Of a stretch of DNA of 64,000 nt, positions 1 through 64,000 are shown piece by piece. The DNA is taken from positions 62,001 to 126,000 of the forward strand of contig RDZG01000079.1 of assembly GCA_004293915.1 (NCBI GenBank), in the 5' to 3' direction. Numbering within the stretch: position 1 is the first letter of the stretch; each line of letters opens with the position of its first letter. Source of the DNA: Bacteroidota bacterium. GTDB taxonomy: Bacteria; Bacteroidota; Bacteroidia; Cytophagales; UBA9547. Below the pieces are notes generated by a model. That model saw only the letters and a list, made by a program, of their open reading frames with translations, did no database searches and was not told where the DNA came from. The position numbers were made by a program, and so were the translations under genes.

Positions 1-1
1 G

Positions 2-3000
2 GAAAATACAGGCGATGGTGCTGGAATTTTAATTCAAATTCCGCACACTTTTTTATTAGAAGAGTGTTTGAAGTTAGGGTTTAAGCTTCCAAATTTTGAA
101 AAATATGGAGTTGGAATGATATTTTTCCCTGCCGATGAAGTTGTAAAAGAAGATTGCAGAGAAATTTTAAATAGGAATATCGAAAAACTTGGCATGAAAT
201 TGCTTGGTTATCGAGTGGTGCCTACTGATAATAAAAAAGCAGATGTTGGACCAACGGCATTATCAAAAGAACCAATTATGGAACAAGTTTTTATTGCTTG
301 TCCAGATGATATAACCGACCCAGCTGAGTTTGAACGCAAACTTTTTGTACTTCGTAATTATACTACTCGTTTAGTAAAAGATTCGGTTGAAAAAGCCAAA
401 AGCGATTTTTATATCGCTACGATGTCGTATAAAGTAATATGCTATAAAGGTCAATTAACAACCAATCAAGTAGAACCTTATTTTGCAGATTTACAAAACA
501 AAGATGTAACTTCTGCCATTGCGGTTGTACATTCACGTTTTTCTACTAACACATTTCCTTCTTGGAAATTAGCTCAGCCATTTAGATACATTGCACATAA
601 TGGAGAAATAAACACGGTTAGAGGAAATGTAAATTGGATTCGTGCAAACGAAAATATATTTGAGCCTGGCACATTTACGAGAGAAGAATTAGATATGATT
701 CTTCCTATTTGTGATGATAAACAATCGGATTCAGCCAATTTAGATAATGTAGTTGAGTTATTAACCCTTTCGGGTCGTTCGCTACCACATGTGATGATGA
801 TGTTGATTCCAGAAGCTTGGGACGGAAACGAACATATGGAAGAATACAAAAAAGCATTTTACGAATACCATGCTTCAATCATGGAACCTTGGGATGGACC
901 AGCATCTATTTCATTTACTGATGGAAAAATTGTTGGGGCAACATTAGATAGAAATGGTTTGCGTCCATCTCGCTATACTTTATTAGATGATGATACATTA
1001 ATAATGGCTTCTGAAGCGGGTGTTGTAGATTTTGATCCTTCAAAAGTAGTAGCAAAAGGTAGATTACAACCTGGAAAAATGTTTGTTGTAGATTTAGAAG
1101 CTGGAAAAATCATTGCCGATGAAGAACTCAAAAAAGATATTTGCACACGCAAACCATATGGAGAATGGTTAAATAAATTCAAAATCAAATTACAAGATTT
1201 GCCAGCTGCACATCGTAGTTATTTGCCGCTCGAAGGCGATTTGCTTTTGAAAAAACAATTAGCATTTGGATATTCTTCTGAAGATTTGAAAATGGTAATT
1301 GCTCCAATGGCAGAAGATGGCAAAGAGCCAATAGGCTCAATGGGTCAAGACACGCCTTTGGCTATTTTATCAGACCAAGCACAGCATTTGTCAAGTTATT
1401 TCAAACAACTATTTGCCCAAGTAACCAATCCGCCAATCGACCCAATCAGAGAACGTATGGTGATGTCGCTTGTAAGTTATATTGGAGGTGTAAGTAATTT
1501 GCTTGACGAATCACCGAATGCTTGCCACATTGTATCGTTAAAACAACCTGTTTTGACAAACAAAGATTTGGAGCGTTTGCGTTATGTAGATCATGCACAT
1601 TTTCAAACCAAAACAATTCCAATTACTTTTTATGCTCAAGGCAATAAATCGGGAATGTTGGAACGTTCGATTGAAAAAATATGCCAATATGCTGCCGATG
1701 CAGTAGAAGATGGTTATGAAATTATTTTACTTTCAGACAGAGGTATAGATTCTGACCATGCTCCAATACCTTCATTATTAGCCGTTTCGGCTGTGCATCA
1801 TCACTTAATTCGCAAAGGTTTGCGAACAAAAGTTGGTTTGGTTGTAGAAGCCGGTGATGTTTGGGAAACGCATCACTTTGCTCTTTTGGTTGGTTATGGT
1901 GCATCGGCTATCAATCCATATTTGGCTTTTGAATCCATAAACACACTTAAAAAAGAAGGAATTATAAAAGCTGATTTAACCGAAGATAAATTACAATATA
2001 ATTATATTAAAGCTATAGGCGATGGTTTATTGAAAATCATGTCTAAAATGGGTATTTCTACTTTGCAATCGTATACAGGAGCTCAAATTTTTGAAGCGTT
2101 GGGTATAAATAAAAAAGTAGTAGATAAATATTTTGCAGGAACTGTTTCAAGAATTGGTGGATTAGATTTAGATGGCATTGCTAATGAAGCAGTTATCAAA
2201 CATACTTTGGCATTCCCTGAAAAAGAAATTCCAAATCCAAAACTTGAAGTTGGTGGGTATTATCAATGGAAACGCAGAGGCGAAGCTCATTTATTTAATC
2301 CAGAGTCGATACATTTATTACAATTATCTACTCGTAAAAACGATTATAGTGTATTCAAAAAATATACTAAAGTAATAAATGACCAGTCTAAAAAAGCAAT
2401 TACACTAAGAAGTTTATTGCGTTTTAAACCTGGAAAAGCCATTTCCATAGACGAAGTTGAACCAATTGAAAATATTTTAAAACGATTTGCAACAGGTGCA
2501 ATGTCTTTTGGTTCGATTTCGCACGAAGCACATTCTACATTGGCAATTGCCATGAATCGCTTGGGAGGAAAATCAAATACTGGCGAAGGAGGCGAAGACG
2601 AAATGCGTTACCAACCTATGCCAAATGGCGACAGTATGCGTTCGTCTATCAAACAAGTAGCTTCGGCTCGATTTGGTGTAACAAGTTATTATTTAACAAA
2701 TGCCGATGAGTTGCAAATAAAAATGGCTCAAGGTGCAAAACCTGGCGAAGGCGGACAGCTTCCAGGACATAAAGTTGATGATTGGATAGGTAGAGTTCGA
2801 CATTCAACACCTGGTGTTGGTTTGATTTCACCTCCGCCACATCACGATATTTATTCGATTGAAGATTTAGCTCAATTGATTTTTGATTTAAAAAATGCCA
2901 ATCGTAAGGCTCGAATTAGTGTAAAACTAGTTTCCGAAGCTGGTGTTGGAACTATTGCTGCTGGTGTAACAAAAGCAAAATCAGATGTAGTTTTAATTGC

Positions 3001-4378
3001 TGGACATGATGGTGGTACTGGAGCGTCTCCAGTAAGTTCAATTCGACATGCGGGTTTGCCTTGGGAACTTGGCTTGGCAGAAACACATCAAACTTTAGTA
3101 AAAAACAAACTTAGAAGCCGAATTGTTGTGCAATCTGATGGTCAGATGCGAACAGGTAGAGATATTGCTATTGCCACTTTATTAGGTGCAGAAGAATGGG
3201 GAGTTGCCACAGCAGCTCTTGTTGTTGAAGGTTGCATTATGATGCGTAAATGTCATTTGAATACATGTCCAGTAGGTGTAGCTACACAAGATGAAACCTT
3301 GCGTAAACGTTTCACTGGCGATGCAGACCATGTTGTGAATTTCTTCAAATTCTTGGCTCAAGATTTAAGAGAAGTTATGGCTGAACTTGGCTTTAGAACC
3401 ATTAACGAAATGGTTGGGCAAGTGGACAGACTCGAAATGAGAGATGATATTGAACATTGGAAATATAAAGGATTGGATTTAAAAGGATTGCTCCACAAAA
3501 TGGATGCTGCGCCAGAAGTTGGTTTATATAATTCTGAAAGTCAAGACCATGGTTTAGAAGCACAAATTGATTTGGAATTATTGAAAATAGCCGAAAAAGC
3601 TATTGCAACCAAAGAAAAAGTTTACGCAGAACATCCAATTACAAATGTTGATCGTTCGGTAGGAACAATTATCTCTAACGAAATATCTAAAGTTCATAAA
3701 GGAATTGGATTACCAAAAGGTACCGTTCATTTGAAATTTAAAGGTTCGGCAGGACAAAGTTTTGGCGCATTTAGTTGCCCAGGAATGAAACTCGAAGTAG
3801 AAGGCGAAGCAAATGATTATTTTGGAAAAGGAATGTCAGGCTCAGAATTGATTTTATATCCTGATGCACGCACAAAATACGAGCCTAGCAAAAACATTAT
3901 TGTCGGTAATGTTTGTTTTTACGGTGCTACTTCTGGCGAAGCCTATATAAAAGGAATGGCTGGTGAACGTTTTTGTGTTAGAAACTCTGGAGCAACGGCT
4001 GTTGTTGAAGGCGTTGGCGACCACGGATGTGAGTACATGACTGGCGGTGTGGCTCTGATTTTAGGTTCGACAGGCAGAAACTTTGCAGCTGGAATGAGCG
4101 GAGGTGTTGCTTACATTTATGATCCTAAAAAAGAATTTCCATCGAATTGTAACATGGAAATGGTTGGTTTAGATTCTTTGGAAGATGAAGACAAATCATT
4201 GCTCAAACGCTTGATTACTAATCATGCAACAAATACTAAATCAGGAGTAGCAGAAACAATTTTAGCGAATTTTGAAGTAGAATTAGCCCATTTTGTAAAA
4301 GTAATGCCGAAAGATTATAAAGCGGTATTAGCAAAACGCAAAGCTCTAAAAGTTGAGAAAAAAGTGGAATTAGTTTAG
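2..4378 (+). CDS. gltB: glutamate synthase (NADPH/ferredoxin-type GOGAT) large subunit, 5' end outside window
   Basis: Large GOGAT subunit: it releases ammonia from glutamine and transfers it to 2-oxoglutarate to make glutamate. The frame is open from base 2 and already reads [10 protein letters not shown], the conserved glutaminase (class II amidotransferase) segment, so the true start with its catalytic N-terminal Cys lies upstream of the window; 1458 residues are visible of roughly 1500 expected. Order of domains: glutaminase, a central linking domain, the FMN-binding TIM barrel (about nt 2400-3500, with [10 protein letters not shown] and [11 protein letters not shown]), then the C-terminal beta-helix rich in Gly. 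The [3Fe-4S] cysteines are visible in [15 protein letters not shown] near nt 3233-3277. The small subunit gene follows after 31 nt, so the two form an operon. This subunit looks intact as far as it can be seen. Confidence 0.97.
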
Positions 4379-4409
4379 TTTTAAATTATTAAGAATATCA
4401 TATATAGAA

Positions 4410-5808
4410 ATGGGAAAACCTACTGGATTTCTAGAAAAAACGCGTGAAATGCCTAGAAAAGAGGACAAAAAATCACGTACAAATCATTATAAAGAATTTG
4501 TTGCGGATTGGACTCCAGAGCAAACAAACGAGCAATCAGGAAGATGCATGAACTGCGGTATTCCATTTTGCCACAATGGATGTCCACTTGGCAATATAAT
4601 TCCAGAATTTAACGATGCTGTTTATCAGCAAAATTGGGAAGATGCCTATGAAATATTAAGTAGTACAAATAATTTCCCTGAATTTACAGGTAGAATCTGC
4701 CCAGCTCCATGCGAAGCTTCATGTGTTTTGGGTATAAACCAACCAGCGGTTACGATTGAGCAAATCGAAAAAACTATTATAGAAACAATTTAGTAAAAGC
4801 AAAAATCCCTACAGAACGAACAGGTAAAAAAATTGCTGTAATTGGTTCTGGACCAGCTGGTTTGGCAACTGCAGCACAATTGAACAGTGCCGGACATTGG
4901 GTTACGGTTTTTGAACGTGATGACGAAGTTGGTGGATTATTACGCTATGGAATTCCAGATTTTAAACTCGAAAAATGGGTAGTTCAACGTAGAGCTAAAT
5001 TAATGGAGGAAGAAGGTGTAGTTTTCAAAACTTCGACAAATGTTGGAAAAGATATAAAAGTAAGCGAAATTCTTTACGATTTTGATGCCGTTGTTTTATC
5101 TGGTGGCTCAACCATCCCAAGAGATGTTCCAATCATCGCAGAGTTGCAGGAAAAGAAGTTAATAAAAAAGAAATTTTAGCAACAGGAAAAAATGTTTTGG
5201 TAATAGGTGGTGGCGATACAGGTTCTGATTGTGTGGGTACTTCGATTCGTCATGGAGCAAAATCGGTAACACAAATCGAATTGCTTTCTAAACCGCCAGA
5301 AGGCAAAAACGAAAATACACCTTGGCCAAATTGGCCAATGATTTTGCGTACATCAACTTCGCACGAAGAAGGTGCAGATCGCAAATGGGCTATCAATACC
5401 AAAGAATTTTTGGGTGACGACAAAGGAAATTTGAAAGGCGTAAAAATTGTTGAAGTTGAATGGTCGATGGAGGGTGGAAAACCTAAAATGATTGAAAAAA
5501 CAGGCTCAGAAGTTATAAAAGATGTAGAATTAGTGTTAATTGCTGCTGGATTTTTACACCCGCAACACGAAGGAATGCTTACCGATTTGGGTGTTGAGTT
5601 TGACGAACGTGGTAATGTAAAAACTACAGAATATCAAACTAATAATCCAAAAGTTTTTGCAGCAGGCGATATGCGTAGAGGACAATCTTTGGTTGTTTGG
5701 GCAATTTCAGAAGGTAGAGAATGTGCTAGAAAAATAGATTTATATTTGATGGGAGAATCTAATTTAGAATCAAAAGATACTGGTATTCTATCAAGCGTTG
5801 AATATTAA
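4410..5808 (+). pseudogene. gltD: glutamate synthase small subunit, broken by two frame-changing deletions
   Basis: Small GOGAT subunit, which passes electrons from NAD(P)H through FAD and Fe-S clusters to GltB. Three open segments in three frames add up to one gene: 4410-4793 (N-terminal Fe-S domain with CMNCGIPFCHNGCP and CPAPCEASC), about 4790-5179 (FAD-binding GSGPAGLATAAQ, then GGLLRYGIPDFKLEKW) and about 5130-5808 (NAD(P)-binding GGGDTGSDCVGTS and the C-terminal FAAGDMRRGQSLVVWAI). Compared with the family, about four residues are missing after IEKTIIETI (frame change near 4790) and about 19 residues between DVPI and NHRRVAGKEV (frame change near 5130). The total, 1399 nt, is about 70 nt shorter than a normal gene of about 490 codons. 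Either a real pseudogene or an assembly error; the sequence alone cannot decide. Confidence 0.9.
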
Positions 5809-5829
5809 TAATTTGTCAATTTAATTAAC

Positions 5830-5861
5830 AAAAAAGGCTTTCATCTCGAAAGCCTTTTTTA
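5830..5861 (+). terminator. intrinsic terminator after gltBD
   Basis: Inverted repeat with arms AAAAAAGGCTTT (5830-5841) and AAAGCCTTTTTT (5849-5860) around a 7-nt loop, followed by T/A-rich sequence, 22 nt after the gltD stop. Confidence 0.9.
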
Positions 5862-5937
5862 TTAATATTATGTTTTTGTTAAAAACTATGGTTTACAAAA
5901 AATCAATCGTAAATTTCTAAATCTTTGAATTGTTGAT

Positions 5938-7026
5938 ATGAAATCCATAAATTTTATGTTTGTAGTGCAAGGCGAAGGCAGAGGACACATGACTCAAGCC
6001 ATTGCTTTATATAAACTTTTGATCGAAAATGGACATCAAATTTCGGCTGTTTTGGTAGGGAAAAGCAAAAGAAGAGAGATTCCAGCCTTTTTCTTTGAAC
6101 ATATAAAAACAGAAATCATTCCATTTGAAAGTCCAAATTTTGTTACCGACAAACAAAACAAAAGCATTAAAGTCAAAAAAACCATTGTATCAAATTTGCT
6201 CAATAGCAAATCATATTATGGACATTTAAAAAAAATCGACAAGATTATTGCCGATAAAAAACCTGATTGTATTATTAATTTTTACGATTTTTTGGCTGGA
6301 ATGTATTATTTTTTGTTTCATTCAAAAGTGCCTTTAATTTGTATTGGACATCAATATTTATTAGAACATCCTGATTTTATATTCCCAGAAAAAGTAAAAA
6401 AATCAGACCGATTTTGGTATATGATAAATACTAAAATCACGCATCATGGGGCATTAAAAAAAATGGCATTATCTTTTAGAGAAATGAACGATAGTCCAAA
6501 AGATAATATAATAGTTGTTCCACCACTTCTGCGAAACGAAGTTTTGGAATTAATTCCCGAAAATCAAGAACATATTTTAGTTTATATGGTAAACGCAGGA
6601 TTTAGTGATGATATTTTGCAATGGCATAAAAAAAAAAAACAGCATAAAATTCATCTTTTTTGCGATAGAAATGATTGGGCAGACGGGCAAATATTTAATG
6701 AAACGCTAACTTTTTTTAAAATAAACGATAGGCGTTTTTTAGAAAGTATGCGTACATGTAAGGCATTTGCAAGTACGGCAGGTTTTGAGAGCATTTGCGA
6801 AGCCATGTATTTGAACAAACCCGTGATGATGGTTCCGCCAGAAGGACATTTTGAGCAACAATGCAATGCACTCGATGCCGAATTGGCTGGTGCTGGAATT
6901 CAAAATAAAACTTTTGATTTAGATAAATTAATTGCTTTTGCCGAAAAAAAACAAATCAACGATGATTTTAAAAAATGGGTCGAAAAAGCAAATCATATAT
7001 TTTTAAACGAACTTACAAACTTTTAA
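5938..7026 (+). CDS. glycosyltransferase of the Glyco_trans_1_3 / GT28-like type
   Basis: Predicted cytoplasmic GT-B glycosyltransferase, 362 aa. The N-terminus MKSINFMFVVQGEGRGHMTQAIAL has the Gly-rich GxGxGH loop typical of MurG/UGT-like enzymes and of the DUF-type family often annotated simply as glycosyltransferase in Bacteroidota. The C-terminal half contains ASTAGFESICEAMYLNKPVMMVP (around residues 279-301), the usual nucleotide-sugar donor site, followed by EGHFEQQCNA. No membrane segment or signal peptide is visible. The sugar and acceptor are unknown. It has its own start after the gltD terminator and is convergent with the next gene, whose stop codon overlaps its own by three bases. 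Family call is good, substrate is unknown. Confidence 0.85.
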   Translation: MKSINFMFVVQGEGRGHMTQAIALYKLLIENGHQISAVLVGKSKRREIPAFFFEHIKTEIIPFESPNFVTDKQNKSIKVKKTIVSNLLNSKSYYGHLKKIDKIIADKKPDCIINFYDFLAGMYYFLFHSKVPLICIGHQYLLEHPDFIFPEKVKKSDRFWYMINTKITHHGALKKMALSFREMNDSPKDNIIVVPPLLRNEVLELIPENQEHILVYMVNAGFSDDILQWHKKKKQHKIHLFCDRNDWADGQIFNETLTFFKINDRRFLESMRTCKAFASTAGFESICEAMYLNKPVMMVPPEGHFEQQCNALDAELAGAGIQNKTFDLDKLIAFAEKKQINDDFKKWVEKANHIFLNELTNF

Positions 7027-7226
7027 ATTGACAAAGGTTGCATTTTTCCAAAAGGCATACTTTCTACTAATGTATAAAAAGCTTCTTCTTTGCCTTTTAA
7101 ACCATATTTTTCGAGATTTTTATCAATTCTATCGGCTCTAAAATAAGCAACTAAAATAAACTTTTCGTCTCGAAGTTGAATATAATCAGGAATTTTAGCT
7201 TTGCCTTTTACTTTAATAATATACAC
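7023..7226 (-). CDS. small conserved Bacteroidota protein of unknown function
   Basis: A 67-aa soluble protein beginning GTG (an in-frame stop lies just upstream, so no longer start is possible). It reads MYIIKVKGKAKIPDYIQLRD and has alternating hydrophobic residues suggesting a small beta-rich fold; no signal peptide, membrane helix or known motif. I recall similar short proteins in other Bacteroidota near transaldolase genes, which supports it being real, but no function can be given. It lies 100 nt downstream of the transaldolase gene on the same strand and ends overlapping the convergent glycosyltransferase gene. Confidence 0.65.
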   Translation of the reverse strand: MYIIKVKGKAKIPDYIQLRDEKFILVAYFRADRIDKNLEKYGLKGKEEAFYTLVESMPFGKMQPLSI

Positions 7227-7326
7227 TTTTTAATGATTAATGGTTAATATATTAAATATATAATCGTTTTAACTTTAGTTGATTGATAAAATTAATAATT
7301 AACCATTACAATTTATAATTAGTAAT

Positions 7327-7983
7327 TTATCCATTAACTTTTTTATGATCAGCCAAGAATTTTTCTAAGCCACTATCTGTAAGCGGGTGTTTAAGCAAAG
7401 CTGTGATAGCACTTAATGGACCAGTCATCACATCTGCACCTAACTCGGCACATTTAATGATATGAATCGGACCGCGAATTGAGGCAGCCAAAACTTCAGT
7501 TTCATAACCATAATTTGCATAAATCAACACAATTTGAGCTATTAAATCCATTCCATCAACCGAAATATCATCTAATCTACCAATAAATGGCGATACATAA
7601 CTTGCACCAGCTTTTGCAGCCAAAAGTGCTTGTCCAGCAGAAAAAACCAACGTACAATTTGTACGAATTCCTTTATTTGAAAAATATTTAATGGCTTTTA
7701 TTCCATCTTTTATCATTGGAATTTTCACTACAATTTTTTCGTCAATAGTTACTAATTCTTCGCCTTCTCGAATCATTCCTTCATAGTCTGTAGCTATCAC
7801 TTCGGCACTTACATCGCCATCTACAATATCACAAATGGCTTTATAATGACGAAAAATATTATCTTTTCCGCTTATTCCTTCTTTTGCCATTAGCGATGGA
7901 TTGGTTGTAACTCCATCCAAAATTCCCATTGCTTGTGCTTCTTTTATTTCTGCTAAATTGGCTGTATCTATAAAAAACTTCAT
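7327..7983 (-). CDS. tal: transaldolase (FSA/TalC-type small transaldolase family)
   Basis: A 218-aa single-domain TIM-barrel aldolase that forms a Schiff base with its ketose donor. The start [13 protein letters not shown] and VTTNPSL are family hallmarks; the catalytic Lys is K87 in VVKIPM. Members split into fructose-6-phosphate aldolases, which have Tyr at the position after the PSP/APY turn (Tyr131 in the E. coli enzyme), and transaldolases, which have Phe there. Here the segment is [11 protein letters not shown] with Phe133, so I infer true transaldolase activity (non-oxidative pentose phosphate pathway) rather than fructose-6-phosphate aldolase, although databases often label it fsa. 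Cytoplasmic. Single transcription unit. Confidence 0.92.
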
Positions 7984-8079
7984 AATTTATTTTGTGCCAT
8001 TTTGCATGGCAAGATTTTATTGTCGATTAATGCCTCAAATTTAGAATAATTATGCTTAAAAATTCAAACTAAAATTGAA

Positions 8080-9252
8080 TTATAATAATTCATAAACATT
8101 TGCAATACCTTGTCCACCTCCAATACATGCCGAAACTACACCATATTTAGCATTTTTGCGTTTCATTTCATTGAAAAGCTGTACCGAAAGTTTTGTACCA
8201 GAACAACCCAACGGATGCCCTAAAGCTATTGCACCGCCATTTACATTAACTATGTTTTCGTCTAAATTTAAGGTTCTGCAAACTGCTAATGATTGCGATG
8301 CAAAAGCTTCGTTTATCTCAAACAGCTGAATATCAGACTGTTTTAAGCCTCCTCTTTTCAATGCTAGCGGAATTGCCTCTACCGGACCAATCCCCATAAT
8401 GCGAGGGTCTACGCCAACCGATGCATTAGAAACTAAACGAGCAATCGGTTTTAAATTTAATTCTTTAACCATTTTTTCGGACATTACCATTACAAAAGCT
8501 GCACCATCCGAAGTTTGCGATGCATTGCCAGCAGTAACTGTACCTTTTGCAGCAAAAACTGGTTTTAATTTTGCCAAAGCTTCAATGTTTGTGTCAGCTC
8601 GTGGACCTTCGTCTGTATCTACAATATATTCTTTTGTTTTTTTCTTCCCAGATTCATCCATAAAAGTTTCTTTTACAGTAATAGGAACGATTTCATCTTT
8701 AAAAAAACCTGATTTAATGGCATTTACAGCACGCTGATGCGAACGAAACGAAAATGCATCTTGGTCGGCTCTACTAATTTTATAATCCTGTGCCACAGCC
8801 TCAGCAGTTGCACCCATACTCGAATAATATACCGAATAATTTTTAGCAATTTCATAATTCAATGCCACTTTCCAGCCTGTAAAAGGCACTAAACTCATCG
8901 ATTCTACACCTCCAGCAATGATGCAATCTGCCATTCCAGCTTGTATTTTATAACTTGCCAAAGCAATTGTTTCCATTCCTGAACCACAATATCTGTTCAC
9001 AGTCATACCAGGTACATTTTGAGGCAAAGTCATCAAAGCAATCATTTTACCAATTTGCATACCTGCTTCGGCTTCGGGAACAGCATTGCCAACAATTAAA
9101 TCATCAATTTGTTTTGGGTCTAAATTTGGCATAGATGCCAATAAACCTTTTATTACATCTGCGGCTAAATCATCGGGTCTGGTAAACCTAAAACCACCAC
9201 GAGGAGCTTTTGCAACTGCTGACCTCAATCCTGCAACTATATACGCTTCCAT
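8080..9252 (-). CDS. thiolase (acetyl-CoA C-acyltransferase)
   Basis: A 390-aa thiolase that cleaves 3-ketoacyl-CoA with CoA to acetyl-CoA and a shortened acyl-CoA, the last step of beta-oxidation, or runs the reverse condensation. Nucleophilic Cys89 is in NRYCGSGMETIA, the NEAFASQ motif is present, and the catalytic pair is His346 in GHPLGCSG and Cys376 in CIGGGQG. Length is normal for a degradative or biosynthetic thiolase; motifs alone do not separate the long-chain form from acetoacetyl-CoA thiolase. No other beta-oxidation gene is adjacent, so its partners lie elsewhere. It starts at ATG and is the only gene in its unit. Confidence 0.94.
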   Translation of the reverse strand: MEAYIVAGLRSAVAKAPRGGFRFTRPDDLAADVIKGLLASMPNLDPKQIDDLIVGNAVPEAEAGMQIGKMIALMTLPQNVPGMTVNRYCGSGMETIALASYKIQAGMADCIIAGGVESMSLVPFTGWKVALNYEIAKNYSVYYSSMGATAEAVAQDYKISRADQDAFSFRSHQRAVNAIKSGFFKDEIVPITVKETFMDESGKKKTKEYIVDTDEGPRADTNIEALAKLKPVFAAKGTVTAGNASQTSDGAAFVMVMSEKMVKELNLKPIARLVSNASVGVDPRIMGIGPVEAIPLALKRGGLKQSDIQLFEINEAFASQSLAVCRTLNLDENIVNVNGGAIALGHPLGCSGTKLSVQLFNEMKRKNAKYGVVSACIGGGQGIANVYELL

Positions 9253-9391
9253 ATTTTATTTTTTTATTGTCTTATGATACGAAAGAAATTTGATATAGTT
9301 AATTATTTGTATGTTTAGAATTACAATTAACACTGTAAAATAGTTTTGTATTAATTAGTCCTTTGATTTTAAACTAGGTCGAGTGGGTTTA

Positions 9392-10901
9392 TTAGTTAAG
9401 CTTTTTACTAATTTGCTTAAGTCTTTCTATAACTTCCTTAGCACTTTCTTTAAACTTTTCTTTAGCTATATTTTCGTCTTCAGCAATCCATTGCTTTACC
9501 TCTTCTAAAAGCTGCTTTTTGGAATCTCTTAGTTTTTGCTTATCTGAGATTTTAATAATTTCGTCAACCTTAGGTTGAAAATCTAATGGATAATATTTTT
9601 CAAAATCATGCTCATTGAATTGTCCAAAATTTGATTCATTCCAACCAGATTTAGTGTACTTGTCTCTTATTTTTGTGATTATTATTTTTTCTTCTTCCCC
9701 AGAATCAATAATAATCCATACTTTATTCTTATATGTTGGTTCCAAATGTAGAAAGACAAATAGCTTATCAAAGTCTTCGAATTTTGGAATAATCGCAGAA
9801 GTTCCTCCAGCTGAAAAAGTTCTAATCTTATTTTTCAATGGTTTGACAAACCAGTCTATTAAATAATCTCTAATTATTATTTCTGCAGATGACTCTTCTA
9901 AGAATAACCAACCTTTCCATAAATCAAAGTCAAAAAAATCATAGCCTAAATCCTCAAGTACTTGTCTCCTTTCCTCTGGGTTTTGAGAGACTTCTAATTT
10001 CAGAAACAAATAAATTTGGTCGATTAGTATCTCTTAAGTAGTTAGATATGTTAAATATTTTTGAATTTAATACACCACCCAAGTATTTCATTACGATATT
10101 TGAATGTGTGGAAACAAAGAACTGATTCGACTTTGATTTTTCAATGATAAGTCTCAACAAAGCTTTTAAAGCTTTAGGGTGGATGTCATTTTCGGGTTCT
10201 TCAATCAAGAAGATGTTTCCTTCAGCAACACATAAATCGGTAATTAAACCAAGAATATTTGCCACCCCTTCACCCATTGCCGTCAAAGGAATATACTCCA
10301 AATTATGAACAAAGTAAACTGCTTTTTTCCCACCACCAAGAGCAAGAGTTGAAATTTCAAATCCCAGAATATTTTTGCAAGCTTCAACATACTGGCTGTT
10401 CCCTGGCTGAAATTGTGGAGTTATTAACCTGTCAATCTTTGAATACAAATTTGTAAAATTGCCTGAAACAGAATTAGCATTGGCTTCATTTATTGCATCC
10501 GTATAACCAACAGTTTTTCTTTTAGATAGATATGGATATATCAGATTATTTGGTTCCTGTTCAGGAACGGGATTAAATTGGTGGGTTATTCCACCTTCTT
10601 TATGTCCATAATACATAGAATTGTTTTCAAGTATACATATTATTCTATCGTGCAGAGAATTGTTATTTACAAAGTATGGATGTGTGCCTGAAAAAAACAA
10701 TTCAATCTTTCCATTTTGCCTACCAATAGTTATATCTGTGGAATTTAAAACTTGTCTTTGCAATTGAAATATTGCATTTAATAATGTAGATTTCCCTGAG
10801 TTGTTTGCACCTATAAAAATATTTATTCCATCAGATAAATTGGTCTTTGGAATATTTTGAAAACCTCGAACATTTTCTAGTTGTATTGCTGTAATCCTCA
10901 T
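9392..10901 (-). pseudogene. OLD-like AAA ATPase with C-terminal TOPRIM domain, frameshifted
   Basis: One gene read in two overlapping frames. The first (10901 down to 9954) begins MRITAIQLENVRGFQNI and carries Walker A GANNSGKSTLLNA, then IFLIEEPENDIHP (Walker B) and STHSNIVMKYL, as in OLD/RecF-type ABC ATPases. The second (in frame from about 10015 down to 9392) continues the same protein with VLEDLGYDFFDFDLWKG, then EESSAE and IIIDSGEEE, which resemble the metal-binding acidic sites of a TOPRIM nuclease domain. A single-base frame change near 9995-10020 separates them; together they give about 500 residues, the normal size of the family. OLD-family nucleases include anti-phage proteins, but this one stands alone. 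It could be a real pseudogene or a sequencing indel. Confidence 0.82.
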
Positions 10902-11344
10902 AAAGTATTAATATTTCATCCTTTTGGTGTTCTTTTCACCTACAAATCAATGAAATATTATTCAAATAAACTAGACGAAAATGCGTATTCAGATTGATTC
11001 AACTCATACTATTTTGCTGATGAATATTTACAATCAATAATTGTATCGTAAATTCTAGCTTTAATTGGATTTTATTGGATTAATATAGTGGTTGTAAAAA
11101 AGTATGTATATTCTACAATGATTTGCATCTAATTGCTAAGATATAAAAGTTTTTTTTGTGAAATAAACACCAACTAAAGGCAGAAGAAAATAAATCAACA
11201 CATTTTTTTTTCGATTTTATTTCCCAAAAACAAGATTTATATCGTTTTTTATATAAATATTTCAAAATATTAGCAACAAACCTTTTTTACAAAATCTTAA
11301 TAGATTAAATTTGTAAAACGTTTAAAAGAAAAAACAAAATTATT
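10902..11344. other. non-coding spacer upstream of the desaturase
   Basis: About 440 bp of very AT-rich DNA between divergently oriented genes. No convincing ORF, RNA or repeat seen. TAAATTTG at 11306-11313 fits the Bacteroidota -7 element (TAnnTTTG) 31 nt before the desaturase start, but no TTG at the -33 position accompanies it, so the promoter assignment is weak. Confidence 0.5.
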
Positions 11345-12355
11345 ATGTCAAAATTTGATTCATTTACTTGGTCTGAAGAAAGCGAACCGCATCGCATACG
11401 TACACGCGAAATGATTCGTAAATACCCTCAAATCAGAGAGTTAATTGGTAGAAATCCATTTACTATTTTTGTGGTTTTTGCAGCAGTTGGTATTCAATTG
11501 GTACTTTCTTATTTCTTGCAAGACCAACCTTGGTGGTTGATATTTGTTGCTGCCTATTGTTTAGGTGCGTTTGCATGCCATACTTTATTTATATGTATTC
11601 ATGAATGTGCTCATAATCTGATATTTAAAGAAAGAAACATGAATACAATTGCTGGAATAATTGCAAATCTTCCACTTGTGTTTCCAAGTTCGGTGTCGTT
11701 CCAAAAATATCATTTAAAACATCATTCTTTTCAAGGAGTTGAAGAATTAGATGCCGATATGCCTTACCAATGGGAAGCCAAATTGATTAATAATTCTACT
11801 ATCGGAAAAGCATTTTGGTTGTTGTTTTATCCTGTATTTCAATTATTTAGACCATTACGACTAACAAAAGAAGTATCTATTTTTGATCCTTGGACAGTTG
11901 TAAACTGGGTTGTGCAATTTTCATTTATGGCTGCCATAGTTTATTTCTTTGGTGCTAAAGCTGCTATTTTTATGACAGCATCGTTCTTTTTCTCTATTGG
12001 TTTGCATCCGCTTGGTGCTCGTTGGATTCAAGAACATTATTTGACACATGGCGACCAAGAAACCAAAAGTTATTATGGTATTTTAAATCCAATAAATTTG
12101 AATGTAGGTTATCACAACGAACATCACGATTTTCCATCTGTTCCATGGCATAATTTGCCAAAATTAAAAGCTATGGCTAACGAATATTATGATACTTTAC
12201 ATTATCACACATCGTACACACAATTGTTATTTAGATTTTTGTTTGATAAAAACATGTCGATATTTTCTCGCACCGCACGTGCAGACAGGGGCAAAGTAAA
12301 ACTAAATGACTTTTCGGTTTATAATGTAGAAACAGCAAAAACGGCTGAAGTTTAG
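11345..12355 (+). CDS. sphingolipid (dihydroceramide) delta-4 desaturase-like membrane desaturase
   Basis: A 336-aa integral-membrane di-iron desaturase. The N-terminus FTWSEESEPHRIRTREMI then KYPQIRELIG (residues 7-35) matches the Lipid_DES domain found at the start of eukaryotic DEGS1/Des1, where the consensus is FxWxYxxxPHxxRRxxIxxKYPxI. The three His boxes are H86ECAH90, H123LKHH127 and H257NEHH261, the last inside NVGYHNEHHDFPSVP, nearly identical to DEGS1. GLHPLG, EHY, ETKSYYGILNP and EYYD also match. Hydrophobic stretches lie around 40-85 and 155-220. Established: DEGS1 inserts the 4,5-trans double bond of sphingosine in dihydroceramide. Inference: this enzyme does the same to a bacterial dihydroceramide. 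An acyl-lipid desaturase remains possible. Monocistronic, with its own terminator. Confidence 0.88.
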   Translation: MSKFDSFTWSEESEPHRIRTREMIRKYPQIRELIGRNPFTIFVVFAAVGIQLVLSYFLQDQPWWLIFVAAYCLGAFACHTLFICIHECAHNLIFKERNMNTIAGIIANLPLVFPSSVSFQKYHLKHHSFQGVEELDADMPYQWEAKLINNSTIGKAFWLLFYPVFQLFRPLRLTKEVSIFDPWTVVNWVVQFSFMAAIVYFFGAKAAIFMTASFFFSIGLHPLGARWIQEHYLTHGDQETKSYYGILNPINLNVGYHNEHHDFPSVPWHNLPKLKAMANEYYDTLHYHTSYTQLLFRFLFDKNMSIFSRTARADRGKVKLNDFSVYNVETAKTAEV

Positions 12356-12375
12356 GAAACTAATTATAGTAATTT

Positions 12376-12420
12376 AACCGCTATATAAATCTGAAATTTG
12401 GATTATGTAGCGGTTTTTTA
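12376..12420 (+). terminator. intrinsic terminator after the desaturase
   Basis: Arms AACCGCTA (12376-12383) and TAGCGGTT (12408-12415) with an AT-rich loop and a following T run, 21 nt after the stop codon. Confidence 0.85.
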
Positions 12421-12432
12421 TTTCGTTATTTT

Positions 12433-12652
12433 GGCTATGTTTTGAAATTTAAAGCAAATTATGACTTTAAAATATTGCAATAAAGATTTAATGAAAATCA
12501 TAATAATTAAATTTTTGCCACGAATGCACGAAAAAAAGCCTAAAAATTAGTGAATTCGTGGCAAAAAAATGATATAAATAAATTTGTAATTGAATCTATA
12601 TTTTCAAAATCTTAAAAGAAATTCAATAATGTATTTAATTTAGAATATAGCC
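12433..12652 (+). mobile_element. MITE-like dispersed element, copy 1 (220 bp)
   Basis: First of three related non-coding copies in the window. It begins GGCTATGTTTTGAAATTTA and ends ATTTAGAATATAGCC; the ends form an imperfect terminal inverted repeat (GGCTAT/ATAGCC plus further matches). Inside is a second inverted repeat, TGCCACGAAT...ATTCGTGGCA, spanning about 47 nt. No coding capacity. The flanks GTTATTTT and GTTTTTTC are only partly alike, so any target duplication here has decayed. The copy sits between the desaturase terminator and the enolase promoter. Confidence 0.75.
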
Positions 12653-12789
12653 GTTTTTTCAATATTTTTTAACTTAATAATTTTATCCACAAAACTTGAG
12701 TAATACACCTTTTTAAACCTTTCTAAGTTACAAACTAGTCGATTTTTAAAATTTAACTTAAAAATAATAAGTGTTTATTTAAAATTGGT

Positions 12790-12818
12790 TTGGTATTTGC
12801 CAAAAAATAGTATTTTTG
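12790..12818 (+). promoter_or_regulatory. Bacteroidota-type promoter of eno
   Basis: TTG at 12790-12792, an 18-bp spacer and TATTTTTG at 12811-12818 fit the Bacteroidota consensus TTG-N17-23-TAnnTTTG, 46 nt ahead of the eno ATG. Confidence 0.6.
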
Positions 12819-12849
12819 AACCATATTAAAGAAATTATAAACTTATTAA

Positions 12850-14142
<1,293 letters not shown>

Positions 14143-14161
14143 TTTTTGTAGCTTAAAAAAT

Positions 14162-14192
14162 AAAAAAGCGAGGTTTTTGCCTCGCTTTTTTT
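14162..14192 (+). terminator. intrinsic terminator after eno
   Basis: Arms AAAAAAGCGAGG (14162-14173) and CCTCGCTTTTTT (14180-14191) with a 6-nt loop; it is near-symmetric and can also serve the convergent acyltransferase gene. Confidence 0.92.
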
Positions 14193-14221
14193 ATATTTAT
14201 TAAATTGAGTCTAAAAAAATT

Positions 14222-14854
14222 CTAAACTTCTTTTGCCGGCACACCAAAAACCGTTTGATTGCTTTTGATATCATTCATAACCACCGAACCAGCACCAATT
14301 CGAGCATTTTTACCAATTGATACACCCGAAATTACGGTTACACCCGAACCAATAAATGCCCCTTTTGCTATTTTAACACTGCTATTTATAATTGTGCCAG
14401 AGCCAATTTGCACATAATCTTCGATTTCGCATTCGGGTTCGATTACAGCATTTGCTCCAATGATGCAATGGCTACCAATCATGGCTTTAGCAGAAAGTGT
14501 GGCTCCAGTTGCAAATAGATTTCCATGCCCAATAGAAGCAAATTTAGAAATCATAGCTTTGGGGTGAATGGCATTTACAGGCATCACTTTGCGTACATCC
14601 AAAAGCATTTCTGTAAGCATTTGGCGGTGTTTGCTATTATCAACAGCCACAAAAGCATCGCATTTTTTGCCAATCAATTTTGTAAATCCTTCGTTGTCGG
14701 TATTTCCTAAAATAGTAATATCGCCAATTTCCTGATTGTGTAATTTAGAATCGTCATCCAAAAAACCATAAACTACAGTATTGTTTAACTCAAAAATTTC
14801 TAAAGCAGAAATTCCTAAACTTTTTGCACCAAAAATTATTATTGGGTTATCCAT
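14222..14854 (-). CDS. PglD/NeuD-like sugar O- or N-acyltransferase
   Basis: A 210-aa left-handed beta-helix acyltransferase. The N-terminal part (residues 1-90) is the Rossmann-like PglD_N domain, IIIFGAKSLGISALEIFE with FLDDDS; the C-terminal part (about 95-205) is a run of hexapeptide repeats, for example IGHGNLFATGATLSAKAMIG, ending FGVPAKEV as is typical. Relatives acetylate nucleotide-activated amino sugars or sialic acid for surface glycans; the acceptor here is unknown. It lies 37 nt downstream of ettA on the same strand and may be cotranscribed with it. No glycan gene is adjacent, so context does not help with the substrate. Confidence 0.88.
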   Translation of the reverse strand: MDNPIIIFGAKSLGISALEIFELNNTVVYGFLDDDSKLHNQEIGDITILGNTDNEGFTKLIGKKCDAFVAVDNSKHRQMLTEMLLDVRKVMPVNAIHPKAMISKFASIGHGNLFATGATLSAKAMIGSHCIIGANAVIEPECEIEDYVQIGSGTIINSSVKIAKGAFIGSGVTVISGVSIGKNARIGAGSVVMNDIKSNQTVFGVPAKEV

Positions 14855-14891
14855 ATTTTAAAAATGTATTATACTTTTTTTTGAAAAGACA

Positions 14892-16559
14892 TTAAATCAA
14901 CTTTCTGTATTTCACTCTTTTAGGTTCAATATTACCGAGTCTTTTACGTTTGTTTTCTTCGTAATCTTGATAATTTCCTTCGAACCAAACCACTTGCGAA
15001 TCGCCTTCAAAAGCCAAAATATGTGTGGCAACTCTATCTAAAAACCAACGATCATGGGAAATAATTACGGCACAACCCGCAAAATTTTCTAGTGCTTCTT
15101 CCAAAGCACGAATGGCATTTACATCCAAATCATTGGTTGGCTCATCTAATAAAATCAAATTTGCTGCCTGTTTTATAGACATTGCCAAATGCACACGGTT
15201 GCGTTCGCCTCCAGAAAGTACACCTACTTTTTTTTCTTGATCAGAACCTGAAAAATTGAATTTACTTACAAAAGCCCTCGAATTGATTTGAACCGACCCC
15301 AAAAGCATGGTTTCTGTGCCACCAGATATACTTTCAAAAACAGATTTATCAGGATTTAGATTATCGTGTTCTTGATTTACATACGAAATTTCAACCGTTT
15401 CTCCTACTCCAAAAGTACCGGCTAGCGGTTTTAATTCGCCAGTAATAAGTTTGAATAAAGTAGTTTTACCCGCTCCATTCGGACCAATAATTCCAACAAT
15501 ACCGTTTTGTGGTAAATTGAAATTCAAGTTATCATACAAAAGTCTGTCGCCAAAACCCATTTTCACACCTGTGGCTTCTATAACTTTTGAACCCAAACGT
15601 TTGCCGCTCGGTATAAAAAGTTCGAGTTTTTGTTCTTTTTCTTTCAAATCCTCACCCACCATTTTATCATAGGCTTGCAAACGAGCTTTAGATTTTGCTT
15701 GTCGAGCTTTTGGAGCCATACGTACCCATTCCAACTCACGTTCCAAAGTTTTTTGGCGTTTCGATTCGGTTTTTTCTTCCTGCGAAAGTCTATTTTTCTT
15801 TTGTTCTAACCATGATGAGTAATTACCTTTCCATGGAATACCCTCTCCCCTATCCAATTCTAAAATCCAACCTGCCACATTATCTAAGAAATAACGATCA
15901 TGGGTTACAGCAATTACAGTACCTTTATATTGTTGCAAATGTTGCTCTAGCCACTGAACCGATTCGGCATCTAAGTGATTGGTAGGCTCATCCAAGAGCA
16001 AAACATCGGGTTCTTTTAACAACAAACGGCACATAGCAACTCTGCGTTTTTCGCCTCCAGAAAGGTCTTTTACCATTGCCTCCTCTGGCGGACAACGCAA
16101 TGCGTCCATTGCTTTTGCTAATTTTGTATCTAATTCCCAAGCATCGGCAGCATCGAGTTTTTCTTGCACGGCAGCTTGGCGAGCAATGAGTTTATCCATT
16201 TGGTCGTCTGTCATTTCTTCGCCAAATTTCAAATTTATTTCTTCAAACTTTTTAAGTAAATCAACAACATCTTGCATTCCTTCTTCCACAATTTCTCTTA
16301 CTGTTTTGGTAGGATCGAGTTTTGGCTCCTGCTCCAAATAACCAACAGTATAGCCTTGCGAAAAAACCACATTGCCTAAAAATTCTTTATCTACACCTGC
16401 AATAATTTTTAAAAGAGAAGATTTTCCAGAACCATTTAAACCTAAAATACCGATTTTAGCTCCATAAAAAAACGAGAGGTAAATATCTTTGAGAACTTGT
16501 TTTTTGGGAGGATATACTTTTCCAACCCCTGCCATTGAGAATATAATTTGTTCGGACAT
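14892..16559 (-). CDS. ettA: energy-dependent translational throttle protein EttA (ABC-F)
   Basis: A 555-aa soluble twin-ATPase of the ABC-F family that binds the ribosomal E site and gates entry into elongation according to the ATP/ADP ratio. Two ABC cassettes: Walker A GLNGSGKSS and GPNGAGKTT, signatures LSGGEKRRVAMC and LSGGERNRVHLA, Walker B LLLDEPTNHLDAES and ILLDEPTNDLD. Between them is the charged linker LERELEWVRMAPKARQAKSKARL, characteristic of EttA rather than Uup or other ABC-F types, and the length agrees. The start is ATG (MSEQIIFSMAGVGKVYPP). No membrane segment, so it is not a transporter. Confidence 0.96.
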   Translation of the reverse strand: MSEQIIFSMAGVGKVYPPKKQVLKDIYLSFFYGAKIGILGLNGSGKSSLLKIIAGVDKEFLGNVVFSQGYTVGYLEQEPKLDPTKTVREIVEEGMQDVVDLLKKFEEINLKFGEEMTDDQMDKLIARQAAVQEKLDAADAWELDTKLAKAMDALRCPPEEAMVKDLSGGEKRRVAMCRLLLKEPDVLLLDEPTNHLDAESVQWLEQHLQQYKGTVIAVTHDRYFLDNVAGWILELDRGEGIPWKGNYSSWLEQKKNRLSQEEKTESKRQKTLERELEWVRMAPKARQAKSKARLQAYDKMVGEDLKEKEQKLELFIPSGKRLGSKVIEATGVKMGFGDRLLYDNLNFNLPQNGIVGIIGPNGAGKTTLFKLITGELKPLAGTFGVGETVEISYVNQEHDNLNPDKSVFESISGGTETMLLGSVQINSRAFVSKFNFSGSDQEKKVGVLSGGERNRVHLAMSIKQAANLILLDEPTNDLDVNAIRALEEALENFAGCAVIISHDRWFLDRVATHILAFEGDSQVVWFEGNYQDYEENKRKRLGNIEPKRVKYRKLI

Positions 16560-17118
16560 CGAGAACGTTTATTTTAATTTTATGTGCAAAAATAAACGAA
16601 TTCTTAATAGTAATTCAAATAGCGAAAAATAAAAAAGAAGATTTTAAACTTATGATGTAACTACTCACCTAGTGCAAAGCTTGTACCAAAAACTATAAAG
16701 ACATCTCGCTCTTCGGTATTTATAATTCCGAAGCCTTATGATAGTTCTTTGAACCGTATTACAAATGTAGCTTGTTCGGATTAAAAATATAGAATAACTG
16801 GAGTGTAGTTGGAAACTACAATTCATTTGCTAATCCGTAGAGCCACTGCGTGAACTCTACGGAATAGTGGATTCGCCAAACTTTTAGATGATTACATTCT
16901 ACGCTGAACAGAGCGTAGCCACTTTTGTTTTTTTGCCCCCTTTTTTTCTTTTTTTTATTTGTTTTTTGTTTGTTGAAAACAAGGCAGGAACTGCTTGTTT
17001 TGTGAAAAATGATATGGACTTTTTTTGTTTTATAGCAAATCTAAGATTTGCATACACCTTGACGAAGTCTTGAGACTTCGCCAAACTTTTAGATGATTAC
17101 ATTCTACGCTGAACAGAG
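16560..17118. repeat. non-coding island with an array of compact hairpins
   Basis: A 559-bp stretch without a credible gene. It holds several short, near-perfect inverted repeats with different stem sequences: CTTCGG/CCGAAG (16711-16733), TGTAGTT with loop GGA (16804-16820), TCCGTAGAG/CTCTACGGA (16834-16863), AAAACAAGGCAG with loop GAA (16976-17001, one mismatch), GCAAATCT with a 1-nt loop (17035-17051) and CGAAGTCT with loop TG (17063-17080). A weakly conserved segment at about 16757-16806 (GTATTACAAAT then GGATTAAAAAT) recurs near 18385-18446. A T/C-rich tract occupies 16923-16970. Probably REP/BIME-like remains connected with the transposase remnant at 17.7-18.1 kb. Confidence 0.6.
16872..16914 (+). 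repeat. 43-bp direct repeat, first copy
   Basis: Identical over 43 bp to 17077-17119; it starts TTCGCCAAACTTTTAGATGA and ends GCTGAACAGAGC. The copies are 205 bp apart start to start. Confidence 0.9.
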
Positions 17119-17119
17119 C
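17077..17119 (+). repeat. 43-bp direct repeat, second copy
   Basis: Identical to 16872-16914. Its right edge touches the stop codon of the minus-strand gene ending at 17119, and its left edge lies in the CGAAGTCT hairpin. Confidence 0.9.
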
Positions 17120-17601
17120 TACCTGATTTTTTTAATTCCTCCAAAATAACCTTTATTAGGATCACTTTTGTCCATACTAACATCAAATCCATTTTCTTTG
17201 AGATGATTAAATAATTCATCCAATGTTTTATTTCCCATATTAAAACAAAAATATTTATTTCTAAAATCCCAGAATTTTCTTTTTGATCCAACTTTTTTTA
17301 ATCTAATATAATTAAATGTGTATATTCTAGTTAAGTTTTCTATATATATATCAAAAGAATTATCGAAGATTTTTTTTCCCCATCTCCAAAACCTATAGGA
17401 ATTCTTTACTTCTAATACTCCTTCATTTAAAACAAAGTAGTTAAAGAAAAAGCATGAATATATGTAAGTACAAAATAATGAAATTAATGACGCTTTTAAG
17501 CAACTAAAGATGTCTTTCCCGTTTATCATTTGCAAAATAGATAAGAAAGGAATCAGTAGATGTACAAAAAATTCAGGTTTAATATTTCCTCTAAATATCA
17601 T
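17119..17601 (-). CDS. hypothetical membrane protein with possible PH-like C-terminal domain
   Basis: A 160-aa protein that I do not recognise. It has two hydrophobic stretches (about residues 10-24 and 32-58, rich in Phe/Leu/Cys) followed by a soluble part with YRFWRWGKKIFDNSFDIYIENLTRIY, which has the look of the bacterial PH-like domains that follow two membrane helices in many small Bacteroidota proteins. The C-terminus LDELFNHLKENGFDV is helical. Its stop codon coincides with the edge of the 43-bp repeat, so the end of the gene could have been altered by that rearrangement. ATG start; no close neighbour on the same strand. Confidence 0.6.
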   Translation of the reverse strand: MIFRGNIKPEFFVHLLIPFLSILQMINGKDIFSCLKASLISLFCTYIYSCFFFNYFVLNEGVLEVKNSYRFWRWGKKIFDNSFDIYIENLTRIYTFNYIRLKKVGSKRKFWDFRNKYFCFNMGNKTLDELFNHLKENGFDVSMDKSDPNKGYFGGIKKIR

Positions 17602-17691
17602 ATAAGTTAGAATGGACTAACCTCATTAAAATCACTATACATACCTTCTACGCCACTTATAACAATGTTAGCGTCACCTAAAATACTTCTA

Positions 17692-18114
17692 CACCGTGGT
17701 CTGTTGCACACAGAACACTTTTACTGTTTTTTTCTAATAAAACAAAAATACACTAATTTTGTAGAATATATTTCTATGGATAATGATATTTTTAAACCGA
17801 GAAGAAATTCAAGAATGAATCTTGAAAATGTTTATTTTTGGACAGACACAATCAAAGATTAGAAACATCTTTTAAAGCAAGATAAATACAAAGAATTGAT
17901 TATCGAATGTTTGAAAGATTTGACATTAAAGAATCTCATAAAAGTCTATGGTTTTGTAATAATGCCAAATCATATTCATATTATTTGGGAACTTTTAACT
18001 ATAAATGGCAAAGAAATGCCTCATGCAAGTTTTAATAAGCAAACTGCCCATTTAATCACAAAGGATTGGATTTTGATTGTTGAAAGTGTGTTCTGTGTGC
18101 CACAGACCACGGTG
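17692..18114 (+). mobile_element. remnant of a REP-associated tyrosine transposase unit with flanking inverted REP-like repeats
   Basis: The dead transposase gene is bracketed by an inverted repeat of about 30 bp: ACCGTGGTCTGTTGCACACA at the left (from 17692) and the complement of this at the right (about 18084-18114, TGTGTGCCACAGACCACGGT) with few mismatches. Each arm contains its own small palindrome (TCTGTG/CACAGA around TGC), as REP sequences do. This is the arrangement known for RAYT genes, which mobilise REP hairpins. Confidence 0.7.
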
Positions 18115-18129
18115 CATAATCACAAATGA
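17776..18129 (+). pseudogene. REP-associated tyrosine transposase (IS200-like Y1 transposase), inactivated
   Basis: The reading frame from ATG at 17776 gives MDNDIFKPRRNSRMNLENVY and, after one in-frame TAG at 17860-17862, continues KHLLKQDKYKELIIECLK and GFVIMPNHIHIIWELL, which contains the HxH metal-binding motif of HUH single-strand transposases, then NGKEMPHASFNKQTAHLI. Family members normally have Trp where the stop is (TGG to TAG explains it). The C-terminal half, including the expected catalytic-region helix and Tyr context, is missing; the frame runs out into the right REP-like repeat. TAATTTTG at 17754-17761 could be an old promoter -7 element. Confidence 0.82.
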
Positions 18130-18552
18130 TTTGAAAACGAGTTGTCTTGTCCTGAAATAGGTTTACACAAAAGTAGTGTAAAATATGGAAGAAAAAACGG
18201 AGAGATTTGAAGTAAATAGATATAGTTTAGAATTCCTTGCTGTTCGTGATTTGTAATCACGAACTCTTATCATAGGTTTTTCAAACCGTATTTCAAATCT
18301 ACTATTTTCGGATAGTAAATCCTACGATACAGATTCCAGATTGCAAATCTGGAATAGCGGGACTAGTGACTAGTGGGGAAACTGTATTACAAATTTAGCT
18401 TGATTGGATTAAAAATCCTATAATAGGGATTAGAATAGCTGGAGTTTATTAATTTGATGCACAAGCGGACGCTTGCGCCAGTGGGAATGTAATTTTATAG
18501 AATCAGATAGGTTTTAGATAATTCAATTTTAGACATACTGTATCGTTCAGAT

Positions 18553-18583
18553 TTGTTAAACAATAAAAAAGTTTCTATTTTTG
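18553..18583 (+). promoter_or_regulatory. possible promoter of the 915-aa T9SS protein
   Basis: TTG at 18553-18555 and TATTTTTG at 18576-18583 with a 20-bp spacer match the Bacteroidota consensus; this would leave a leader of about 190 nt before the TTG start at 18783. Confidence 0.45.
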
Positions 18584-18702
18584 CTCATATTAGTTCGGTT
18601 TTTACACAAATTTTTGCATCAAAAATCAGCATAATCAAACTTTGTAATTGTTTTTCAAAAAATTATAAAAAAGAAACATTATTAAACTATACTAAATGCT
18701 TA

Positions 18703-18749
18703 CTAACTTCGTTAATTAATTAACATCAAAGTCGTTACATCGAAGTTAG
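18703..18749 (+). promoter_or_regulatory. inverted repeat in the leader of the 915-aa T9SS protein
   Basis: Perfect 9-bp arms CTAACTTCG (18703-18711) and CGAAGTTAG (18741-18749) enclosing 29 nt that include the palindrome TTAATTAATTAA. It ends 33 nt before the start codon and has no T run, so it is not a terminator; it could be an operator or a leader hairpin. Confidence 0.4.
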
Positions 18750-18782
18750 GATTAAGTATTAAAAGCAAATCAGTCAATCAAT

Positions 18783-21530
18783 TTGAAATTAAAAATCATA
18801 TATATTCTATTTTTTGCTATACAATGGAGTGTTTTTGCACAGTTGAAAGTTAAACATTTGCCATTTAATGATTTACAATATTTAGATTATCTACAACAAA
18901 AAAAAAATCAAAAATCGGCACGTACCGAATCGCTAGTTGATACCGTAAGACCTGTGATAACCATCAAAATAACACAAGGAAACAATCCGAGATGTGTAAA
19001 TACGGGTGAAAATTTTGTATTTTCTGCCACAGGATTCAATTGGGGACAAAGTGGCACTGTCGAATGGCTTGTAAACGATGTTTCGACAGCAAATGGCTTT
19101 TCATTTTCGGGTTCTGATTATCCAAACGGAACAAAAATTAAGGCAAAAGTAACTTCCACTTTGCCGTGTGCAAAACCAAAAGTTGTGCAATCGAATGTAA
19201 TCACTATCGAAACGGCAACTTCGCTAGAAGCAGCTGTTTCGCTGGTAGTTTCGGCAGGCAATAATCCTGAATGTGCTGGCAATATTTCGGATATAACATT
19301 GCAAGCCATTCCTGTAAATGGAGGCTCAAATCCAAGTTTTAGTTGGTTGATAAACAATACGATTGTAAGTTCGATTGTAGGTTCTAATTATACTTATAGC
19401 AATACCGATGCTGTTCGAGTTCAGATGGTTTCATCGATTGGAGCTTGTGTTTCGTCTGCAACAGGAACCACCAGATCAAGCCAATTTATTCGTAATTACA
19501 CATCTTCAATCACGCAGCTCACATCTAACCCTGTCGAGTTGCGATTGATTTCTCAAACCAACGATTTGTGTGCCAAAGCCAATTATAATTTTGTTGCCAC
19601 AGCCTATCGAGCAGGGCAAAATCCAGTTTATCTTTGGTATAAAAACGATATATTAATTCCAAATGCTTCGACCACAAATTTATCCATTCCAATTGAAAAC
19701 ACAGGCGATGAAATTCAAGTAAAAGTTCGATCGAGTTTGAGTTGTATCAATATAACTACTTCATCATCAAATGTTTTTGCAAAAGTAGATACGTTGGTTT
19801 CTTTGCCATTTTTTGAAGATTTTTCGAGTTATAAAGGTAGTCCAGATAAAAACAAATGGATGAAAAATGGCGGAACTTTAGTGTCAAATACGTATTCAGA
19901 CAATCCACCTACGCAAGGTTTAGCTATTTTTGATGGACTCAAATACAATGGTTCGCCTTACGATTCGGTAAACATTACAAACAGAGGAGTGGCAGATAAT
20001 CTAGTTTCGTTGCCTTTTGATTTTTCAGATTATACAAATTCTGATAATTTGTATTTACATTTCTTTTGGATGTATCAAGGACTTGGCGATGCACCAGAAC
20101 TTGGTCAAGGCGACAAACTCACACTGTTGTTTAAAGACCAAACAGGAAGTTTTAATCCGGTTTTTACAGCTTTACCAGGCACGCAGCCAGGTGTTTTTTT
20201 TCAAGCAAGTGTGCCAATAAATAATTTGGCTGGCATAAATTATTTATTTAGAGGATTTCAATTTAAGTTTCAATCTACGGGTCGTTTATCTGGTCAATAC
20301 GATGTTTGGGGAGTCGATTATGTGGCTTTACTCAGAAACTCATCACCAATCAATCCCGATTATATCGATCAAGCATTTAGCAAACAGCCACTTTCGATGC
20401 TAAAAAACTATCAATCAATGCCGTATAAGCATTTTATTGCTGATAAAAACAATCAACTCAATCCAATTACTTCGAGTATAAACAATTTGAATTCGATAAA
20501 TAATAGTAATAAAACCACGGTTAATTTAGTTGATGCTTTTGATGGTAATGTTTTAGGAATACTTTATGATTCAACACTTCTTTTGCCCGGAAATAAACTC
20601 AATCAAGAGGTGTTTGTAAAATCAAATGCGAGTTTATTTCCAACAATTGCACCTCGAAATCCGTACGAATTAAGAACTAATTTTTCGCTTGAAGGGAATA
20701 CAGATAATGCCATTTTAGGTTTACCTTTTGCAATCAATAATAGTATTTCGGGGCTTACTCGTTTTGATAACTATTATGCCTACGATGATGGTTCTGCCGA
20801 ATATATTATTTCTAACAATGCCAAAAATGAGCATGTTGTAACAAAATTTACGCTACCTCCTACTATTACAGATACATTGCGAGAAATAGCATTTCAGTTT
20901 AATAAAAGCAATATTCAACTCACAGGGCAATCATTTAAAATTGTGGTTTTTAAATCATTACCTGAAAAAGGCTATGTTTTAACAGGTCCAGAAGTTTTGT
21001 ATAATAAAGTTGTGCCAATTCGATATGCTCCAAAAGTAAATGGATATACTTCTTTTCGATTAGATAAACCTTTGCCAATTTCTGGCGATTTTTATGTTGG
21101 ATATACACAAATTACAGATGGCGATATCATTGTTGGATTCGACAAAAACACGGATTGTACAGCAAATACTTTTTATACAAGCGGAGGACGGTGGAACACA
21201 CTTTCGGTCGAAAGCCCCGAAGTAAAAGGCAGTATTATGATTCGACCAGTTTTTGGTTTTTATAATTATGAAGTAACTGCACTAGAAAATCGAAGCACTG
21301 AATTAAAAAATGAAATTGTACTTTATCCTAACCCAAGTGTAGATGGAGAATTTGCTATCGAAATCGATGCTACTCAAACTGGAAATACATTACAAATTTA
21401 TAATTATTTGGGTTCGTTAGTTTTTACACAATTGATATCAGAACAAAAAACTCTTATAAACACAAATTTAGCAAAAGGCATCTATTTTGTACGATTGGGA
21501 ACTGTAACAAAGAAATTGGTTGTTGAATAG
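18783..21530 (+). CDS. secreted Ig-like/PKD-type protein with T9SS type A sorting domain
   Basis: A 915-aa surface or secreted protein of unknown function. The TTG start is chosen because no ATG precedes the signal peptide MKLKIIYILFFAIQWSVFAQ. Residues about 55-335 contain three Ig/PKD-like modules of about 90 aa, each with a conserved Cys pair and SxNPxxxWxxN spacing (for example GSNPSFSWLINNT and GQNPVYLWYKND). Residues about 345-520 look like a jelly-roll or laminin-G-like domain (LPFFEDFSSYKG, DVWGVDYVAL). The C-terminal 80 residues, ENEIVLYPNPS-like YPNPSVDGEFAIE to GIYFVRLGTVTKKLVVE, form the T9SS type A sorting signal. The stop codon sits inside the target duplication of the MITE that follows. 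Confidence 0.9.
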   Translation: MKLKIIYILFFAIQWSVFAQLKVKHLPFNDLQYLDYLQQKKNQKSARTESLVDTVRPVITIKITQGNNPRCVNTGENFVFSATGFNWGQSGTVEWLVNDVSTANGFSFSGSDYPNGTKIKAKVTSTLPCAKPKVVQSNVITIETATSLEAAVSLVVSAGNNPECAGNISDITLQAIPVNGGSNPSFSWLINNTIVSSIVGSNYTYSNTDAVRVQMVSSIGACVSSATGTTRSSQFIRNYTSSITQLTSNPVELRLISQTNDLCAKANYNFVATAYRAGQNPVYLWYKNDILIPNASTTNLSIPIENTGDEIQVKVRSSLSCINITTSSSNVFAKVDTLVSLPFFEDFSSYKGSPDKNKWMKNGGTLVSNTYSDNPPTQGLAIFDGLKYNGSPYDSVNITNRGVADNLVSLPFDFSDYTNSDNLYLHFFWMYQGLGDAPELGQGDKLTLLFKDQTGSFNPVFTALPGTQPGVFFQASVPINNLAGINYLFRGFQFKFQSTGRLSGQYDVWGVDYVALLRNSSPINPDYIDQAFSKQPLSMLKNYQSMPYKHFIADKNNQLNPITSSINNLNSINNSNKTTVNLVDAFDGNVLGILYDSTLLLPGNKLNQEVFVKSNASLFPTIAPRNPYELRTNFSLEGNTDNAILGLPFAINNSISGLTRFDNYYAYDDGSAEYIISNNAKNEHVVTKFTLPPTITDTLREIAFQFNKSNIQLTGQSFKIVVFKSLPEKGYVLTGPEVLYNKVVPIRYAPKVNGYTSFRLDKPLPISGDFYVGYTQITDGDIIVGFDKNTDCTANTFYTSGGRWNTLSVESPEVKGSIMIRPVFGFYNYEVTALENRSTELKNEIVLYPNPSVDGEFAIEIDATQTGNTLQIYNYLGSLVFTQLISEQKTLINTNLAKGIYFVRLGTVTKKLVVE

Positions 21531-21533
21531 TTT

Positions 21534-21754
21534 GGCTATGTTTTGAAATTTACAACAAAATATAACTTTAATATATTGAAATAATGAACAGGATGAAAAT
21601 CATTCTAACTTAATATTTGCCACGAATGCACGAAAAAACATTAAAAATTAGTGAATTCGTGGCAAAAAAATAATAGAAATAAATTTGGGGTTGAAGTTGT
21701 GTCTTCAAATCCAATAAGGAATTTAACAAATGTTGTTTAATTTAGAATATAGCC
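21534..21754 (+). mobile_element. MITE-like dispersed element, copy 2 (221 bp), with 8-bp target duplication
   Basis: Same family and orientation as the copies at 12433 and 49215: starts GGCTATGTTTTGAAATTTAC, ends TTTAGAATATAGCC, with the internal arms TGCCACGAAT (21618-21627) and ATTCGTGGCA (21655-21664). It is flanked by a perfect 8-bp direct repeat AATAGTTT (21526-21533 and 21755-21762), which is what transposition would leave. The left duplication includes the TAG stop of the upstream gene. Confidence 0.82.
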
Positions 21755-21770
21755 AATAGTTTGAAATAAC

Positions 21771-24185
21771 CTAAAACAAAATCCTATATTGAGGAATAAT
21801 CAAAAGCCCTAATTGTGGATTTATTTTTACTTCTTGGCTGCTGTTTGCCACAACATTAGCATTATAAACTCTATTAAACGCATTTAGGTGATTGGTAATA
21901 TTTTGCAACGAAAGCGAAAATTGTTGGGTAACTTTTTTGCCTTCTATCCTAAATCCAATTTTCAAATCGGTTCTAAAGTAAAATGGAAATTGGTCTTCGT
22001 ACGCTCGTGTAAAATCAAATTCGGTTCGTTTGTTTTCTCTCGATGTTATCAAATCTATGGGTGTTGTTCGTCTTCCACCTGCTAGTGTGCCTTTGGTATC
22101 GATTACTAATATAAATTTTTTAGAAATTTTTTGTTCAAATCCACCTAATAAATTAATTACATATCCACCATTAAAAGCAGTATTTCGCCAAATATCATCG
22201 CTGCCTTTGTATTTTGAAGTAAAAATAGAGGTAGTTTGAAGTAAATAAAATCCGTTTCCAAAGAATTTTTCTAGCGTAAATTCTATTCCGTAATTATATC
22301 CACGACCATTATTTATCAGACTATCTTTGTTTGGGATACTAAAATCGCCACCAATATTGAGCGATGAAAAATAACTTGGTCTAGTTTCTACTGCGGCATT
22401 ATAAATATTTTGGTAATATGCTTCAATTTTCAAACGCCAATCTTTTTTGAAATTATAATCTATACCTGCAATAGCATGTGCGCTAGATGTAAAACCCAAA
22501 TTTTTATTTGTTTCGGAATATATTCCATTTGTAAATGTTTTTTGATAATACAAAAACTGCATTTGAGTTTGATTATGCAAACCCAATCCTGAATTAAATG
22601 CCAGTTTTTCAGATAACTGATAGCGAGTACCAAGTCTTGGTTCTAACGCAAAAGAATTTGTGTTTAACGTAAAATATTGGCTATGCAAGCCATAATTGAC
22701 CATAAAACGCTCTGTAAATTTATGTTGGTGTTGTACCCAGGCTTGAATCAGAAAATTTGCACCCGTAGAATTTCTAATATCTTGCCAGTTTGGAGCAACA
22801 ATTGGATTTGTTTCTTTATTAAACTTATCTTTTAAAACAAAACTTATTCTATCAACATTAAAACCAAAATTTAATACATTTTTACGATCAATCTTTTTGT
22901 TTAAACTCATATTGATTGAACTTCTAAAATTAGAAAAATTGCCTTCGTAATCTGGAATTGTACTTATTGCTGGTATTCTAATCACAGAATCTACAATTGT
23001 TGGTTCTGATACACCCGAATTTGCAATTACAGTTTTTAAATAGGTGTTTGGATTAAAAAAATAAGTGTGCGAAAATCCAATAATTCCCATTCTAGTTTGG
23101 TATTTAATATCTTGTGTGCCATTATTATAATAGCTTTTTTTTGCATCATTTGTATCTATTTTTGGGATATTACTATCCAAAAGCGAAATGTTACTCATTC
23201 CACCAATACCAAAAACCACAAATTTTCCTATTTTTTGGGTAGGAATATCCACTTTGAAATTAACATCTTGATATTGAGGCACTGCCCCACCCGTTCCTAA
23301 ATTCATGCCAAGAGCATCTAAAATTCCTAAGGTGGAATACCTATAGTTTATAAGATAAGATGCTTTTGATTTTTTAGAAAAATAACCTTCGGTGCCAGCC
23401 TCTAAACCATTGAATCCAATTTGCAAAAGATGTTCTCTTTTTTCGTTATTTCCTCTACGCATTTGCAAATCGAAAACTCCAGAATTTGCATTTCCAAAAT
23501 TGGATGTAAAAGCACCCGTAAAAAAATCAGACTTGGCTAATTGATTGGAATTGAGCATACTAATTGGTCCGCCAGTTGCACCCAAAGCACCAAAGTGGTT
23601 CGGATTTGGAATTTCAATTCCCTCTAGTCTCCAAAGCAAACCCAATGGAGAATTTCCTCGAATCACAATATCATTTCGGTTATCATTTGTGCCACTTACA
23701 CCTGCATAATTTGCAGCCATACGAGCAGGGTCGTTAAGACTTCCGGCATAGCGTTGGGCTTCTTCCAAATTAAACGAACGTGCCGAAATTACTGCCATTT
23801 GATTGTTTGTGGCGGTTTTGTCGCCATAGCCATTAATCACAACTTCATCGGTTTGAACCACATTTTCTTCTAATTGGAAATCTAAAATGGTTTCTTTTCC
23901 ACTGCTCACTACAATATTTGGCACAGTTTGAGGTTTGTATCCAATATAAGAAATCGACAAAATATGCCTTCCAATAGGTACATTTTGTAACTTAAATTCC
24001 CCAAATTCATTAGTTGTAGTGCCAATAATTGGGTCTGTACTCGATACAACAATGGTAACTCCAATCAAAGGATACTTAGATTCTTTGTCCGAAATCAAGC
24101 CTCGAATGGTTTGCGAATTTTGTGCAAAAAGAAAAAAATGAGTTAAAAAAAAGGAAATAAAAGCTATTTTATTTAGTTTTTTCAT
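21771..24185 (-). CDS. TonB-dependent receptor with carboxypeptidase-like regulatory domain
   Basis: An 804-aa outer-membrane transporter. Signal peptide about 1-21 (ending FLFAQ), then a CarboxypepD_reg-like beta-sandwich (about 25-115: TIRGLISDKESKYPLIGVTI, TNEFGEFKL, YIGYKPQ), the plug domain (about 120-250: DEVVINGYG, IVIRGNSPLGLLWRLEGIEIPNPNHFG) and a 22-strand-type barrel ending in the aromatic PQYRILF. It is shorter than SusC proteins and no SusD partner is adjacent, so it is not a polysaccharide-utilisation pair. The ligand is unknown. It follows argC on the same strand after 35 nt, which may be a chance neighbour. Confidence 0.9.
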   Translation of the reverse strand: MKKLNKIAFISFFLTHFFLFAQNSQTIRGLISDKESKYPLIGVTIVVSSTDPIIGTTTNEFGEFKLQNVPIGRHILSISYIGYKPQTVPNIVVSSGKETILDFQLEENVVQTDEVVINGYGDKTATNNQMAVISARSFNLEEAQRYAGSLNDPARMAANYAGVSGTNDNRNDIVIRGNSPLGLLWRLEGIEIPNPNHFGALGATGGPISMLNSNQLAKSDFFTGAFTSNFGNANSGVFDLQMRRGNNEKREHLLQIGFNGLEAGTEGYFSKKSKASYLINYRYSTLGILDALGMNLGTGGAVPQYQDVNFKVDIPTQKIGKFVVFGIGGMSNISLLDSNIPKIDTNDAKKSYYNNGTQDIKYQTRMGIIGFSHTYFFNPNTYLKTVIANSGVSEPTIVDSVIRIPAISTIPDYEGNFSNFRSSINMSLNKKIDRKNVLNFGFNVDRISFVLKDKFNKETNPIVAPNWQDIRNSTGANFLIQAWVQHQHKFTERFMVNYGLHSQYFTLNTNSFALEPRLGTRYQLSEKLAFNSGLGLHNQTQMQFLYYQKTFTNGIYSETNKNLGFTSSAHAIAGIDYNFKKDWRLKIEAYYQNIYNAAVETRPSYFSSLNIGGDFSIPNKDSLINNGRGYNYGIEFTLEKFFGNGFYLLQTTSIFTSKYKGSDDIWRNTAFNGGYVINLLGGFEQKISKKFILVIDTKGTLAGGRRTTPIDLITSRENKRTEFDFTRAYEDQFPFYFRTDLKIGFRIEGKKVTQQFSLSLQNITNHLNAFNRVYNANVVANSSQEVKINPQLGLLIIPQYRILF

Positions 24186-24220
24186 CTTGGTTTTATCAAT
24201 AATTTCAAAAATAATAATTG

Positions 24221-25189
24221 TTAAAAACCAACACTTTTTAAACCTAAACCCATTTTTTCATCCAATCCAAAAAGCAAATTCATGTTTTGAACAGCTTGTC
24301 CGCTTGCTCCTTTTGTTAGATTATCTATAATACTGGTAATCAATAATTTATTTCCATGCTTTTCGATATATAGCAAACATTTATTAGTATTTATAATTTG
24401 CTTTAAATCAATATTTTTTTCTGAAATATGTGTAAAAGGATGGTCTTTATAGTATGATTTATAGATTTCTAAAGTTTCATTCAAACTTAAATTTATATCA
24501 AAATATACAGAAGCCAAAATGCCACGCGTAAATGCACCTCTATATGGAATAAAATTTATATCTTGCTGAAAATCAGGCTGTAATTGCATCAAACTTTGTC
24601 CAATTTCTTTTAAATGCTGGTGCTCAAATGTTTTATAACTCGATAAATTATTGTTTCGCCAGCTAAAATGCGAGGTAGCTGAAAGCGATTGCCCAGCTCC
24701 TGTACTGCCTGTGGTAGCACTTATATGAATATCTGATTTGAGTAATTTTTTTTGAGCCAAAGGCAACAAAGCCAACTGAATGGCAGTTGCAAAACAGCCT
24801 GGATTAGCAATTTTTGTTGCTTTTTTTATTTCATCACGTTTCAATTCTGGCAATCCATACACAAAACCATTAGTTTCGGGTCTGAAATCTTGGCTTAAAT
24901 CAATAATTTTCAAATTTGTTTTTGTAGAAAACGCAGGATTTTGCTCAAAAAACTTTTTAGAATCGCCATGACCAACACATAAAAATAACACATCGACTTG
25001 AGCATCAAACTTTTCTGAAAAAGTTAGCTTTGTATCGCCAAACAAATCGGTATGCACATCCGAAACGGCATTTCCAGCATTGCTTGTGCTGTGTACAAAC
25101 ACGATTTCAACTTGAGGATGAAAAATCAAAATGCGTAGCAATTCTCCTCCTGTGTATCCAGCACCGCCTATTATTCCAACTTTTATCAT
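24221..25189 (-). CDS. argC: N-acetyl-gamma-glutamyl-phosphate reductase
   Basis: A 322-aa NADPH-dependent enzyme of arginine biosynthesis that reduces N-acetylglutamyl phosphate to the semialdehyde. The N-terminal Rossmann motif is GIIGGAGYTGGELLR; the catalytic Cys132 lies in the PROSITE-type motif NPGCFATAIQLAL; the substrate-binding segment TGSTGAGQSLSATSHF and the C-terminal KGASGQAVQNMNL are all present. Length is normal. The start codon lies 5 nt after the stop of the MazG-like gene, so the two are probably cotranscribed. Other arg genes are not in the window. Part of this gene (about residues 60-150) is also present as a decayed copy at 32.7-32.9 kb. Confidence 0.96.
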   Translation of the reverse strand: MIKVGIIGGAGYTGGELLRILIFHPQVEIVFVHSTSNAGNAVSDVHTDLFGDTKLTFSEKFDAQVDVLFLCVGHGDSKKFFEQNPAFSTKTNLKIIDLSQDFRPETNGFVYGLPELKRDEIKKATKIANPGCFATAIQLALLPLAQKKLLKSDIHISATTGSTGAGQSLSATSHFSWRNNNLSSYKTFEHQHLKEIGQSLMQLQPDFQQDINFIPYRGAFTRGILASVYFDINLSLNETLEIYKSYYKDHPFTHISEKNIDLKQIINTNKCLLYIEKHGNKLLITSIIDNLTKGASGQAVQNMNLLFGLDEKMGLGLKSVGF

Positions 25190-25194
25190 TTTTT

Positions 25195-25431
25195 TTAGCT
25201 TAATTTTGCATTATTAATGTGCCTTTCGGCATCGCGATTTGTTTTTTTATCTAAATTATTTAACAAAGCTTCGTCCAAATTAATTCCAGTTTGATTGGCT
25301 AGGCAAATCAACACAAAAAGTACATCAGCCATTTCGTCTGCCAAATTTTTGTCTGTTTCCGATTTTTTAAACGATTGTTCGCCATAGGTTCGAGCCATGA
25401 TGCGAGCCACTTCGCCAACTTCTTCCATCAA
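25195..25431 (-). CDS. MazG-like nucleotide pyrophosphohydrolase, N-terminally truncated
   Basis: A 78-aa protein of the MazG/dCTPase family, which hydrolyses nucleoside triphosphates to monophosphates and pyrophosphate. Visible are the metal-binding helices MEEVGEVARIM and LADEMADVLFVLICLANQTG and the C-terminal LDKKTNRDAERH. Intact relatives are about 108-115 aa and begin roughly 30 residues earlier with a helix leading into RYFNELTNTAI; here only NELTNTAI is readable upstream before unrelated sequence with a stop. The lost N-terminal helix contributes to the dimer, so this may be a non-functional remnant even though the metal ligands remain. Breakpoint at about 25450 is identical to that of the second copy at 33050. 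Confidence 0.65.
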   Translation of the reverse strand: MMEEVGEVARIMARTYGEQSFKKSETDKNLADEMADVLFVLICLANQTGINLDEALLNNLDKKTNRDAERHINNAKLS

Positions 25432-25625
25432 AATTGCTGTATTAGTAAGTTCGTTAATAATTGGTTTCTGTTTTTAATAATAATTTTTAGTTTTTGATAT
25501 AAAGCTTTAAAAATTGTATAAAATTATTAAAAATGCAATTAGATTTAATATACTGACTTTGTTTTTAAATTAAATTGGGAGTAAAGATAAATATTTTGTA
25601 GTAAACTTTGACAATAATTAATGCC

Positions 25626-25739
25626 AATTTATATAAACTCGATAGTGCTAAAACACCAGGCTTGAAGTGGAAACCAAACAGAACTAAAATACTGAATGGC
25701 AAAAAAGTACAAGGCAATAGCTTATATTTGAAAAATTAA
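25626..25739 (+). pseudogene. fragment of a T9SS protease-like gene, copy A
   Basis: Reads in frame LDSAKTPGLKWKPNRTKILN and GKKVQG to a stop at 25737-25739. The same stretch recurs at 26686-26770 with about nine-tenths identity, and a diverged version is in the 1532-aa protein (DSAKFPERKMRYKRNGGWKL). No start codon or remaining domain, so it is a leftover of a duplication. It fills the otherwise empty 320-bp gap before the next gene. Confidence 0.6.
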
Positions 25740-25750
25740 TTGTTTTTATC

Positions 25751-26560
25751 ATGAAAGTTATAGATATAAAAAAACCTTGCGAAGTACCCCTTTCGGTAAT
25801 GCAAAAAACCGAACAAGGATTTTATTGCCAAACATGTGCCAAAAACGTAATGGACTATCGCAGTTTTACAAACGATGAAATTTTGGAGCGAGTGCCTAAA
25901 AAAGGATGTGGCGTATTTTATCAATTTCAGCTCGACCAAATTAATTCAAAACATAAAAACCAGAATTACTTACGTTTTTTTAGACATTTTGGAGTTATTT
26001 TAGCTTTTATGATTTCTGTGATTGAAACATTTGCTCAACAAACAAAAAAAGCAAAACCGCCAACTGAAGTAGTTGAACGCAAAAATATAGAAATCCCCAA
26101 AGATAGTTTTGGTAATAATATCTATAATTTTGTATGGAAAGGCAGTATTATTTCAGATACTACTATTAAATCTTTAGGTATTGCAAAAGGCGACCCAATT
26201 ATAGGAGCAACTATTATAATTGATGGCACAACACAAGGCACAACGGCAGATATTGACGGAAATTTTGCACTAAAATACACTTCTAACCATCCACAGGCAA
26301 CATTAAAAATTACTTTTAGTGGATTAAAACTTATCGAAAAAGCATATAATTATAATCAAAATATTATAATTGAAACCTTTAAAATGAAGGAAGAACCAAT
26401 AATTCTCGAGGAAGTCGTTGTAATTGGTTATGGTGAGATGAGGAGAAGTAACATAATTAGCGGAGGAATGACTGTAAACCGAAAACCAGATAAATGTGAA
26501 ATTAAACCCAAGAAATCTATACTTTCAAGAATTAAAAATTTCTTTAAAAGAATTTTTTAA
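25751..26560 (+). CDS. membrane-anchored protein with Cys-rich N-terminus and SusC-like carboxypeptidase-regulatory module
   Basis: A 269-aa protein. Residues 1-60 contain KPCEVPLSVMQKTEQGFYCQ, CxxCAKNVMDY and a further KKGCGVF, a small Cys-rich (possibly zinc-ribbon-like) cytoplasmic domain seen in some Bacteroidota TonB-type proteins. A membrane helix follows at about 74-93 (FFRHFGVILAFMISVIETFA). Residues about 125-215 form a CarboxypepD_reg-like domain (GDPIIGATIIIDGTTQGTTA, DIDGNFALKY), and it ends with LEEVVVIGYGEMRR, the same motif that in SusC proteins leads into the plug domain, but no plug or barrel follows. The C-terminus is basic. Role unknown; it may be a periplasmic adaptor for TonB-linked proteins. 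Confidence 0.75.
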   Translation: MKVIDIKKPCEVPLSVMQKTEQGFYCQTCAKNVMDYRSFTNDEILERVPKKGCGVFYQFQLDQINSKHKNQNYLRFFRHFGVILAFMISVIETFAQQTKKAKPPTEVVERKNIEIPKDSFGNNIYNFVWKGSIISDTTIKSLGIAKGDPIIGATIIIDGTTQGTTADIDGNFALKYTSNHPQATLKITFSGLKLIEKAYNYNQNIIIETFKMKEEPIILEEVVVIGYGEMRRSNIISGGMTVNRKPDKCEIKPKKSILSRIKNFFKRIF

Positions 26561-26639
26561 TTGGTTTAATCGAACCGACTACTCGGTAACAGGCAAAAAC
26601 TAAACAGTATTGGTTAATTACATATTACTTATTTTCTAT

Positions 26640-26989
26640 ATTTCAGAAATGATATCATAGGAAATATACTAATACAATACCAACTGGATAGTGCCAAAAC
26701 ACCCGGCTTGAAATGGAAACCAAATAGAACTAAAATATTGAATGGCAAAAAAGTACAAGGCGATACGGGTTCATCTACCAAACCATTGCCTACTAAAAAT
26801 CTTCGCACAGAAGCTACAGCAAGTGCTACTGCGGCTGCCGCAAACATGAATTTTGAAATCAGAAACAGTAAAATAAGTATTTCTACGTTGGCTGGCGTCA
26901 ATATTTTTGAGTTTGATGTTACAGGCACTACCGATGCCAATTTCAAACTTTTAAATTGCCTTTTTTATGCCAAAAAAGTAATAATTTAA
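26640..26989 (+). pseudogene. fragment of a T9SS protease-like gene, copy B
   Basis: Open from before 26690 and readable from MKWKPNRTKILNGKKVQGDT to a stop at 26987. The part LRTEATASATAAAANMNFEI followed by IFEFDVTGTTDANFKLLN aligns with ETTASVSAATEITYEIKN and IEFDVMAKTNGSP of the 1532-aa protein downstream (about residues 318-365 there). It lacks the signal peptide, the protease domain and the sorting domain. An ATG at 26708 is inside the homologous region, so translation as a real gene is unlikely. Confidence 0.6.
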
Positions 26990-27056
26990 TAATAATATTC
27001 TTACACAATTATACAAAATAACATTTACATTTACACAAATTTCAAAACCACAGATT

Positions 27057-30000
27057 ATGAAAAATAAAATAACGACCGCCATTGCCATTGTCCTTTTTTG
27101 CTTTTTTGCAAATGCTCAAATTTCTATGAAAAAATATTCAAAACGCATGTTTGCAGCAAAAAGTGTTGAAGAAAGACAGAAGCTGCACGATGACTTTATG
27201 CCAAAATATTATGAGCAAATGCGAAAAAAATACCCTGAAAATATGCAATATTGGGGTGGTATAGAGTATATGAAGCATGGCTTTCAAAGTTGTGAATTCG
27301 CAATTGAGGGCAAATTATTAGAACACCCTTCAGCTTACCAAGTAGCTTTTGATACAGTTAATAAACAACATTATAATTACAGATCTATAATTATAACTAA
27401 AATTATTAAAGGTAGTGGCTTAAAAATTGGCGATGTAATTCAAGTGGCTAAAGATTTTAGCCAAATTAGGAGTGGAGGGAGAGGTTACAACGATGTAAAT
27501 CATTCTGCAACTTTAATGCTATTTTTAAACAAATCTCAAATTAAATTTTTTGATAAACAATTTGCAAATAATGAAGAGATTGTTTATCTTTCTAATGGTA
27601 GAATTTTTGAAAATTCAGTTAGAAACGACCCCAATAATATAGGGATTTCATTTGATACTGCCTATCAATTCTTAAAAAAGAAGTATAGGATAATAATTAA
27701 AGACAGTTTTGATATTTCAGACCCAATGAAATATAATGAAATATTGAAACGTGTGAATGTAAAACTTGGCACAAATCATCCGTTGAAAGGGCAAGAAATA
27801 AATCTGCAAAAAAGTATTATTTTAGATACCATTGGCGAAGGAATGAAATATTATGAAAGAAAATTACAAAATGAAAAAAGTAAAAAATATGTCGATAGTT
27901 TGCATCAAGATTTGCTAGATTTTAAACGAGATAGTGCCAAGTTTCCTGAGCGGAAAATGCGTTATAAAAGAAATGGTGGATGGAAATTACCCACAAAATC
28001 AATAAATAACAATAAGTCCAGTTTAGGAACAGAAACAACAGCTTCAGTTTCAGCTGCGACTGAAATTACCTATGAAATTAAAAATCAGAAAACTACAACT
28101 GATGGTATAACTGCAAAAAACTATATTGAATTTGATGTAATGGCAAAAACAAATGGTAGCCCTGTTATGCACGCTTACGCATCTTTGAGGTTTAGTTATA
28201 ATCCTCAACTATTTGGTTCGAGTGTTAAATTAAACAATAAAGCGACAGTTACTCAGGGACCACTTTTTAGTGTACCAGGCAATAATTATAGTTTAAATGT
28301 GTTTGATCACGCTACTTCTGTGCTAGGAGTTTTTCAAGAAGCAAATTACACTAGCATAAACATAATTTCAATACCTGGACTAGGTACAACTACAAGTATA
28401 TCGTTTAATTATATACAGCTTCCTGCAAATCAATCTGTAGTGGTTTTTCACGTAAAACTAGAATATGATTGGAGTACAAACTGCAATGCCAATACTAAAA
28501 TTGATTTCACAAATAAAGACTTATTTACGTTAAGTGAATATTATGCAACCGACCAAACTAATTCGTTGCAAATTTATAGTGCTATTAACTATTTATCAAC
28601 ACCAATCTTTAGTACACCATCTTGTACTCCTAGCATATCGGGTATTACATACAGCTCGATTGCACTCAACAATATGGGTGTGCGAGCCGGGTCAGATGAT
28701 TTTATTATAGTCTCTGGCAATGGCTTTGGCAATAGTATTTGTGGGATTACATTCAAAAATGCCAACGATGGTGGCGCTACCGAATTTACATCTATCGAAG
28801 ATATTATAAGTTGGACAGATACCGAAATTAGGGCAAAAGTGCCTAGTTTGCTTTTTCAACCATTGGGTACAACGCTAAGTTATAGTGTAGGTGGTAGCGG
28901 AACAATAAAAATTAAAAATGCACTAGGCAATCAAACCACAAGTACGCAAAGTATTAATGTACCCATTGCTTTCAATAATTTTAAAGTAGATGGCTCTAAA
29001 TACAGGCAATACCTTGCCAAACAAAACTGCACCAATGGCATAGAGTTTACCCTCAGTAGCAGCATTCCACAAGCTATGCGGGCAGATGTGGAGCGAGTAA
29101 CCAAAAAAGCATTGCTCGATTGGAGTACTGCATTAGGCTTAAATTTTAGGTTACAAGAAACGGCAGGTTTACCTGTTTACAGCACTTTGACAGGGAGTAA
29201 TTCAATAGATGGTATAAATTTAATTTCTTTTAAAATACTTACTAACTTAGGCATAGATATGGGAACAATTGTAAATCCAAAAACCTTAAACACAAACAAT
29301 GGCTTACAAGCCTATAATTTTGATACAGATATTGAAATAAATAGTGCGGTAGCTAATTGGAATTTTGATTTGAATGCACTTGCATATTTCGGTAAAAGTG
29401 ATTTTTATTTTACAATGCTTCACGAATTAGGGCATACCATTGGATTAGACCATGTTATAAATATTAACAAAGAAACAATGCACTGGAAAGATATGTCTTT
29501 TGGTGTTCCAAGTGAAAGAGCTACACTTTCCACTACCACCAATCCTGTTTCAGGAGGATTAGACATAAAAACGGCAAGTCAAGTAATAACTTGGTCTCCA
29601 ATACTAGGTGTAAATATTGGCACACTCAATAGTGCCAATACTACTCCAACAGCCACAGTTACAAGTAATATATCTGCCATTTGCCCACCGCAAATTGCAA
29701 CACTTTCGGTTACGCCAAATTATATCACTCGTAAATGGTTTTTAAATGGCTTTGATACTGGCATTAACACATCGTCATTAAACACATCATTGCTTGGTTT
29801 TTATAGTTTTGTAGGAGGAAGAGATGGTTGTACCACCACTTCCAATGTCATCACCATTACGCAAACAAACCTAACTCCTCCCACCATTACTGCCTCAAAA
29901 CTAAACCTTTGTGGTGCTTTGGACAATACAACCTTAACCACTTCAGCACCTTTTAGTAGTTACACTTGGCGTAAAAATAATGCAGTTATTCCAAACAGCA

Positions 30001-31655
30001 ATTTCAATAGTTTCAACATCAATTCCATAGGAAATTATGATTTAATAGGAAGTACGAACGGCTGCACCACAACCTCCAATGTCATCACTATTACCCAACC
30101 AAACCTAACTTCTCCCACCATTTCAGCCTCAAAACTAAACCTTTGCGGTGCTTTGGACAATACAACCTTAACCACTTCAGACCCTTTTGGCAGTTACACT
30201 TGGCGTAAAAATAATGCAGTTATTCCAAACAGCAATTTTAATAGTTTCAACATCAATTCCATAGGAAATTATGATTTAATAGGAAATACGAACGGTTGCA
30301 CCACCACCTCCAATGTCATCGCCATTACCCAAACAAATCTAACTACTCCCACCATTTCTGCTTCAAAACTAAACCTGTGTGGTGCTTTGGACAATACAAC
30401 CTTAACCACTTTAGCACCTTTTGGCAGTTACACTTGGCGTAAAAATAATGCAGTTATTCCAAACAGCAATTTTAATAGTTTCAATATCAATACTATAGGA
30501 AATTATGATTTAATAGGAAGTACGAACGGTTGCACCACCACCTCAAACATAGTAACCATTACCATTGGTGCATTGCCCACCGCTACCTCAGCCCCAATTA
30601 TTTATTCTTCTATCACAGGCTGCACCGCACTTTTGTCTGTAACATCTGCAAATACCAATTCGTATCAATGGTACAACCAAGCAAGTATAATCATGGCTGG
30701 GCAAGCCCAAAACAATACTTCTTATGCACTTGATTTTACCCAAACTACACCATTTGTGCGGCTTACCAATGCCTGTGGTAATACAGATGTATCTTTTAAT
30801 GTAAAAGCCCGATCTGAGTTTACTCCTAGTGCTTTACTATCTACAATTTACAATACCAATAGTGTTTGCAATGCAACCATGAACTTGAGCAATGTATCAC
30901 CTAATTCTAACATAACTTGGATAAAAACCAGTGGTTCTGGCACTGGAGTAATATCAAGTGCAACCAACAGCACAAGTTTATTTACACCCTTACAAACATC
31001 GGCTGTTACATTTTTAACCATAGTGAGCAACGGTTGTAGTAATAACAATTATGGATTTTCGATAAACTCAATTGCTGCTCAAAAACCTATTATTTCAATT
31101 TCTTTAACAAATAATCTACCAGTAAACGGAAATACTTGTGTTTCTTCAGGTACTTTATTGGCTAACGTATCAAATGGATTCACAAATTTAGTATTTACAA
31201 AAGGTGGTTCTACACCAGTTGGCATCGCTAATGCAAACCCAGTTGTAACAGGATATAATTATGTTAGTAATAGCATTATAGCCACTGCCACAAACGGCTG
31301 TGGTAGTGCAGTTTCAAATTCTGTACGCCAACCAAATCTATGTTCAACAGGTTGCATTCCTTCACAATATTCTTATTTATGTAGCTATGGTTTGAGAGAA
31401 GAATCCGAAGAAATTTCTAAACTTGAGACTGTTCTTTTTCCAAACCCAGCCAACGAAGAACTAACGATTGTGAGCCAAGAAAATATAACGTATATAGAAA
31501 TATACGACACAAAAGGAACTTTGGTACAGTCAAAAGCTGTAGATAATATGCCTATTTTTACCCAAAACGTACAAAATTTAACAGATGGTTTATATGTAGT
31601 AAAAATAAACACATCGAACGGTACCGAAGCGAAACGCTTTACCGTTCAGAAATAA
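27057..31655 (+). CDS. secreted metzincin-type metalloprotease with Ig-like repeats and T9SS sorting domain
   Basis: A 1532-aa secreted protein. Signal peptide MKNKITTAIAIVLFCFFANAQ; an N-terminal region of unknown fold (about 25-310); a cohesin-like or beta-sandwich part (about 325-500); an IPT/TIG domain (about 525-630: PSISGITYSS, DDFIIVSGNGFG); then the protease domain (about 640-860) with HELGHTIGLDH, the HExxHxxGxxH zinc site of metzincins, and a following DMSFGVPS that may hold the Met-turn. Three nearly identical 78-residue Ig-like repeats follow (nt 29865-30566), then further Ig-like modules, and the T9SS type A signal (ETVLFPNPANEELTIVS to TEAKRFTVQK). Substrate unknown. Single gene with its own terminator. 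Confidence 0.9.
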   Translation: MKNKITTAIAIVLFCFFANAQISMKKYSKRMFAAKSVEERQKLHDDFMPKYYEQMRKKYPENMQYWGGIEYMKHGFQSCEFAIEGKLLEHPSAYQVAFDTVNKQHYNYRSIIITKIIKGSGLKIGDVIQVAKDFSQIRSGGRGYNDVNHSATLMLFLNKSQIKFFDKQFANNEEIVYLSNGRIFENSVRNDPNNIGISFDTAYQFLKKKYRIIIKDSFDISDPMKYNEILKRVNVKLGTNHPLKGQEINLQKSIILDTIGEGMKYYERKLQNEKSKKYVDSLHQDLLDFKRDSAKFPERKMRYKRNGGWKLPTKSINNNKSSLGTETTASVSAATEITYEIKNQKTTTDGITAKNYIEFDVMAKTNGSPVMHAYASLRFSYNPQLFGSSVKLNNKATVTQGPLFSVPGNNYSLNVFDHATSVLGVFQEANYTSINIISIPGLGTTTSISFNYIQLPANQSVVVFHVKLEYDWSTNCNANTKIDFTNKDLFTLSEYYATDQTNSLQIYSAINYLSTPIFSTPSCTPSISGITYSSIALNNMGVRAGSDDFIIVSGNGFGNSICGITFKNANDGGATEFTSIEDIISWTDTEIRAKVPSLLFQPLGTTLSYSVGGSGTIKIKNALGNQTTSTQSINVPIAFNNFKVDGSKYRQYLAKQNCTNGIEFTLSSSIPQAMRADVERVTKKALLDWSTALGLNFRLQETAGLPVYSTLTGSNSIDGINLISFKILTNLGIDMGTIVNPKTLNTNNGLQAYNFDTDIEINSAVANWNFDLNALAYFGKSDFYFTMLHELGHTIGLDHVININKETMHWKDMSFGVPSERATLSTTTNPVSGGLDIKTASQVITWSPILGVNIGTLNSANTTPTATVTSNISAICPPQIATLSVTPNYITRKWFLNGFDTGINTSSLNTSLLGFYSFVGGRDGCTTTSNVITITQTNLTPPTITASKLNLCGALDNTTLTTSAPFSSYTWRKNNAVIPNSNFNSFNINSIGNYDLIGSTNGCTTTSNVITITQPNLTSPTISASKLNLCGALDNTTLTTSDPFGSYTWRKNNAVIPNSNFNSFNINSIGNYDLIGNTNGCTTTSNVIAITQTNLTTPTISASKLNLCGALDNTTLTTLAPFGSYTWRKNNAVIPNSNFNSFNINTIGNYDLIGSTNGCTTTSNIVTITIGALPTATSAPIIYSSITGCTALLSVTSANTNSYQWYNQASIIMAGQAQNNTSYALDFTQTTPFVRLTNACGNTDVSFNVKARSEFTPSALLSTIYNTNSVCNATMNLSNVSPNSNITWIKTSGSGTGVISSATNSTSLFTPLQTSAVTFLTIVSNGCSNNNYGFSINSIAAQKPIISISLTNNLPVNGNTCVSSGTLLANVSNGFTNLVFTKGGSTPVGIANANPVVTGYNYVSNSIIATATNGCGSAVSNSVRQPNLCSTGCIPSQYSYLCSYGLREESEEISKLETVLFPNPANEELTIVSQENITYIEIYDTKGTLVQSKAVDNMPIFTQNVQNLTDGLYVVKINTSNGTEAKRFTVQK
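29865..30566 (+). repeat. three tandem 234-bp coding repeats
   Basis: Units start at 29865, 30099 and 30333 and encode 78 residues each, containing LNLCGALDNTTLTT, SYTWRKNNAVIPNSNFNSF and NGCTTTSN. They differ at only a few bases, many silent, which indicates recent expansion or gene conversion. A partial, diverged unit precedes them. Confidence 0.92.
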
Positions 31656-31670
31656 TCATACACACCTTTG

Positions 31671-31715
31671 AAAAAAACACGAATACAAAAAAGAAATTGT
31701 ATTCGTGTTTTTTTT
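31671..31715 (+). terminator. intrinsic terminator after the metalloprotease gene
   Basis: Arms AAAAAAACACGAATACAA (31671-31688) and the complementary TTGTATTCGTGTTTTTTT (31697-31714). Confidence 0.92.
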
Positions 31716-31796
31716 ATGCCTACTGCAACACCGCTCAAAACTGTTATCTAATCAACCTAACCGTATCGTAAAAAAATAGCTAGTATATACTAATAA

Positions 31797-32006
31797 TCTA
31801 AAGCTATATACTATTTAGATATAGCTATATACTATTAACCTAAAGCTAAATACTATTAACGTATAGCTATATACTATTAACGTATAGCTATACACTATCA
31901 ACGTATAGCTATATACTATTAACCTAAAGCTAAATACTATTAACGTATAGCTATATACTATTAACGTATAGCTATATACTATTAACCTAAAGCTATATAC
32001 TATTAA
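31797..32006. repeat. 21-bp minisatellite, about ten units
   Basis: Ten head-to-tail 21-bp units. The common unit is CGTATAGCTATATACTATTA plus one A; the other type begins CCTAAAGCTAAA or CCTAAAGCTATA. Order of unit beginnings from left: TCTAAAG, GATATAG, CCTAAAG, CGTATAG x3, CCTAAAG, CGTATAG x2, CCTAAAG. The core TATAGCTATA is a perfect palindrome. As 21 is a multiple of three, the minus strand stays open as a 7-residue repeat, but this is a by-product of the tandem repeat. Confidence 0.92.
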
Positions 32007-32027
32007 CATATATAGCTACATATAAAA

Positions 32028-32064
32028 AAAATAGGTTACACAAAAATTATGTAACCTATTTTAT
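32028..32064 (-). terminator. intrinsic terminator of the 156-aa gene
   Basis: Arms AATAGGTTAC and GTAACCTATT (32030-32039 and 32051-32060) with A/T runs on both sides; placed just after the minus-strand gene that ends at 32083. Confidence 0.8.
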
Positions 32065-32082
32065 ATTTGACTTATCTATGAT

Positions 32083-32553
32083 TTATTCTTTCTTTTTTGA
32101 TTTATTAAAACCTTGCTCTTTGAAACGTTGTCCTAGCTCATCCACAATTGATTTTAAACCTGGCGTGCGTTTAGAAGCTGTTTTCACATAATCATACACA
32201 TCGAGCGACTGACGCATGGCTTCTGAACCTACAGCCATGGCGGTGTCGTTTAGTTTTTCGTTTAGCGAACTTATCAAAAGTTGAATTTCCGAAAGCGGCA
32301 CATATACGTTTACATCTTTAGCAAACTCAACAGCCGAAAACGAAGCAGGCAAAATACTCGCATTGTTATTGACCACTCGCAAACTACTCTGCACAAAATC
32401 TATACTCTTGGGACCCATTTTCAACAAGTTTTTGCGTTCTTCGTTAGTGAGGTTAATCAAAAAAGGAAGTTTGGAGTTTATAGTAGCCAAAGCTGCTTTA
32501 ATAGCATCTACATCTGCCTGCGGAAGTGCTACCGAAATATTATTGTAAGCCAT
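32083..32553 (-). CDS. conserved Bacteroidota protein of unknown function (156 aa)
   Basis: Soluble alpha-helical protein. The start at 32553 (MAYNNISVALPQADVDAIKA) is preferred over an upstream TTG-type start because the extra 31 residues look like untranslated leader and relatives start here. Visible features are INSKLPFLINLTNEERKNLLKMGPKSIDFVQSSL, AVEFAKDVN and AMRQSLDVYDYVKTA with TPGLKSIVDELGQRF at the end. I recall this as a recurrent family in Bacteroidota without a known role; no catalytic motif or membrane segment is apparent. The minisatellite lies directly behind its terminator. Confidence 0.8.
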   Translation of the reverse strand: MAYNNISVALPQADVDAIKAALATINSKLPFLINLTNEERKNLLKMGPKSIDFVQSSLRVVNNNASILPASFSAVEFAKDVNVYVPLSEIQLLISSLNEKLNDTAMAVGSEAMRQSLDVYDYVKTASKRTPGLKSIVDELGQRFKEQGFNKSKKKE

Positions 32554-32674
32554 TGTAAGTTGTTTTTTAAAAGGTGAAATGATAACACTAATATACATAA
32601 TAGTTGTTAATTTGGTATATCGTGCATAAAAACTTATTAACAACAATAAAAAAATTGGTATAGCTTTATCTTAA

Positions 32675-33055
32675 ATTTTTTGATCCAAAGGCAACAAAGC
32701 CAACTGAATGACAGTTGCAAAACAGCCTAGATTAGCAATCTTTGTTGCCTTTTTAATAGTTTCTCTTTTCAATTTTGGTAATTTATATACAAAACCATTG
32801 GTTTCAGGTCTAAAATCTTAGCTTAAATCAATAATTTTCAAATTTATTATTGATAATAACACAGGATTTTTGTTCAAAAAACTTTTTAGAATCGCCATGA
32901 CCAACACATAAAAACAACACATCGACTTGAGCATCAAATGCCAAATTTTTGTCTGTATCCGATTTTTTAAACGATTGTTCGCCATAGGTTCGAGCCATGA
33001 TGCGAGCCACTTCGCCAACTTCTTCCATCAAAATTGCTGTATTAGTAAGTTCGTT
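32675..33055 (-). pseudogene. chimeric decayed duplicate of argC and the MazG-like gene
   Basis: 32685-32938 matches 24757-25012 (inside argC, residues about 60-150) and 32938-33053 matches about 25330-25450 (the start of the MazG-like gene), both at roughly nine-tenths identity and in the same order and orientation, with about 320 bp between them lost. The joint fuses KKSDTDKNLA of the MazG-like protein directly to FDAQVDVLFLCVGHGDSKKF of ArgC. Frame changes and a stop in the argC part (the TAG-complement near 32818) make it non-functional. Confidence 0.88.
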
Positions 33056-33292
33056 AGGCTAGGGTCATAATTGCAGCAAAATTATAAGTTTTTTTGTTTT
33101 TAAATAATTTCTAAAGTATGAATCAAGTCGATTTAGATGATAATCTTTGTTTTAAAGCAACAATTTATTTGCATAAATTAATAGAATACTTGCAACATTT
33201 CAAGATTTTGTATTACTAAATTGTCAATATTTAGAGAAAGTAGCTATTTTGATATATTATATTTATATTTGCACCCCGAAATTAAAATAATC

Positions 33293-35104
33293 ATGCAAAA
33301 GATTCGTAATGTAGCTATTATAGCCCACGTTGATCATGGAAAAACTACCTTGGTTGACAAAATTATTCACTCAACAACGCAGTTCCGTGAAGGACAAGTT
33401 TTTGAAGATTTGATATTAGATAACAACGACCAAGAACGTGAACGTGGAATTACTATTGTTTCAAAAAACGTTTCTGTTAGATATAAAGATTTTAAAATCA
33501 ATGTAATCGATACCCCAGGCCATGCTGACTTTGGTGGTGAAGTTGAGCGTGTACTCAAACTAGCCGATGGTGTGCTTTTGCTCGTAGATGCTTTTGAAGG
33601 TGCAATGCCTCAAACTCGTTTTGTGTTGCAAAAAGCAATTCAGATTGGTTTAAAACCAATTGTGGTTGTTAATAAAGTGGATAAACCAAACTGCCGTCCA
33701 GAAGAGGTTTACGAACAAGTTTTTGATTTGATGTTTAACCTTGGTGCTAGCGAAGACCAATTGGATTTTAGAACAATTTATGGTTCTTCAAAACAAGGAT
33801 GGATGAGTACAGATTGGAAAAAACCTACCGACAATATTTTACCTTTATTAGATACTATTCTTGAAGTTATACCGCAAGCAAAACTAATCGAAGGTCCTTT
33901 ACAAATGCAAATTACTTCGTTAGATTATTCTACTTTTGTGGGTAGAATTGCCATAGGTAAAATACACCGTGGAGTGCTTAAAACAAATAGTGTTTTAGGA
34001 ATTGTAAAAAATGATGGCTCTGTGAAAAGAGTAAAAATAAAAGAAATTCAAGTTTTTGAAGGTCTTGGAAAAGCTATTGTATCGGAAGTTACTTCTGGCG
34101 AAATTTGTGCTGTAGTTGGATTAGATGAGTTTGAAATTGGCGATACTTTAGTAGATTTCGACACACCAGAACCGCTTCCACGTATTTCTGTTGATGAGCC
34201 TACAATGAACATGATGTTTACTATCAACAATTCTCCTTTTTATGGTCAAGATGGCAAATTTGTAACTTCTCGCCATTTGAGAGATCGTTTGATGAAAGAA
34301 ACAGAAAAAAATCTAGCATTAAGAGTTAATGAAACAGATCGTGAGGATTCATTCTTAGTTTATGGACGTGGTATTTTGCATTTATCTGTACTTATCGAAA
34401 CCATGCGTAGAGAAGGATACGAATTGCAAGTAGGTCAGCCTCAAGTAATTTTTAAAGAAGAAAACGGACAGCGTACAGAGCCTATCGAATCGTTAGTGGT
34501 TGATGTTCCAGAAGAATTTTCAGGAAAAGTAATCGAATTGGCAACGCAACGTAAAGGCGAATTAATAATGATGGAGCCAAAAGGCGATTTGCAACATTTG
34601 GAGTTTAGAATCCCATCGAGAGGATTGATTGGATTGAGAAATAATGTTTTAACTGCTACTCAAGGTGAGGCAATTATGACACACCGTTTCTTAGAATATG
34701 CTGCATATAAAGGAGTTATGCCACAAAGAAATAGTGGTTCTTTAATTTCTAAAGACACAGGTTCTACTACTGCATATTCTATTGATAAACTACAAGATAG
34801 AGGTTCGTTTTTTGTAGATCCAGGCGAAGAAGTATATATGGGGCAAGTTATTGGTGCTCATACTCGTGATAATGATTTGGTTGTGAATGCTTTAGAGGGC
34901 AAAAAACTAACCAATATGCGTGCATCAGGTTCTGACGAATCGGTTCGTATTGCTCCTAAAAAGAATTTCTCTCTTGAAGAAGCTATGGAATATATTCAAA
35001 AAGATGAATATGTAGAGATTACACCAAAAGCAATTCGTATGCGTAAAATTTACCTTGACGAAGGCGAACGCAAACGTATGGAAAAAAAGTTTGAAATGGC
35101 TTAA
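33293..35104 (+). CDS. typA: translational GTPase TypA/BipA
   Basis: A 603-aa ribosome-associated GTPase that helps 50S assembly and stress or cold adaptation. Start at 33293 (MQKIRNVAIIAHVDHGKTTL) fits the family; the 24 extra codons readable upstream from TTG are not conserved-looking and include the promoter-like TATATTTG (33264-33271). G1 is AHVDHGKT, G2 RGITI, G3 DTPGHADFGGEV, G4 NKVDKP, followed by EF-Tu-like domain 2, EF-G domain III/V-like parts and the TypA-specific C-terminal domain (RIAPKKNFSLEEAMEYI). It is a single-gene unit with a strong terminator shared with the convergent antiporter gene. Confidence 0.98.
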   Translation: MQKIRNVAIIAHVDHGKTTLVDKIIHSTTQFREGQVFEDLILDNNDQERERGITIVSKNVSVRYKDFKINVIDTPGHADFGGEVERVLKLADGVLLLVDAFEGAMPQTRFVLQKAIQIGLKPIVVVNKVDKPNCRPEEVYEQVFDLMFNLGASEDQLDFRTIYGSSKQGWMSTDWKKPTDNILPLLDTILEVIPQAKLIEGPLQMQITSLDYSTFVGRIAIGKIHRGVLKTNSVLGIVKNDGSVKRVKIKEIQVFEGLGKAIVSEVTSGEICAVVGLDEFEIGDTLVDFDTPEPLPRISVDEPTMNMMFTINNSPFYGQDGKFVTSRHLRDRLMKETEKNLALRVNETDREDSFLVYGRGILHLSVLIETMRREGYELQVGQPQVIFKEENGQRTEPIESLVVDVPEEFSGKVIELATQRKGELIMMEPKGDLQHLEFRIPSRGLIGLRNNVLTATQGEAIMTHRFLEYAAYKGVMPQRNSGSLISKDTGSTTAYSIDKLQDRGSFFVDPGEEVYMGQVIGAHTRDNDLVVNALEGKKLTNMRASGSDESVRIAPKKNFSLEEAMEYIQKDEYVEITPKAIRMRKIYLDEGERKRMEKKFEMA

Positions 35105-35110
35105 TCACGT

Positions 35111-35143
35111 AAAAAAAGGCTCTCAGAAATGAGAGCCTTTTTT
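35111..35143. terminator. bidirectional intrinsic terminator between typA and the antiporter
   Basis: Arms AAAAAAAGGCTCTC (35111-35124) and GAGAGCCTTTTTT (35131-35143) around a 6-nt loop; A and T runs on both sides serve both converging genes. Confidence 0.93.
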
Positions 35144-35170
35144 GTGTTTTTTTGTGCAATTTACTTGTTT

Positions 35171-36760
35171 TTATTGCAATTGTGATTCTTCTAAATCGAG
35201 TTCACGTTCGATTTTGAGCAAAACTTCGTTGCTAATTTGCCCATCTTTTCTTGCAAGTTTAATTAAATTACGTTCCATATTTATTAGTTTTTTTTCTGTA
35301 TTTACATACTGATTAAAAATTTCTTCAGCACGATTTTTGTTTTCTACAATTACTGAATTTGGTAAATCAGACCTAAAAAGTTTATTAAATCGAATTTCAT
35401 ATTTACTTTTTATTTGAGCCAAAACCTCATCACTGATTTGATTAAATGCAAAGTTTTCTTCTATAAATTCGATAGAAGCCGAAGTAAGCATTACACGTGT
35501 TTTTTGTTCGTCTTCTAAAATCGAATATTTAGGCAATTTCATCCATTTTATAATTGGTGCCAATGTAAGTCCTTGAACCACAAGTGTAAATATAACCACA
35601 CAAAAAGTCAGAAAAACTATCATATCACGATTTGGAAAAGGATAAACTTCATTGACAGTATATGGCAAAGCCAAAGCGGCTGCCATAGAAACCACTCCAC
35701 GCATGCCCGACCACGAAAAAATGAACACATTTCTAATATCAAAATATTCTTTTTCTCTAATTCTTTTACTAAAAACACGTGGTAAAATGGCAGCAGGATA
35801 TACCCAAACAAATCGAACAATAATTACTAATACACTGATAATCAACCCATAAAAAAACAGTTCGTCTAACGGATATTTTTCTATATCTTTCATTATTTTT
35901 TTGAGTTGTAACCCTATCAAAATAAAAATAACACCATTCAAAATAAAAAGTACAGTTTCCCATGTTGCATAGGCTTTTATTCGTGTGCTGTGCGAAAAAA
36001 TTTCCATTTGTTTGCTTGTCAAAAACAAACCTGCAGCCACAACCGCTAAAACACCCGAAACATGAAAATGCTCGGCAATCAAATAAGCAATATATGGCGA
36101 CAAAAATGTGATTACAGTTTCAATTGTTGGTTCTTCAACAATAAATTTATGTAAAAGATAAAGTATATAGCCTATTAATAATCCAATAGCAATGCCGGCA
36201 ATTGCCATCCATAAAAACTGTACGCTAGCATTCCAAAAAATAAAATTTCCAGTAGCTACGGCAATAATTCCGTATTTATACGCAATCAGACCTGATGCAT
36301 CGTTTATCAAACTTTCGCCTTCAAGAATGGTGTTTAACCTGCGATGCAAACCCAAATGTTTGGTTACGGCTGATGCTGCAACAGCATCGGGAGGCGAAAC
36401 AATTGCACCTAAAACAAAACCTTCTGCCCATCCAAAACCGGGTATAAATGCATGAGCAACCAAAGCAACTAAACAGGTTGTAAAAATCACTAAACCAATG
36501 GCAGAAAGTAAAATTGGACGCATATTAGCCTTAAACTCATGCCAATTTGTACCCCAAGCTGAGCCATATAAAATGGGAGGCAAAAATATCAGAAACACAA
36601 CATCAGAATTTAGCTCGACCACAGGTAAATTAGGAATCAAAGCAATTACTAATCCAATCAAAATCAATAAGATAGGAAAAGGGAAATTGATTTTTTGTGA
36701 TAAAATTGCTAACAAAGTTACTCCTGCCAAGAGTGCAATTATAATTTCTATATTCTCCAT
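35171..36760 (-). CDS. Na+/H+ antiporter of the CPA1 (NhaP/NHE) family
   Basis: A 529-aa inner-membrane cation/proton exchanger. About twelve membrane helices occupy residues 1-410; the transport core shows SPPDAVAASAV, and LEGESLINDASGLIAYK with the ND pair that is the ion-binding site of electroneutral CPA1 antiporters (residues about 150). The remaining 110 residues are a charged, helical cytoplasmic tail (EDEQKTRVMLTSASIEFIEEN, KIERELDLEESQLQ), probably regulatory, as in other bacterial CPA1 proteins. Ion choice between Na+ and K+ cannot be told from sequence. ATG start; monocistronic. Confidence 0.93.
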   Translation of the reverse strand: MENIEIIIALLAGVTLLAILSQKINFPFPILLILIGLVIALIPNLPVVELNSDVVFLIFLPPILYGSAWGTNWHEFKANMRPILLSAIGLVIFTTCLVALVAHAFIPGFGWAEGFVLGAIVSPPDAVAASAVTKHLGLHRRLNTILEGESLINDASGLIAYKYGIIAVATGNFIFWNASVQFLWMAIAGIAIGLLIGYILYLLHKFIVEEPTIETVITFLSPYIAYLIAEHFHVSGVLAVVAAGLFLTSKQMEIFSHSTRIKAYATWETVLFILNGVIFILIGLQLKKIMKDIEKYPLDELFFYGLIISVLVIIVRFVWVYPAAILPRVFSKRIREKEYFDIRNVFIFSWSGMRGVVSMAAALALPYTVNEVYPFPNRDMIVFLTFCVVIFTLVVQGLTLAPIIKWMKLPKYSILEDEQKTRVMLTSASIEFIEENFAFNQISDEVLAQIKSKYEIRFNKLFRSDLPNSVIVENKNRAEEIFNQYVNTEKKLINMERNLIKLARKDGQISNEVLLKIERELDLEESQLQ

Positions 36761-36825
36761 TTTTATATTTTATGCAACACAATATTGCTCAAAAAAGGTT
36801 AGGTTTCAAAAAAATAATGCAAAAC

Positions 36826-36856
36826 AAAAAAGCCTCGCTGTTGCGAGGCTTTTTTT
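36826..36856 (-). terminator. intrinsic terminator of the small lipoprotein gene
   Basis: Arms AAAAAAGCCTCGC (36826-36838) and GCGAGGCTTTTTT (36843-36855) with a 4-nt loop, 45 nt beyond the lipoprotein gene's stop on the minus strand. Confidence 0.9.
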
Positions 36857-36900
36857 GGCTGTCCAAAAACTAATATATTGTGTAATTGGATTGCCCTGAC

Positions 36901-37122
36901 CTACTTTATCACATAGGTATACAATGAAGTATTGATTGTATAGTGAGTTCCTTGAACCGATTCGAAACTAAGCACTTTGTTATGACTGTCGTCAAACTTC
37001 ATCTCTATCGGACTCGCTACCTTGATCTTTTTCACTGTTTGCCCATCAGATAAAAGTAGTGTTTTCGAACACGACATTAGCATCAATGCTAAAACTCCTG
37101 CTGCAACTACTGCTTTTTTCAT
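36901..37122 (-). CDS. small lipoprotein
   Basis: A 73-aa predicted lipoprotein. The signal MKKAVVAAGVLALMLMSCSK ends in a lipobox (LMSC), giving a mature protein of about 56 residues rich in beta-strand pattern (KKIKVASPIEMKFDDSHNKVLSFESVQGTHYTINT). No known domain. It has its own terminator on the 3' side and an AT-rich upstream region of 260 bp shared with the divergent outer-membrane protein genes. Its function is unknown. Confidence 0.78.
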   Translation of the reverse strand: MKKAVVAAGVLALMLMSCSKTLLLSDGQTVKKIKVASPIEMKFDDSHNKVLSFESVQGTHYTINTSLYTYVIK

Positions 37123-37385
37123 GGCTTTTTTTGTTTAAAGTGAAATGATGTTACAAATATACAACTTTATATTAAATTAACAATTAATTAACATTAAATT
37201 AACATAAAGATTTTTGTAAATTATTATAAACAATACACAATATACTGATTTTCAAGTTTTTAAATAAATAAAATGACAAAAAATAATTAAATTTATTTGT
37301 TAATAAATTGTAAATTATAAAATAAATCAAAAAAATATGGTGCTAAATTAAACTTTTGTGTAAAATTTATATCCAAAATGTATCT

Positions 37386-38177
37386 ATGAAACTACATAAA
37401 GCTATTTATATCTTATTTTATTTTTTAAGTCATTTGACTTTTGGTGGCGATTTTAAAACTAAATCCAAAAACGAAGACCCTCAAGAAATTATTGGACCAG
37501 ATTCTGACCCAACATTAAAAGGCGTAAAACCTGATTTTATTGTAGAATTTAGAAACTCTAGTGTTGGTACCATTCGCAGACCACGCTTGATTGGATTTAA
37601 TTTAGGTATAAAAATAAATGCTCGAAACCGATTTGGGATTGGGTATTCTACTTTGATGTACACTGCCGTGAAAGAAGTTGGGTTGAGTGCAACTGGCGAA
37701 GTTATAGATCAAAATGAAAAAGGTGTTTTTGAAGCTACTCCAGCTATTAATTCTGAAAGAAATTTATTTTTTTATTATGGAAACTTTATTTATTCACATT
37801 CTTGGATTCAAAACCAGGTGTTAGAATTTCAAACTCCTTTTGAAATTGGATATGGAAAATACTGTGTAGATTTTAAAAACAATGTAATCAATACGAATGC
37901 TTCAATCACAGACCAAAATTTGGCTCAACAAAACATGAAATCTGATAAAGATTTTCTATACCGTGAATCTACATTTGTTCCTGTGAGTATAAGTGCTACA
38001 CTTTCTCTAAAACTACATACTATCGTTTGGCCCTATGCCAATATTGGCTATCGTTTTGTAGTTGGCGCACCAGAGTTTAGTAATGATTTTAATGGCTTGT
38101 TTTATAATTTTGGATTTGCATTTGATATTTTTGGTATAGGCAAAGGTTTTGCGGGAATTTTTAGTAAAAAATCATGA
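37386..38177 (+). CDS. outer-membrane beta-barrel protein, first of a tandem pair
   Basis: A 263-aa predicted outer-membrane barrel. The start at 37386 (MKLHKAIYILFYFLSHLTFG, signal peptide) is preferred to a TTG ten codons earlier. The mature part alternates polar and hydrophobic residues with Gly/aromatic turns: DFIVEFRNSSVGTIRRPRLI, RFGIGYSTLMYT, NLFFYYGNFIYSHS, PFEIGYGKY, WPYANIGYRF. The next gene is clearly a paralogue (same order of FRNSxxG, RNLFxYYG, EIGxGxY) and its ATG overlaps this stop codon (ATGA), so the two are translationally coupled. Function unknown; they could be paired subunits of an envelope complex. Confidence 0.8.
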   Translation: MKLHKAIYILFYFLSHLTFGGDFKTKSKNEDPQEIIGPDSDPTLKGVKPDFIVEFRNSSVGTIRRPRLIGFNLGIKINARNRFGIGYSTLMYTAVKEVGLSATGEVIDQNEKGVFEATPAINSERNLFFYYGNFIYSHSWIQNQVLEFQTPFEIGYGKYCVDFKNNVINTNASITDQNLAQQNMKSDKDFLYRESTFVPVSISATLSLKLHTIVWPYANIGYRFVVGAPEFSNDFNGLFYNFGFAFDIFGIGKGFAGIFSKKS

Positions 38178-38938
38178 GAATTATATTTATTTGCCTGTTA
38201 TTCAGCACCTTGTATATGAATGCAGTTTCGCCAACCGAGTTTTTTGGCAGACCAGCTCAAACAAAATACAAGAACCTTAGATTTCAGTTTCAATTAGATT
38301 TTAGAAATTCTTTTATAGGCAAAAACACAGCTCCAGTAGATGTTTATGGCGTTAATATTGGTTTAAAGCACAAAGAAAAATTTAGATATGGCATAGGGTT
38401 TTATTTTATTGACCAAACCACAAAAAGACAACTTGGATTTGGCGCTGATGGCAAACAAGTAAAACTTAAAGATGGAGAATTTATTTCTACACCAAGTTAT
38501 TTAGGCAATCGAAATTTGTTTTTGTATTATGGAACAGTAAATTTTACATATACTTTAATCAACAATAAATATATCAACTTAGATATTCCAATAGAAATTG
38601 GTTTTGGAAGATATGCTTATCAACTTGTAAATGCAAAAGTTAATCCTGACTTACAAATTGAAGACCAAAATGCAGCTGCTGATAAACTAAATCAAATTAC
38701 AAATTCAAACAAAAAAGTAGGCTCTGGTACTTTTGTACCGCTTTTGGGAGGTCTTGCTTTAACACTAAAACTCCACCGCTGGGTGTATCCGCAAGTTTCG
38801 GGAGGATATAGAAAATCAGTTTTAGAAAGCGATTTCAAAGCAGATTTTGATGGTTTTTATTATCATATTGCACTTCAATTACATTTTGGAGAAATATATT
38901 TTGATTTATTTAAGAAAAAGCCACCTATTGATTTATAA
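38174..38938 (+). CDS. outer-membrane beta-barrel protein, second of a tandem pair
   Basis: A 254-aa paralogue of the preceding protein. Signal peptide MRIIFICLLFSTLYMNAVS; then FQFQLDFRNSFIGKN, NIGLKHKEKFRYGIGFYF, RNLFLYYGTVNFTYT, PIEIGFGRYAYQ and WVYPQVSGGYRKS, the same barrel strands as in the upstream gene. It ends in HFGEIYFDLFKKKP. The 4-nt overlap with the first gene indicates one transcript, and a small lipoprotein gene follows after 23 nt in the same direction, so all three may act together at the outer membrane. No specific function can be inferred. Confidence 0.8.
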   Translation: MRIIFICLLFSTLYMNAVSPTEFFGRPAQTKYKNLRFQFQLDFRNSFIGKNTAPVDVYGVNIGLKHKEKFRYGIGFYFIDQTTKRQLGFGADGKQVKLKDGEFISTPSYLGNRNLFLYYGTVNFTYTLINNKYINLDIPIEIGFGRYAYQLVNAKVNPDLQIEDQNAAADKLNQITNSNKKVGSGTFVPLLGGLALTLKLHRWVYPQVSGGYRKSVLESDFKADFDGFYYHIALQLHFGEIYFDLFKKKPPIDL

Positions 38939-38961
38939 TTTTAACTTTACAAAAAATATAA

Positions 38962-39180
38962 ATGATTATGAAATCAACAATTTTACTATTATTGACTTCT
39001 TTGATTTTGCTATCCTGTAGTGGCAAAAAAGATTATACATGCACCTGCAATATAACAGGAAATGGCACAATTTCAGCTGTTTTTACACAACTTACAGAAC
39101 TAGAAATCAAAACACAATGTGATGATTTTTATAAAGGAAATCCTAAAGCTACGTCAACATGCAAATCTGAAGTTAAATAA
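38962..39180 (+). CDS. small Cys-rich lipoprotein
   Basis: A 72-aa lipoprotein: signal MIMKSTILLLLTSLILLSCS with lipobox LLSC, then a short mature part with four more Cys (YTCTCNITG, CDDFYKG, TCKSEVK), likely forming disulphides in the periplasm or at the surface. Translation may start at this ATG or two codons later. It follows the paired barrel genes by 23 nt and probably belongs to their operon. No known domain. Confidence 0.72.
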   Translation: MIMKSTILLLLTSLILLSCSGKKDYTCTCNITGNGTISAVFTQLTELEIKTQCDDFYKGNPKATSTCKSEVK

Positions 39181-39290
39181 ACCAAAATTATAGTTTTTTA
39201 AAAGTACCAAATTTAAGTTCTAAATATTTTAAACCAGCCGACCTTGTTTAAATCAAGATTAGTTGATTACGATTATAAGTTGATATAGAG

Positions 39291-39671
39291 CTATTTACAA
39301 GCACAATTTTCATTATAATTGACATTTTTTGATGTTAATAATCTGTTTTTAAGTTTTTCGATATACGTTGTTTGATTAGAGGCTGTTAATTTTGACATTT
39401 CGAAGCAGTAATCAATCTCTCCTTCCCTGCCCCAGCTGCGTTTATAAACCACAACAGATTCTTTTGTTTCGAGATCAATAAATTTTTCTAAATCAATTTT
39501 AGCCTTCCCATCAATTCCAGAACCTTTGCTAAAAAGAGAAACTTTAAATCTATAGTTGGTTTCAGAACTGTTTTCGTCTGAATGCGTACGAATTTTAGAA
39601 TTGAAACTTTTTTTTGCACAACCAAATTGTAACAACCCAAATAGAATTAAGCAATTTAAAGTGCTTTTCAT
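39291..39671 (-). CDS. putative lipoprotein
   Basis: A 126-aa protein with the signal MKSTLNCLILFGLLQFGCAK, ending in a likely lipobox (LQFGC). The mature part has alternating hydrophobic residues (NYRFKVSLFSKGSG, ESVVVYKRSWGREGEIDYCF) and ends YNENCACK, with three Cys in all. No family recognised. It lies 23 nt downstream of the M43-type protease gene on the same strand and is probably cotranscribed with it. Confidence 0.68.
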   Translation of the reverse strand: MKSTLNCLILFGLLQFGCAKKSFNSKIRTHSDENSSETNYRFKVSLFSKGSGIDGKAKIDLEKFIDLETKESVVVYKRSWGREGEIDYCFEMSKLTASNQTTYIEKLKNRLLTSKNVNYNENCACK

Positions 39672-39694
39672 GATATAATTTTAAGTAGTTATTT

Positions 39695-40984
39695 TTAGTG
39701 AATTAATATTAGCTTTAACAAATCCTTCTGTTCATTTTGAGAAACTTCGACAAAATATAAGCCATCAGAAAAACTGCTCAAATCAAGCGAATAAGGCATT
39801 TTTACATCTGAGAACGAGGCAACTATATTCCCAAAAACATTTTTAACTACAACAGATGTTGCAACATTAAGACTCGTATTTTTGATACTAAAAATTCCAG
39901 TACTTGGGTTTGGATTTACAAAAAATGATGGTGCATTTTTTTTAACAACAATTCCTGTATTATTACCTGGTAATGAAGAATTTGGATTAGTCGAAAGCAC
40001 ATAGCCAGTAGAAGTTTTTAATGATGCTCTAGCACCATTGATGGCTGCATACATACGTGTGCCTTGCCCAACAGAAAACATATTCATACAAGCATCGTTT
40101 ACATAATCCATATAATTCATAAACATTTCGCCATTAGCACCTGTGCATGAGGTATTTGCATTGTTTGGAAAAGTTGGGCAATTACTTTCATTTGGTTTAG
40201 ATTGTGGAGGAGTATCACTCACAAAATCATCGCCACAATCGGCATCTCCCCAAATATGCGAAAGATTGAGCCAATGCCAAACTTCGTGCGTAGCTGTTCT
40301 GCCAAGTGTGTTATCTCCTTCATTAATTGATGCTATACCAAATGCATTATATCGAATTACAACTCCATCTAAAGCTCCATTTGTAGCTAAATCTCCAGGC
40401 AAAGTTGCATAACCAAGTGTGGTACCATCTATTGAACACACCCACATATTCATATATTTATTTACATCCCAAGCTGTTTTTCCACCATCAGCATCTTTTT
40501 TTACAGCTTCAGTGCTAGAATTAAATGCAGTTACATTAGTAGCAGTTCTAGTAATTCCAGTTGTTGTATTTCCATCAGGATCACGATTAGCTAACACAAA
40601 CTTGATGTTAGTTTTAGAAAATAAAGGCTTAAAAACCGATGGAATAGCGGTTGAATCAGCATTTTTTCCTTCAAAATCTTTATTCAAAATTTCGATTTGT
40701 GATGCAATTTGCGAATCAGAAATATTTTGCTCAGGTGTGTTATAAACCACATGCACCACAACTGGAATATAAATCACTTCGGCAGCTTGTGTTCGGCTTT
40801 TTGCTTTGTCTGAAACTATTTTCTGGGTATAGTTTTCTAGTTTTTGATTTTCTTCTTTTGCTAATTGGCTATTTTTTAATATTTCAGCATGTTTTATGCC
40901 ACTCAAACATTTATGTTGTGCTTGAATTGATAATCCAATAAATGAAAGGGTAATAAATAAACACTTTTGTAATTTTTTAAGCAT
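39695..40984 (-). CDS. M43 (pappalysin/cytophagalysin)-type zinc metalloprotease with T9SS sorting domain
   Basis: A 429-aa secreted protease. Signal peptide about 1-22 (MLKKLQKCLFITLSFIGLSIQAQ); a propeptide; IYIPVVVHVVYN (residues about 71-82), typical of the start of the M43 domain; zinc site HEVWHWLNLSHIWGD, then DDFVSDTPPQ and MNYMDYVNDACMNMFS, the Met-turn region. The family motif is usually HEVGHWLNLxHIWGD, so Gly is replaced by Trp at the fourth position, which is not a zinc ligand. The last 80 residues (FFVNPNPSTGIFSIKN to DLLKLILIH) are the T9SS type A sorting signal. Probably an extracellular protein-degrading enzyme. Confidence 0.92.
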   Translation of the reverse strand: MLKKLQKCLFITLSFIGLSIQAQHKCLSGIKHAEILKNSQLAKEENQKLENYTQKIVSDKAKSRTQAAEVIYIPVVVHVVYNTPEQNISDSQIASQIEILNKDFEGKNADSTAIPSVFKPLFSKTNIKFVLANRDPDGNTTTGITRTATNVTAFNSSTEAVKKDADGGKTAWDVNKYMNMWVCSIDGTTLGYATLPGDLATNGALDGVVIRYNAFGIASINEGDNTLGRTATHEVWHWLNLSHIWGDADCGDDFVSDTPPQSKPNESNCPTFPNNANTSCTGANGEMFMNYMDYVNDACMNMFSVGQGTRMYAAINGARASLKTSTGYVLSTNPNSSLPGNNTGIVVKKNAPSFFVNPNPSTGIFSIKNTSLNVATSVVVKNVFGNIVASFSDVKMPYSLDLSSFSDGLYFVEVSQNEQKDLLKLILIH

Positions 40985-41151
40985 ATCTAATTTTTTAATT
41001 TTCTAAACAAAATTAGAAAATAAATAATTGATAAAAAATAGGTGTGAGTACTTATTTTTAAGCTAGAATTTAATTTGTATCATAAATTATTGTATCATAT
41101 AAAATTTCAAATTAAAAATATTGATTTAATTTGTAAAAAAACACCATAGAT

Positions 41152-42030
41152 ATGACTATTGCAGTTTTCGGACGAAATTTTAGTGAAGATGCAACGCTAT
41201 ATATCAGAGAATTATTCGAGATTTTGCATCAAAACGATATTTCTGTTTTTGTTTTTGAAAGTTTTGAAAATTTTTTGATAAAGAAAAAAGTTAAAACGTA
41301 TGCTTCAAAAGTTATAAATGGCTACGATGATTTAACCGATGTAGATTATTTTTTGAGTTTAGGTGGCGATGGCACATTTTTGGAATCGGTGAGCCACATA
41401 AGAGATAGAGAAATTCCTGTTTTGGGAATAAACACTGGCAGATTAGGATTTTTGGCAACTACTCCTCAACAAAAAATAAAAGAAGATATTGGTTTACTTT
41501 TGGCTGGAAAATTTGAAATCGAAAATCGTTCGCTTTTGAGCTTGGATGCTAATAAAGAGCTATTTAATGAAATGAATTTTGCTTTAAATGAAATTACAAT
41601 TCAGAAAAAAGATTCGTCTTCGATGATTGTTGTTCATGCTTTTTTGAACGGCAAATTTTTGAATTCGTATTGGGCTGATGGATTAATTATTGCAACTCCA
41701 ACAGGTTCGACAGCTTATGCACTTAGTTGTGGTGGTCCGGTTGTGATGCCGAGTTCAACCAATTTTATTATTGCACCAATAAGTCCACATAACTTAAATG
41801 TTCGTCCATTAATTGTTTCTGACGATTGCAAACTGCAATTTAAAATCGATAGCCGAAGCAAAAATATTTTGATTTCTTCGGATTCTCGCTATAAAACTGT
41901 GAATGCTGATATTGTAATTAATATCTCGAAACAAAAATATAATGCCAAAATACTCAAAATAAAAGGACAAGATTTTTTGGTAACCTTGAGAGATAAACTA
42001 AATTGGGGATTAGACCAAAGAAATTATTAA
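41152..42030 (+). CDS. nadK: NAD kinase
   Basis: A 292-aa cytoplasmic enzyme that phosphorylates NAD+ to NADP+. The catalytic GGDG motif is at residues 71-74 (SLGGDGTFLES), followed by NTGRLGFLA, the substrate loop NEITIQKKDSSSMIVVH, and the second signature ATPTGSTAYALSCGGPVVMPS. Length and motif spacing are those of bacterial NadK. The next gene, encoding a PorG-like protein, starts 41 nt downstream; the order nadK then porG is common in Bacteroidota, often followed by uppS and bamA, which are absent here. Confidence 0.97.
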   Translation: MTIAVFGRNFSEDATLYIRELFEILHQNDISVFVFESFENFLIKKKVKTYASKVINGYDDLTDVDYFLSLGGDGTFLESVSHIRDREIPVLGINTGRLGFLATTPQQKIKEDIGLLLAGKFEIENRSLLSLDANKELFNEMNFALNEITIQKKDSSSMIVVHAFLNGKFLNSYWADGLIIATPTGSTAYALSCGGPVVMPSSTNFIIAPISPHNLNVRPLIVSDDCKLQFKIDSRSKNILISSDSRYKTVNADIVINISKQKYNAKILKIKGQDFLVTLRDKLNWGLDQRNY

Positions 42031-42071
42031 TATTGCATACAATATAATCATAATGAATGCGTTATAGATAA

Positions 42072-42785
42072 ATGCAAAAATTAAAATATATCATAATTGT
42101 ACTGTTTTTTTGTTTTTATGCACATGCTCAAAAATGGGAAATTGGCGGAGGTTTGGGAGCTTCGAACACACGAACAGATGTTTCAACGTTTAATTTTCTA
42201 AATACTCGTTATGCCTTTCAAGGGTTTTTGCGTTATAATTTTGATCATGCTTGGGTAGCCAGACTTGATGCTAAATATTTTTCGCTTTATGGTTCTGATA
42301 AAAATAATTCTACTCAAATTGCAGCAATAAGAGATTATACTTTTTCGGATAATGGTGCACAAGTTACGGCAAATATGGAATATAACTTTCTGGATTTCAG
42401 GGATTTAAAACGAAAAGTAAAATTCTCGCCTTTTCTAACCGCAGGCATTGGAGCTTGTTTTTTTAAAGTTAGCAATACAGCATTATCTGCCTTTAGTCCA
42501 TGTATACCTTTTGGAATGGGTGCAAAATATATGATTAACAAAAACTGGAATATTGGAGCATTATTCGAAACCACAAAAACTTTTACAGATAGAATAGATG
42601 GAATTGATGCAACATTTCCAGAAGGAATGGATCCTCATATCAAAAGTGCAGATTTATCTACTGATGATTGGTATTATTTTTTTGGAATCACTATATCATA
42701 TACTTTTTATCATATCAAATGCCCTGATCATCATGATAAGATTATGCGTCAGGCATTGCCACCAAATAAAAGAGAAGAGAATTAA
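42072..42785 (+). CDS. PorG-like outer-membrane protein (DUF6089-type)
   Basis: A 237-aa outer-membrane beta-barrel protein. Signal peptide MQKLKYIIIVLFFCFYAHAQ, then KWEIGGGLGASNTRTDVST, YAFQGFLRYNFDHAWVARLDA, NMEYNFLDF, FSPFLTAGIGACFFK, PCIPFGMGAKYMINKNWNIG and STDDWYYFFGITISYTFY near the end. This strand order and the location after nadK match the PorG family, an outer-membrane component of the type IX secretion machinery; three T9SS cargo proteins in this window agree. The C-terminal tail HIKCPDHHDKIMRQA is soluble. Family call by pattern, so somewhat uncertain. Confidence 0.75.
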   Translation: MQKLKYIIIVLFFCFYAHAQKWEIGGGLGASNTRTDVSTFNFLNTRYAFQGFLRYNFDHAWVARLDAKYFSLYGSDKNNSTQIAAIRDYTFSDNGAQVTANMEYNFLDFRDLKRKVKFSPFLTAGIGACFFKVSNTALSAFSPCIPFGMGAKYMINKNWNIGALFETTKTFTDRIDGIDATFPEGMDPHIKSADLSTDDWYYFFGITISYTFYHIKCPDHHDKIMRQALPPNKREEN

Positions 42786-42792
42786 TATCTGA

Positions 42793-44517
42793 CTATTTAT
42801 CTAGCTGTAAAAACTTTTTTAATATTGGATTAATATCGGTATTATCTAACAATCCTTTACCCGATATTAGCGAGGCGAATTTTCCATTCATAGAATCGTC
42901 TGCATAAACCACAATGTCTTGAGGTGTATGATTACCAGCACCAAACTGGCTACATTCTGTGCCATTTCCATTGGTATTCGGATTTGAACCATACGAAATC
43001 ACAATTCGTTTTGCTGTTTCTGATTTTGGTTTTGGGTATTTCTTGCCTTGAAAATCATATAAAACATATTCTGGAAACCAACCATTAGAAATGGCATCTC
43101 CCCGCATTATTTTTCCATCTAATGGATTTGCACCTGTAGTAAAAACACCCGTTTTAGTAATTTCATCGGCATAAGTACGCATTTTTGTGCCATGTTTATG
43201 TGTGTCGTTTTCATCGTGAAGCGAAACCACAGCCGAGCCACCACATTCGTGATCCGAAGTGGCAACCAAAAGCGAATTTCCATTTTTAGGACTTTTTATA
43301 AATGTTCGGGCAACTTCTATAGCATAATCAAATGCCAAAACCTCTTTTATCAAATAATCAGAACCATATACATTTGGAATATTGCCTAGAATAGCATCAG
43401 GATTGGCAGTTGAATCTACTTTTATTTGAATTTTATTATCTACAATTTTTATTGCTCCCGCATTTGCATGCTCCAAATGATCAATTCTGCCACCTTCGAC
43501 CATCAAAAAAAATCCTTTTTTAGATTTTCGTTTTAAAACTTCAATCGCTACCAAAATCATATCTGAAAGCGATGGTTCCCAAGGTTTATAAACTTGTCTA
43601 TCTTGCTCATAACTAAGGTGTGAGCCATTAAAAAGACCTAAAAGTTTAGTATTATTTTTTTCATTAAATTGGGAATAATCAAGATTTAAAAGCGCATCTC
43701 TCGAATTTACAGAAACATAATTTCTTGATTTTGCTATGGCAATTAAATCTATATTGTCTTCTCTGCCTGTTTTGCCATTTTTCTTGATTAATAATTGTAC
43801 ATTTCCTAAAGAATCTTTAATAGCATTTCTGTTTTTATCTTTAATCGTATCGTTTTTAAAATAATTTTGATTTTTAGGCAAAAAATATTTTGCTCCGCCA
43901 CCAAGCAAAACATCAATTTCTACCCCAACTTTAGGTTGTGGTAAAACCCAATCTCGCAACGAATTGTATCCAGAAATAGAAGATGGAAAAACAGAATTAT
44001 TAAATATATTTTCATACTCTTTTTGTGTGCTAGAAATCAATTGTGCAGCAATATATTCTTCCAACTCCCGATACCAAATGTGCGAACCAAATGCAGCTGG
44101 AGTGGCGTGTGTAATGCGAGTTGTTGTAACCAAGCCAACGGCATAACCTTGTTTTTTAGCTTGTTCCAAAATGGTTTCGATAGGCAAATTTGTGGCGGGA
44201 TTAAAAGAAATTACTTCATTATCTATTTTGCCTTCTTTTCCACAGGCATATACGCTGGCACCTGGCGCTGAGTCGGTTATCCACGAATTCATTGAATGAG
44301 TGGTGGCTGTGGCTTGGTATCGGAGTTTATCTAATGCCAATATTTTGAATTCAGCATCGGAACTATAGCGTTTGCCATCCGTGCCTTGCCCCAAAGCCAT
44401 GCGAGTGGCGGTTTTGGGAGCAATACCAAAGCCATCGCCAATACATAAAATTACATTTTTGGGCTGACAATCAGCTATATAAGTAATTATAGAAAATAAA
44501 ATAATAAGTCGAAGCAT
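42793..44517 (-). CDS. alkaline phosphatase
   Basis: A 574-aa exported phosphomonoesterase of the PhoA superfamily. A short signal peptide (MLRLIILFSIITYIADC; cleavage type unclear) leads to VILCIGDGFG with the first metal Asp, the nucleophile in ITDSAPGAS (D82-S83), then VEGGRIDHLEHANAG, ATSDHECGG and GAGNHTPQD, which supply the remaining Zn/Mg ligands. It is larger than E. coli PhoA because of an insert around residues 190-260 with RNAIKDSLGNVQL. It probably releases phosphate from organic phosphates in the periplasm or at the surface. A pstB-like ATPase gene lies 0.7 kb away, but on the other strand. Confidence 0.93.
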   Translation of the reverse strand: MLRLIILFSIITYIADCQPKNVILCIGDGFGIAPKTATRMALGQGTDGKRYSSDAEFKILALDKLRYQATATTHSMNSWITDSAPGASVYACGKEGKIDNEVISFNPATNLPIETILEQAKKQGYAVGLVTTTRITHATPAAFGSHIWYRELEEYIAAQLISSTQKEYENIFNNSVFPSSISGYNSLRDWVLPQPKVGVEIDVLLGGGAKYFLPKNQNYFKNDTIKDKNRNAIKDSLGNVQLLIKKNGKTGREDNIDLIAIAKSRNYVSVNSRDALLNLDYSQFNEKNNTKLLGLFNGSHLSYEQDRQVYKPWEPSLSDMILVAIEVLKRKSKKGFFLMVEGGRIDHLEHANAGAIKIVDNKIQIKVDSTANPDAILGNIPNVYGSDYLIKEVLAFDYAIEVARTFIKSPKNGNSLLVATSDHECGGSAVVSLHDENDTHKHGTKMRTYADEITKTGVFTTGANPLDGKIMRGDAISNGWFPEYVLYDFQGKKYPKPKSETAKRIVISYGSNPNTNGNGTECSQFGAGNHTPQDIVVYADDSMNGKFASLISGKGLLDNTDINPILKKFLQLDK

Positions 44518-44666
44518 AACTAAAATATAGATTTGTAAAAGTAAATAAAATAAAGAATCAAGCGAGATTAAGTTTTTGTAAATCCTTTACTAAACGTCTG
44601 TATTAAATTTACTATTTTGGATAATTCAATTATTTCGCTATTTTTACTTAAACAAAAACAAAAAAC

Positions 44667-45014
44667 ATGAAAAAAGTAGTATCCATAGGCATTTTAACAC
44701 TTGCATTAGGATTGATGTCGTTTCAATTTTTTAGCACTTCTATAAAAATTATGGTATTGAATAATTTGGGAAAAGAAGAAGAAGGAGTTAGAGTTCGACT
44801 TTATAAAACCGAAGAAGATTATAAAACAGAGAAAAACAAAATAGACGAACATTATACTGACCGAAAGGGAAATGTTACGTTCAAAAACTTAGAACCAATT
44901 CCCTATTATATCAATGCAGTGAAAGAAAACAAAACCAATGCTGGAAATGCCGAACTTTCTGATTCGCTCAAAAAAGACATGTTGAATAAAATGAAGATTA
45001 TTATTTCGGAATAG
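44667..45014 (+). CDS. small exported protein, probably of carboxypeptidase-regulatory/transthyretin-like fold
   Basis: A 115-aa protein with an N-terminal signal or anchor (MKKVVSIGILTLALGLMSFQ) and a mature part that starts IKIMVLNNLGKEEEGVRVRL and contains YTDRKGNVTFKNLEPIPYYI, the pattern of a prealbumin-like beta-sandwich in which a modifiable property and a turn DxxGxxxF repeat. No catalytic residues. Likely periplasmic; role unknown. ATG start preceded by an A-rich stretch. It has no close same-strand partner. Confidence 0.7.
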   Translation: MKKVVSIGILTLALGLMSFQFFSTSIKIMVLNNLGKEEEGVRVRLYKTEEDYKTEKNKIDEHYTDRKGNVTFKNLEPIPYYINAVKENKTNAGNAELSDSLKKDMLNKMKIIISE

Positions 45015-45262
45015 TTTGGTGTTTTACTAATTCCTTTCAACTTTCCGACTGCTTTTGGGTAGTATTAGTTAGTTTTGCGATTTCTCCAATTTTTAAAATA
45101 CTATTCAAAATACCTTTTATTTATTGTTTTTTACTTAAATTGAAATTTTCTAAAAATTTGAACTAATATGATTTTTATAATATTTATACAATTATATAAG
45201 TCTCGATTTTCTGACTATCATCAAAAAAGTTTTCTATTTTTGTAAGATAAATCAATAACAAA

Positions 45263-46018
45263 TTGTCGAATACTATTGAAATCGAAAATCTAAATGTTTT
45301 TTATGGCGAACGTCATGCCTTAAAAAATATTACTATTACTATTCCTGAAAAAAAAATCACCGCTATCATAGGTCCTTCGGGTTGTGGAAAAACAACACTT
45401 CTCAAGTGTTTTAATCGATTGATAGATACAAACGAGGGAGTAAAAGTTACAGGCAAATTGAATGTTGATGGCGAAAATATTTTTGGCGAAAACGTAGAAA
45501 TTACCCATATCCGCAAAAAAATGGGATTGGTTTCGCAACGACCTTTTCCTCTACCCATGTCAATTTTCGATAATATTGCCTTTGGTCCACGCATACATGG
45601 CGAAACGAATAAAGAAAAACTGGCTGAAATTGTGGAAAAACAACTTAAAGATGTTAGCCTTTGGGACGAAGTAAAAGACCGATTAAAATCACCAGCCTCT
45701 CGTTTGTCAATTGGACAGCAACAACGTTTGTGTTTGGCTCGTGGCTTGGCAGTGGAGCCACAATTGATTTTAGGCGATGAGCCTACTTCTGCTCTCGATC
45801 CAGTGTCGAGCAAACATATTGAAGAAAAATTTTTACAATTAAAAAATGACTATACGCTAGTTGTAGTTACACACAGTTTGCCACAAGCACGAAGAATTGC
45901 AGACTATATTATATTTATGTATGCTGGTGAAATAGTTGAACATGGCACAGCGAGTGAGATTTTAGATTTCCCAAAACTCGAACGTACAAAAGAATATGTT
46001 TTTGGAAAAATAAGTTAA
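45263..46018 (+). CDS. pstB: phosphate ABC transporter ATP-binding protein (PstB-like)
   Basis: A 251-aa ATPase with the sequence features of PstB: IIGPSGCGKTTLLKCFNRL (Walker A), the characteristic LVSQRPFPLPMSIFDNIAFGPRI, LSIGQQQRLCLARGLA (signature, with Ile where Gly is usual), LILGDEPTSALDP (Walker B) and the switch His in VVVTHSLPQA. It would drive high-affinity phosphate uptake with PstA and PstC. None of pstSCA or phoU is adjacent, which is unusual. Start is TTG, as no ATG is in range; TATTTTTG at 45235-45242 is a plausible -7 element. The signature substitution makes a different phosphate-like substrate possible. Confidence 0.85.
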   Translation: MSNTIEIENLNVFYGERHALKNITITIPEKKITAIIGPSGCGKTTLLKCFNRLIDTNEGVKVTGKLNVDGENIFGENVEITHIRKKMGLVSQRPFPLPMSIFDNIAFGPRIHGETNKEKLAEIVEKQLKDVSLWDEVKDRLKSPASRLSIGQQQRLCLARGLAVEPQLILGDEPTSALDPVSSKHIEEKFLQLKNDYTLVVVTHSLPQARRIADYIIFMYAGEIVEHGTASEILDFPKLERTKEYVFGKIS

Positions 46019-46095
46019 TTTTAAAATCTAGTTTAAACTTTTTACGTATAAATGCATCTAAACTCAAAAATAAATTCACTTTAAAATTTAAAATC

Positions 46096-47001
46096 ATGAA
46101 ACTCAATCTTAAAACGTATTTACTAGCAAGCATTTTTGCAATTTTTACTTTACAATCGTGCAAACCAGAAGAAAAAGTTGCCGTTCCTGCCGAGAGCAAC
46201 GAACAAATCTACAGCAAAAACCAAACCACTGACAATTCTAATGTAGAAAGCTCGGTAGATGAAGTCATGAACAGTATAGATGATCAAATCGGAAATACAG
46301 GTGCAAGACTAGAGGAGTGTGGAATCACAAACACAACCATTACCGGAACAAAAAAATCATACAAATTTACCTTTATTGCCACTTCATGTAGCGGAGTTTT
46401 GTCTAAATCAGGCGAAGTAATTTTAACATTAGAATCTGGAAATAAATTCAGTGATGCTGGTTCGGTTTGGAAAAAACAATACAAAAATATTGTAGTTACT
46501 ACCAAAGAAAACAAAACTATTACTTTAAATGGTGATGTGTATTTAACCAATGTTTCTGGAGGATTTAATGTCCGAATTTTTGTGTTGCCAAATGAACCAG
46601 TTATTCATCGTGTGAAATCGAATAATTTAACCATAAAATTAGATACTACAACTTCGACACGCCAGTGGAATATTGCTAGAAAATATACATGGACCAATGT
46701 TTCTAACACCGTTACTTTGTCTGTAGAAGGCGATACAACAATTGGAAGCTACACAAAATTAATTTTATGGGGCAAAAATCGCTTTGGGCAAGATTTTTAT
46801 AGCCAGCTAAAAACACCAGCAGTTTTTGGATTAACATGTAAATCTCGTGCGATAACAGCTTCTCGTACCAACACAATTGAGCGTAAAGAAGGCAATATAA
46901 CAAGTGAAGAGACACTAACTACAACTGCAACGTGTGCATCAACATATAGTGTTACAGTAACGGCTGGCACTAAAACTTATACATACACACAAAGTTTTTG
47001 A
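46096..47001 (+). CDS. lipoprotein of unknown function
   Basis: A 301-aa lipoprotein. The signal MKLNLKTYLLASIFAIFTLQS ends with lipobox LQSC. A low-complexity acidic/polar linker (residues 22-75) leads to a beta-rich part with four further Cys (EECGITNTTITG, FIATSCSGV, GLTCKSRAI, TTTATCAS), possibly two disulphides. Repeating patterns such as KYTWTNVSNTVTLSVEGD and ITASRTNTIERKEGNI suggest a beta-sheet surface protein. No family recognised. It stands alone between pstB and a bidirectional terminator. Confidence 0.75.
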   Translation: MKLNLKTYLLASIFAIFTLQSCKPEEKVAVPAESNEQIYSKNQTTDNSNVESSVDEVMNSIDDQIGNTGARLEECGITNTTITGTKKSYKFTFIATSCSGVLSKSGEVILTLESGNKFSDAGSVWKKQYKNIVVTTKENKTITLNGDVYLTNVSGGFNVRIFVLPNEPVIHRVKSNNLTIKLDTTTSTRQWNIARKYTWTNVSNTVTLSVEGDTTIGSYTKLILWGKNRFGQDFYSQLKTPAVFGLTCKSRAITASRTNTIERKEGNITSEETLTTTATCASTYSVTVTAGTKTYTYTQSF

Positions 47002-47070
47002 TACTTATAAATAGTTTGGCACGGATATTGAAATATATTTAGTACGCAAATATTTAGTTATACTGATAGA

Positions 47071-47115
47071 GGGCTTGAAAAAACGGTAAGACGTTTTTAT
47101 TCAAGCCCTTTATTT
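47071..47115. terminator. bidirectional intrinsic terminator between the lipoprotein gene and trpD
   Basis: Long stem: GGGCTTGA then AAAAAACG (47071-47085), pairing with CGTTTTT and TTCAAGCCC (47092-47108) with one bulge, flanked by an A/T run on each side. Confidence 0.85.
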
Positions 47116-47116
47116 T

Positions 47117-48109
47117 TTAATTGATTTCCAATAAAGTTTTGAAAGTATGTTTTGCTTTTCTAGACCGCAGCGATTCTTGTGCCATAGCAACTGCATCTGA
47201 TAAAGTTATATTTGGTTTTGAAGTACAAATTGCATAAGCAGCATTTGCCAAAACAACTTGATTTTGAGCTTTTGTACCATTATTGTCTAAAATATTAACC
47301 AAAATATCTGCTGCTTCTTTTATTGAATTACCACCCGAAAGCGCTTCTAATGCGTGTTGCTCGAAACCAATTTCGGTAGGATGGATAATTTTTTCGCCTT
47401 TAGTAGTAGAAATTTTAAAAGAAGATGTAAGCGAAATTTCATCAAACCCATCTAGAGAATGAATAATTGTAAATTCTTTGTTTAATTTTTGATAGAGATA
47501 GGTATATAAACGCAATAATTCTAAACTAAAAACGCCAACTAGTTGATGTTTAGGCTTAGTTGGATTTACCATTGGTCCCAAAATATTAAAAAAAGTTTTC
47601 ACACCTAGTTCCTTACGAATTGGAGCCAAATTTTTGAGTGCAGGATGAAAAAGTGGTGCATGCAAAAAACATAAATGTGTTTTTTCGATTTGCTTTTTCA
47701 ATATTGAAGCATCGTTTGTAAATTTTACACCTAAATATTCCAGCACATTACTAGAACCACAAAGCGAAGAAACGCCATAATTCCCATGTTTTGCAACATA
47801 CACACCTGCACCAGCAACCACAAAAGATGATATGGTAGAAATATTGAATGCGTTTTTGCCATCGCCACCCGTGCCACACAAATCTATTGCTTCGTAATCA
47901 GCTAAATCAATAGCAATACACAATTCCAATAAGGCTTCTCTAAAACCTTCAAGTTCATCAACTGTGATACTTCGCATCAAAAAAGAAGTGATAAAAGATG
48001 CAATTTGCGAATTGTTATAATTTCCCGATGCTATTCCAATTAGGGTTTCTTTAGCTTGGTTTTTTGTTAATTTTTTTCCTTCAAAAAGGTGATTCAAAAT
48101 TTCTTTCAT
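47117..48109 (-). CDS. trpD: anthranilate phosphoribosyltransferase
   Basis: A 330-aa enzyme of tryptophan biosynthesis that transfers phosphoribose from PRPP to anthranilate. The helical N-terminal domain (MKEILNHLFEGKKLTKNQAK) precedes the PRPP-binding DLCGTGGDGKNAFNIST (residues about 77-93), KHGNYGVSSLCGSSNVLE, and the later GPMVNPTKPKHQLVGVFS and SLDGFDEIS. Length is standard. It follows cysM after 21 nt, so they are probably cotranscribed. No other trp gene is present, so the pathway is scattered or, if this is the only copy, its other genes lie elsewhere. Confidence 0.96.
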   Translation of the reverse strand: MKEILNHLFEGKKLTKNQAKETLIGIASGNYNNSQIASFITSFLMRSITVDELEGFREALLELCIAIDLADYEAIDLCGTGGDGKNAFNISTISSFVVAGAGVYVAKHGNYGVSSLCGSSNVLEYLGVKFTNDASILKKQIEKTHLCFLHAPLFHPALKNLAPIRKELGVKTFFNILGPMVNPTKPKHQLVGVFSLELLRLYTYLYQKLNKEFTIIHSLDGFDEISLTSSFKISTTKGEKIIHPTEIGFEQHALEALSGGNSIKEAADILVNILDNNGTKAQNQVVLANAAYAICTSKPNITLSDAVAMAQESLRSRKAKHTFKTLLEIN

Positions 48110-48130
48110 AATACTATAACTTATTAATTA

Positions 48131-49012
48131 TCAACCAAATAAATCGCTACTTAAGTACCTGTCGCCTCTGTCGCAGATGATACAAACAATCAAACCTGAG
48201 TCCAATTCTTGTGCCAAACGAACGGCTGCCGATGCACTTCCACCGCTGCTCATACCTGCAAAAACAGCCTCTTCTCGTGCCAAGCGATTAGTCATTTTCC
48301 TGGCTTCGTCTTCTGAAATATCCATCGTTTTATCAACCCTTTTTGCATCAAAAATTTTGGGTAAATACTCAGGAGTCCAACGCCTAATTCCAGGTATTTT
48401 CGACCCTTCTGTTGGCTGACATCCAACAATTTGAATATTAGGATTTTTTTCTTTCAGAAACATAGAAGTACCCATAATTGTACCCGTTGTACCCATTGAA
48501 GAAACAAAATGAGTAACTTTTTGGTCGGTATCACGCCAAATTTCTGGACCAGTAGTTCGATAATGAGCCCAATAGCTATCCGGATTATCAAATTGATTGA
48601 GCATATAATATCCGCCAGTTGCAACTTTGTTTAATGCGGTGTCGCGAGCTTCTTCCATCGAGCCTTTGGCAGATGTTAGAATCACTTTTGCACCAAAAGC
48701 TTCCATTGTTAAAATGCGTTCTCTGGTAGAGTTTTCAGGCATAACAAGCTCAATATCAAGCCCAAACAAACGTGCAATCATAGCTAAAGCAATGCCTGTG
48801 TTTCCGCTAGTGGCTTCTATAAGTTTCATACCTGGTTTGATATCGCCTCGGTCTAATGCTCCTTTTATGAGGCTATAAGCTGCACGGTCTTTCACACTTC
48901 CACCGGGATTGTGTCCTTCAAGTTTTCCAAAAATCTTGACCTTAGGATTTGGGTTTATTTTTTTTAGTTCGACAAGTGGAGTGTTTCCCACAAAATCAAG
49001 AAGTGTTGCCAT
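48131..49012 (-). CDS. cysM: cysteine synthase B (O-acetylserine sulfhydrylase)
   Basis: A 293-aa PLP enzyme that makes cysteine from O-acetylserine (or a related substrate) and sulfide or thiosulfate. PLP Lys41 is in GHNPGGSVKDRAA; the phosphate-binding loop GTTGTIMGTS, the substrate loop EATSGNTGIALA and the closing CIICDRGDRYLSS are present. The short length and CDRGDRYLS ending are those of CysM rather than CysK. It begins MATLLDFVGNTPLVELKKIN and has a MITE copy about 200 bp upstream. It is the first gene of a probable cysM-trpD operon. Confidence 0.95.
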   Translation of the reverse strand: MATLLDFVGNTPLVELKKINPNPKVKIFGKLEGHNPGGSVKDRAAYSLIKGALDRGDIKPGMKLIEATSGNTGIALAMIARLFGLDIELVMPENSTRERILTMEAFGAKVILTSAKGSMEEARDTALNKVATGGYYMLNQFDNPDSYWAHYRTTGPEIWRDTDQKVTHFVSSMGTTGTIMGTSMFLKEKNPNIQIVGCQPTEGSKIPGIRRWTPEYLPKIFDAKRVDKTMDISEDEARKMTNRLAREEAVFAGMSSGGSASAAVRLAQELDSGLIVCIICDRGDRYLSSDLFG

Positions 49013-49214
49013 GATTAGATTTTTAGAATATTTATCAAAAATATTTTTTGATTTTACTGCTGTAAATCAAGTGATTTTTTCGGTTTTTAACAAAAAATGG
49101 TAATGAAGTATTTTTTATCTAATTCACAGAAAAACTCAATATCTTTAAAAACTTAAAACAAGAAATCAAACATATTCTAGATAGTTAATCATACAATAGA
49201 CCTTATTGATTTTT

Positions 49215-49436
49215 GGCTATGTTTTGAAATTTACAACAAAATATGACTTTAAAATATTGCAATAATGATATGATAAAAATCATTCTAACTTAATATTTGC
49301 CACGAATGCACGAAAAAAACATTAAAAATTAGTGAATTCGTGGCAAAAAAATAATAGAAATAAATTTGGAGTTGAAGTTTTATCTTGAAGTCGATTAAGG
49401 AATTTAACAAATGTTGTTTTAATTTAGAAAGTAGCC
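49215..49436 (+). mobile_element. MITE-like dispersed element, copy 3 (222 bp), with 7-8-bp target duplication
   Basis: Begins GGCTATGTTTTGAAATTTAC and ends TTTAGAAAGTAGCC; otherwise almost identical to copy 2, including the arms TGCCACGAAT and ATTCGTGGCA. Flanked by GATTTTT on both sides (49208-49214 and 49437-49443), so a 7-bp duplication is visible (8 bp if a homopolymer base slipped). It lies in the 560-bp gap between the divergent cysM and glycogen synthase genes, which contains nothing else recognisable. Confidence 0.82.
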
Positions 49437-49570
49437 GATTTTTTTTGTTGTAATAAAAGAGAATCTAAAAATTATCTAAAAAAATCTTATTTCATTGCAA
49501 CAAAAACTTGCTATTTGGGTATAAAACAATACTTTTATCAAAATTTAGAAATAGTAAAAAAATCAGATTT

Positions 49571-51364
49571 ATGTCCAATCCAAATATGTTGGTAGAGGTT
49601 GCATGGGAAGTATGCAATCAAGTTGGTGGTATATACACCGTTATTCGTTCAAAAGTGCCTGCGATAATGGACAAATGGAAAGACGATTATTGTGTAGTTG
49701 GTCCATATATTCATAAAAACGTAGCTGCTGAGTTTGAACCAATTACTGATTTGTCTGATAATTACGGACAAGCCGTACAACGTATGCGGGAATATGGCTT
49801 TGATGTGCATTATGGCAGATGGATGGTAACGGGACAGCCCAAAGTAATTTTATTAAATCCTTATTCGGTATATCATAGTTTAGATAAAATTAAATATTTA
49901 TTGTGGGAACATCATAACATCACAACTCCAAATGGCGATAGTTTGGTTGATCAAGTAATCGCTTTTGGTTATTTGGTTAGCAATTTGTTTAGAGAAATAT
50001 CAAATACAAATAAAAAAAGTAATATTATCGGGCATTTTCACGAATGGATGGCTGGTGTACCTGTACCTGAAATCAGACGTGAAAATCTTAAAAATGTAAA
50101 AATCGTTTTCACTACACATGCCACAATATTAGGACGCTATTTGGCAATGAATAATCCAGCCTTTTACGACCATTTGCATCTAATGGATTGGCGAAAAGAA
50201 GCACATCATTTTAATATCGAAGCACAAGTAAACATCGAAAGGGCTGCCACTCATGGTTCGCATGTTTTCACAACCGTAAGTGATGTAACAGCCAGAGAAT
50301 GTGAGGTTTTGCTCAGCCGAAAACCCGATGTTATTTTGCCAAATGGCTTAAACATAGAGCGATTTGTTGCGCTACATGAATTCCAAAATCTACACAAAGT
50401 ATATAAAGATAAAATTCATGAATTTGTGATGGGGCATTTTTTCCAAAGCTATTCGTGGGACTTGGATAACACACTTTATTTCTTTACTTCAGGCAGGTTT
50501 GAATATACAAACAAAGGATTTGATATGACACTTGAGGCACTTGCAAGACTCAATTGGAAAATGAAAGAAGCTGGTATAGAAACCAAAGTTGTTATGTTTT
50601 TTATTACTAAACAACCAGTTTATTCTATTAATCCAACGGCTTTGGAAACCCGTGCAGTAATGGGAGAAATTCACGAAACCACAGATGCCATTGCTAAAAA
50701 AATAGGCGAAAAATTATTTAATTCTGCAGCTTCAAATTTAGACAACAAAATGCCTAATTTGAATGATTTTGTGGATGATTATTTGCGTTTGCGTTTGCGT
50801 AGAACCTTGCAAAGTTGGAGAAATACAAACTTACCACTTTTGGTAACTCATAATTTAGTAAACGATTCTACAGATCCAATTTTAGGCTTTTTACGCACAT
50901 CTGGTATGGTAAATCATCGCCACGATCCAGTAAAAATTGTTTATCATCCCGATTTTATAACAACTTCAAATCCACTTTTTGGAATGGATTATACCCAATT
51001 TGTGCGAGGTTGCCATTTGGGAGTTTTCCCAAGTTATTACGAACCTTGGGGTTATACGCCACTCGAATGTATTGCTTCTGGTGTGCCTACCCTAACTAGT
51101 GATTTGTCGGGTTTTGGGGATTATGTAATCAAAAACATGGAAAATCCAGAAGAAAATGGCATTTATGTAGTTCAACGAAATCATAAAGGTTACCACGAAG
51201 CTGCTGATCAAATGGCAAATCAATTATTGCATTTTGTAAAAATGAATCGTAGAGAGCGAATAAATCAACGAAACAAAACCGAAAGAGCTTCTGTTGGTTT
51301 CGATTGGTCTGAGCTTACAAAACATTATAACGAAGCCTATGACAAAGCCTTGGCTGCAAAGTAG
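49571..51364 (+). CDS. glycogen synthase of the GT3 (eukaryotic GYS-like) family
   Basis: A 597-aa glycosyltransferase that elongates alpha-1,4-glucan, of the GT3 family of animals, fungi and Bacteroidota rather than the bacterial GT5 GlgA. The start at 49571 (MSNPNMLVEVAWEVCNQVGG) is preferred over an upstream TTG because the family begins here. Visible: IYTVIRSKVP, FHEWMAGVPVPEIRR, TTHATILGRY, the catalytic-site segment in VFPSYYEPWGYTPLEC with the two Glu of the retaining GT-B fold, and SDLSGFGDYV. GT3 enzymes normally use UDP-glucose. The C-terminus overlaps the next small ORF. No other glycogen genes are adjacent. Confidence 0.94.
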   Translation: MSNPNMLVEVAWEVCNQVGGIYTVIRSKVPAIMDKWKDDYCVVGPYIHKNVAAEFEPITDLSDNYGQAVQRMREYGFDVHYGRWMVTGQPKVILLNPYSVYHSLDKIKYLLWEHHNITTPNGDSLVDQVIAFGYLVSNLFREISNTNKKSNIIGHFHEWMAGVPVPEIRRENLKNVKIVFTTHATILGRYLAMNNPAFYDHLHLMDWRKEAHHFNIEAQVNIERAATHGSHVFTTVSDVTARECEVLLSRKPDVILPNGLNIERFVALHEFQNLHKVYKDKIHEFVMGHFFQSYSWDLDNTLYFFTSGRFEYTNKGFDMTLEALARLNWKMKEAGIETKVVMFFITKQPVYSINPTALETRAVMGEIHETTDAIAKKIGEKLFNSAASNLDNKMPNLNDFVDDYLRLRLRRTLQSWRNTNLPLLVTHNLVNDSTDPILGFLRTSGMVNHRHDPVKIVYHPDFITTSNPLFGMDYTQFVRGCHLGVFPSYYEPWGYTPLECIASGVPTLTSDLSGFGDYVIKNMENPEENGIYVVQRNHKGYHEAADQMANQLLHFVKMNRRERINQRNKTERASVGFDWSELTKHYNEAYDKALAAK

Positions 51365-51602
51365 AAAAAATGTTTTTAGGATATTTTTTGTATTTTGTTT
51401 TTTAATTTCAGCATTTAGTTTTTCGCAAAAATTAAATGCTGACACTACAGGTTTGGGACTTAAAAGGCAAAATATTAAAAGAAAAAAAGAAAAAATTGCT
51501 GTATTAAGAAATGATTTGATTGATTTTATTAAATCTGGTGATAAAGAAAGCGTAGGCAAGCTTTTTTTTGAAGTAAAATTTAATGTTAAATCGCTAATTT
51601 GA
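51339..51602 (+). CDS. small secreted protein, probable
   Basis: An 87-aa product from ATG at 51339, overlapping the end of the glycogen synthase gene by 26 nt in another frame. It has a signal peptide (NVFRIFFVFCFLISAFSFSQ) and a short basic, helical mature part (LGLKRQNIKRKKEKIAVLRN, DLIDFIKSGDKESVGKLFFE). The overlap and signal peptide support a real, translationally coupled gene, but it has no recognisable family. Its last 17 nt overlap the convergent glycosyltransferase gene. Confidence 0.5.
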   Translation: MTKPWLQSRKNVFRIFFVFCFLISAFSFSQKLNADTTGLGLKRQNIKRKKEKIAVLRNDLIDFIKSGDKESVGKLFFEVKFNVKSLI

Positions 51603-52653
51603 GCTGTTTATAAATATAATTAGATACTTTTTTGAAAAACTGAATTTTAAGATTCATGCAATAAAAATAAAACGCTGATTTATTCAGATTTCTATTTTTG
51701 TAAAAATAATTACGTTTTGCTTCATTAAGTTTTTTATTGTTAAAAAACGAAAATGGATAATTATATGGTATTTTTTCAATATCTAAAATGGTATTTTGCA
51801 AAATACTGCTTTGATACTCTGCTATTAAGGACTTTAAATCTTTATTTTCTACAAAACATAAATGCCTAGTGTTCCATTTTGATAACCTCTCAGGGTTTTT
51901 GAAATAAAAATGACTAAAGTGAAAAAAAACAAGTGAGGAGTTATTAGAAAAATACCTATTCTCATTTTTAAAAATATTTCTTTCGTGGATATTCCAATAT
52001 GCAACATTGTAGCCATCATCGGAAATTGGATAAAATGTCTTATAAAATACTTCAGCTGCTAAAGCTAATAATTTTTGATCCGAACACATTCCATATTTTA
52101 AATCTTTAAACCCATACAAAAGCATTCTTGATTGCAACCAATCCAAAATGAGTTTAGAATTATCCGAATTTCGGAATGCATAAAAGCCTCCATTGTAAAA
52201 TCCATTTTGAAGTATAGTTAAATCGCTAGATATTTGAAAATCAAGCGGTAATGGATAATTATGATGTGGAGTAAAACTAAAATCGTAGGAATCTAGCCTA
52301 TTTTCAACTAAAAAAAAGTCGCCTGTTACTAAAATATCAGAGTCCAAAAAAATAACTTTTTTATGATTAAGATTAAACAATAAATGACTAATAAAAAATG
52401 GTTTTAGAGCATTTATAAACTCAAAGCTATCAAAATAAACAGAAGCACTTTTATAACTACTCCAGTCCAATGTATCTAGATAAATAAGCGTAATGTTTCT
52501 TTCTTTACATGCGTTATCTAGTATTTGATTTCTCTTGTCAATACACAATAGATAAAAAATTGCATTTTGATTCGTTTTTTCAATAGATGAAAAAAGACTA
52601 AAAGCATACTTAGTATAATTAATAGTTATAACTGTACAAAAGACCATATACAA
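51586..52653 (-). CDS. glycosyltransferase (GT8-like, GT-A fold)
   Basis: A 355-aa protein. It begins MYMVFCTVITINYTKYAFSL and has the DxD motif in KKVIFLDSDILVTGDF (DSD at 104-106) and NGFYNGGFYAFRN, features of GT-A retaining glycosyltransferases such as GT8. A GMCSDQKLLALAAEVF segment and HFSHFYFKNPERL match the conserved Gln and His of this type. Basic C-terminus, perhaps peripherally membrane-bound. It follows the GT4-like gene after 15 nt on the same strand, so the two belong to one operon for a surface glycan. Confidence 0.8.
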   Translation of the reverse strand: MYMVFCTVITINYTKYAFSLFSSIEKTNQNAIFYLLCIDKRNQILDNACKERNITLIYLDTLDWSSYKSASVYFDSFEFINALKPFFISHLLFNLNHKKVIFLDSDILVTGDFFLVENRLDSYDFSFTPHHNYPLPLDFQISSDLTILQNGFYNGGFYAFRNSDNSKLILDWLQSRMLLYGFKDLKYGMCSDQKLLALAAEVFYKTFYPISDDGYNVAYWNIHERNIFKNENRYFSNNSSLVFFHFSHFYFKNPERLSKWNTRHLCFVENKDLKSLIAEYQSSILQNTILDIEKIPYNYPFSFFNNKKLNEAKRNYFYKNRNLNKSAFYFYCMNLKIQFFKKVSNYIYKQLKLAI

Positions 52654-52668
52654 AATAAAATAACAAAG

Positions 52669-53817
52669 TTAAAAATCATCGAAATAAGAAAAATCTTGAT
52701 ATTTAGACAACAAAAACGAACGTAATTTTTCTGTTTTCAAAGTAATTTCAGTCCTGTTTTCTGAATAATCCAACAAAATATTTGCCAAATCCAAAGGTGT
52801 TGAATATGATTCAACATAAGGTTTCAAATTTGGTTCAACATCAATATTTTGTGGCATAAGTAATGGAATTCCCATCCGAATCATATCCGATAAACTACCT
52901 GTTGTTTTTGTTTTGCTGCAATATTCGTTAAAAATCCCAAACACTAATTGTTCTTGAACTGGTGCCAAAATTAAATTTGTCTTTTCTAATTCTAGTTCAA
53001 ATACATCTTGTGGAATAAATGTATCAAAAACTGTTACAGTAAGTTTTTCGGATTTTAATTCTGTTTTGAATTTAGAGATAACTTTCAATCCGTATTTACC
53101 AACAGGCTTTCCTAAAATAGTGAGATTAATATTTTTATTTAACTTTGGAGCAACAATCTTAAATGCCTCTAAAACAGACAAATAATCTCTTTTCCGCTCG
53201 TCTATTAGTCCAATTACAGAAATATGAAGTGTATTTTGGGTTGATATTTTTTTAAAATTTGGAAAACTAACTGGAATATATCTAAATATTTTTTCTTTAG
53301 GTATTAACCTGTTTTCTAATACATAATTTTGAATACTAAGTTCAGGAAAAGTAATAAAATCTATTTTATTTACAAGTTTTGGAATGTAATAAAAGCTATT
53401 TTGTTTGATTATGTCATTCCATAAATAATACAATGCTTTTCTGAAATAAAAATACGAAAACTCAAAATGGATATTTTTAAAGGGATTCAAATACGCATTT
53501 GCATTGTGAATCCGTAAAACTGTTTTTGGATTAAAATCAAATTTGTAAAAAGCACTATATCCAGAAGCAATTGTAGAAAAATAAATCAAATCATTGTCAT
53601 TAATTTGAGATTTATGTAAAGCTAAAAAAGCAGCAACATTAACGTCTTTTTTCTTAATTATCCAATTATAACGACTTATAAAATTCTGGCTTTCAAGCCT
53701 TTTAAATAAATCAAACGAAGTGTAAATTGTAATTTCATAATCTGTTTTAAGCATTAGATTACAAAAACTTACAATATCAGTATAATGATAATCTAACTCG
53801 AAAAAAGCAATTTTCAT
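52669..53817 (-). CDS. glycosyltransferase (GT4-like, GT-B fold)
   Basis: A 382-aa protein. N-terminal MKIAFFELDYHYTDIVSFCNL and TVLRIHNANAYLNPFKNIHF; the C-terminal half starts LHISVIGLIDERKRDYLSVLEAF, a typical GT-B donor-domain opening, then NINLTILGKPVGKYGLKVI and FDTFIPQDVFELELEKTNLILAPV, and later SLSDMIRMGIPLLMPQ. The usual EX7E motif is weak, so the assignment is to the GT4-like fold by pattern only. The start is ATG. It is the first gene of the two-gene glycosyltransferase operon and is divergent from the methyltransferase gene. Confidence 0.72.
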   Translation of the reverse strand: MKIAFFELDYHYTDIVSFCNLMLKTDYEITIYTSFDLFKRLESQNFISRYNWIIKKKDVNVAAFLALHKSQINDNDLIYFSTIASGYSAFYKFDFNPKTVLRIHNANAYLNPFKNIHFEFSYFYFRKALYYLWNDIIKQNSFYYIPKLVNKIDFITFPELSIQNYVLENRLIPKEKIFRYIPVSFPNFKKISTQNTLHISVIGLIDERKRDYLSVLEAFKIVAPKLNKNINLTILGKPVGKYGLKVISKFKTELKSEKLTVTVFDTFIPQDVFELELEKTNLILAPVQEQLVFGIFNEYCSKTKTTGSLSDMIRMGIPLLMPQNIDVEPNLKPYVESYSTPLDLANILLDYSENRTEITLKTEKLRSFLLSKYQDFSYFDDF

Positions 53818-53922
53818 GAATGATATTTTGAAAGTAAAAGTATTGAAAAAATATCACCGAACTAAATTTAATATAGATTTCCAAAAAGTATATTTTTGGT
53901 TACTTTTGTCAAAATTAAAAAA

Positions 53923-54639
53923 ATGAAAAACATACTCACCTTTATTTTTAGTGTATATACCTTTTTTTTAAAACCGTTTGTAAGTGTATTGCATTGGGTT
54001 GAAAAGAAATTTCCAGAATACAAACGTCCAAATGAGCGACCAATGGAATATGCGTTTGCATTAAAAACAATTGCAAAATATTATCCACGAGAAGTACTTG
54101 ATATTGGAACTGGCAAAACTGCATTTCCACATTTGGTATATAATTGTGGGTTAAAAATAACTGCTGTTGATAAAATCGATGGATACTGGGGTTTTGGTAT
54201 GTTTAATAGACATTTTCCGATCATAAATATGGACATAACAAAAGCAAATTGGGTAGAAAAATTTGATTTAGTTACTTGCATTAGCACACTCGAACACATA
54301 CCTGATTTTGATGATGCCGTAAAAGCAATGGTAAAAACATTGAAAATTGGTGGACATTTATTAATTACAGTTCCATATAATAAAACTGATTTTGTTCCAG
54401 ACATATATAAACATCCAGAAGGCGGATATGGTAAGGATTTTCTTTTTATTGGCAGAATATATAATCAAGAAAATATACAAAAATGGGAACAAGATAATAA
54501 TATTCAACTCACTGATAATGAGTATTATAAATTTTTTACAGGGAAATATTGGACACAAGGAGAACGAATTATTCCTGCAAATTTAGTAGAAAATAATTCG
54601 CTAGCCCAATTAGCATGTTTGTTGTTTATCAAAAAATAA
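53923..54639 (+). CDS. class I SAM-dependent methyltransferase
   Basis: A 238-aa predicted methyltransferase. The start at 53923 (MKNILTFIFSVYTFFLKPFV) gives a hydrophobic N-terminal segment that may anchor it to the membrane; a GTG nine codons upstream is less likely because it would overlap the TACTTTTG promoter element at 53901-53908. Motif I is EVLDIGTGKTAFP, motif II KITAVDKIDGY, and the post-I region DLVTCISTLEHIPDFDDAV is typical of methyltransferases of the type II/UbiE-like clan. Beside two glycosyltransferases it may modify a glycan, but the substrate is unknown. Confidence 0.82.
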   Translation: MKNILTFIFSVYTFFLKPFVSVLHWVEKKFPEYKRPNERPMEYAFALKTIAKYYPREVLDIGTGKTAFPHLVYNCGLKITAVDKIDGYWGFGMFNRHFPIINMDITKANWVEKFDLVTCISTLEHIPDFDDAVKAMVKTLKIGGHLLITVPYNKTDFVPDIYKHPEGGYGKDFLFIGRIYNQENIQKWEQDNNIQLTDNEYYKFFTGKYWTQGERIIPANLVENNSLAQLACLLFIKK

Positions 54640-54640
54640 A

Positions 54641-55015
54641 TCAATACACAAAACCTCTTTCTGAGCCATCAAATTCGGCATAGTTGCAGGTTATTTCTTC
54701 ATCCAATAAAATATCTGAAAAAGCAACCGAATTTCCAGATTCGTCTACAAAAGTATTCGATGGATTATTGTGATTCATAAATCGAGAATTATCTAAAGGC
54801 AATTTCCATACTTTTTGTTTTTTGTCGAAATAACCATGAAAACTGAATACTTTTTGCATGTAATCCGATAATCCTGATTTTTGTTCTTCCGAAATAATAA
54901 GTTCCGAATCGGTATTGTTTTTCCAAATAATTGTATCTTTTTTGATAAATTCATCAGCAAAAAGTCCTAATCCGCCAATTTTACTGGGTGCAATTTTGTG
55001 TTTTACTAAAAGCAT
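54641..55015 (-). CDS. SET-domain protein
   Basis: A 124-aa protein consisting almost only of a SET domain: KIGGLGLFADEFIKKDTIIW, then RFMNHNNPSNT (the NHxxxxN SAM-binding motif) and DEEITCNYAEFDGSERGF (the C-terminal motif with the catalytic-site Tyr). The start at 55015 (MLLVKHKIAPSKIG) is preferred over codons upstream that read as untranslated leader. SET proteins methylate lysines; bacterial versions are less common and their targets are mostly unknown. The gene lies 1 nt from the convergent methyltransferase gene. No flanking Cys-rich domains are visible. Confidence 0.85.
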   Translation of the reverse strand: MLLVKHKIAPSKIGGLGLFADEFIKKDTIIWKNNTDSELIISEEQKSGLSDYMQKVFSFHGYFDKKQKVWKLPLDNSRFMNHNNPSNTFVDESGNSVAFSDILLDEEITCNYAEFDGSERGFVY

Positions 55016-55133
55016 TTTAAGAATTATGATTATGCAAAGATTACGAATTAATATATTTTTTTGAAACAACTTTTAAAAGACTTTATTTTGAACAACTAAA
55101 TATGGTTTTTATAAAACTAAATTTTTACAAAAA

Positions 55134-56432
55134 ATGAAATACGAACCCATTGACAATAAGCTGTTTATCGAAAACAGAAGCCGATTTATAGCTCAAATGA
55201 AACCAAACAGCTTGGCAGTATTTAATAGCAACGATATTATGCCAACCAATGCCGATGGAACAATGGGTTTTAGGCAAAACAACGATTTGTTTTATCTTTC
55301 GGGAATCGATCAAGAAGATACTATTTTGGTACTATTTCCTGATGCTCCAAAACTAGAATGGAAAGAAATTTTATTTATCAGAGAAACAAATGAGCATATT
55401 TTAACTTGGGAAGGGCATAAACTTTCGCAAGAGCAGGCACATAAAACTTCAGGCGTAAAAACCATTAATTGGACAAAATCGTTTGAGAACACATTTACAA
55501 ATTTGGTGTTTGAGTGCGAAAATATTTATTTAAACACAAACGAACATACACGCAGCGAAAATAAAGTACAAACTAAAGATAGCCGTTTTATTGCAGAAAT
55601 CAAAAGTAACTTTCCGTTGCACAAACTAGAACGTTCGGCACTGATAATGAATAAGTTGCGAGCTATAAAATCTGAAACAGAAATTGAATTAATAAAAAAA
55701 GCAATTGAAATAACTAGCAAAGCTTTTGAGCGAGTATTGTATTTTGTAAAACCCGATGTTACGGAATTTGAAATCGAAGCTGAAATTACGCACGAATTTT
55801 TGAAACGCAGAGCTACAAGACATGCTTATCATCCAATTATTGCTTCTGGTGCCGATTCGTGTGTGTTGCACTACAACGAAAACAATAAAACGTGCAAAAA
55901 TGGCGATTTAATTCTACTCGATTTTGGAGCCGAATATGCAAATTATAATGCCGATTTAACCCGAACTATTCCCGTAAATGGTGTTTTTTCTGAGAGGCAA
56001 AAAGCTGTGTATCAAGCAGTTTTGCGTATGTTGAAAATTGCTAAAACAAAACTTGTAGTTGGAAATACGTTAGAAAATCTAGCAAAAGAAATGGGGAAAA
56101 TTGCCGAAAAAGAGCTTATTGAATTAGGTTTATTAAAAGCAGAAGATGTTGCCAATCAAAATCCCGAAAAACCTTTGTATAAAAAATATTTTATGCACGG
56201 CATTTCGCATTATTTGGGTTTAGATGTGCATGATATTGGAAGCAGATACAGACCTTTTGAAACTGGAATGGTATTTACCTGTGAGCCTGGTATTTATATA
56301 AAAGAAGAGCAAATTGGAATCAGGCTTGAAAACAATATTTTAATTACAAAAAACGGAAACATAGATTTAATGTCTCATATTCCAATCGAAATCAAAGAAA
56401 TTGAAACGTTGATGCAAAAGAAATTAACCTAA
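55134..56432 (+). CDS. pepP: Xaa-Pro aminopeptidase (aminopeptidase P, M24B)
   Basis: A 432-aa cytoplasmic metallopeptidase that removes the N-terminal residue before proline. The N-terminal creatinase-like domain (IAQMKPNSLAVFNSNDIMPT, FRQNNDLFYLSGI) is followed by the pita-bread domain with the metal ligands in LLDFGAEYANYNADLTRTI (two Asp), HGISHYLGLDVHD (His), CEPGIY (Glu) and GIRLENNILIT (Glu). Length is normal. It is convergent with the MerR-type gene, overlapping it by 9 nt at the 3' ends. Confidence 0.95.
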   Translation: MKYEPIDNKLFIENRSRFIAQMKPNSLAVFNSNDIMPTNADGTMGFRQNNDLFYLSGIDQEDTILVLFPDAPKLEWKEILFIRETNEHILTWEGHKLSQEQAHKTSGVKTINWTKSFENTFTNLVFECENIYLNTNEHTRSENKVQTKDSRFIAEIKSNFPLHKLERSALIMNKLRAIKSETEIELIKKAIEITSKAFERVLYFVKPDVTEFEIEAEITHEFLKRRATRHAYHPIIASGADSCVLHYNENNKTCKNGDLILLDFGAEYANYNADLTRTIPVNGVFSERQKAVYQAVLRMLKIAKTKLVVGNTLENLAKEMGKIAEKELIELGLLKAEDVANQNPEKPLYKKYFMHGISHYLGLDVHDIGSRYRPFETGMVFTCEPGIYIKEEQIGIRLENNILITKNGNIDLMSHIPIEIKEIETLMQKKLT

Positions 56433-56762
56433 ACTTGTTTTTAATTCTAATAAGAAATCTCTAACTTTTTCGAGTGAATTTATGGCTTCTATTTTTTCTA
56501 AATTTTTGGTTCGGTCTATTTTTATAAGCTCTTTTGCACCATTTAAAGTATAGCCTTTTTCTTTTACATAATGATACACAATTGAAATATCTTCGATGTC
56601 TTCTTTTGTATAAACACGATTTCCTTTTTTGTTTTTTGTAGGTTTAATAGAATCAAATTCGGTTTCCCAAAAACGTACAAGCGAAGTAGCAACACCAAAT
56701 TTTTCGGCAACTTCACCAATAGTATAATATTTTTTCTCTATTTCTTTTTGTTTGTAAGGCAC
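56424..56762 (-). CDS. MerR-family transcriptional regulator
   Basis: A 112-aa DNA-binding protein. The chosen GTG start at 56762 gives MPYKQKEIEKKYYTIGEVAE, which matches relatives; residues about 12-80 form the winged-helix domain with YTIGEVAEKFGVATSLVRFW, then NRVYTKEDIEDISIVYHYVK and EKGYTLNGAKELIK. The remainder, NLEKIEAINSLEKVRDFLLE, is a short dimer helix with no ligand-binding Cys. Its effector and target are unknown. Small MerR proteins of this kind are common in Bacteroidota. Confidence 0.88.
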   Translation of the reverse strand: MPYKQKEIEKKYYTIGEVAEKFGVATSLVRFWETEFDSIKPTKNKKGNRVYTKEDIEDISIVYHYVKEKGYTLNGAKELIKIDRTKNLEKIEAINSLEKVRDFLLELKTSLG

Positions 56763-56847
56763 TTTGCAAAAGTTATATGTCAAAAATCTACATTTATTTA
56801 CAAAAAAGCAAGTTTTAATTATCTTTGTATTACAAATCAAAATCTAG

Positions 56848-57438
56848 ATGTCAGAATTAACATTTGAAAGTGTATTAGAATTAATTTCAGAAAACAGTAG
56901 GCAAATAGCCGAAGGTTCGGCTGAATCCAGAAAGCTTATTGACGAACTCACAAAGTCGATGAAAGCTGGAATAAAAGAAGTAAACAAAAAATTAGCCGAA
57001 TTAGGCGATACACTTGGACGTTTTCCAGAAGAGCAAATTAAAGCTGACATCGTTTCTAAATTTGAAAAATGGGGAATTCCTGTACATACGTATGGCACAC
57101 ATGTTGTACAAACAGACCCAAAAAATAATTTTGTTTATGAAGTAGATATTTTGATTTATAACACCGATTATATTGTCGTTTTAGAAGTTAAAAACCAACT
57201 TAAAAAAAATGATATTGATGAACATATAGAAAGAATGAAATTATTACAAAAATATCCTTTGCCTGACTCCAAAGGAAAAACACTTTTGGCAGGGATTGGA
57301 AGCATGATTATTTCTGATGGATTAGATAAATATGCCGAATCTAAGGGGCTTTTTGTAATTAAACCAAGCGGAGAAAATATCAAAATTGCTAATAATAAAA
57401 AGACATTTAAGCCTAGAGAATGGAAAGTGGCTTCGTAA
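56848..57438 (+). CDS. PD-(D/E)XK nuclease-like protein (DUF3782 type)
   Basis: A 196-aa protein. Residues about 10-60 form a coiled coil (LISENSRQIAEGSAESRKLI, NKKLAELGDTLGRF); the remainder is a restriction-endonuclease-like fold with the active-site pattern in YEVDILIYNTDYIVVLEVKN: Asp in EVD and Glu-x-Lys in EVK. Similar DUF3782-type proteins are widespread in Bacteroidota and cyanobacteria and are thought to be nucleases or their relatives. No partner is visible, so a defence role is possible but unsupported. ATG start, single gene, divergent from the MerR gene. Confidence 0.75.
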   Translation: MSELTFESVLELISENSRQIAEGSAESRKLIDELTKSMKAGIKEVNKKLAELGDTLGRFPEEQIKADIVSKFEKWGIPVHTYGTHVVQTDPKNNFVYEVDILIYNTDYIVVLEVKNQLKKNDIDEHIERMKLLQKYPLPDSKGKTLLAGIGSMIISDGLDKYAESKGLFVIKPSGENIKIANNKKTFKPREWKVAS

Positions 57439-57521
57439 ATAACTAAGCCTAAATGCTATTTGTAAATTAATACTGTAACATATCAATACTTTTTTGAGTT
57501 ATAGAAACAGGCAATTTTTAT

Positions 57522-59003
57522 ATGAATTCTACTAAAAAAGTAATTGTAATTGGTTCGGGTTTTGCAGGTTTATCAGCCGCATGTTTTTTGGCAAAAGAAG
57601 GTTTTGATGTAACTGTTTTAGAAAAAAACAACAGCATTGGTGGCAGAGCAAGGCAGTTTGCAGCTCAAGGTTTTACATTCGATATGGGACCAAGCTGGTA
57701 TTGGATGCCTGATGTTTTTGAACGTTTTTTTAACTTTTTTGGCAAAAAAACAACGGATTTTTATGATTTAGTTCGCCTAAATCCATCTTATAAAGTAGTT
57801 TGGGACAAAAACGAACATTGGGACATTCCTGCTTCGATGGAAGAATTGTATGCACTTTTCGAATCAGCCGAAAAAGGAAGTAGTTTGCAACTCAAAAAAT
57901 TTATGGTAGAAGCAGAATACAAATACAATGTTGGAATTGGAAAATTTGTGCAGCTTCCGGGCAAATCCATTTTTGAATATATTGATTCTCAGGTACTTCG
58001 TGCTGTTTTTAAAATGCACTTGCTTACAGACATTTCGAGCTATATCAAAAAACACTTTACCGATTCCAGAATTGTTCGTTTGCTTGAATTTCCTGTATTG
58101 TTTCTTGGCGAAAGACCCTCGCACACACCTGCATTATACAGTTTGATGAACTATGCCGACATGGCTTTAGGGACTTGGTATCCACAAGGTGGAATGTTCA
58201 AAATTGTGGAAGCAATGGAACAAATTGCACGTTCTCAAGGTGTAAAAATCAAAACAAATGCAGAAGTATTAAAAATAAATTCTACTGATAATCAAGTGGT
58301 TAGCATTTCAACGCAAACAGAAGCTTATTTGTGCGATTTTTTGGTTGCAGGAGCAGATTATCATCACATCGACAAAAAACTTACCGAAACCAAACATCAA
58401 CAATATTCAGAAAAATATTGGCAAGAACGAAAAATGGCACCTTCGAGTTTGCTGTATTATTTGGGTGTAAATAAAAAAGTAAAAAATCTATTACACCATA
58501 ATTTATTTTTCGATGCCGATTTTGGTCTACATGCCGATGAAATTTATAAAAATCCAGCTTGGCCCACCAATCCATTGTTTTATGTTTCGGCACCTTCAAA
58601 AACCGACAAAACTGTTGCTCCCGAAGGGATGGAAAATATTTTTATACTCATTCCAACAGCTCCAGATTTGCTTGACGATGAGGCTATTCAAGAAAAATAT
58701 TTTGACATGGTGATGCAACGTTTGGAGGCTTTTACTGGCGAAAATATAAAATCACACATTATTTATAAACGCAATTTTGCGGCAACTGATTTTGTAAAAG
58801 ACTATCATGCACACAAAGGCAATGCCTATGGTTTGGCAAATACCTTATTGCAAACAGGACCTTTAAAACCTCGATTAGTACACAAATCGCTAAAAAATAT
58901 GGTTTTTACAGGTCAATTGACAGTTCCAGGACCTGGAGTTCCGCCAAGTTTTATCTCTGGCGAATTGGCTGCAAAAGAGATTTTGGCAATGGCTAATAAA
59001 TAA
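57522..59003 (+). CDS. crtI: phytoene desaturase
   Basis: A 493-aa FAD-dependent enzyme that converts phytoene to lycopene or a related carotene. The dinucleotide motif is VIGSGFAGLSAACFLAKEGF with EKNNSIGGRARQF, then FDMGPSWYWMPD; the C-terminus carries VFTGQLTVPGPGVPPSFISG, the bacterial-type phytoene desaturase signature. Length is normal. Partners crtB, crtY and crtZ are not adjacent, so the pathway is dispersed or this gene makes a single pigment precursor. ATG start, isolated gene. The organism is predicted to be yellow to orange pigmented. Confidence 0.93.
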   Translation: MNSTKKVIVIGSGFAGLSAACFLAKEGFDVTVLEKNNSIGGRARQFAAQGFTFDMGPSWYWMPDVFERFFNFFGKKTTDFYDLVRLNPSYKVVWDKNEHWDIPASMEELYALFESAEKGSSLQLKKFMVEAEYKYNVGIGKFVQLPGKSIFEYIDSQVLRAVFKMHLLTDISSYIKKHFTDSRIVRLLEFPVLFLGERPSHTPALYSLMNYADMALGTWYPQGGMFKIVEAMEQIARSQGVKIKTNAEVLKINSTDNQVVSISTQTEAYLCDFLVAGADYHHIDKKLTETKHQQYSEKYWQERKMAPSSLLYYLGVNKKVKNLLHHNLFFDADFGLHADEIYKNPAWPTNPLFYVSAPSKTDKTVAPEGMENIFILIPTAPDLLDDEAIQEKYFDMVMQRLEAFTGENIKSHIIYKRNFAATDFVKDYHAHKGNAYGLANTLLQTGPLKPRLVHKSLKNMVFTGQLTVPGPGVPPSFISGELAAKEILAMANK

Positions 59004-59142
59004 GTAGTTAATACAGAAAGGAGTTTAAATTTTGATATTTTGAAACAAGTTATTAAATACGAATGAGCAATTTAGGTATTTATAAATTAATTTTAGTTTT
59101 TACAAACTCTTGACGTAACTTAAAATTATAATTGATTTTGAC

Positions 59143-59505
59143 TTATTTTACCAATCCCAATATCTGTCCAATAAGCGTAAGTGAATCTTTGTTGAGAATA
59201 ATCATTGCACAAAGTAAAATCACAAAGTATAATCTAAATTCGGACTTTACACCCATAATTTTTGTTTCAACTTTTTCAATTTCTAGCAATAACTTAGATT
59301 CTAACACAGCCAAATCCGCTTTTGAAGCCAATTCTTTGCTTAATTCATCACGAATTTCAATCTTTTTTTGAGTAGCAATTTGCTCAACTTTTTTTTCTGA
59401 TTGGGCAAAAGAATAATCCAAAAGTTTAGTTACTTTTTCAGCAATTGTTTTGCCGAATTCTTTTTCTAATGAAATATAGGTTTCTAATGTGATGCTTTGT
59501 GACAT
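59143..59505 (-). CDS. coiled-coil membrane protein (DUF1640/CCDC90-like)
   Basis: A 120-aa protein. It is mostly an amphipathic helix (KEFGKTIAEKVTKLLDYSFA, KKIEIRDELSKELASKADLA, VLESKLLLEIEKVETKIMGV) with the repeating L-x-S-K-x-D-L pattern of the CCDC90/DUF1640 family, and ends in one membrane helix (RLYFVILLCAMIILN). Relatives exist in bacteria and as mitochondrial calcium-uniporter regulators, but the bacterial function is unknown. Single gene. Confidence 0.75.
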   Translation of the reverse strand: MSQSITLETYISLEKEFGKTIAEKVTKLLDYSFAQSEKKVEQIATQKKIEIRDELSKELASKADLAVLESKLLLEIEKVETKIMGVKSEFRLYFVILLCAMIILNKDSLTLIGQILGLVK

Positions 59506-59626
59506 AATCTAATATTCTAACTCAAAATTAGCATTTCGTTTTAAAACTAAAAATGAATTCAACTTTTTTAATTGCTAAATACTGTTAAAATAGTATATTT
59601 TTTATAATTTTACCAAAATTACAAAA

Positions 59627-60727
59627 ATGTTCAAAAAGATGATTTTAGGGCTATTAGTGCTTATTTTAGTTATTTTAGTTGGTGGCTATTGGATTATCAA
59701 CAGAGAAATAATGGGCAGATTGCCAACTGGCGAACGAAAATTGAGAGTTGAAAAATCGCCAAATTATAAAGATGGAGAGTTTAAAAACACGCACCAAACC
59801 GAAGTGATGTCGGAAAATGCAACAACTTATAAAATGTTAAAAGAGCTTTTAACTAGACCCGAAACTTCGCCTGAAAAAACACTTCCAAGCATAAAAACAG
59901 ACTTAAAATCGCTTCAATCCGACAAACCTACTATCGTTTGGTTTGGACATTCTTCGTATTTTATCAAAATTAATGGACTAAATATTTTGGTTGATCCAGT
60001 TTTTAGCGGTAGTGCATCGCCATTTTCGTTTTTGATAAAAAATTATGCTGGCTCAAATGTATATCAAACCGAAGATTTCCCAAACTTAGATGCTGTCATT
60101 ATTACGCACGACCATTTTGACCATTTAGATTATCATACCATTAAAAAACTTGTCTCAAAAACCAAAAAGTTTTATACTGCTTTGGGTGTTGGCGAACATT
60201 TGGAATATTGGGGAATTGCAAACGAAAACATCATAGAATTTGATTGGTGGGAAAGTATAAAAATAGCTGATTCTGTGGAACTTACAGCAACTCCAGCTAG
60301 GCATTTTTCGGGTCGTTCGCTCAAAAGAGCACAAGCATTTTGGGCTTCGTTTGTAATGAAATCTACAGATTATTCGTTATATTTGGGTGGCGATTCGGGC
60401 TACGATACACATTACAAAGAAATTGGTAAAAAATTGGGTCCATTTGATTTGGCATTTTTAGAATGTGGACAATACGGACAATATTGGTCCTATATTCACA
60501 TGAAACCAGAAGATGTTGCACGAGCAGCTAGCGATTTGAATGCAAAATATGTTTTGCCAATCCATTGGTCTAAATTTACACTTTCGGTACATACTTGGAC
60601 TGAACCAATTACAAGATTAGAAAAAGCTATAGCACGCGAAAATACTGTAAAATTAGTAACTCCAAAAATTGGAGAAATTGTGGTATTGGATAGTATTTTA
60701 CCTAATAAACGCTGGTGGTTGGAGTAA
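59627..60727 (+). CDS. MBL-fold hydrolase (UlaG/NAPE-PLD-like)
   Basis: A 366-aa membrane-anchored zinc hydrolase. An N-terminal helix (MILGLLVLILVILVGGYWII) precedes VWFGHSSYFIKINGLNILVD and the metal motif THDHFDHLDYHT (HxHxDH), then the further ligands in TPARHFSGRSL, YLGGDSGYD and LPIHWSKFTLS. This pattern fits the UlaG-like and NAPE-PLD-like phosphodiesterase/lactonase branch often annotated as a Zn-dependent hydrolase. The substrate may be a lipid or a lactone. It ends 3 nt from the convergent lepB gene. Confidence 0.85.
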   Translation: MFKKMILGLLVLILVILVGGYWIINREIMGRLPTGERKLRVEKSPNYKDGEFKNTHQTEVMSENATTYKMLKELLTRPETSPEKTLPSIKTDLKSLQSDKPTIVWFGHSSYFIKINGLNILVDPVFSGSASPFSFLIKNYAGSNVYQTEDFPNLDAVIITHDHFDHLDYHTIKKLVSKTKKFYTALGVGEHLEYWGIANENIIEFDWWESIKIADSVELTATPARHFSGRSLKRAQAFWASFVMKSTDYSLYLGGDSGYDTHYKEIGKKLGPFDLAFLECGQYGQYWSYIHMKPEDVARAASDLNAKYVLPIHWSKFTLSVHTWTEPITRLEKAIARENTVKLVTPKIGEIVVLDSILPNKRWWLE

Positions 60728-60730
60728 AAT

Positions 60731-61909
60731 TTATGGCGTTACATCTTCCACAAATCTAAACAAACGACTCCAACGGATTTTGTTTAACCATTTGCCATTT
60801 GGGTCGAGAGAAAGCCAAATAAACACAGCCTTGCCAACTATATGGTCGGCTGGAACAAAGCCCCAAAAACGAGAATCAAGTGAATTATGACGGTTATCTC
60901 CCATCATCCAATAATAATCTTGTTTAAATGTATAACTAGTTTGTACTTTTCCATCAATATAAAGTGTAGAATCTAGGATTTTTACATCTTTCAAATTTTC
61001 ATATTTTAACAAAAGTGTTTCATATAGCGGTAATGTTTGCGGTGTAATTTGCACCGTTACACCTTCTTTGGGCATGGTAAGCGGACCAAAATTATCTTCA
61101 TTCCAATCGAATTTAGAATTATTTGGAAAAACTCTTGGTTCAGCTAAATGTGGTTCTTTTTTTAAATCTACTACTTTAGTAATAAAACTATATGTTTTTA
61201 TCTCATCTATTTTTTTAGGAGAAGTCATTACCAAATACCCATTTGGATATTGATAAACATCAGTAATATCCATTTTTTTAAAAATATTATTCATATTTTC
61301 AAATGTTTCTATAAAAAAACTATATTGAAGATTTACAAAATTTCCTGAACTTTGTCCGTTGATATACAACTGTTTATCTTTAATTTCTAATACATCTCCA
61401 GGTGTTGCTACACAACGTTTGATATAATTTGTTTTTAAATCTACTGGATATTTTTCATCGTCAGCGGGCCAGTTAAAAACCACACAATCACCTTTTTTGA
61501 CAGACGAAAAACCTGGCAAACGAAATGATGGTAATTTTATCAAATCCGAATACGAAGGAATAGAAGTTCCCCAAATGGTTTGATGTGTAAGAGGTACTTG
61601 CAACGGTGTGGTTGGTGTTCGTGGTCCATAATGCAATTTGCTTACAAACAAAAAATCGCCAACTAAAAGAGATTTTTCCATTGATGGTGTTGGAATAGTA
61701 TAAGCTTCGAGCGACACCCAACGAATGAGCGTTGCTGCCACAACAGCAAAAACTAATGTATCTAAAAAAAACTCCTTTAACCAAGGTTTTTTAGGTTTTG
61801 GATTTTTGGCGGCTCGAGCCGAAGCCCATTTTGAAATCGGTCCATAACCAATCATTTCTACAATGGCATAAAGAGCAATGGCATATCCTACTATTTGTGA
61901 AAAAGGCAT
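60731..61909 (-). CDS. lepB: signal peptidase I
   Basis: A 392-aa inner-membrane serine protease that removes signal peptides. One or two N-terminal membrane segments (about 5-22 and 48-65) precede the catalytic Ser76 in TIPTPSMEKSLLVGD and general base Lys163 in YIKRCVATPGD; the C-terminal signature is YYWMMGDNRHNSLDSRFWGF. It is longer than E. coli LepB because of a beta-rich insertion at about 180-300, as is usual in Bacteroidota. It follows dapB in the same direction with a short tandem-repeat spacer. Confidence 0.96.
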   Translation of the reverse strand: MPFSQIVGYAIALYAIVEMIGYGPISKWASARAAKNPKPKKPWLKEFFLDTLVFAVVAATLIRWVSLEAYTIPTPSMEKSLLVGDFLFVSKLHYGPRTPTTPLQVPLTHQTIWGTSIPSYSDLIKLPSFRLPGFSSVKKGDCVVFNWPADDEKYPVDLKTNYIKRCVATPGDVLEIKDKQLYINGQSSGNFVNLQYSFFIETFENMNNIFKKMDITDVYQYPNGYLVMTSPKKIDEIKTYSFITKVVDLKKEPHLAEPRVFPNNSKFDWNEDNFGPLTMPKEGVTVQITPQTLPLYETLLLKYENLKDVKILDSTLYIDGKVQTSYTFKQDYYWMMGDNRHNSLDSRFWGFVPADHIVGKAVFIWLSLDPNGKWLNKIRWSRLFRFVEDVTP

Positions 61910-61916
61910 TTTTTTA

Positions 61917-61958
61917 ATTGTTAATTATAAATTGTTAATTATAAATTGTTAATTATAA
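61917..61958. repeat. 14-bp tandem repeat between dapB and lepB
   Basis: Three exact copies of ATTGTTAATTATAA, in the 90-bp spacer before the lepB start. It could affect transcription or translation of lepB by slippage, but nothing shows that it does. Confidence 0.9.
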
Positions 61959-62000
61959 ATTATTTTTAAAAATATAAATTGTGCTATAAAGTTTATAAAA

Positions 62001-62720
62001 TCATAAACTTAACACATCTTTCATCGAAAACAAACCTTTGCGAGAGGCAATAAATTCGGCAGCCAAAACGGCTCCTGTTGCAAATCCTTCTCTATTGAAT
62101 GCTGTATGTTTTAGCTCAATACTATCGATGCCTGATGTATATAAAACGGTGTGTGTGCCAGGGATATTGTGTTCACGTTTGTCTTGAATGAAAATATCTG
62201 ACACCGAAAGATTTTCTCTATCGATAGACCATTTTGATTTTCTGTCCAAATGTTTCAAAACGCCTTCAGCAGTTGTAATGGCGGTACCTGATGGAGCATC
62301 TTTTTTATATACATGATGAATTTCTTCCATCGTAACATCATAATCGGTTTGCGGATTCATAAGTTGAGCCAAACGTTCGTTTACAGCCCAAAAAATATTT
62401 ACGCCAACACTATAATTTGAAGAATAACAGAAAGAACCGTTTTTAGATTTCACAAGTTGCTCTATTTCAGGAAGTTTACTGAGCCAACTAGTAGTGCCAA
62501 CCACCATCGGAATATGGTTTTCGATGCCGTATTTTACATTTTCAAATGCAGAATTGGGGTGTGTAAATTCTATGGCTGCATCCACATTTTCGCCAGAATA
62601 TTTTTTCAAATCTGCACCATTTTCAACATCAATTTTCCCAACAATTTGATGTCCACGTTTTGCAGCAATGCCTTCGATGGCTTTGCCCATTTTTCCGTAT
62701 CCTATCAATAATATTCTCAT
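62001..62720 (-). CDS. dapB: 4-hydroxy-tetrahydrodipicolinate reductase
   Basis: A 239-aa enzyme of lysine and diaminopimelate synthesis. The N-terminal Rossmann motif is LIGYGKMGKAIEGIAAKRGH; the catalytic segment is EIHHVYKKDAPSGTAITTAEG, with the substrate-binding Lys and SGT triad; the C-terminal HTAFNREGFATGAVLAAEFI is typical. Length is normal for the Bacteroidota form, slightly shorter than E. coli DapB. It is followed by lepB in the same direction, a common Bacteroidota pairing. Confidence 0.96.
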   Translation of the reverse strand: MRILLIGYGKMGKAIEGIAAKRGHQIVGKIDVENGADLKKYSGENVDAAIEFTHPNSAFENVKYGIENHIPMVVGTTSWLSKLPEIEQLVKSKNGSFCYSSNYSVGVNIFWAVNERLAQLMNPQTDYDVTMEEIHHVYKKDAPSGTAITTAEGVLKHLDRKSKWSIDRENLSVSDIFIQDKREHNIPGTHTVLYTSGIDSIELKHTAFNREGFATGAVLAAEFIASRKGLFSMKDVLSL

Positions 62721-62756
62721 CGTACTCCGATTCTTAATTTTATTGCAAGTTTAGCT

Positions 62757-63305
62757 TTATTTTTGAGAATCTTTATCACACTTTTGATATATTTTCTGTA
62801 GTAATTCAAATTGTTTTTCTTGTGTTTTGTACAAAGTATCCATTTGCTTTTCGAGCAAAAGGTCTATTTTTTGGTGCAAACTTCTAATTTGCATTTCAGA
62901 TTTGAGGTTTATCAAATAATCGTTTTCGCTACGGATTCTGTCTTTTTCTTCTTGTCGGTTTTGGCTCATCATGATAATGGGTGCTTGCAACGCAGCTATA
63001 CAAGAAAGAATTAAATTCATCAAAATAAATGGAAACGGGTCGAATTGCAATTGTTTTATGGCTATTACATTGAAACAAATCCATAAAAACAGTATGACTC
63101 CAAATAGGATAATAAAATTCCAACTACCACCAAAAGTGGCTACTTTATCCGATATTTTTTGCCCTACTGTAAGCTGTTCTTGCACTGGCGACAACAAATC
63201 ATTGATTATCTTTTTTTCATCATCGATAGTTTGCTCAATAATTTGATGAAGTTTTTTTAGATTTTCGTGTTCGGCTTTAAAAAGCTGATTTATTTCATCT
63301 TTCAT
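62757..63305 (-). CDS. DUF1003-family membrane protein
   Basis: A 182-aa protein from ATG at 63305 (two codons earlier a TTG is also possible). It begins with a charged helical stretch (LFKAEHENLKKLHQIIEQTI), then GQKISDKVATFGGSWNFI and two membrane helices (about 66-87 and 96-116, FIILFGVILFLWICFNVIAI and FILMNLILSCIAALQAPIIM) joined by a short loop with FDPFPF, and ends in a coiled-coil tail (RSENDYLINLKSEMQIRSLH). The helices and the FDPxPFILLNL-like motif are the DUF1003 signature. Function unknown; it may be a membrane scaffold. Confidence 0.88.
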   Translation of the reverse strand: MKDEINQLFKAEHENLKKLHQIIEQTIDDEKKIINDLLSPVQEQLTVGQKISDKVATFGGSWNFIILFGVILFLWICFNVIAIKQLQFDPFPFILMNLILSCIAALQAPIIMMSQNRQEEKDRIRSENDYLINLKSEMQIRSLHQKIDLLLEKQMDTLYKTQEKQFELLQKIYQKCDKDSQK

Positions 63306-63351
63306 AGCCAATTTAGAATAATAAATGCAAATAATACATTAAAAACCACAT

Positions 63352-63999
63352 TTACAAAAAATACCTAATCCCAAAAAAGATATTGTGGTAAAGCAAATTG
63401 CTTTTGTTATAATCATATTCATTTTGCAGAACTGGAGCATTTTTAGTGAATGAATACGAAAATTTATACTCTACATACAATCCCCATCCTTCCCTGATTT
63501 TAAACTCTAAACCAGCCCCGGCATGGAACCCATAAACAGGTACAAAAAGTATATTTGTCTCTGGATTTCTATAAGTAACTATTTGGGTATAAATTTTTTC
63601 GGGTTCTGTTTGACTTGGATTAGTTAATGTAATTGGACCATCAGTAAAATTTGATTGGCGCACACTTACAAACGAATAATTTAAACCTCCCATCAAATAT
63701 GGCGAAATAAAAGATTCGATATTATTAAAATTATATTTTGCATTTAGTCCAATTGTGGCACTGTTTAAGTTGTAGTTTGGTTTACGGGCATTACTAACTT
63801 CGAAACTTGCACCCACACAAACTTTGTCTAACACTTGGCGATACACACTTGCACCTATGGTTTGACCTGGCGAAAAATTGGCATAAAAATTGTTGGGTAA
63901 ACCAGTTTCTGCATCTTTGCTATTATCTTGCGAAAAAAGGCGTGTGCCTGCATAAACCTGCACATAATCAATAAGTTGTGCCGATGCCGATAGCGACAA
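63352..63999 (-). CDS. outer-membrane beta-barrel protein, 5' end outside window
   Basis: The last 215 or so residues of a predicted outer-membrane porin-like protein. The visible N-terminus, SLSASAQ, is the end of a signal peptide, so only the beginning of the signal lies beyond the window. Barrel-type strands: YVQVYAGTRLFSQDN, FSPGQTIGASVYRQVLDKVC, YLMGGLNYSFVSV, YGFHAGAGLEFKIREGWGLY, ending in the aromatic NIFFGIRYFL. No function can be assigned. Confidence 0.82.
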   Translation of the reverse strand: MSLSASAQLIDYVQVYAGTRLFSQDNSKDAETGLPNNFYANFSPGQTIGASVYRQVLDKVCVGASFEVSNARKPNYNLNSATIGLNAKYNFNNIESFISPYLMGGLNYSFVSVRQSNFTDGPITLTNPSQTEPEKIYTQIVTYRNPETNILFVPVYGFHAGAGLEFKIREGWGLYVEYKFSYSFTKNAPVLQNEYDYNKSNLLYHNIFFGIRYFL

Positions 64000-64000
64000 A

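Follow-up and report, generated by a model that had tools for sequence, protein, structure and literature searches.

In Gammaproteobacteria, RAYT genes lie between inverted REPs; these coevolve with the RAYTs, and their palindromes are retained (Nunvar 2010, PMC2817692). For REPINs, it was proposed that the inverted doublet is what moves, and compensatory changes were noted (Bertels and Rainey 2011, PMC3116915). The Bacteroidetes RAYTs of subclass 2.6 are about 179-180 aa long and, in the part of the account on which we draw, are associated with no GT[AG]G foot and with weaker folds; manual inspection found 'atypical secondary structures' on either side of the gene and further copies elsewhere in the genome (Quentin 2018, PMC6006769). 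REP/RAYT biology is already known, and the present work is a detailed description of the Bacteroidota variant that was previously entered under that phrase in the same part of the account (PMC6006769).

The window, i.e., the whole 64,000-nt stretch of Bacteroidota DNA that was analysed, carries a dense hairpin cluster at 16704-17120. A preliminary description had claimed an array of at least six hairpins here; all those it named were found, together with a seventh. Its statement that the loops are mostly of 1-3 nt holds for the GGA, GAA, A, and TG loops, but several others span 6-12 nt. The cluster has seven non-overlapping perfect hairpins with stems of at least 6 bp, compared with a mean of 0.59 and a maximum of 4 in 1000 dinucleotide shuffles, which bears out the excess over shuffled sequence on which that description depended. 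For stems of at least 7 and at least 8 bp the counts are six and four (shuffle means 0.19 and 0.06), and none of the 1000 shuffles equalled the cluster at any of the three stem lengths. Among 306 half-overlapping tiles of the window, none matched its counts for stems of at least 6 or 7 bp, and two equalled its count for stems of at least 8 bp. Units consist of a foot, hairpin 1, a short linker, and hairpin 2, and belong here to repeat families A, B, and F:

16708-16760, plus strand: left half of a family A unit, with foot GCT, hairpin 1 at 16711-16733, linker CCTTATGATA, and hairpin 2 at 16744-16754 (match to covariance model R1, alignment A4, and sequence)
16711-16733: hairpin CTTCGGtATT/AATtCCGAAG with one mismatch, hairpin 1 of the family A unit
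16778-16803, minus strand: decayed right half of the family A doublet, GGATTAAAAATATAGAATAACTGGAG (comparison of copies)
16802-16871, minus strand: reversed family B unit, with hairpin 2 at 16804-16820, linker at 16821-16833, hairpin 1 at 16834-16863, and foot ATAGTGG at 16865-16871 (match to model R2 at 16802-16869, DNA matches, and a match to the flank of the L160 RAYT)
16804-16820: hairpin TGTAGTT, loop GGA, hairpin 2 of the family B unit
16834-16863: hairpin TCCGTAGAG, 12-nt loop, hairpin 1 of the family B unit
16872-16914 and 17077-17119: two copies of a 43-bp exact direct repeat
16899-16918: hairpin CTACGCT/AGCGTAG, the seventh, beyond those named earlier, outside the units of families A, B, and F
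16976-17001: hairpin AAAACAAG(G)CAG/CTGCTTGTTTT, loop GAA, one bulged G, outside the units of families A, B, and F
17013-17080, minus strand: reversed family F unit, with tail TATGGACTTTTTTTGTTTTATA, hairpin 2 at 17035-17051, linker, and hairpin 1 at 17063-17080
17035-17051: hairpin GCAAATCT, loop A, hairpin 2 of the family F unit
17063-17080: hairpin CGAAGTCT, loop TG, hairpin 1 of the family F unit

The cluster is a mosaic of copies from at least three dispersed repeat families placed head to tail, not one element. Thirty-one matches to the region occur in its own genome, so the hairpins are copied repeats, and the perfect 43-bp direct repeat means that the cluster is partly plain duplication. 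The earlier view that ordinary repeat copies would have another appearance was not supported: the array contains copies of families A, B, and F with relatives elsewhere, and neighbouring stems are unrelated mainly because it mixes these families. In the family A unit, hairpin 2 reads GTTC/GAAC with one G lost and the linker is of the type TTATnATA; the right half is complete in the copies on contig C40. Against the region 5′ of a Pedobacter psychrophilus RAYT, family B, with linker ATTCATTTGCTAA, scored 70 (shuffle maximum 36); the linker there is nearly identical and the hairpin-2 stem different. On the 3′ side of this RAYT its score was not above shuffles. Family F scored 62 against the 5′ flank of a RAYT in a sister genome (G002:C70; shuffle maximum 44.5) and 68 against locus L051 (shuffle maximum 40.5).

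Covariance models R1 and R2 were derived from families A and B, respectively. Only the best 150 candidates per genome were scored, and the copy counts are therefore lower bounds: at least 20 matches for A and at least 30 for B in the own genome, with more in relatives. The draft assembly probably also breaks at repeats, making copy numbers underestimates. In G000, several repeat copies lie at or near contig ends (C84, C113, C114, C147, C2). The dispersed copies are often four-hairpin inverted doublets, like the inverted doublets of REPINs; at least 22 were present among the matches listed, all with hairpin 2 facing inward, and examples were folded. One of them lies in a region (18235-18520) with 14 matches in the own genome:

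18239-18358: family A-type four-hairpin inverted doublet (two opposed R1 matches; sequence)
18239-18292: left unit of this doublet, hairpin 1 GTTCGTGATT
18305-18358: right unit of this doublet, hairpin 1 ATTCCAGATT

The two halves of several A-type doublets carry unlike hairpin-1 stems. The unequal pair GTTCGTGATT / ATTCCAGATT recurs in the sister genome G002, and an A-type doublet in G003 has hairpin-1 stems CTTCCGAATT in one half and ATTCGACAAT in the other. Where hairpin-1 stems differ in this way (18239-18358 and the G003 copies), the halves lack the complementarity of the REPIN long hairpin. The halves of family B doublets have part of the end in common. At the RAYT, the family A hairpin-2 stem is GGATT upstream and GGTTC downstream, both on C84 and in the G006 relative, so the left-right difference is old. 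As in REPINs, inverted doublets are the likely mobile unit and compensatory changes occur (PMC3116915); unlike in REPINs, each half has two hairpins, and the stems of the halves may differ. A search for empty sites with joined flanks in G001 and G002 returned one-sided matches only; G002 is without a copy beside the gene end that bears the C127 copy, and the opposite flank lacks synteny. No direct orthologous comparison was possible upstream of ettA, because the neighbourhood there is a different one in G001 and G002 and contains no matching hairpins.

Pairing is maintained while stem letters change, as found by three tests. In family B, 84.9% of cells are paired across 28 copies found by DNA similarity, and there are 38 double-change cells (shuffles 12.6; slid partners no more than 15), a count that omits five long-loop copies, the right arm being aligned ambiguously. 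Family A has 24 double-change cells compared with 7.6 in shuffles and at most 7 with slid partners; the number of its pairs with double changes and the number of pair types were not above shuffles. Because kinship inflates the double-change counts in both families, the third test used separate loci: at 38 of them the unit 5′ of the RAYT was aligned by sequence with the unit 3′ of it, and 520 base pairs were compared. It gave 33 compensatory double changes, spread over 18 of the 38 loci, against 3.1 expected with independent arms; this excess is about tenfold, with some ascertainment remaining, as structure was used to detect the reference stems but not the partner copies. Non-pairing double changes numbered nine and single changes 55. 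The preliminary description had suggested that structure rather than sequence is kept, to be recognised by compensatory changes in the stems, and this agrees with what was found in families A and B and in the RAYT-flank units.

The same description had connected the array with a dead RAYT gene lying next to it:

17691-17718: left inverted repeat of the broken RAYT, ACACCGTGGTCTGTTGCACACAGAACAC (sequence)
17776-18130, plus strand: broken RAYT gene of another clade, with HuH motif PNHIH, an in-frame stop, and truncation (translation; NCBIfam)
18088-18114: right inverted repeat of the broken RAYT, GTGTTCTGTGTGCCACAGACCACGGTG (sequence)

This gene matches NCBIfam REP_Tyr_transpos only partially (24.9 bits), is closest to the C129-type RAYT (21 of 57 residues identical), and shows only short stretches of similarity to the RAYTs of family A and C23. 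With its C129-type affinity and a flanking inverted repeat of its own, it was rejected as the cognate of the array; the wider connection with RAYTs stands, in the form of strong linkage across the phylum. For family A the likely partner is the C84 RAYT of this genome; for B and F the likely partners are RAYTs observed in other genomes alone, no cognate having been found in the own genome at E<=1e-15. The C84 RAYT (193 aa) has a family A unit just 5′ of its start and a second, inverted one just 3′ of its end, and the C23 RAYT (182 aa) has the same layout with other stems. Both exceed the cut-offs for Pfam Y1_Tnp and NCBIfam REP_Tyr_transpos. Profile matches of the RAYT include E. coli TnpA-REP (4er8) and ISDra2-type chains (2xm3, 2xo6). 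Like IS200/IS605 elements, the system pairs a related Y1/HUH enzyme with hairpins near the ends; unlike in those elements, the ends are inverted copies of one unit, and the protein stays below the cut-off of 55 for NCBIfam IS200 NF033573 (33.2 and 21.3 bits). The motifs are NHLH, WE, and YIHLNP in C84 and IHVH, WR, and YIHKNP in C23. Several family members, e.g., L097, have the subclass 2.6 motifs NH[LIV]H, WQ, and YIH[QN]NP, and the L094 RAYT has them except for the M in NHMH. In the intact family A RAYT (L083, on C84), a stretch of 17 residues (ESRKEWLLKVLSFNDKI) is perfectly duplicated within the protein.

Of ten family genomes, eight contain RAYT relatives (up to 11 matches each), and many flanks of these relatives show the twin layout with differing stems. 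In a sample of 80 RAYT loci across Bacteroidota, a strict two-hairpin detector found the twin unit, as an inverted pair around the gene, in 32/79 upstream and 32/78 downstream flanks, while it was negative in more than half of individual flanks; distal windows gave 28/1330 (2%) and shuffles about 1%. The linkage to RAYT genes that had been proposed at the outset is thereby supported at the level of the phylum. Hairpin 1 is mostly 9-10 bp long (9 or 10 bp in 44 of 64 units), hairpin 2 mostly has a 5-8 bp stem and a 3-4-nt loop, the commonest loops are TGT and TGC, and the foot directly before hairpin 1 prefers G, T/C, T. Identity of hairpin-1 arms declines with RAYT identity, from 0.86 (RAYTs at least 70% identical) through 0.52 (55-70%) and 0.35 (45-55%) to 0.28 (below), and stems are near-random between distant RAYTs. 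This tracking fits coevolution; simple co-inheritance also predicts such a correlation.

As with canonical GTAG REPs, RAYT genes are delimited by inverted repeats, each RAYT has its own repeat, and the palindrome is kept (PMC2817692; Corneloup 2021, PMC8266576). The canonical REP, however, has one palindrome behind GT(A/G)G, whereas these elements have two hairpins and a GCT/GTT-type foot, and no GTAG consensus was found at the foot of the RAYT-flank units. On the foot they thus fall outside the canonical REP definition and fit subclass 2.6 as the consulted part of its description has it, sharing the RAYT size, the lack of GT[AG]G, structures at both flanks, and dispersed copies (PMC6006769). 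The two-hairpin architecture, covariation, doublets, and stem divergence measured here go beyond that part of the description (PMC6006769), although some of this architecture may already be drawn in the supplement or Figure 7 of Quentin 2018.

The cluster is very probably a mosaic of decayed non-autonomous REP-type elements from three or more families, every one of them most likely dispersed by a RAYT of its own, and the cognate RAYTs are most likely Y1/HUH single-strand-DNA transposases of Bacteroidota, similar to subclass 2.6. Such a RAYT would bind the folded single strand via the foot, the loops, and both hairpins, and would cut and rejoin it so that the doublet is moved or copied, as TnpA-REP does with REPs (PMC8266576). 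Stem letters could then drift provided that pairing stays and the cognate RAYT follows. A bolder proposal, which we put forward tentatively as possible rather than probable, is that the RAYTs of this clade recognise a shape made of two hairpins whose loops and spacing are constrained, that stem letters would serve as a changeable identity code with many RAYT-repeat pairs in one genome, and that the asymmetric four-hairpin doublet with distinguishable halves may be a distinct mobile unit. With the architecture defined, two covariance models available, and many enzyme-repeat pairs that have diverged, one can test directly whether a single-strand transposase responds to hairpin shape, to the loop, or to the stem letters, and in what way a palindrome alters both arms while staying paired.

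The pairwise changes could instead come from a mutational process rather than selection for recognition, with template switching during replication copying one arm onto the other, and palindromes persisting as they change; such switching was proposed to create and maintain hairpins, according to the portion of that work consulted (PMC8794818), and some pair positions indeed flip (U-A 14 to A-U 9; G-C to C-G) with few intermediates. We consider this unlikely as the explanation, as stem length, linker, foot, and loop are likewise constrained, G-U intermediates are present at other pairs, and template switching alone would not put units on both sides of RAYT genes, although it can act together with spread by RAYTs. 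Family B doublets also have the appearance of short elements bounded by inverted ends (CCACTAT...ATAGTGG), as would MITE-like elements of an ordinary DDE transposase whose hairpins are incidental to terminal inverted repeats. That origin is very improbable given that Y1/HUH genes are flanked by the identical kind of unit, that halves with different stems form no single long inverted repeat, and that covariation is confined to each hairpin.

A similarly slim chance attaches to host regulatory hairpins, either transcription terminators or RNA structures: the cluster is intergenic, beside gene ends and with T-runs nearby, but an Rfam search of 16500-18700 gave no match at E<=1, and multicopy families with a fixed two-hairpin layout tied to RAYTs speak against it. 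Termination may be a secondary role of the hairpins. Chance pairing in AT-rich DNA (window G+C 33%) has a negligible probability, with seven hairpins reached in none of the shuffles or tiles described above.

At 18460-18490, and at loci L046, L047, L048, and L049, a multicopy hairpin family CAAGCGGACGCTTGCGCCAGTG was seen, related units of which flank RAYTs of G002. A short hairpin family, GGCAGGTGTC..CACCTGACAC, occurs in many copies at L032, L033, and L038 and in other family genomes, spanning several genera and often lying beside family A. Between two family A copies at L026 (C40) lies a palindrome, GTCATTGCGAG...CTCGCAATGAC, which presumably resembles the CGTC-tagged repeats of other bacteria. 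AT-rich, near-tandem repeats, each about 21 nt long (AGCTATATACTATTAACGTAT type), make up a second hairpin-rich stretch of the window at 31780-32020; the 31.6-32.0 kb region was rejected as an instance of the architecture of the cluster, being AT-rich near-tandem DNA with a terminator-like hairpin and without the two-hairpin layout. At L029 (C66:57745), a family B unit sits at the end of a short ORF that weakly resembles a ParE-type toxin (14.7 bits, below cut-off) and was possibly cut short by the insertion. At L041 (C17:7189-7487), a coding fragment is present in duplicate, its copies alternating with two B half-units, an arrangement that suggests repeat-driven duplication.
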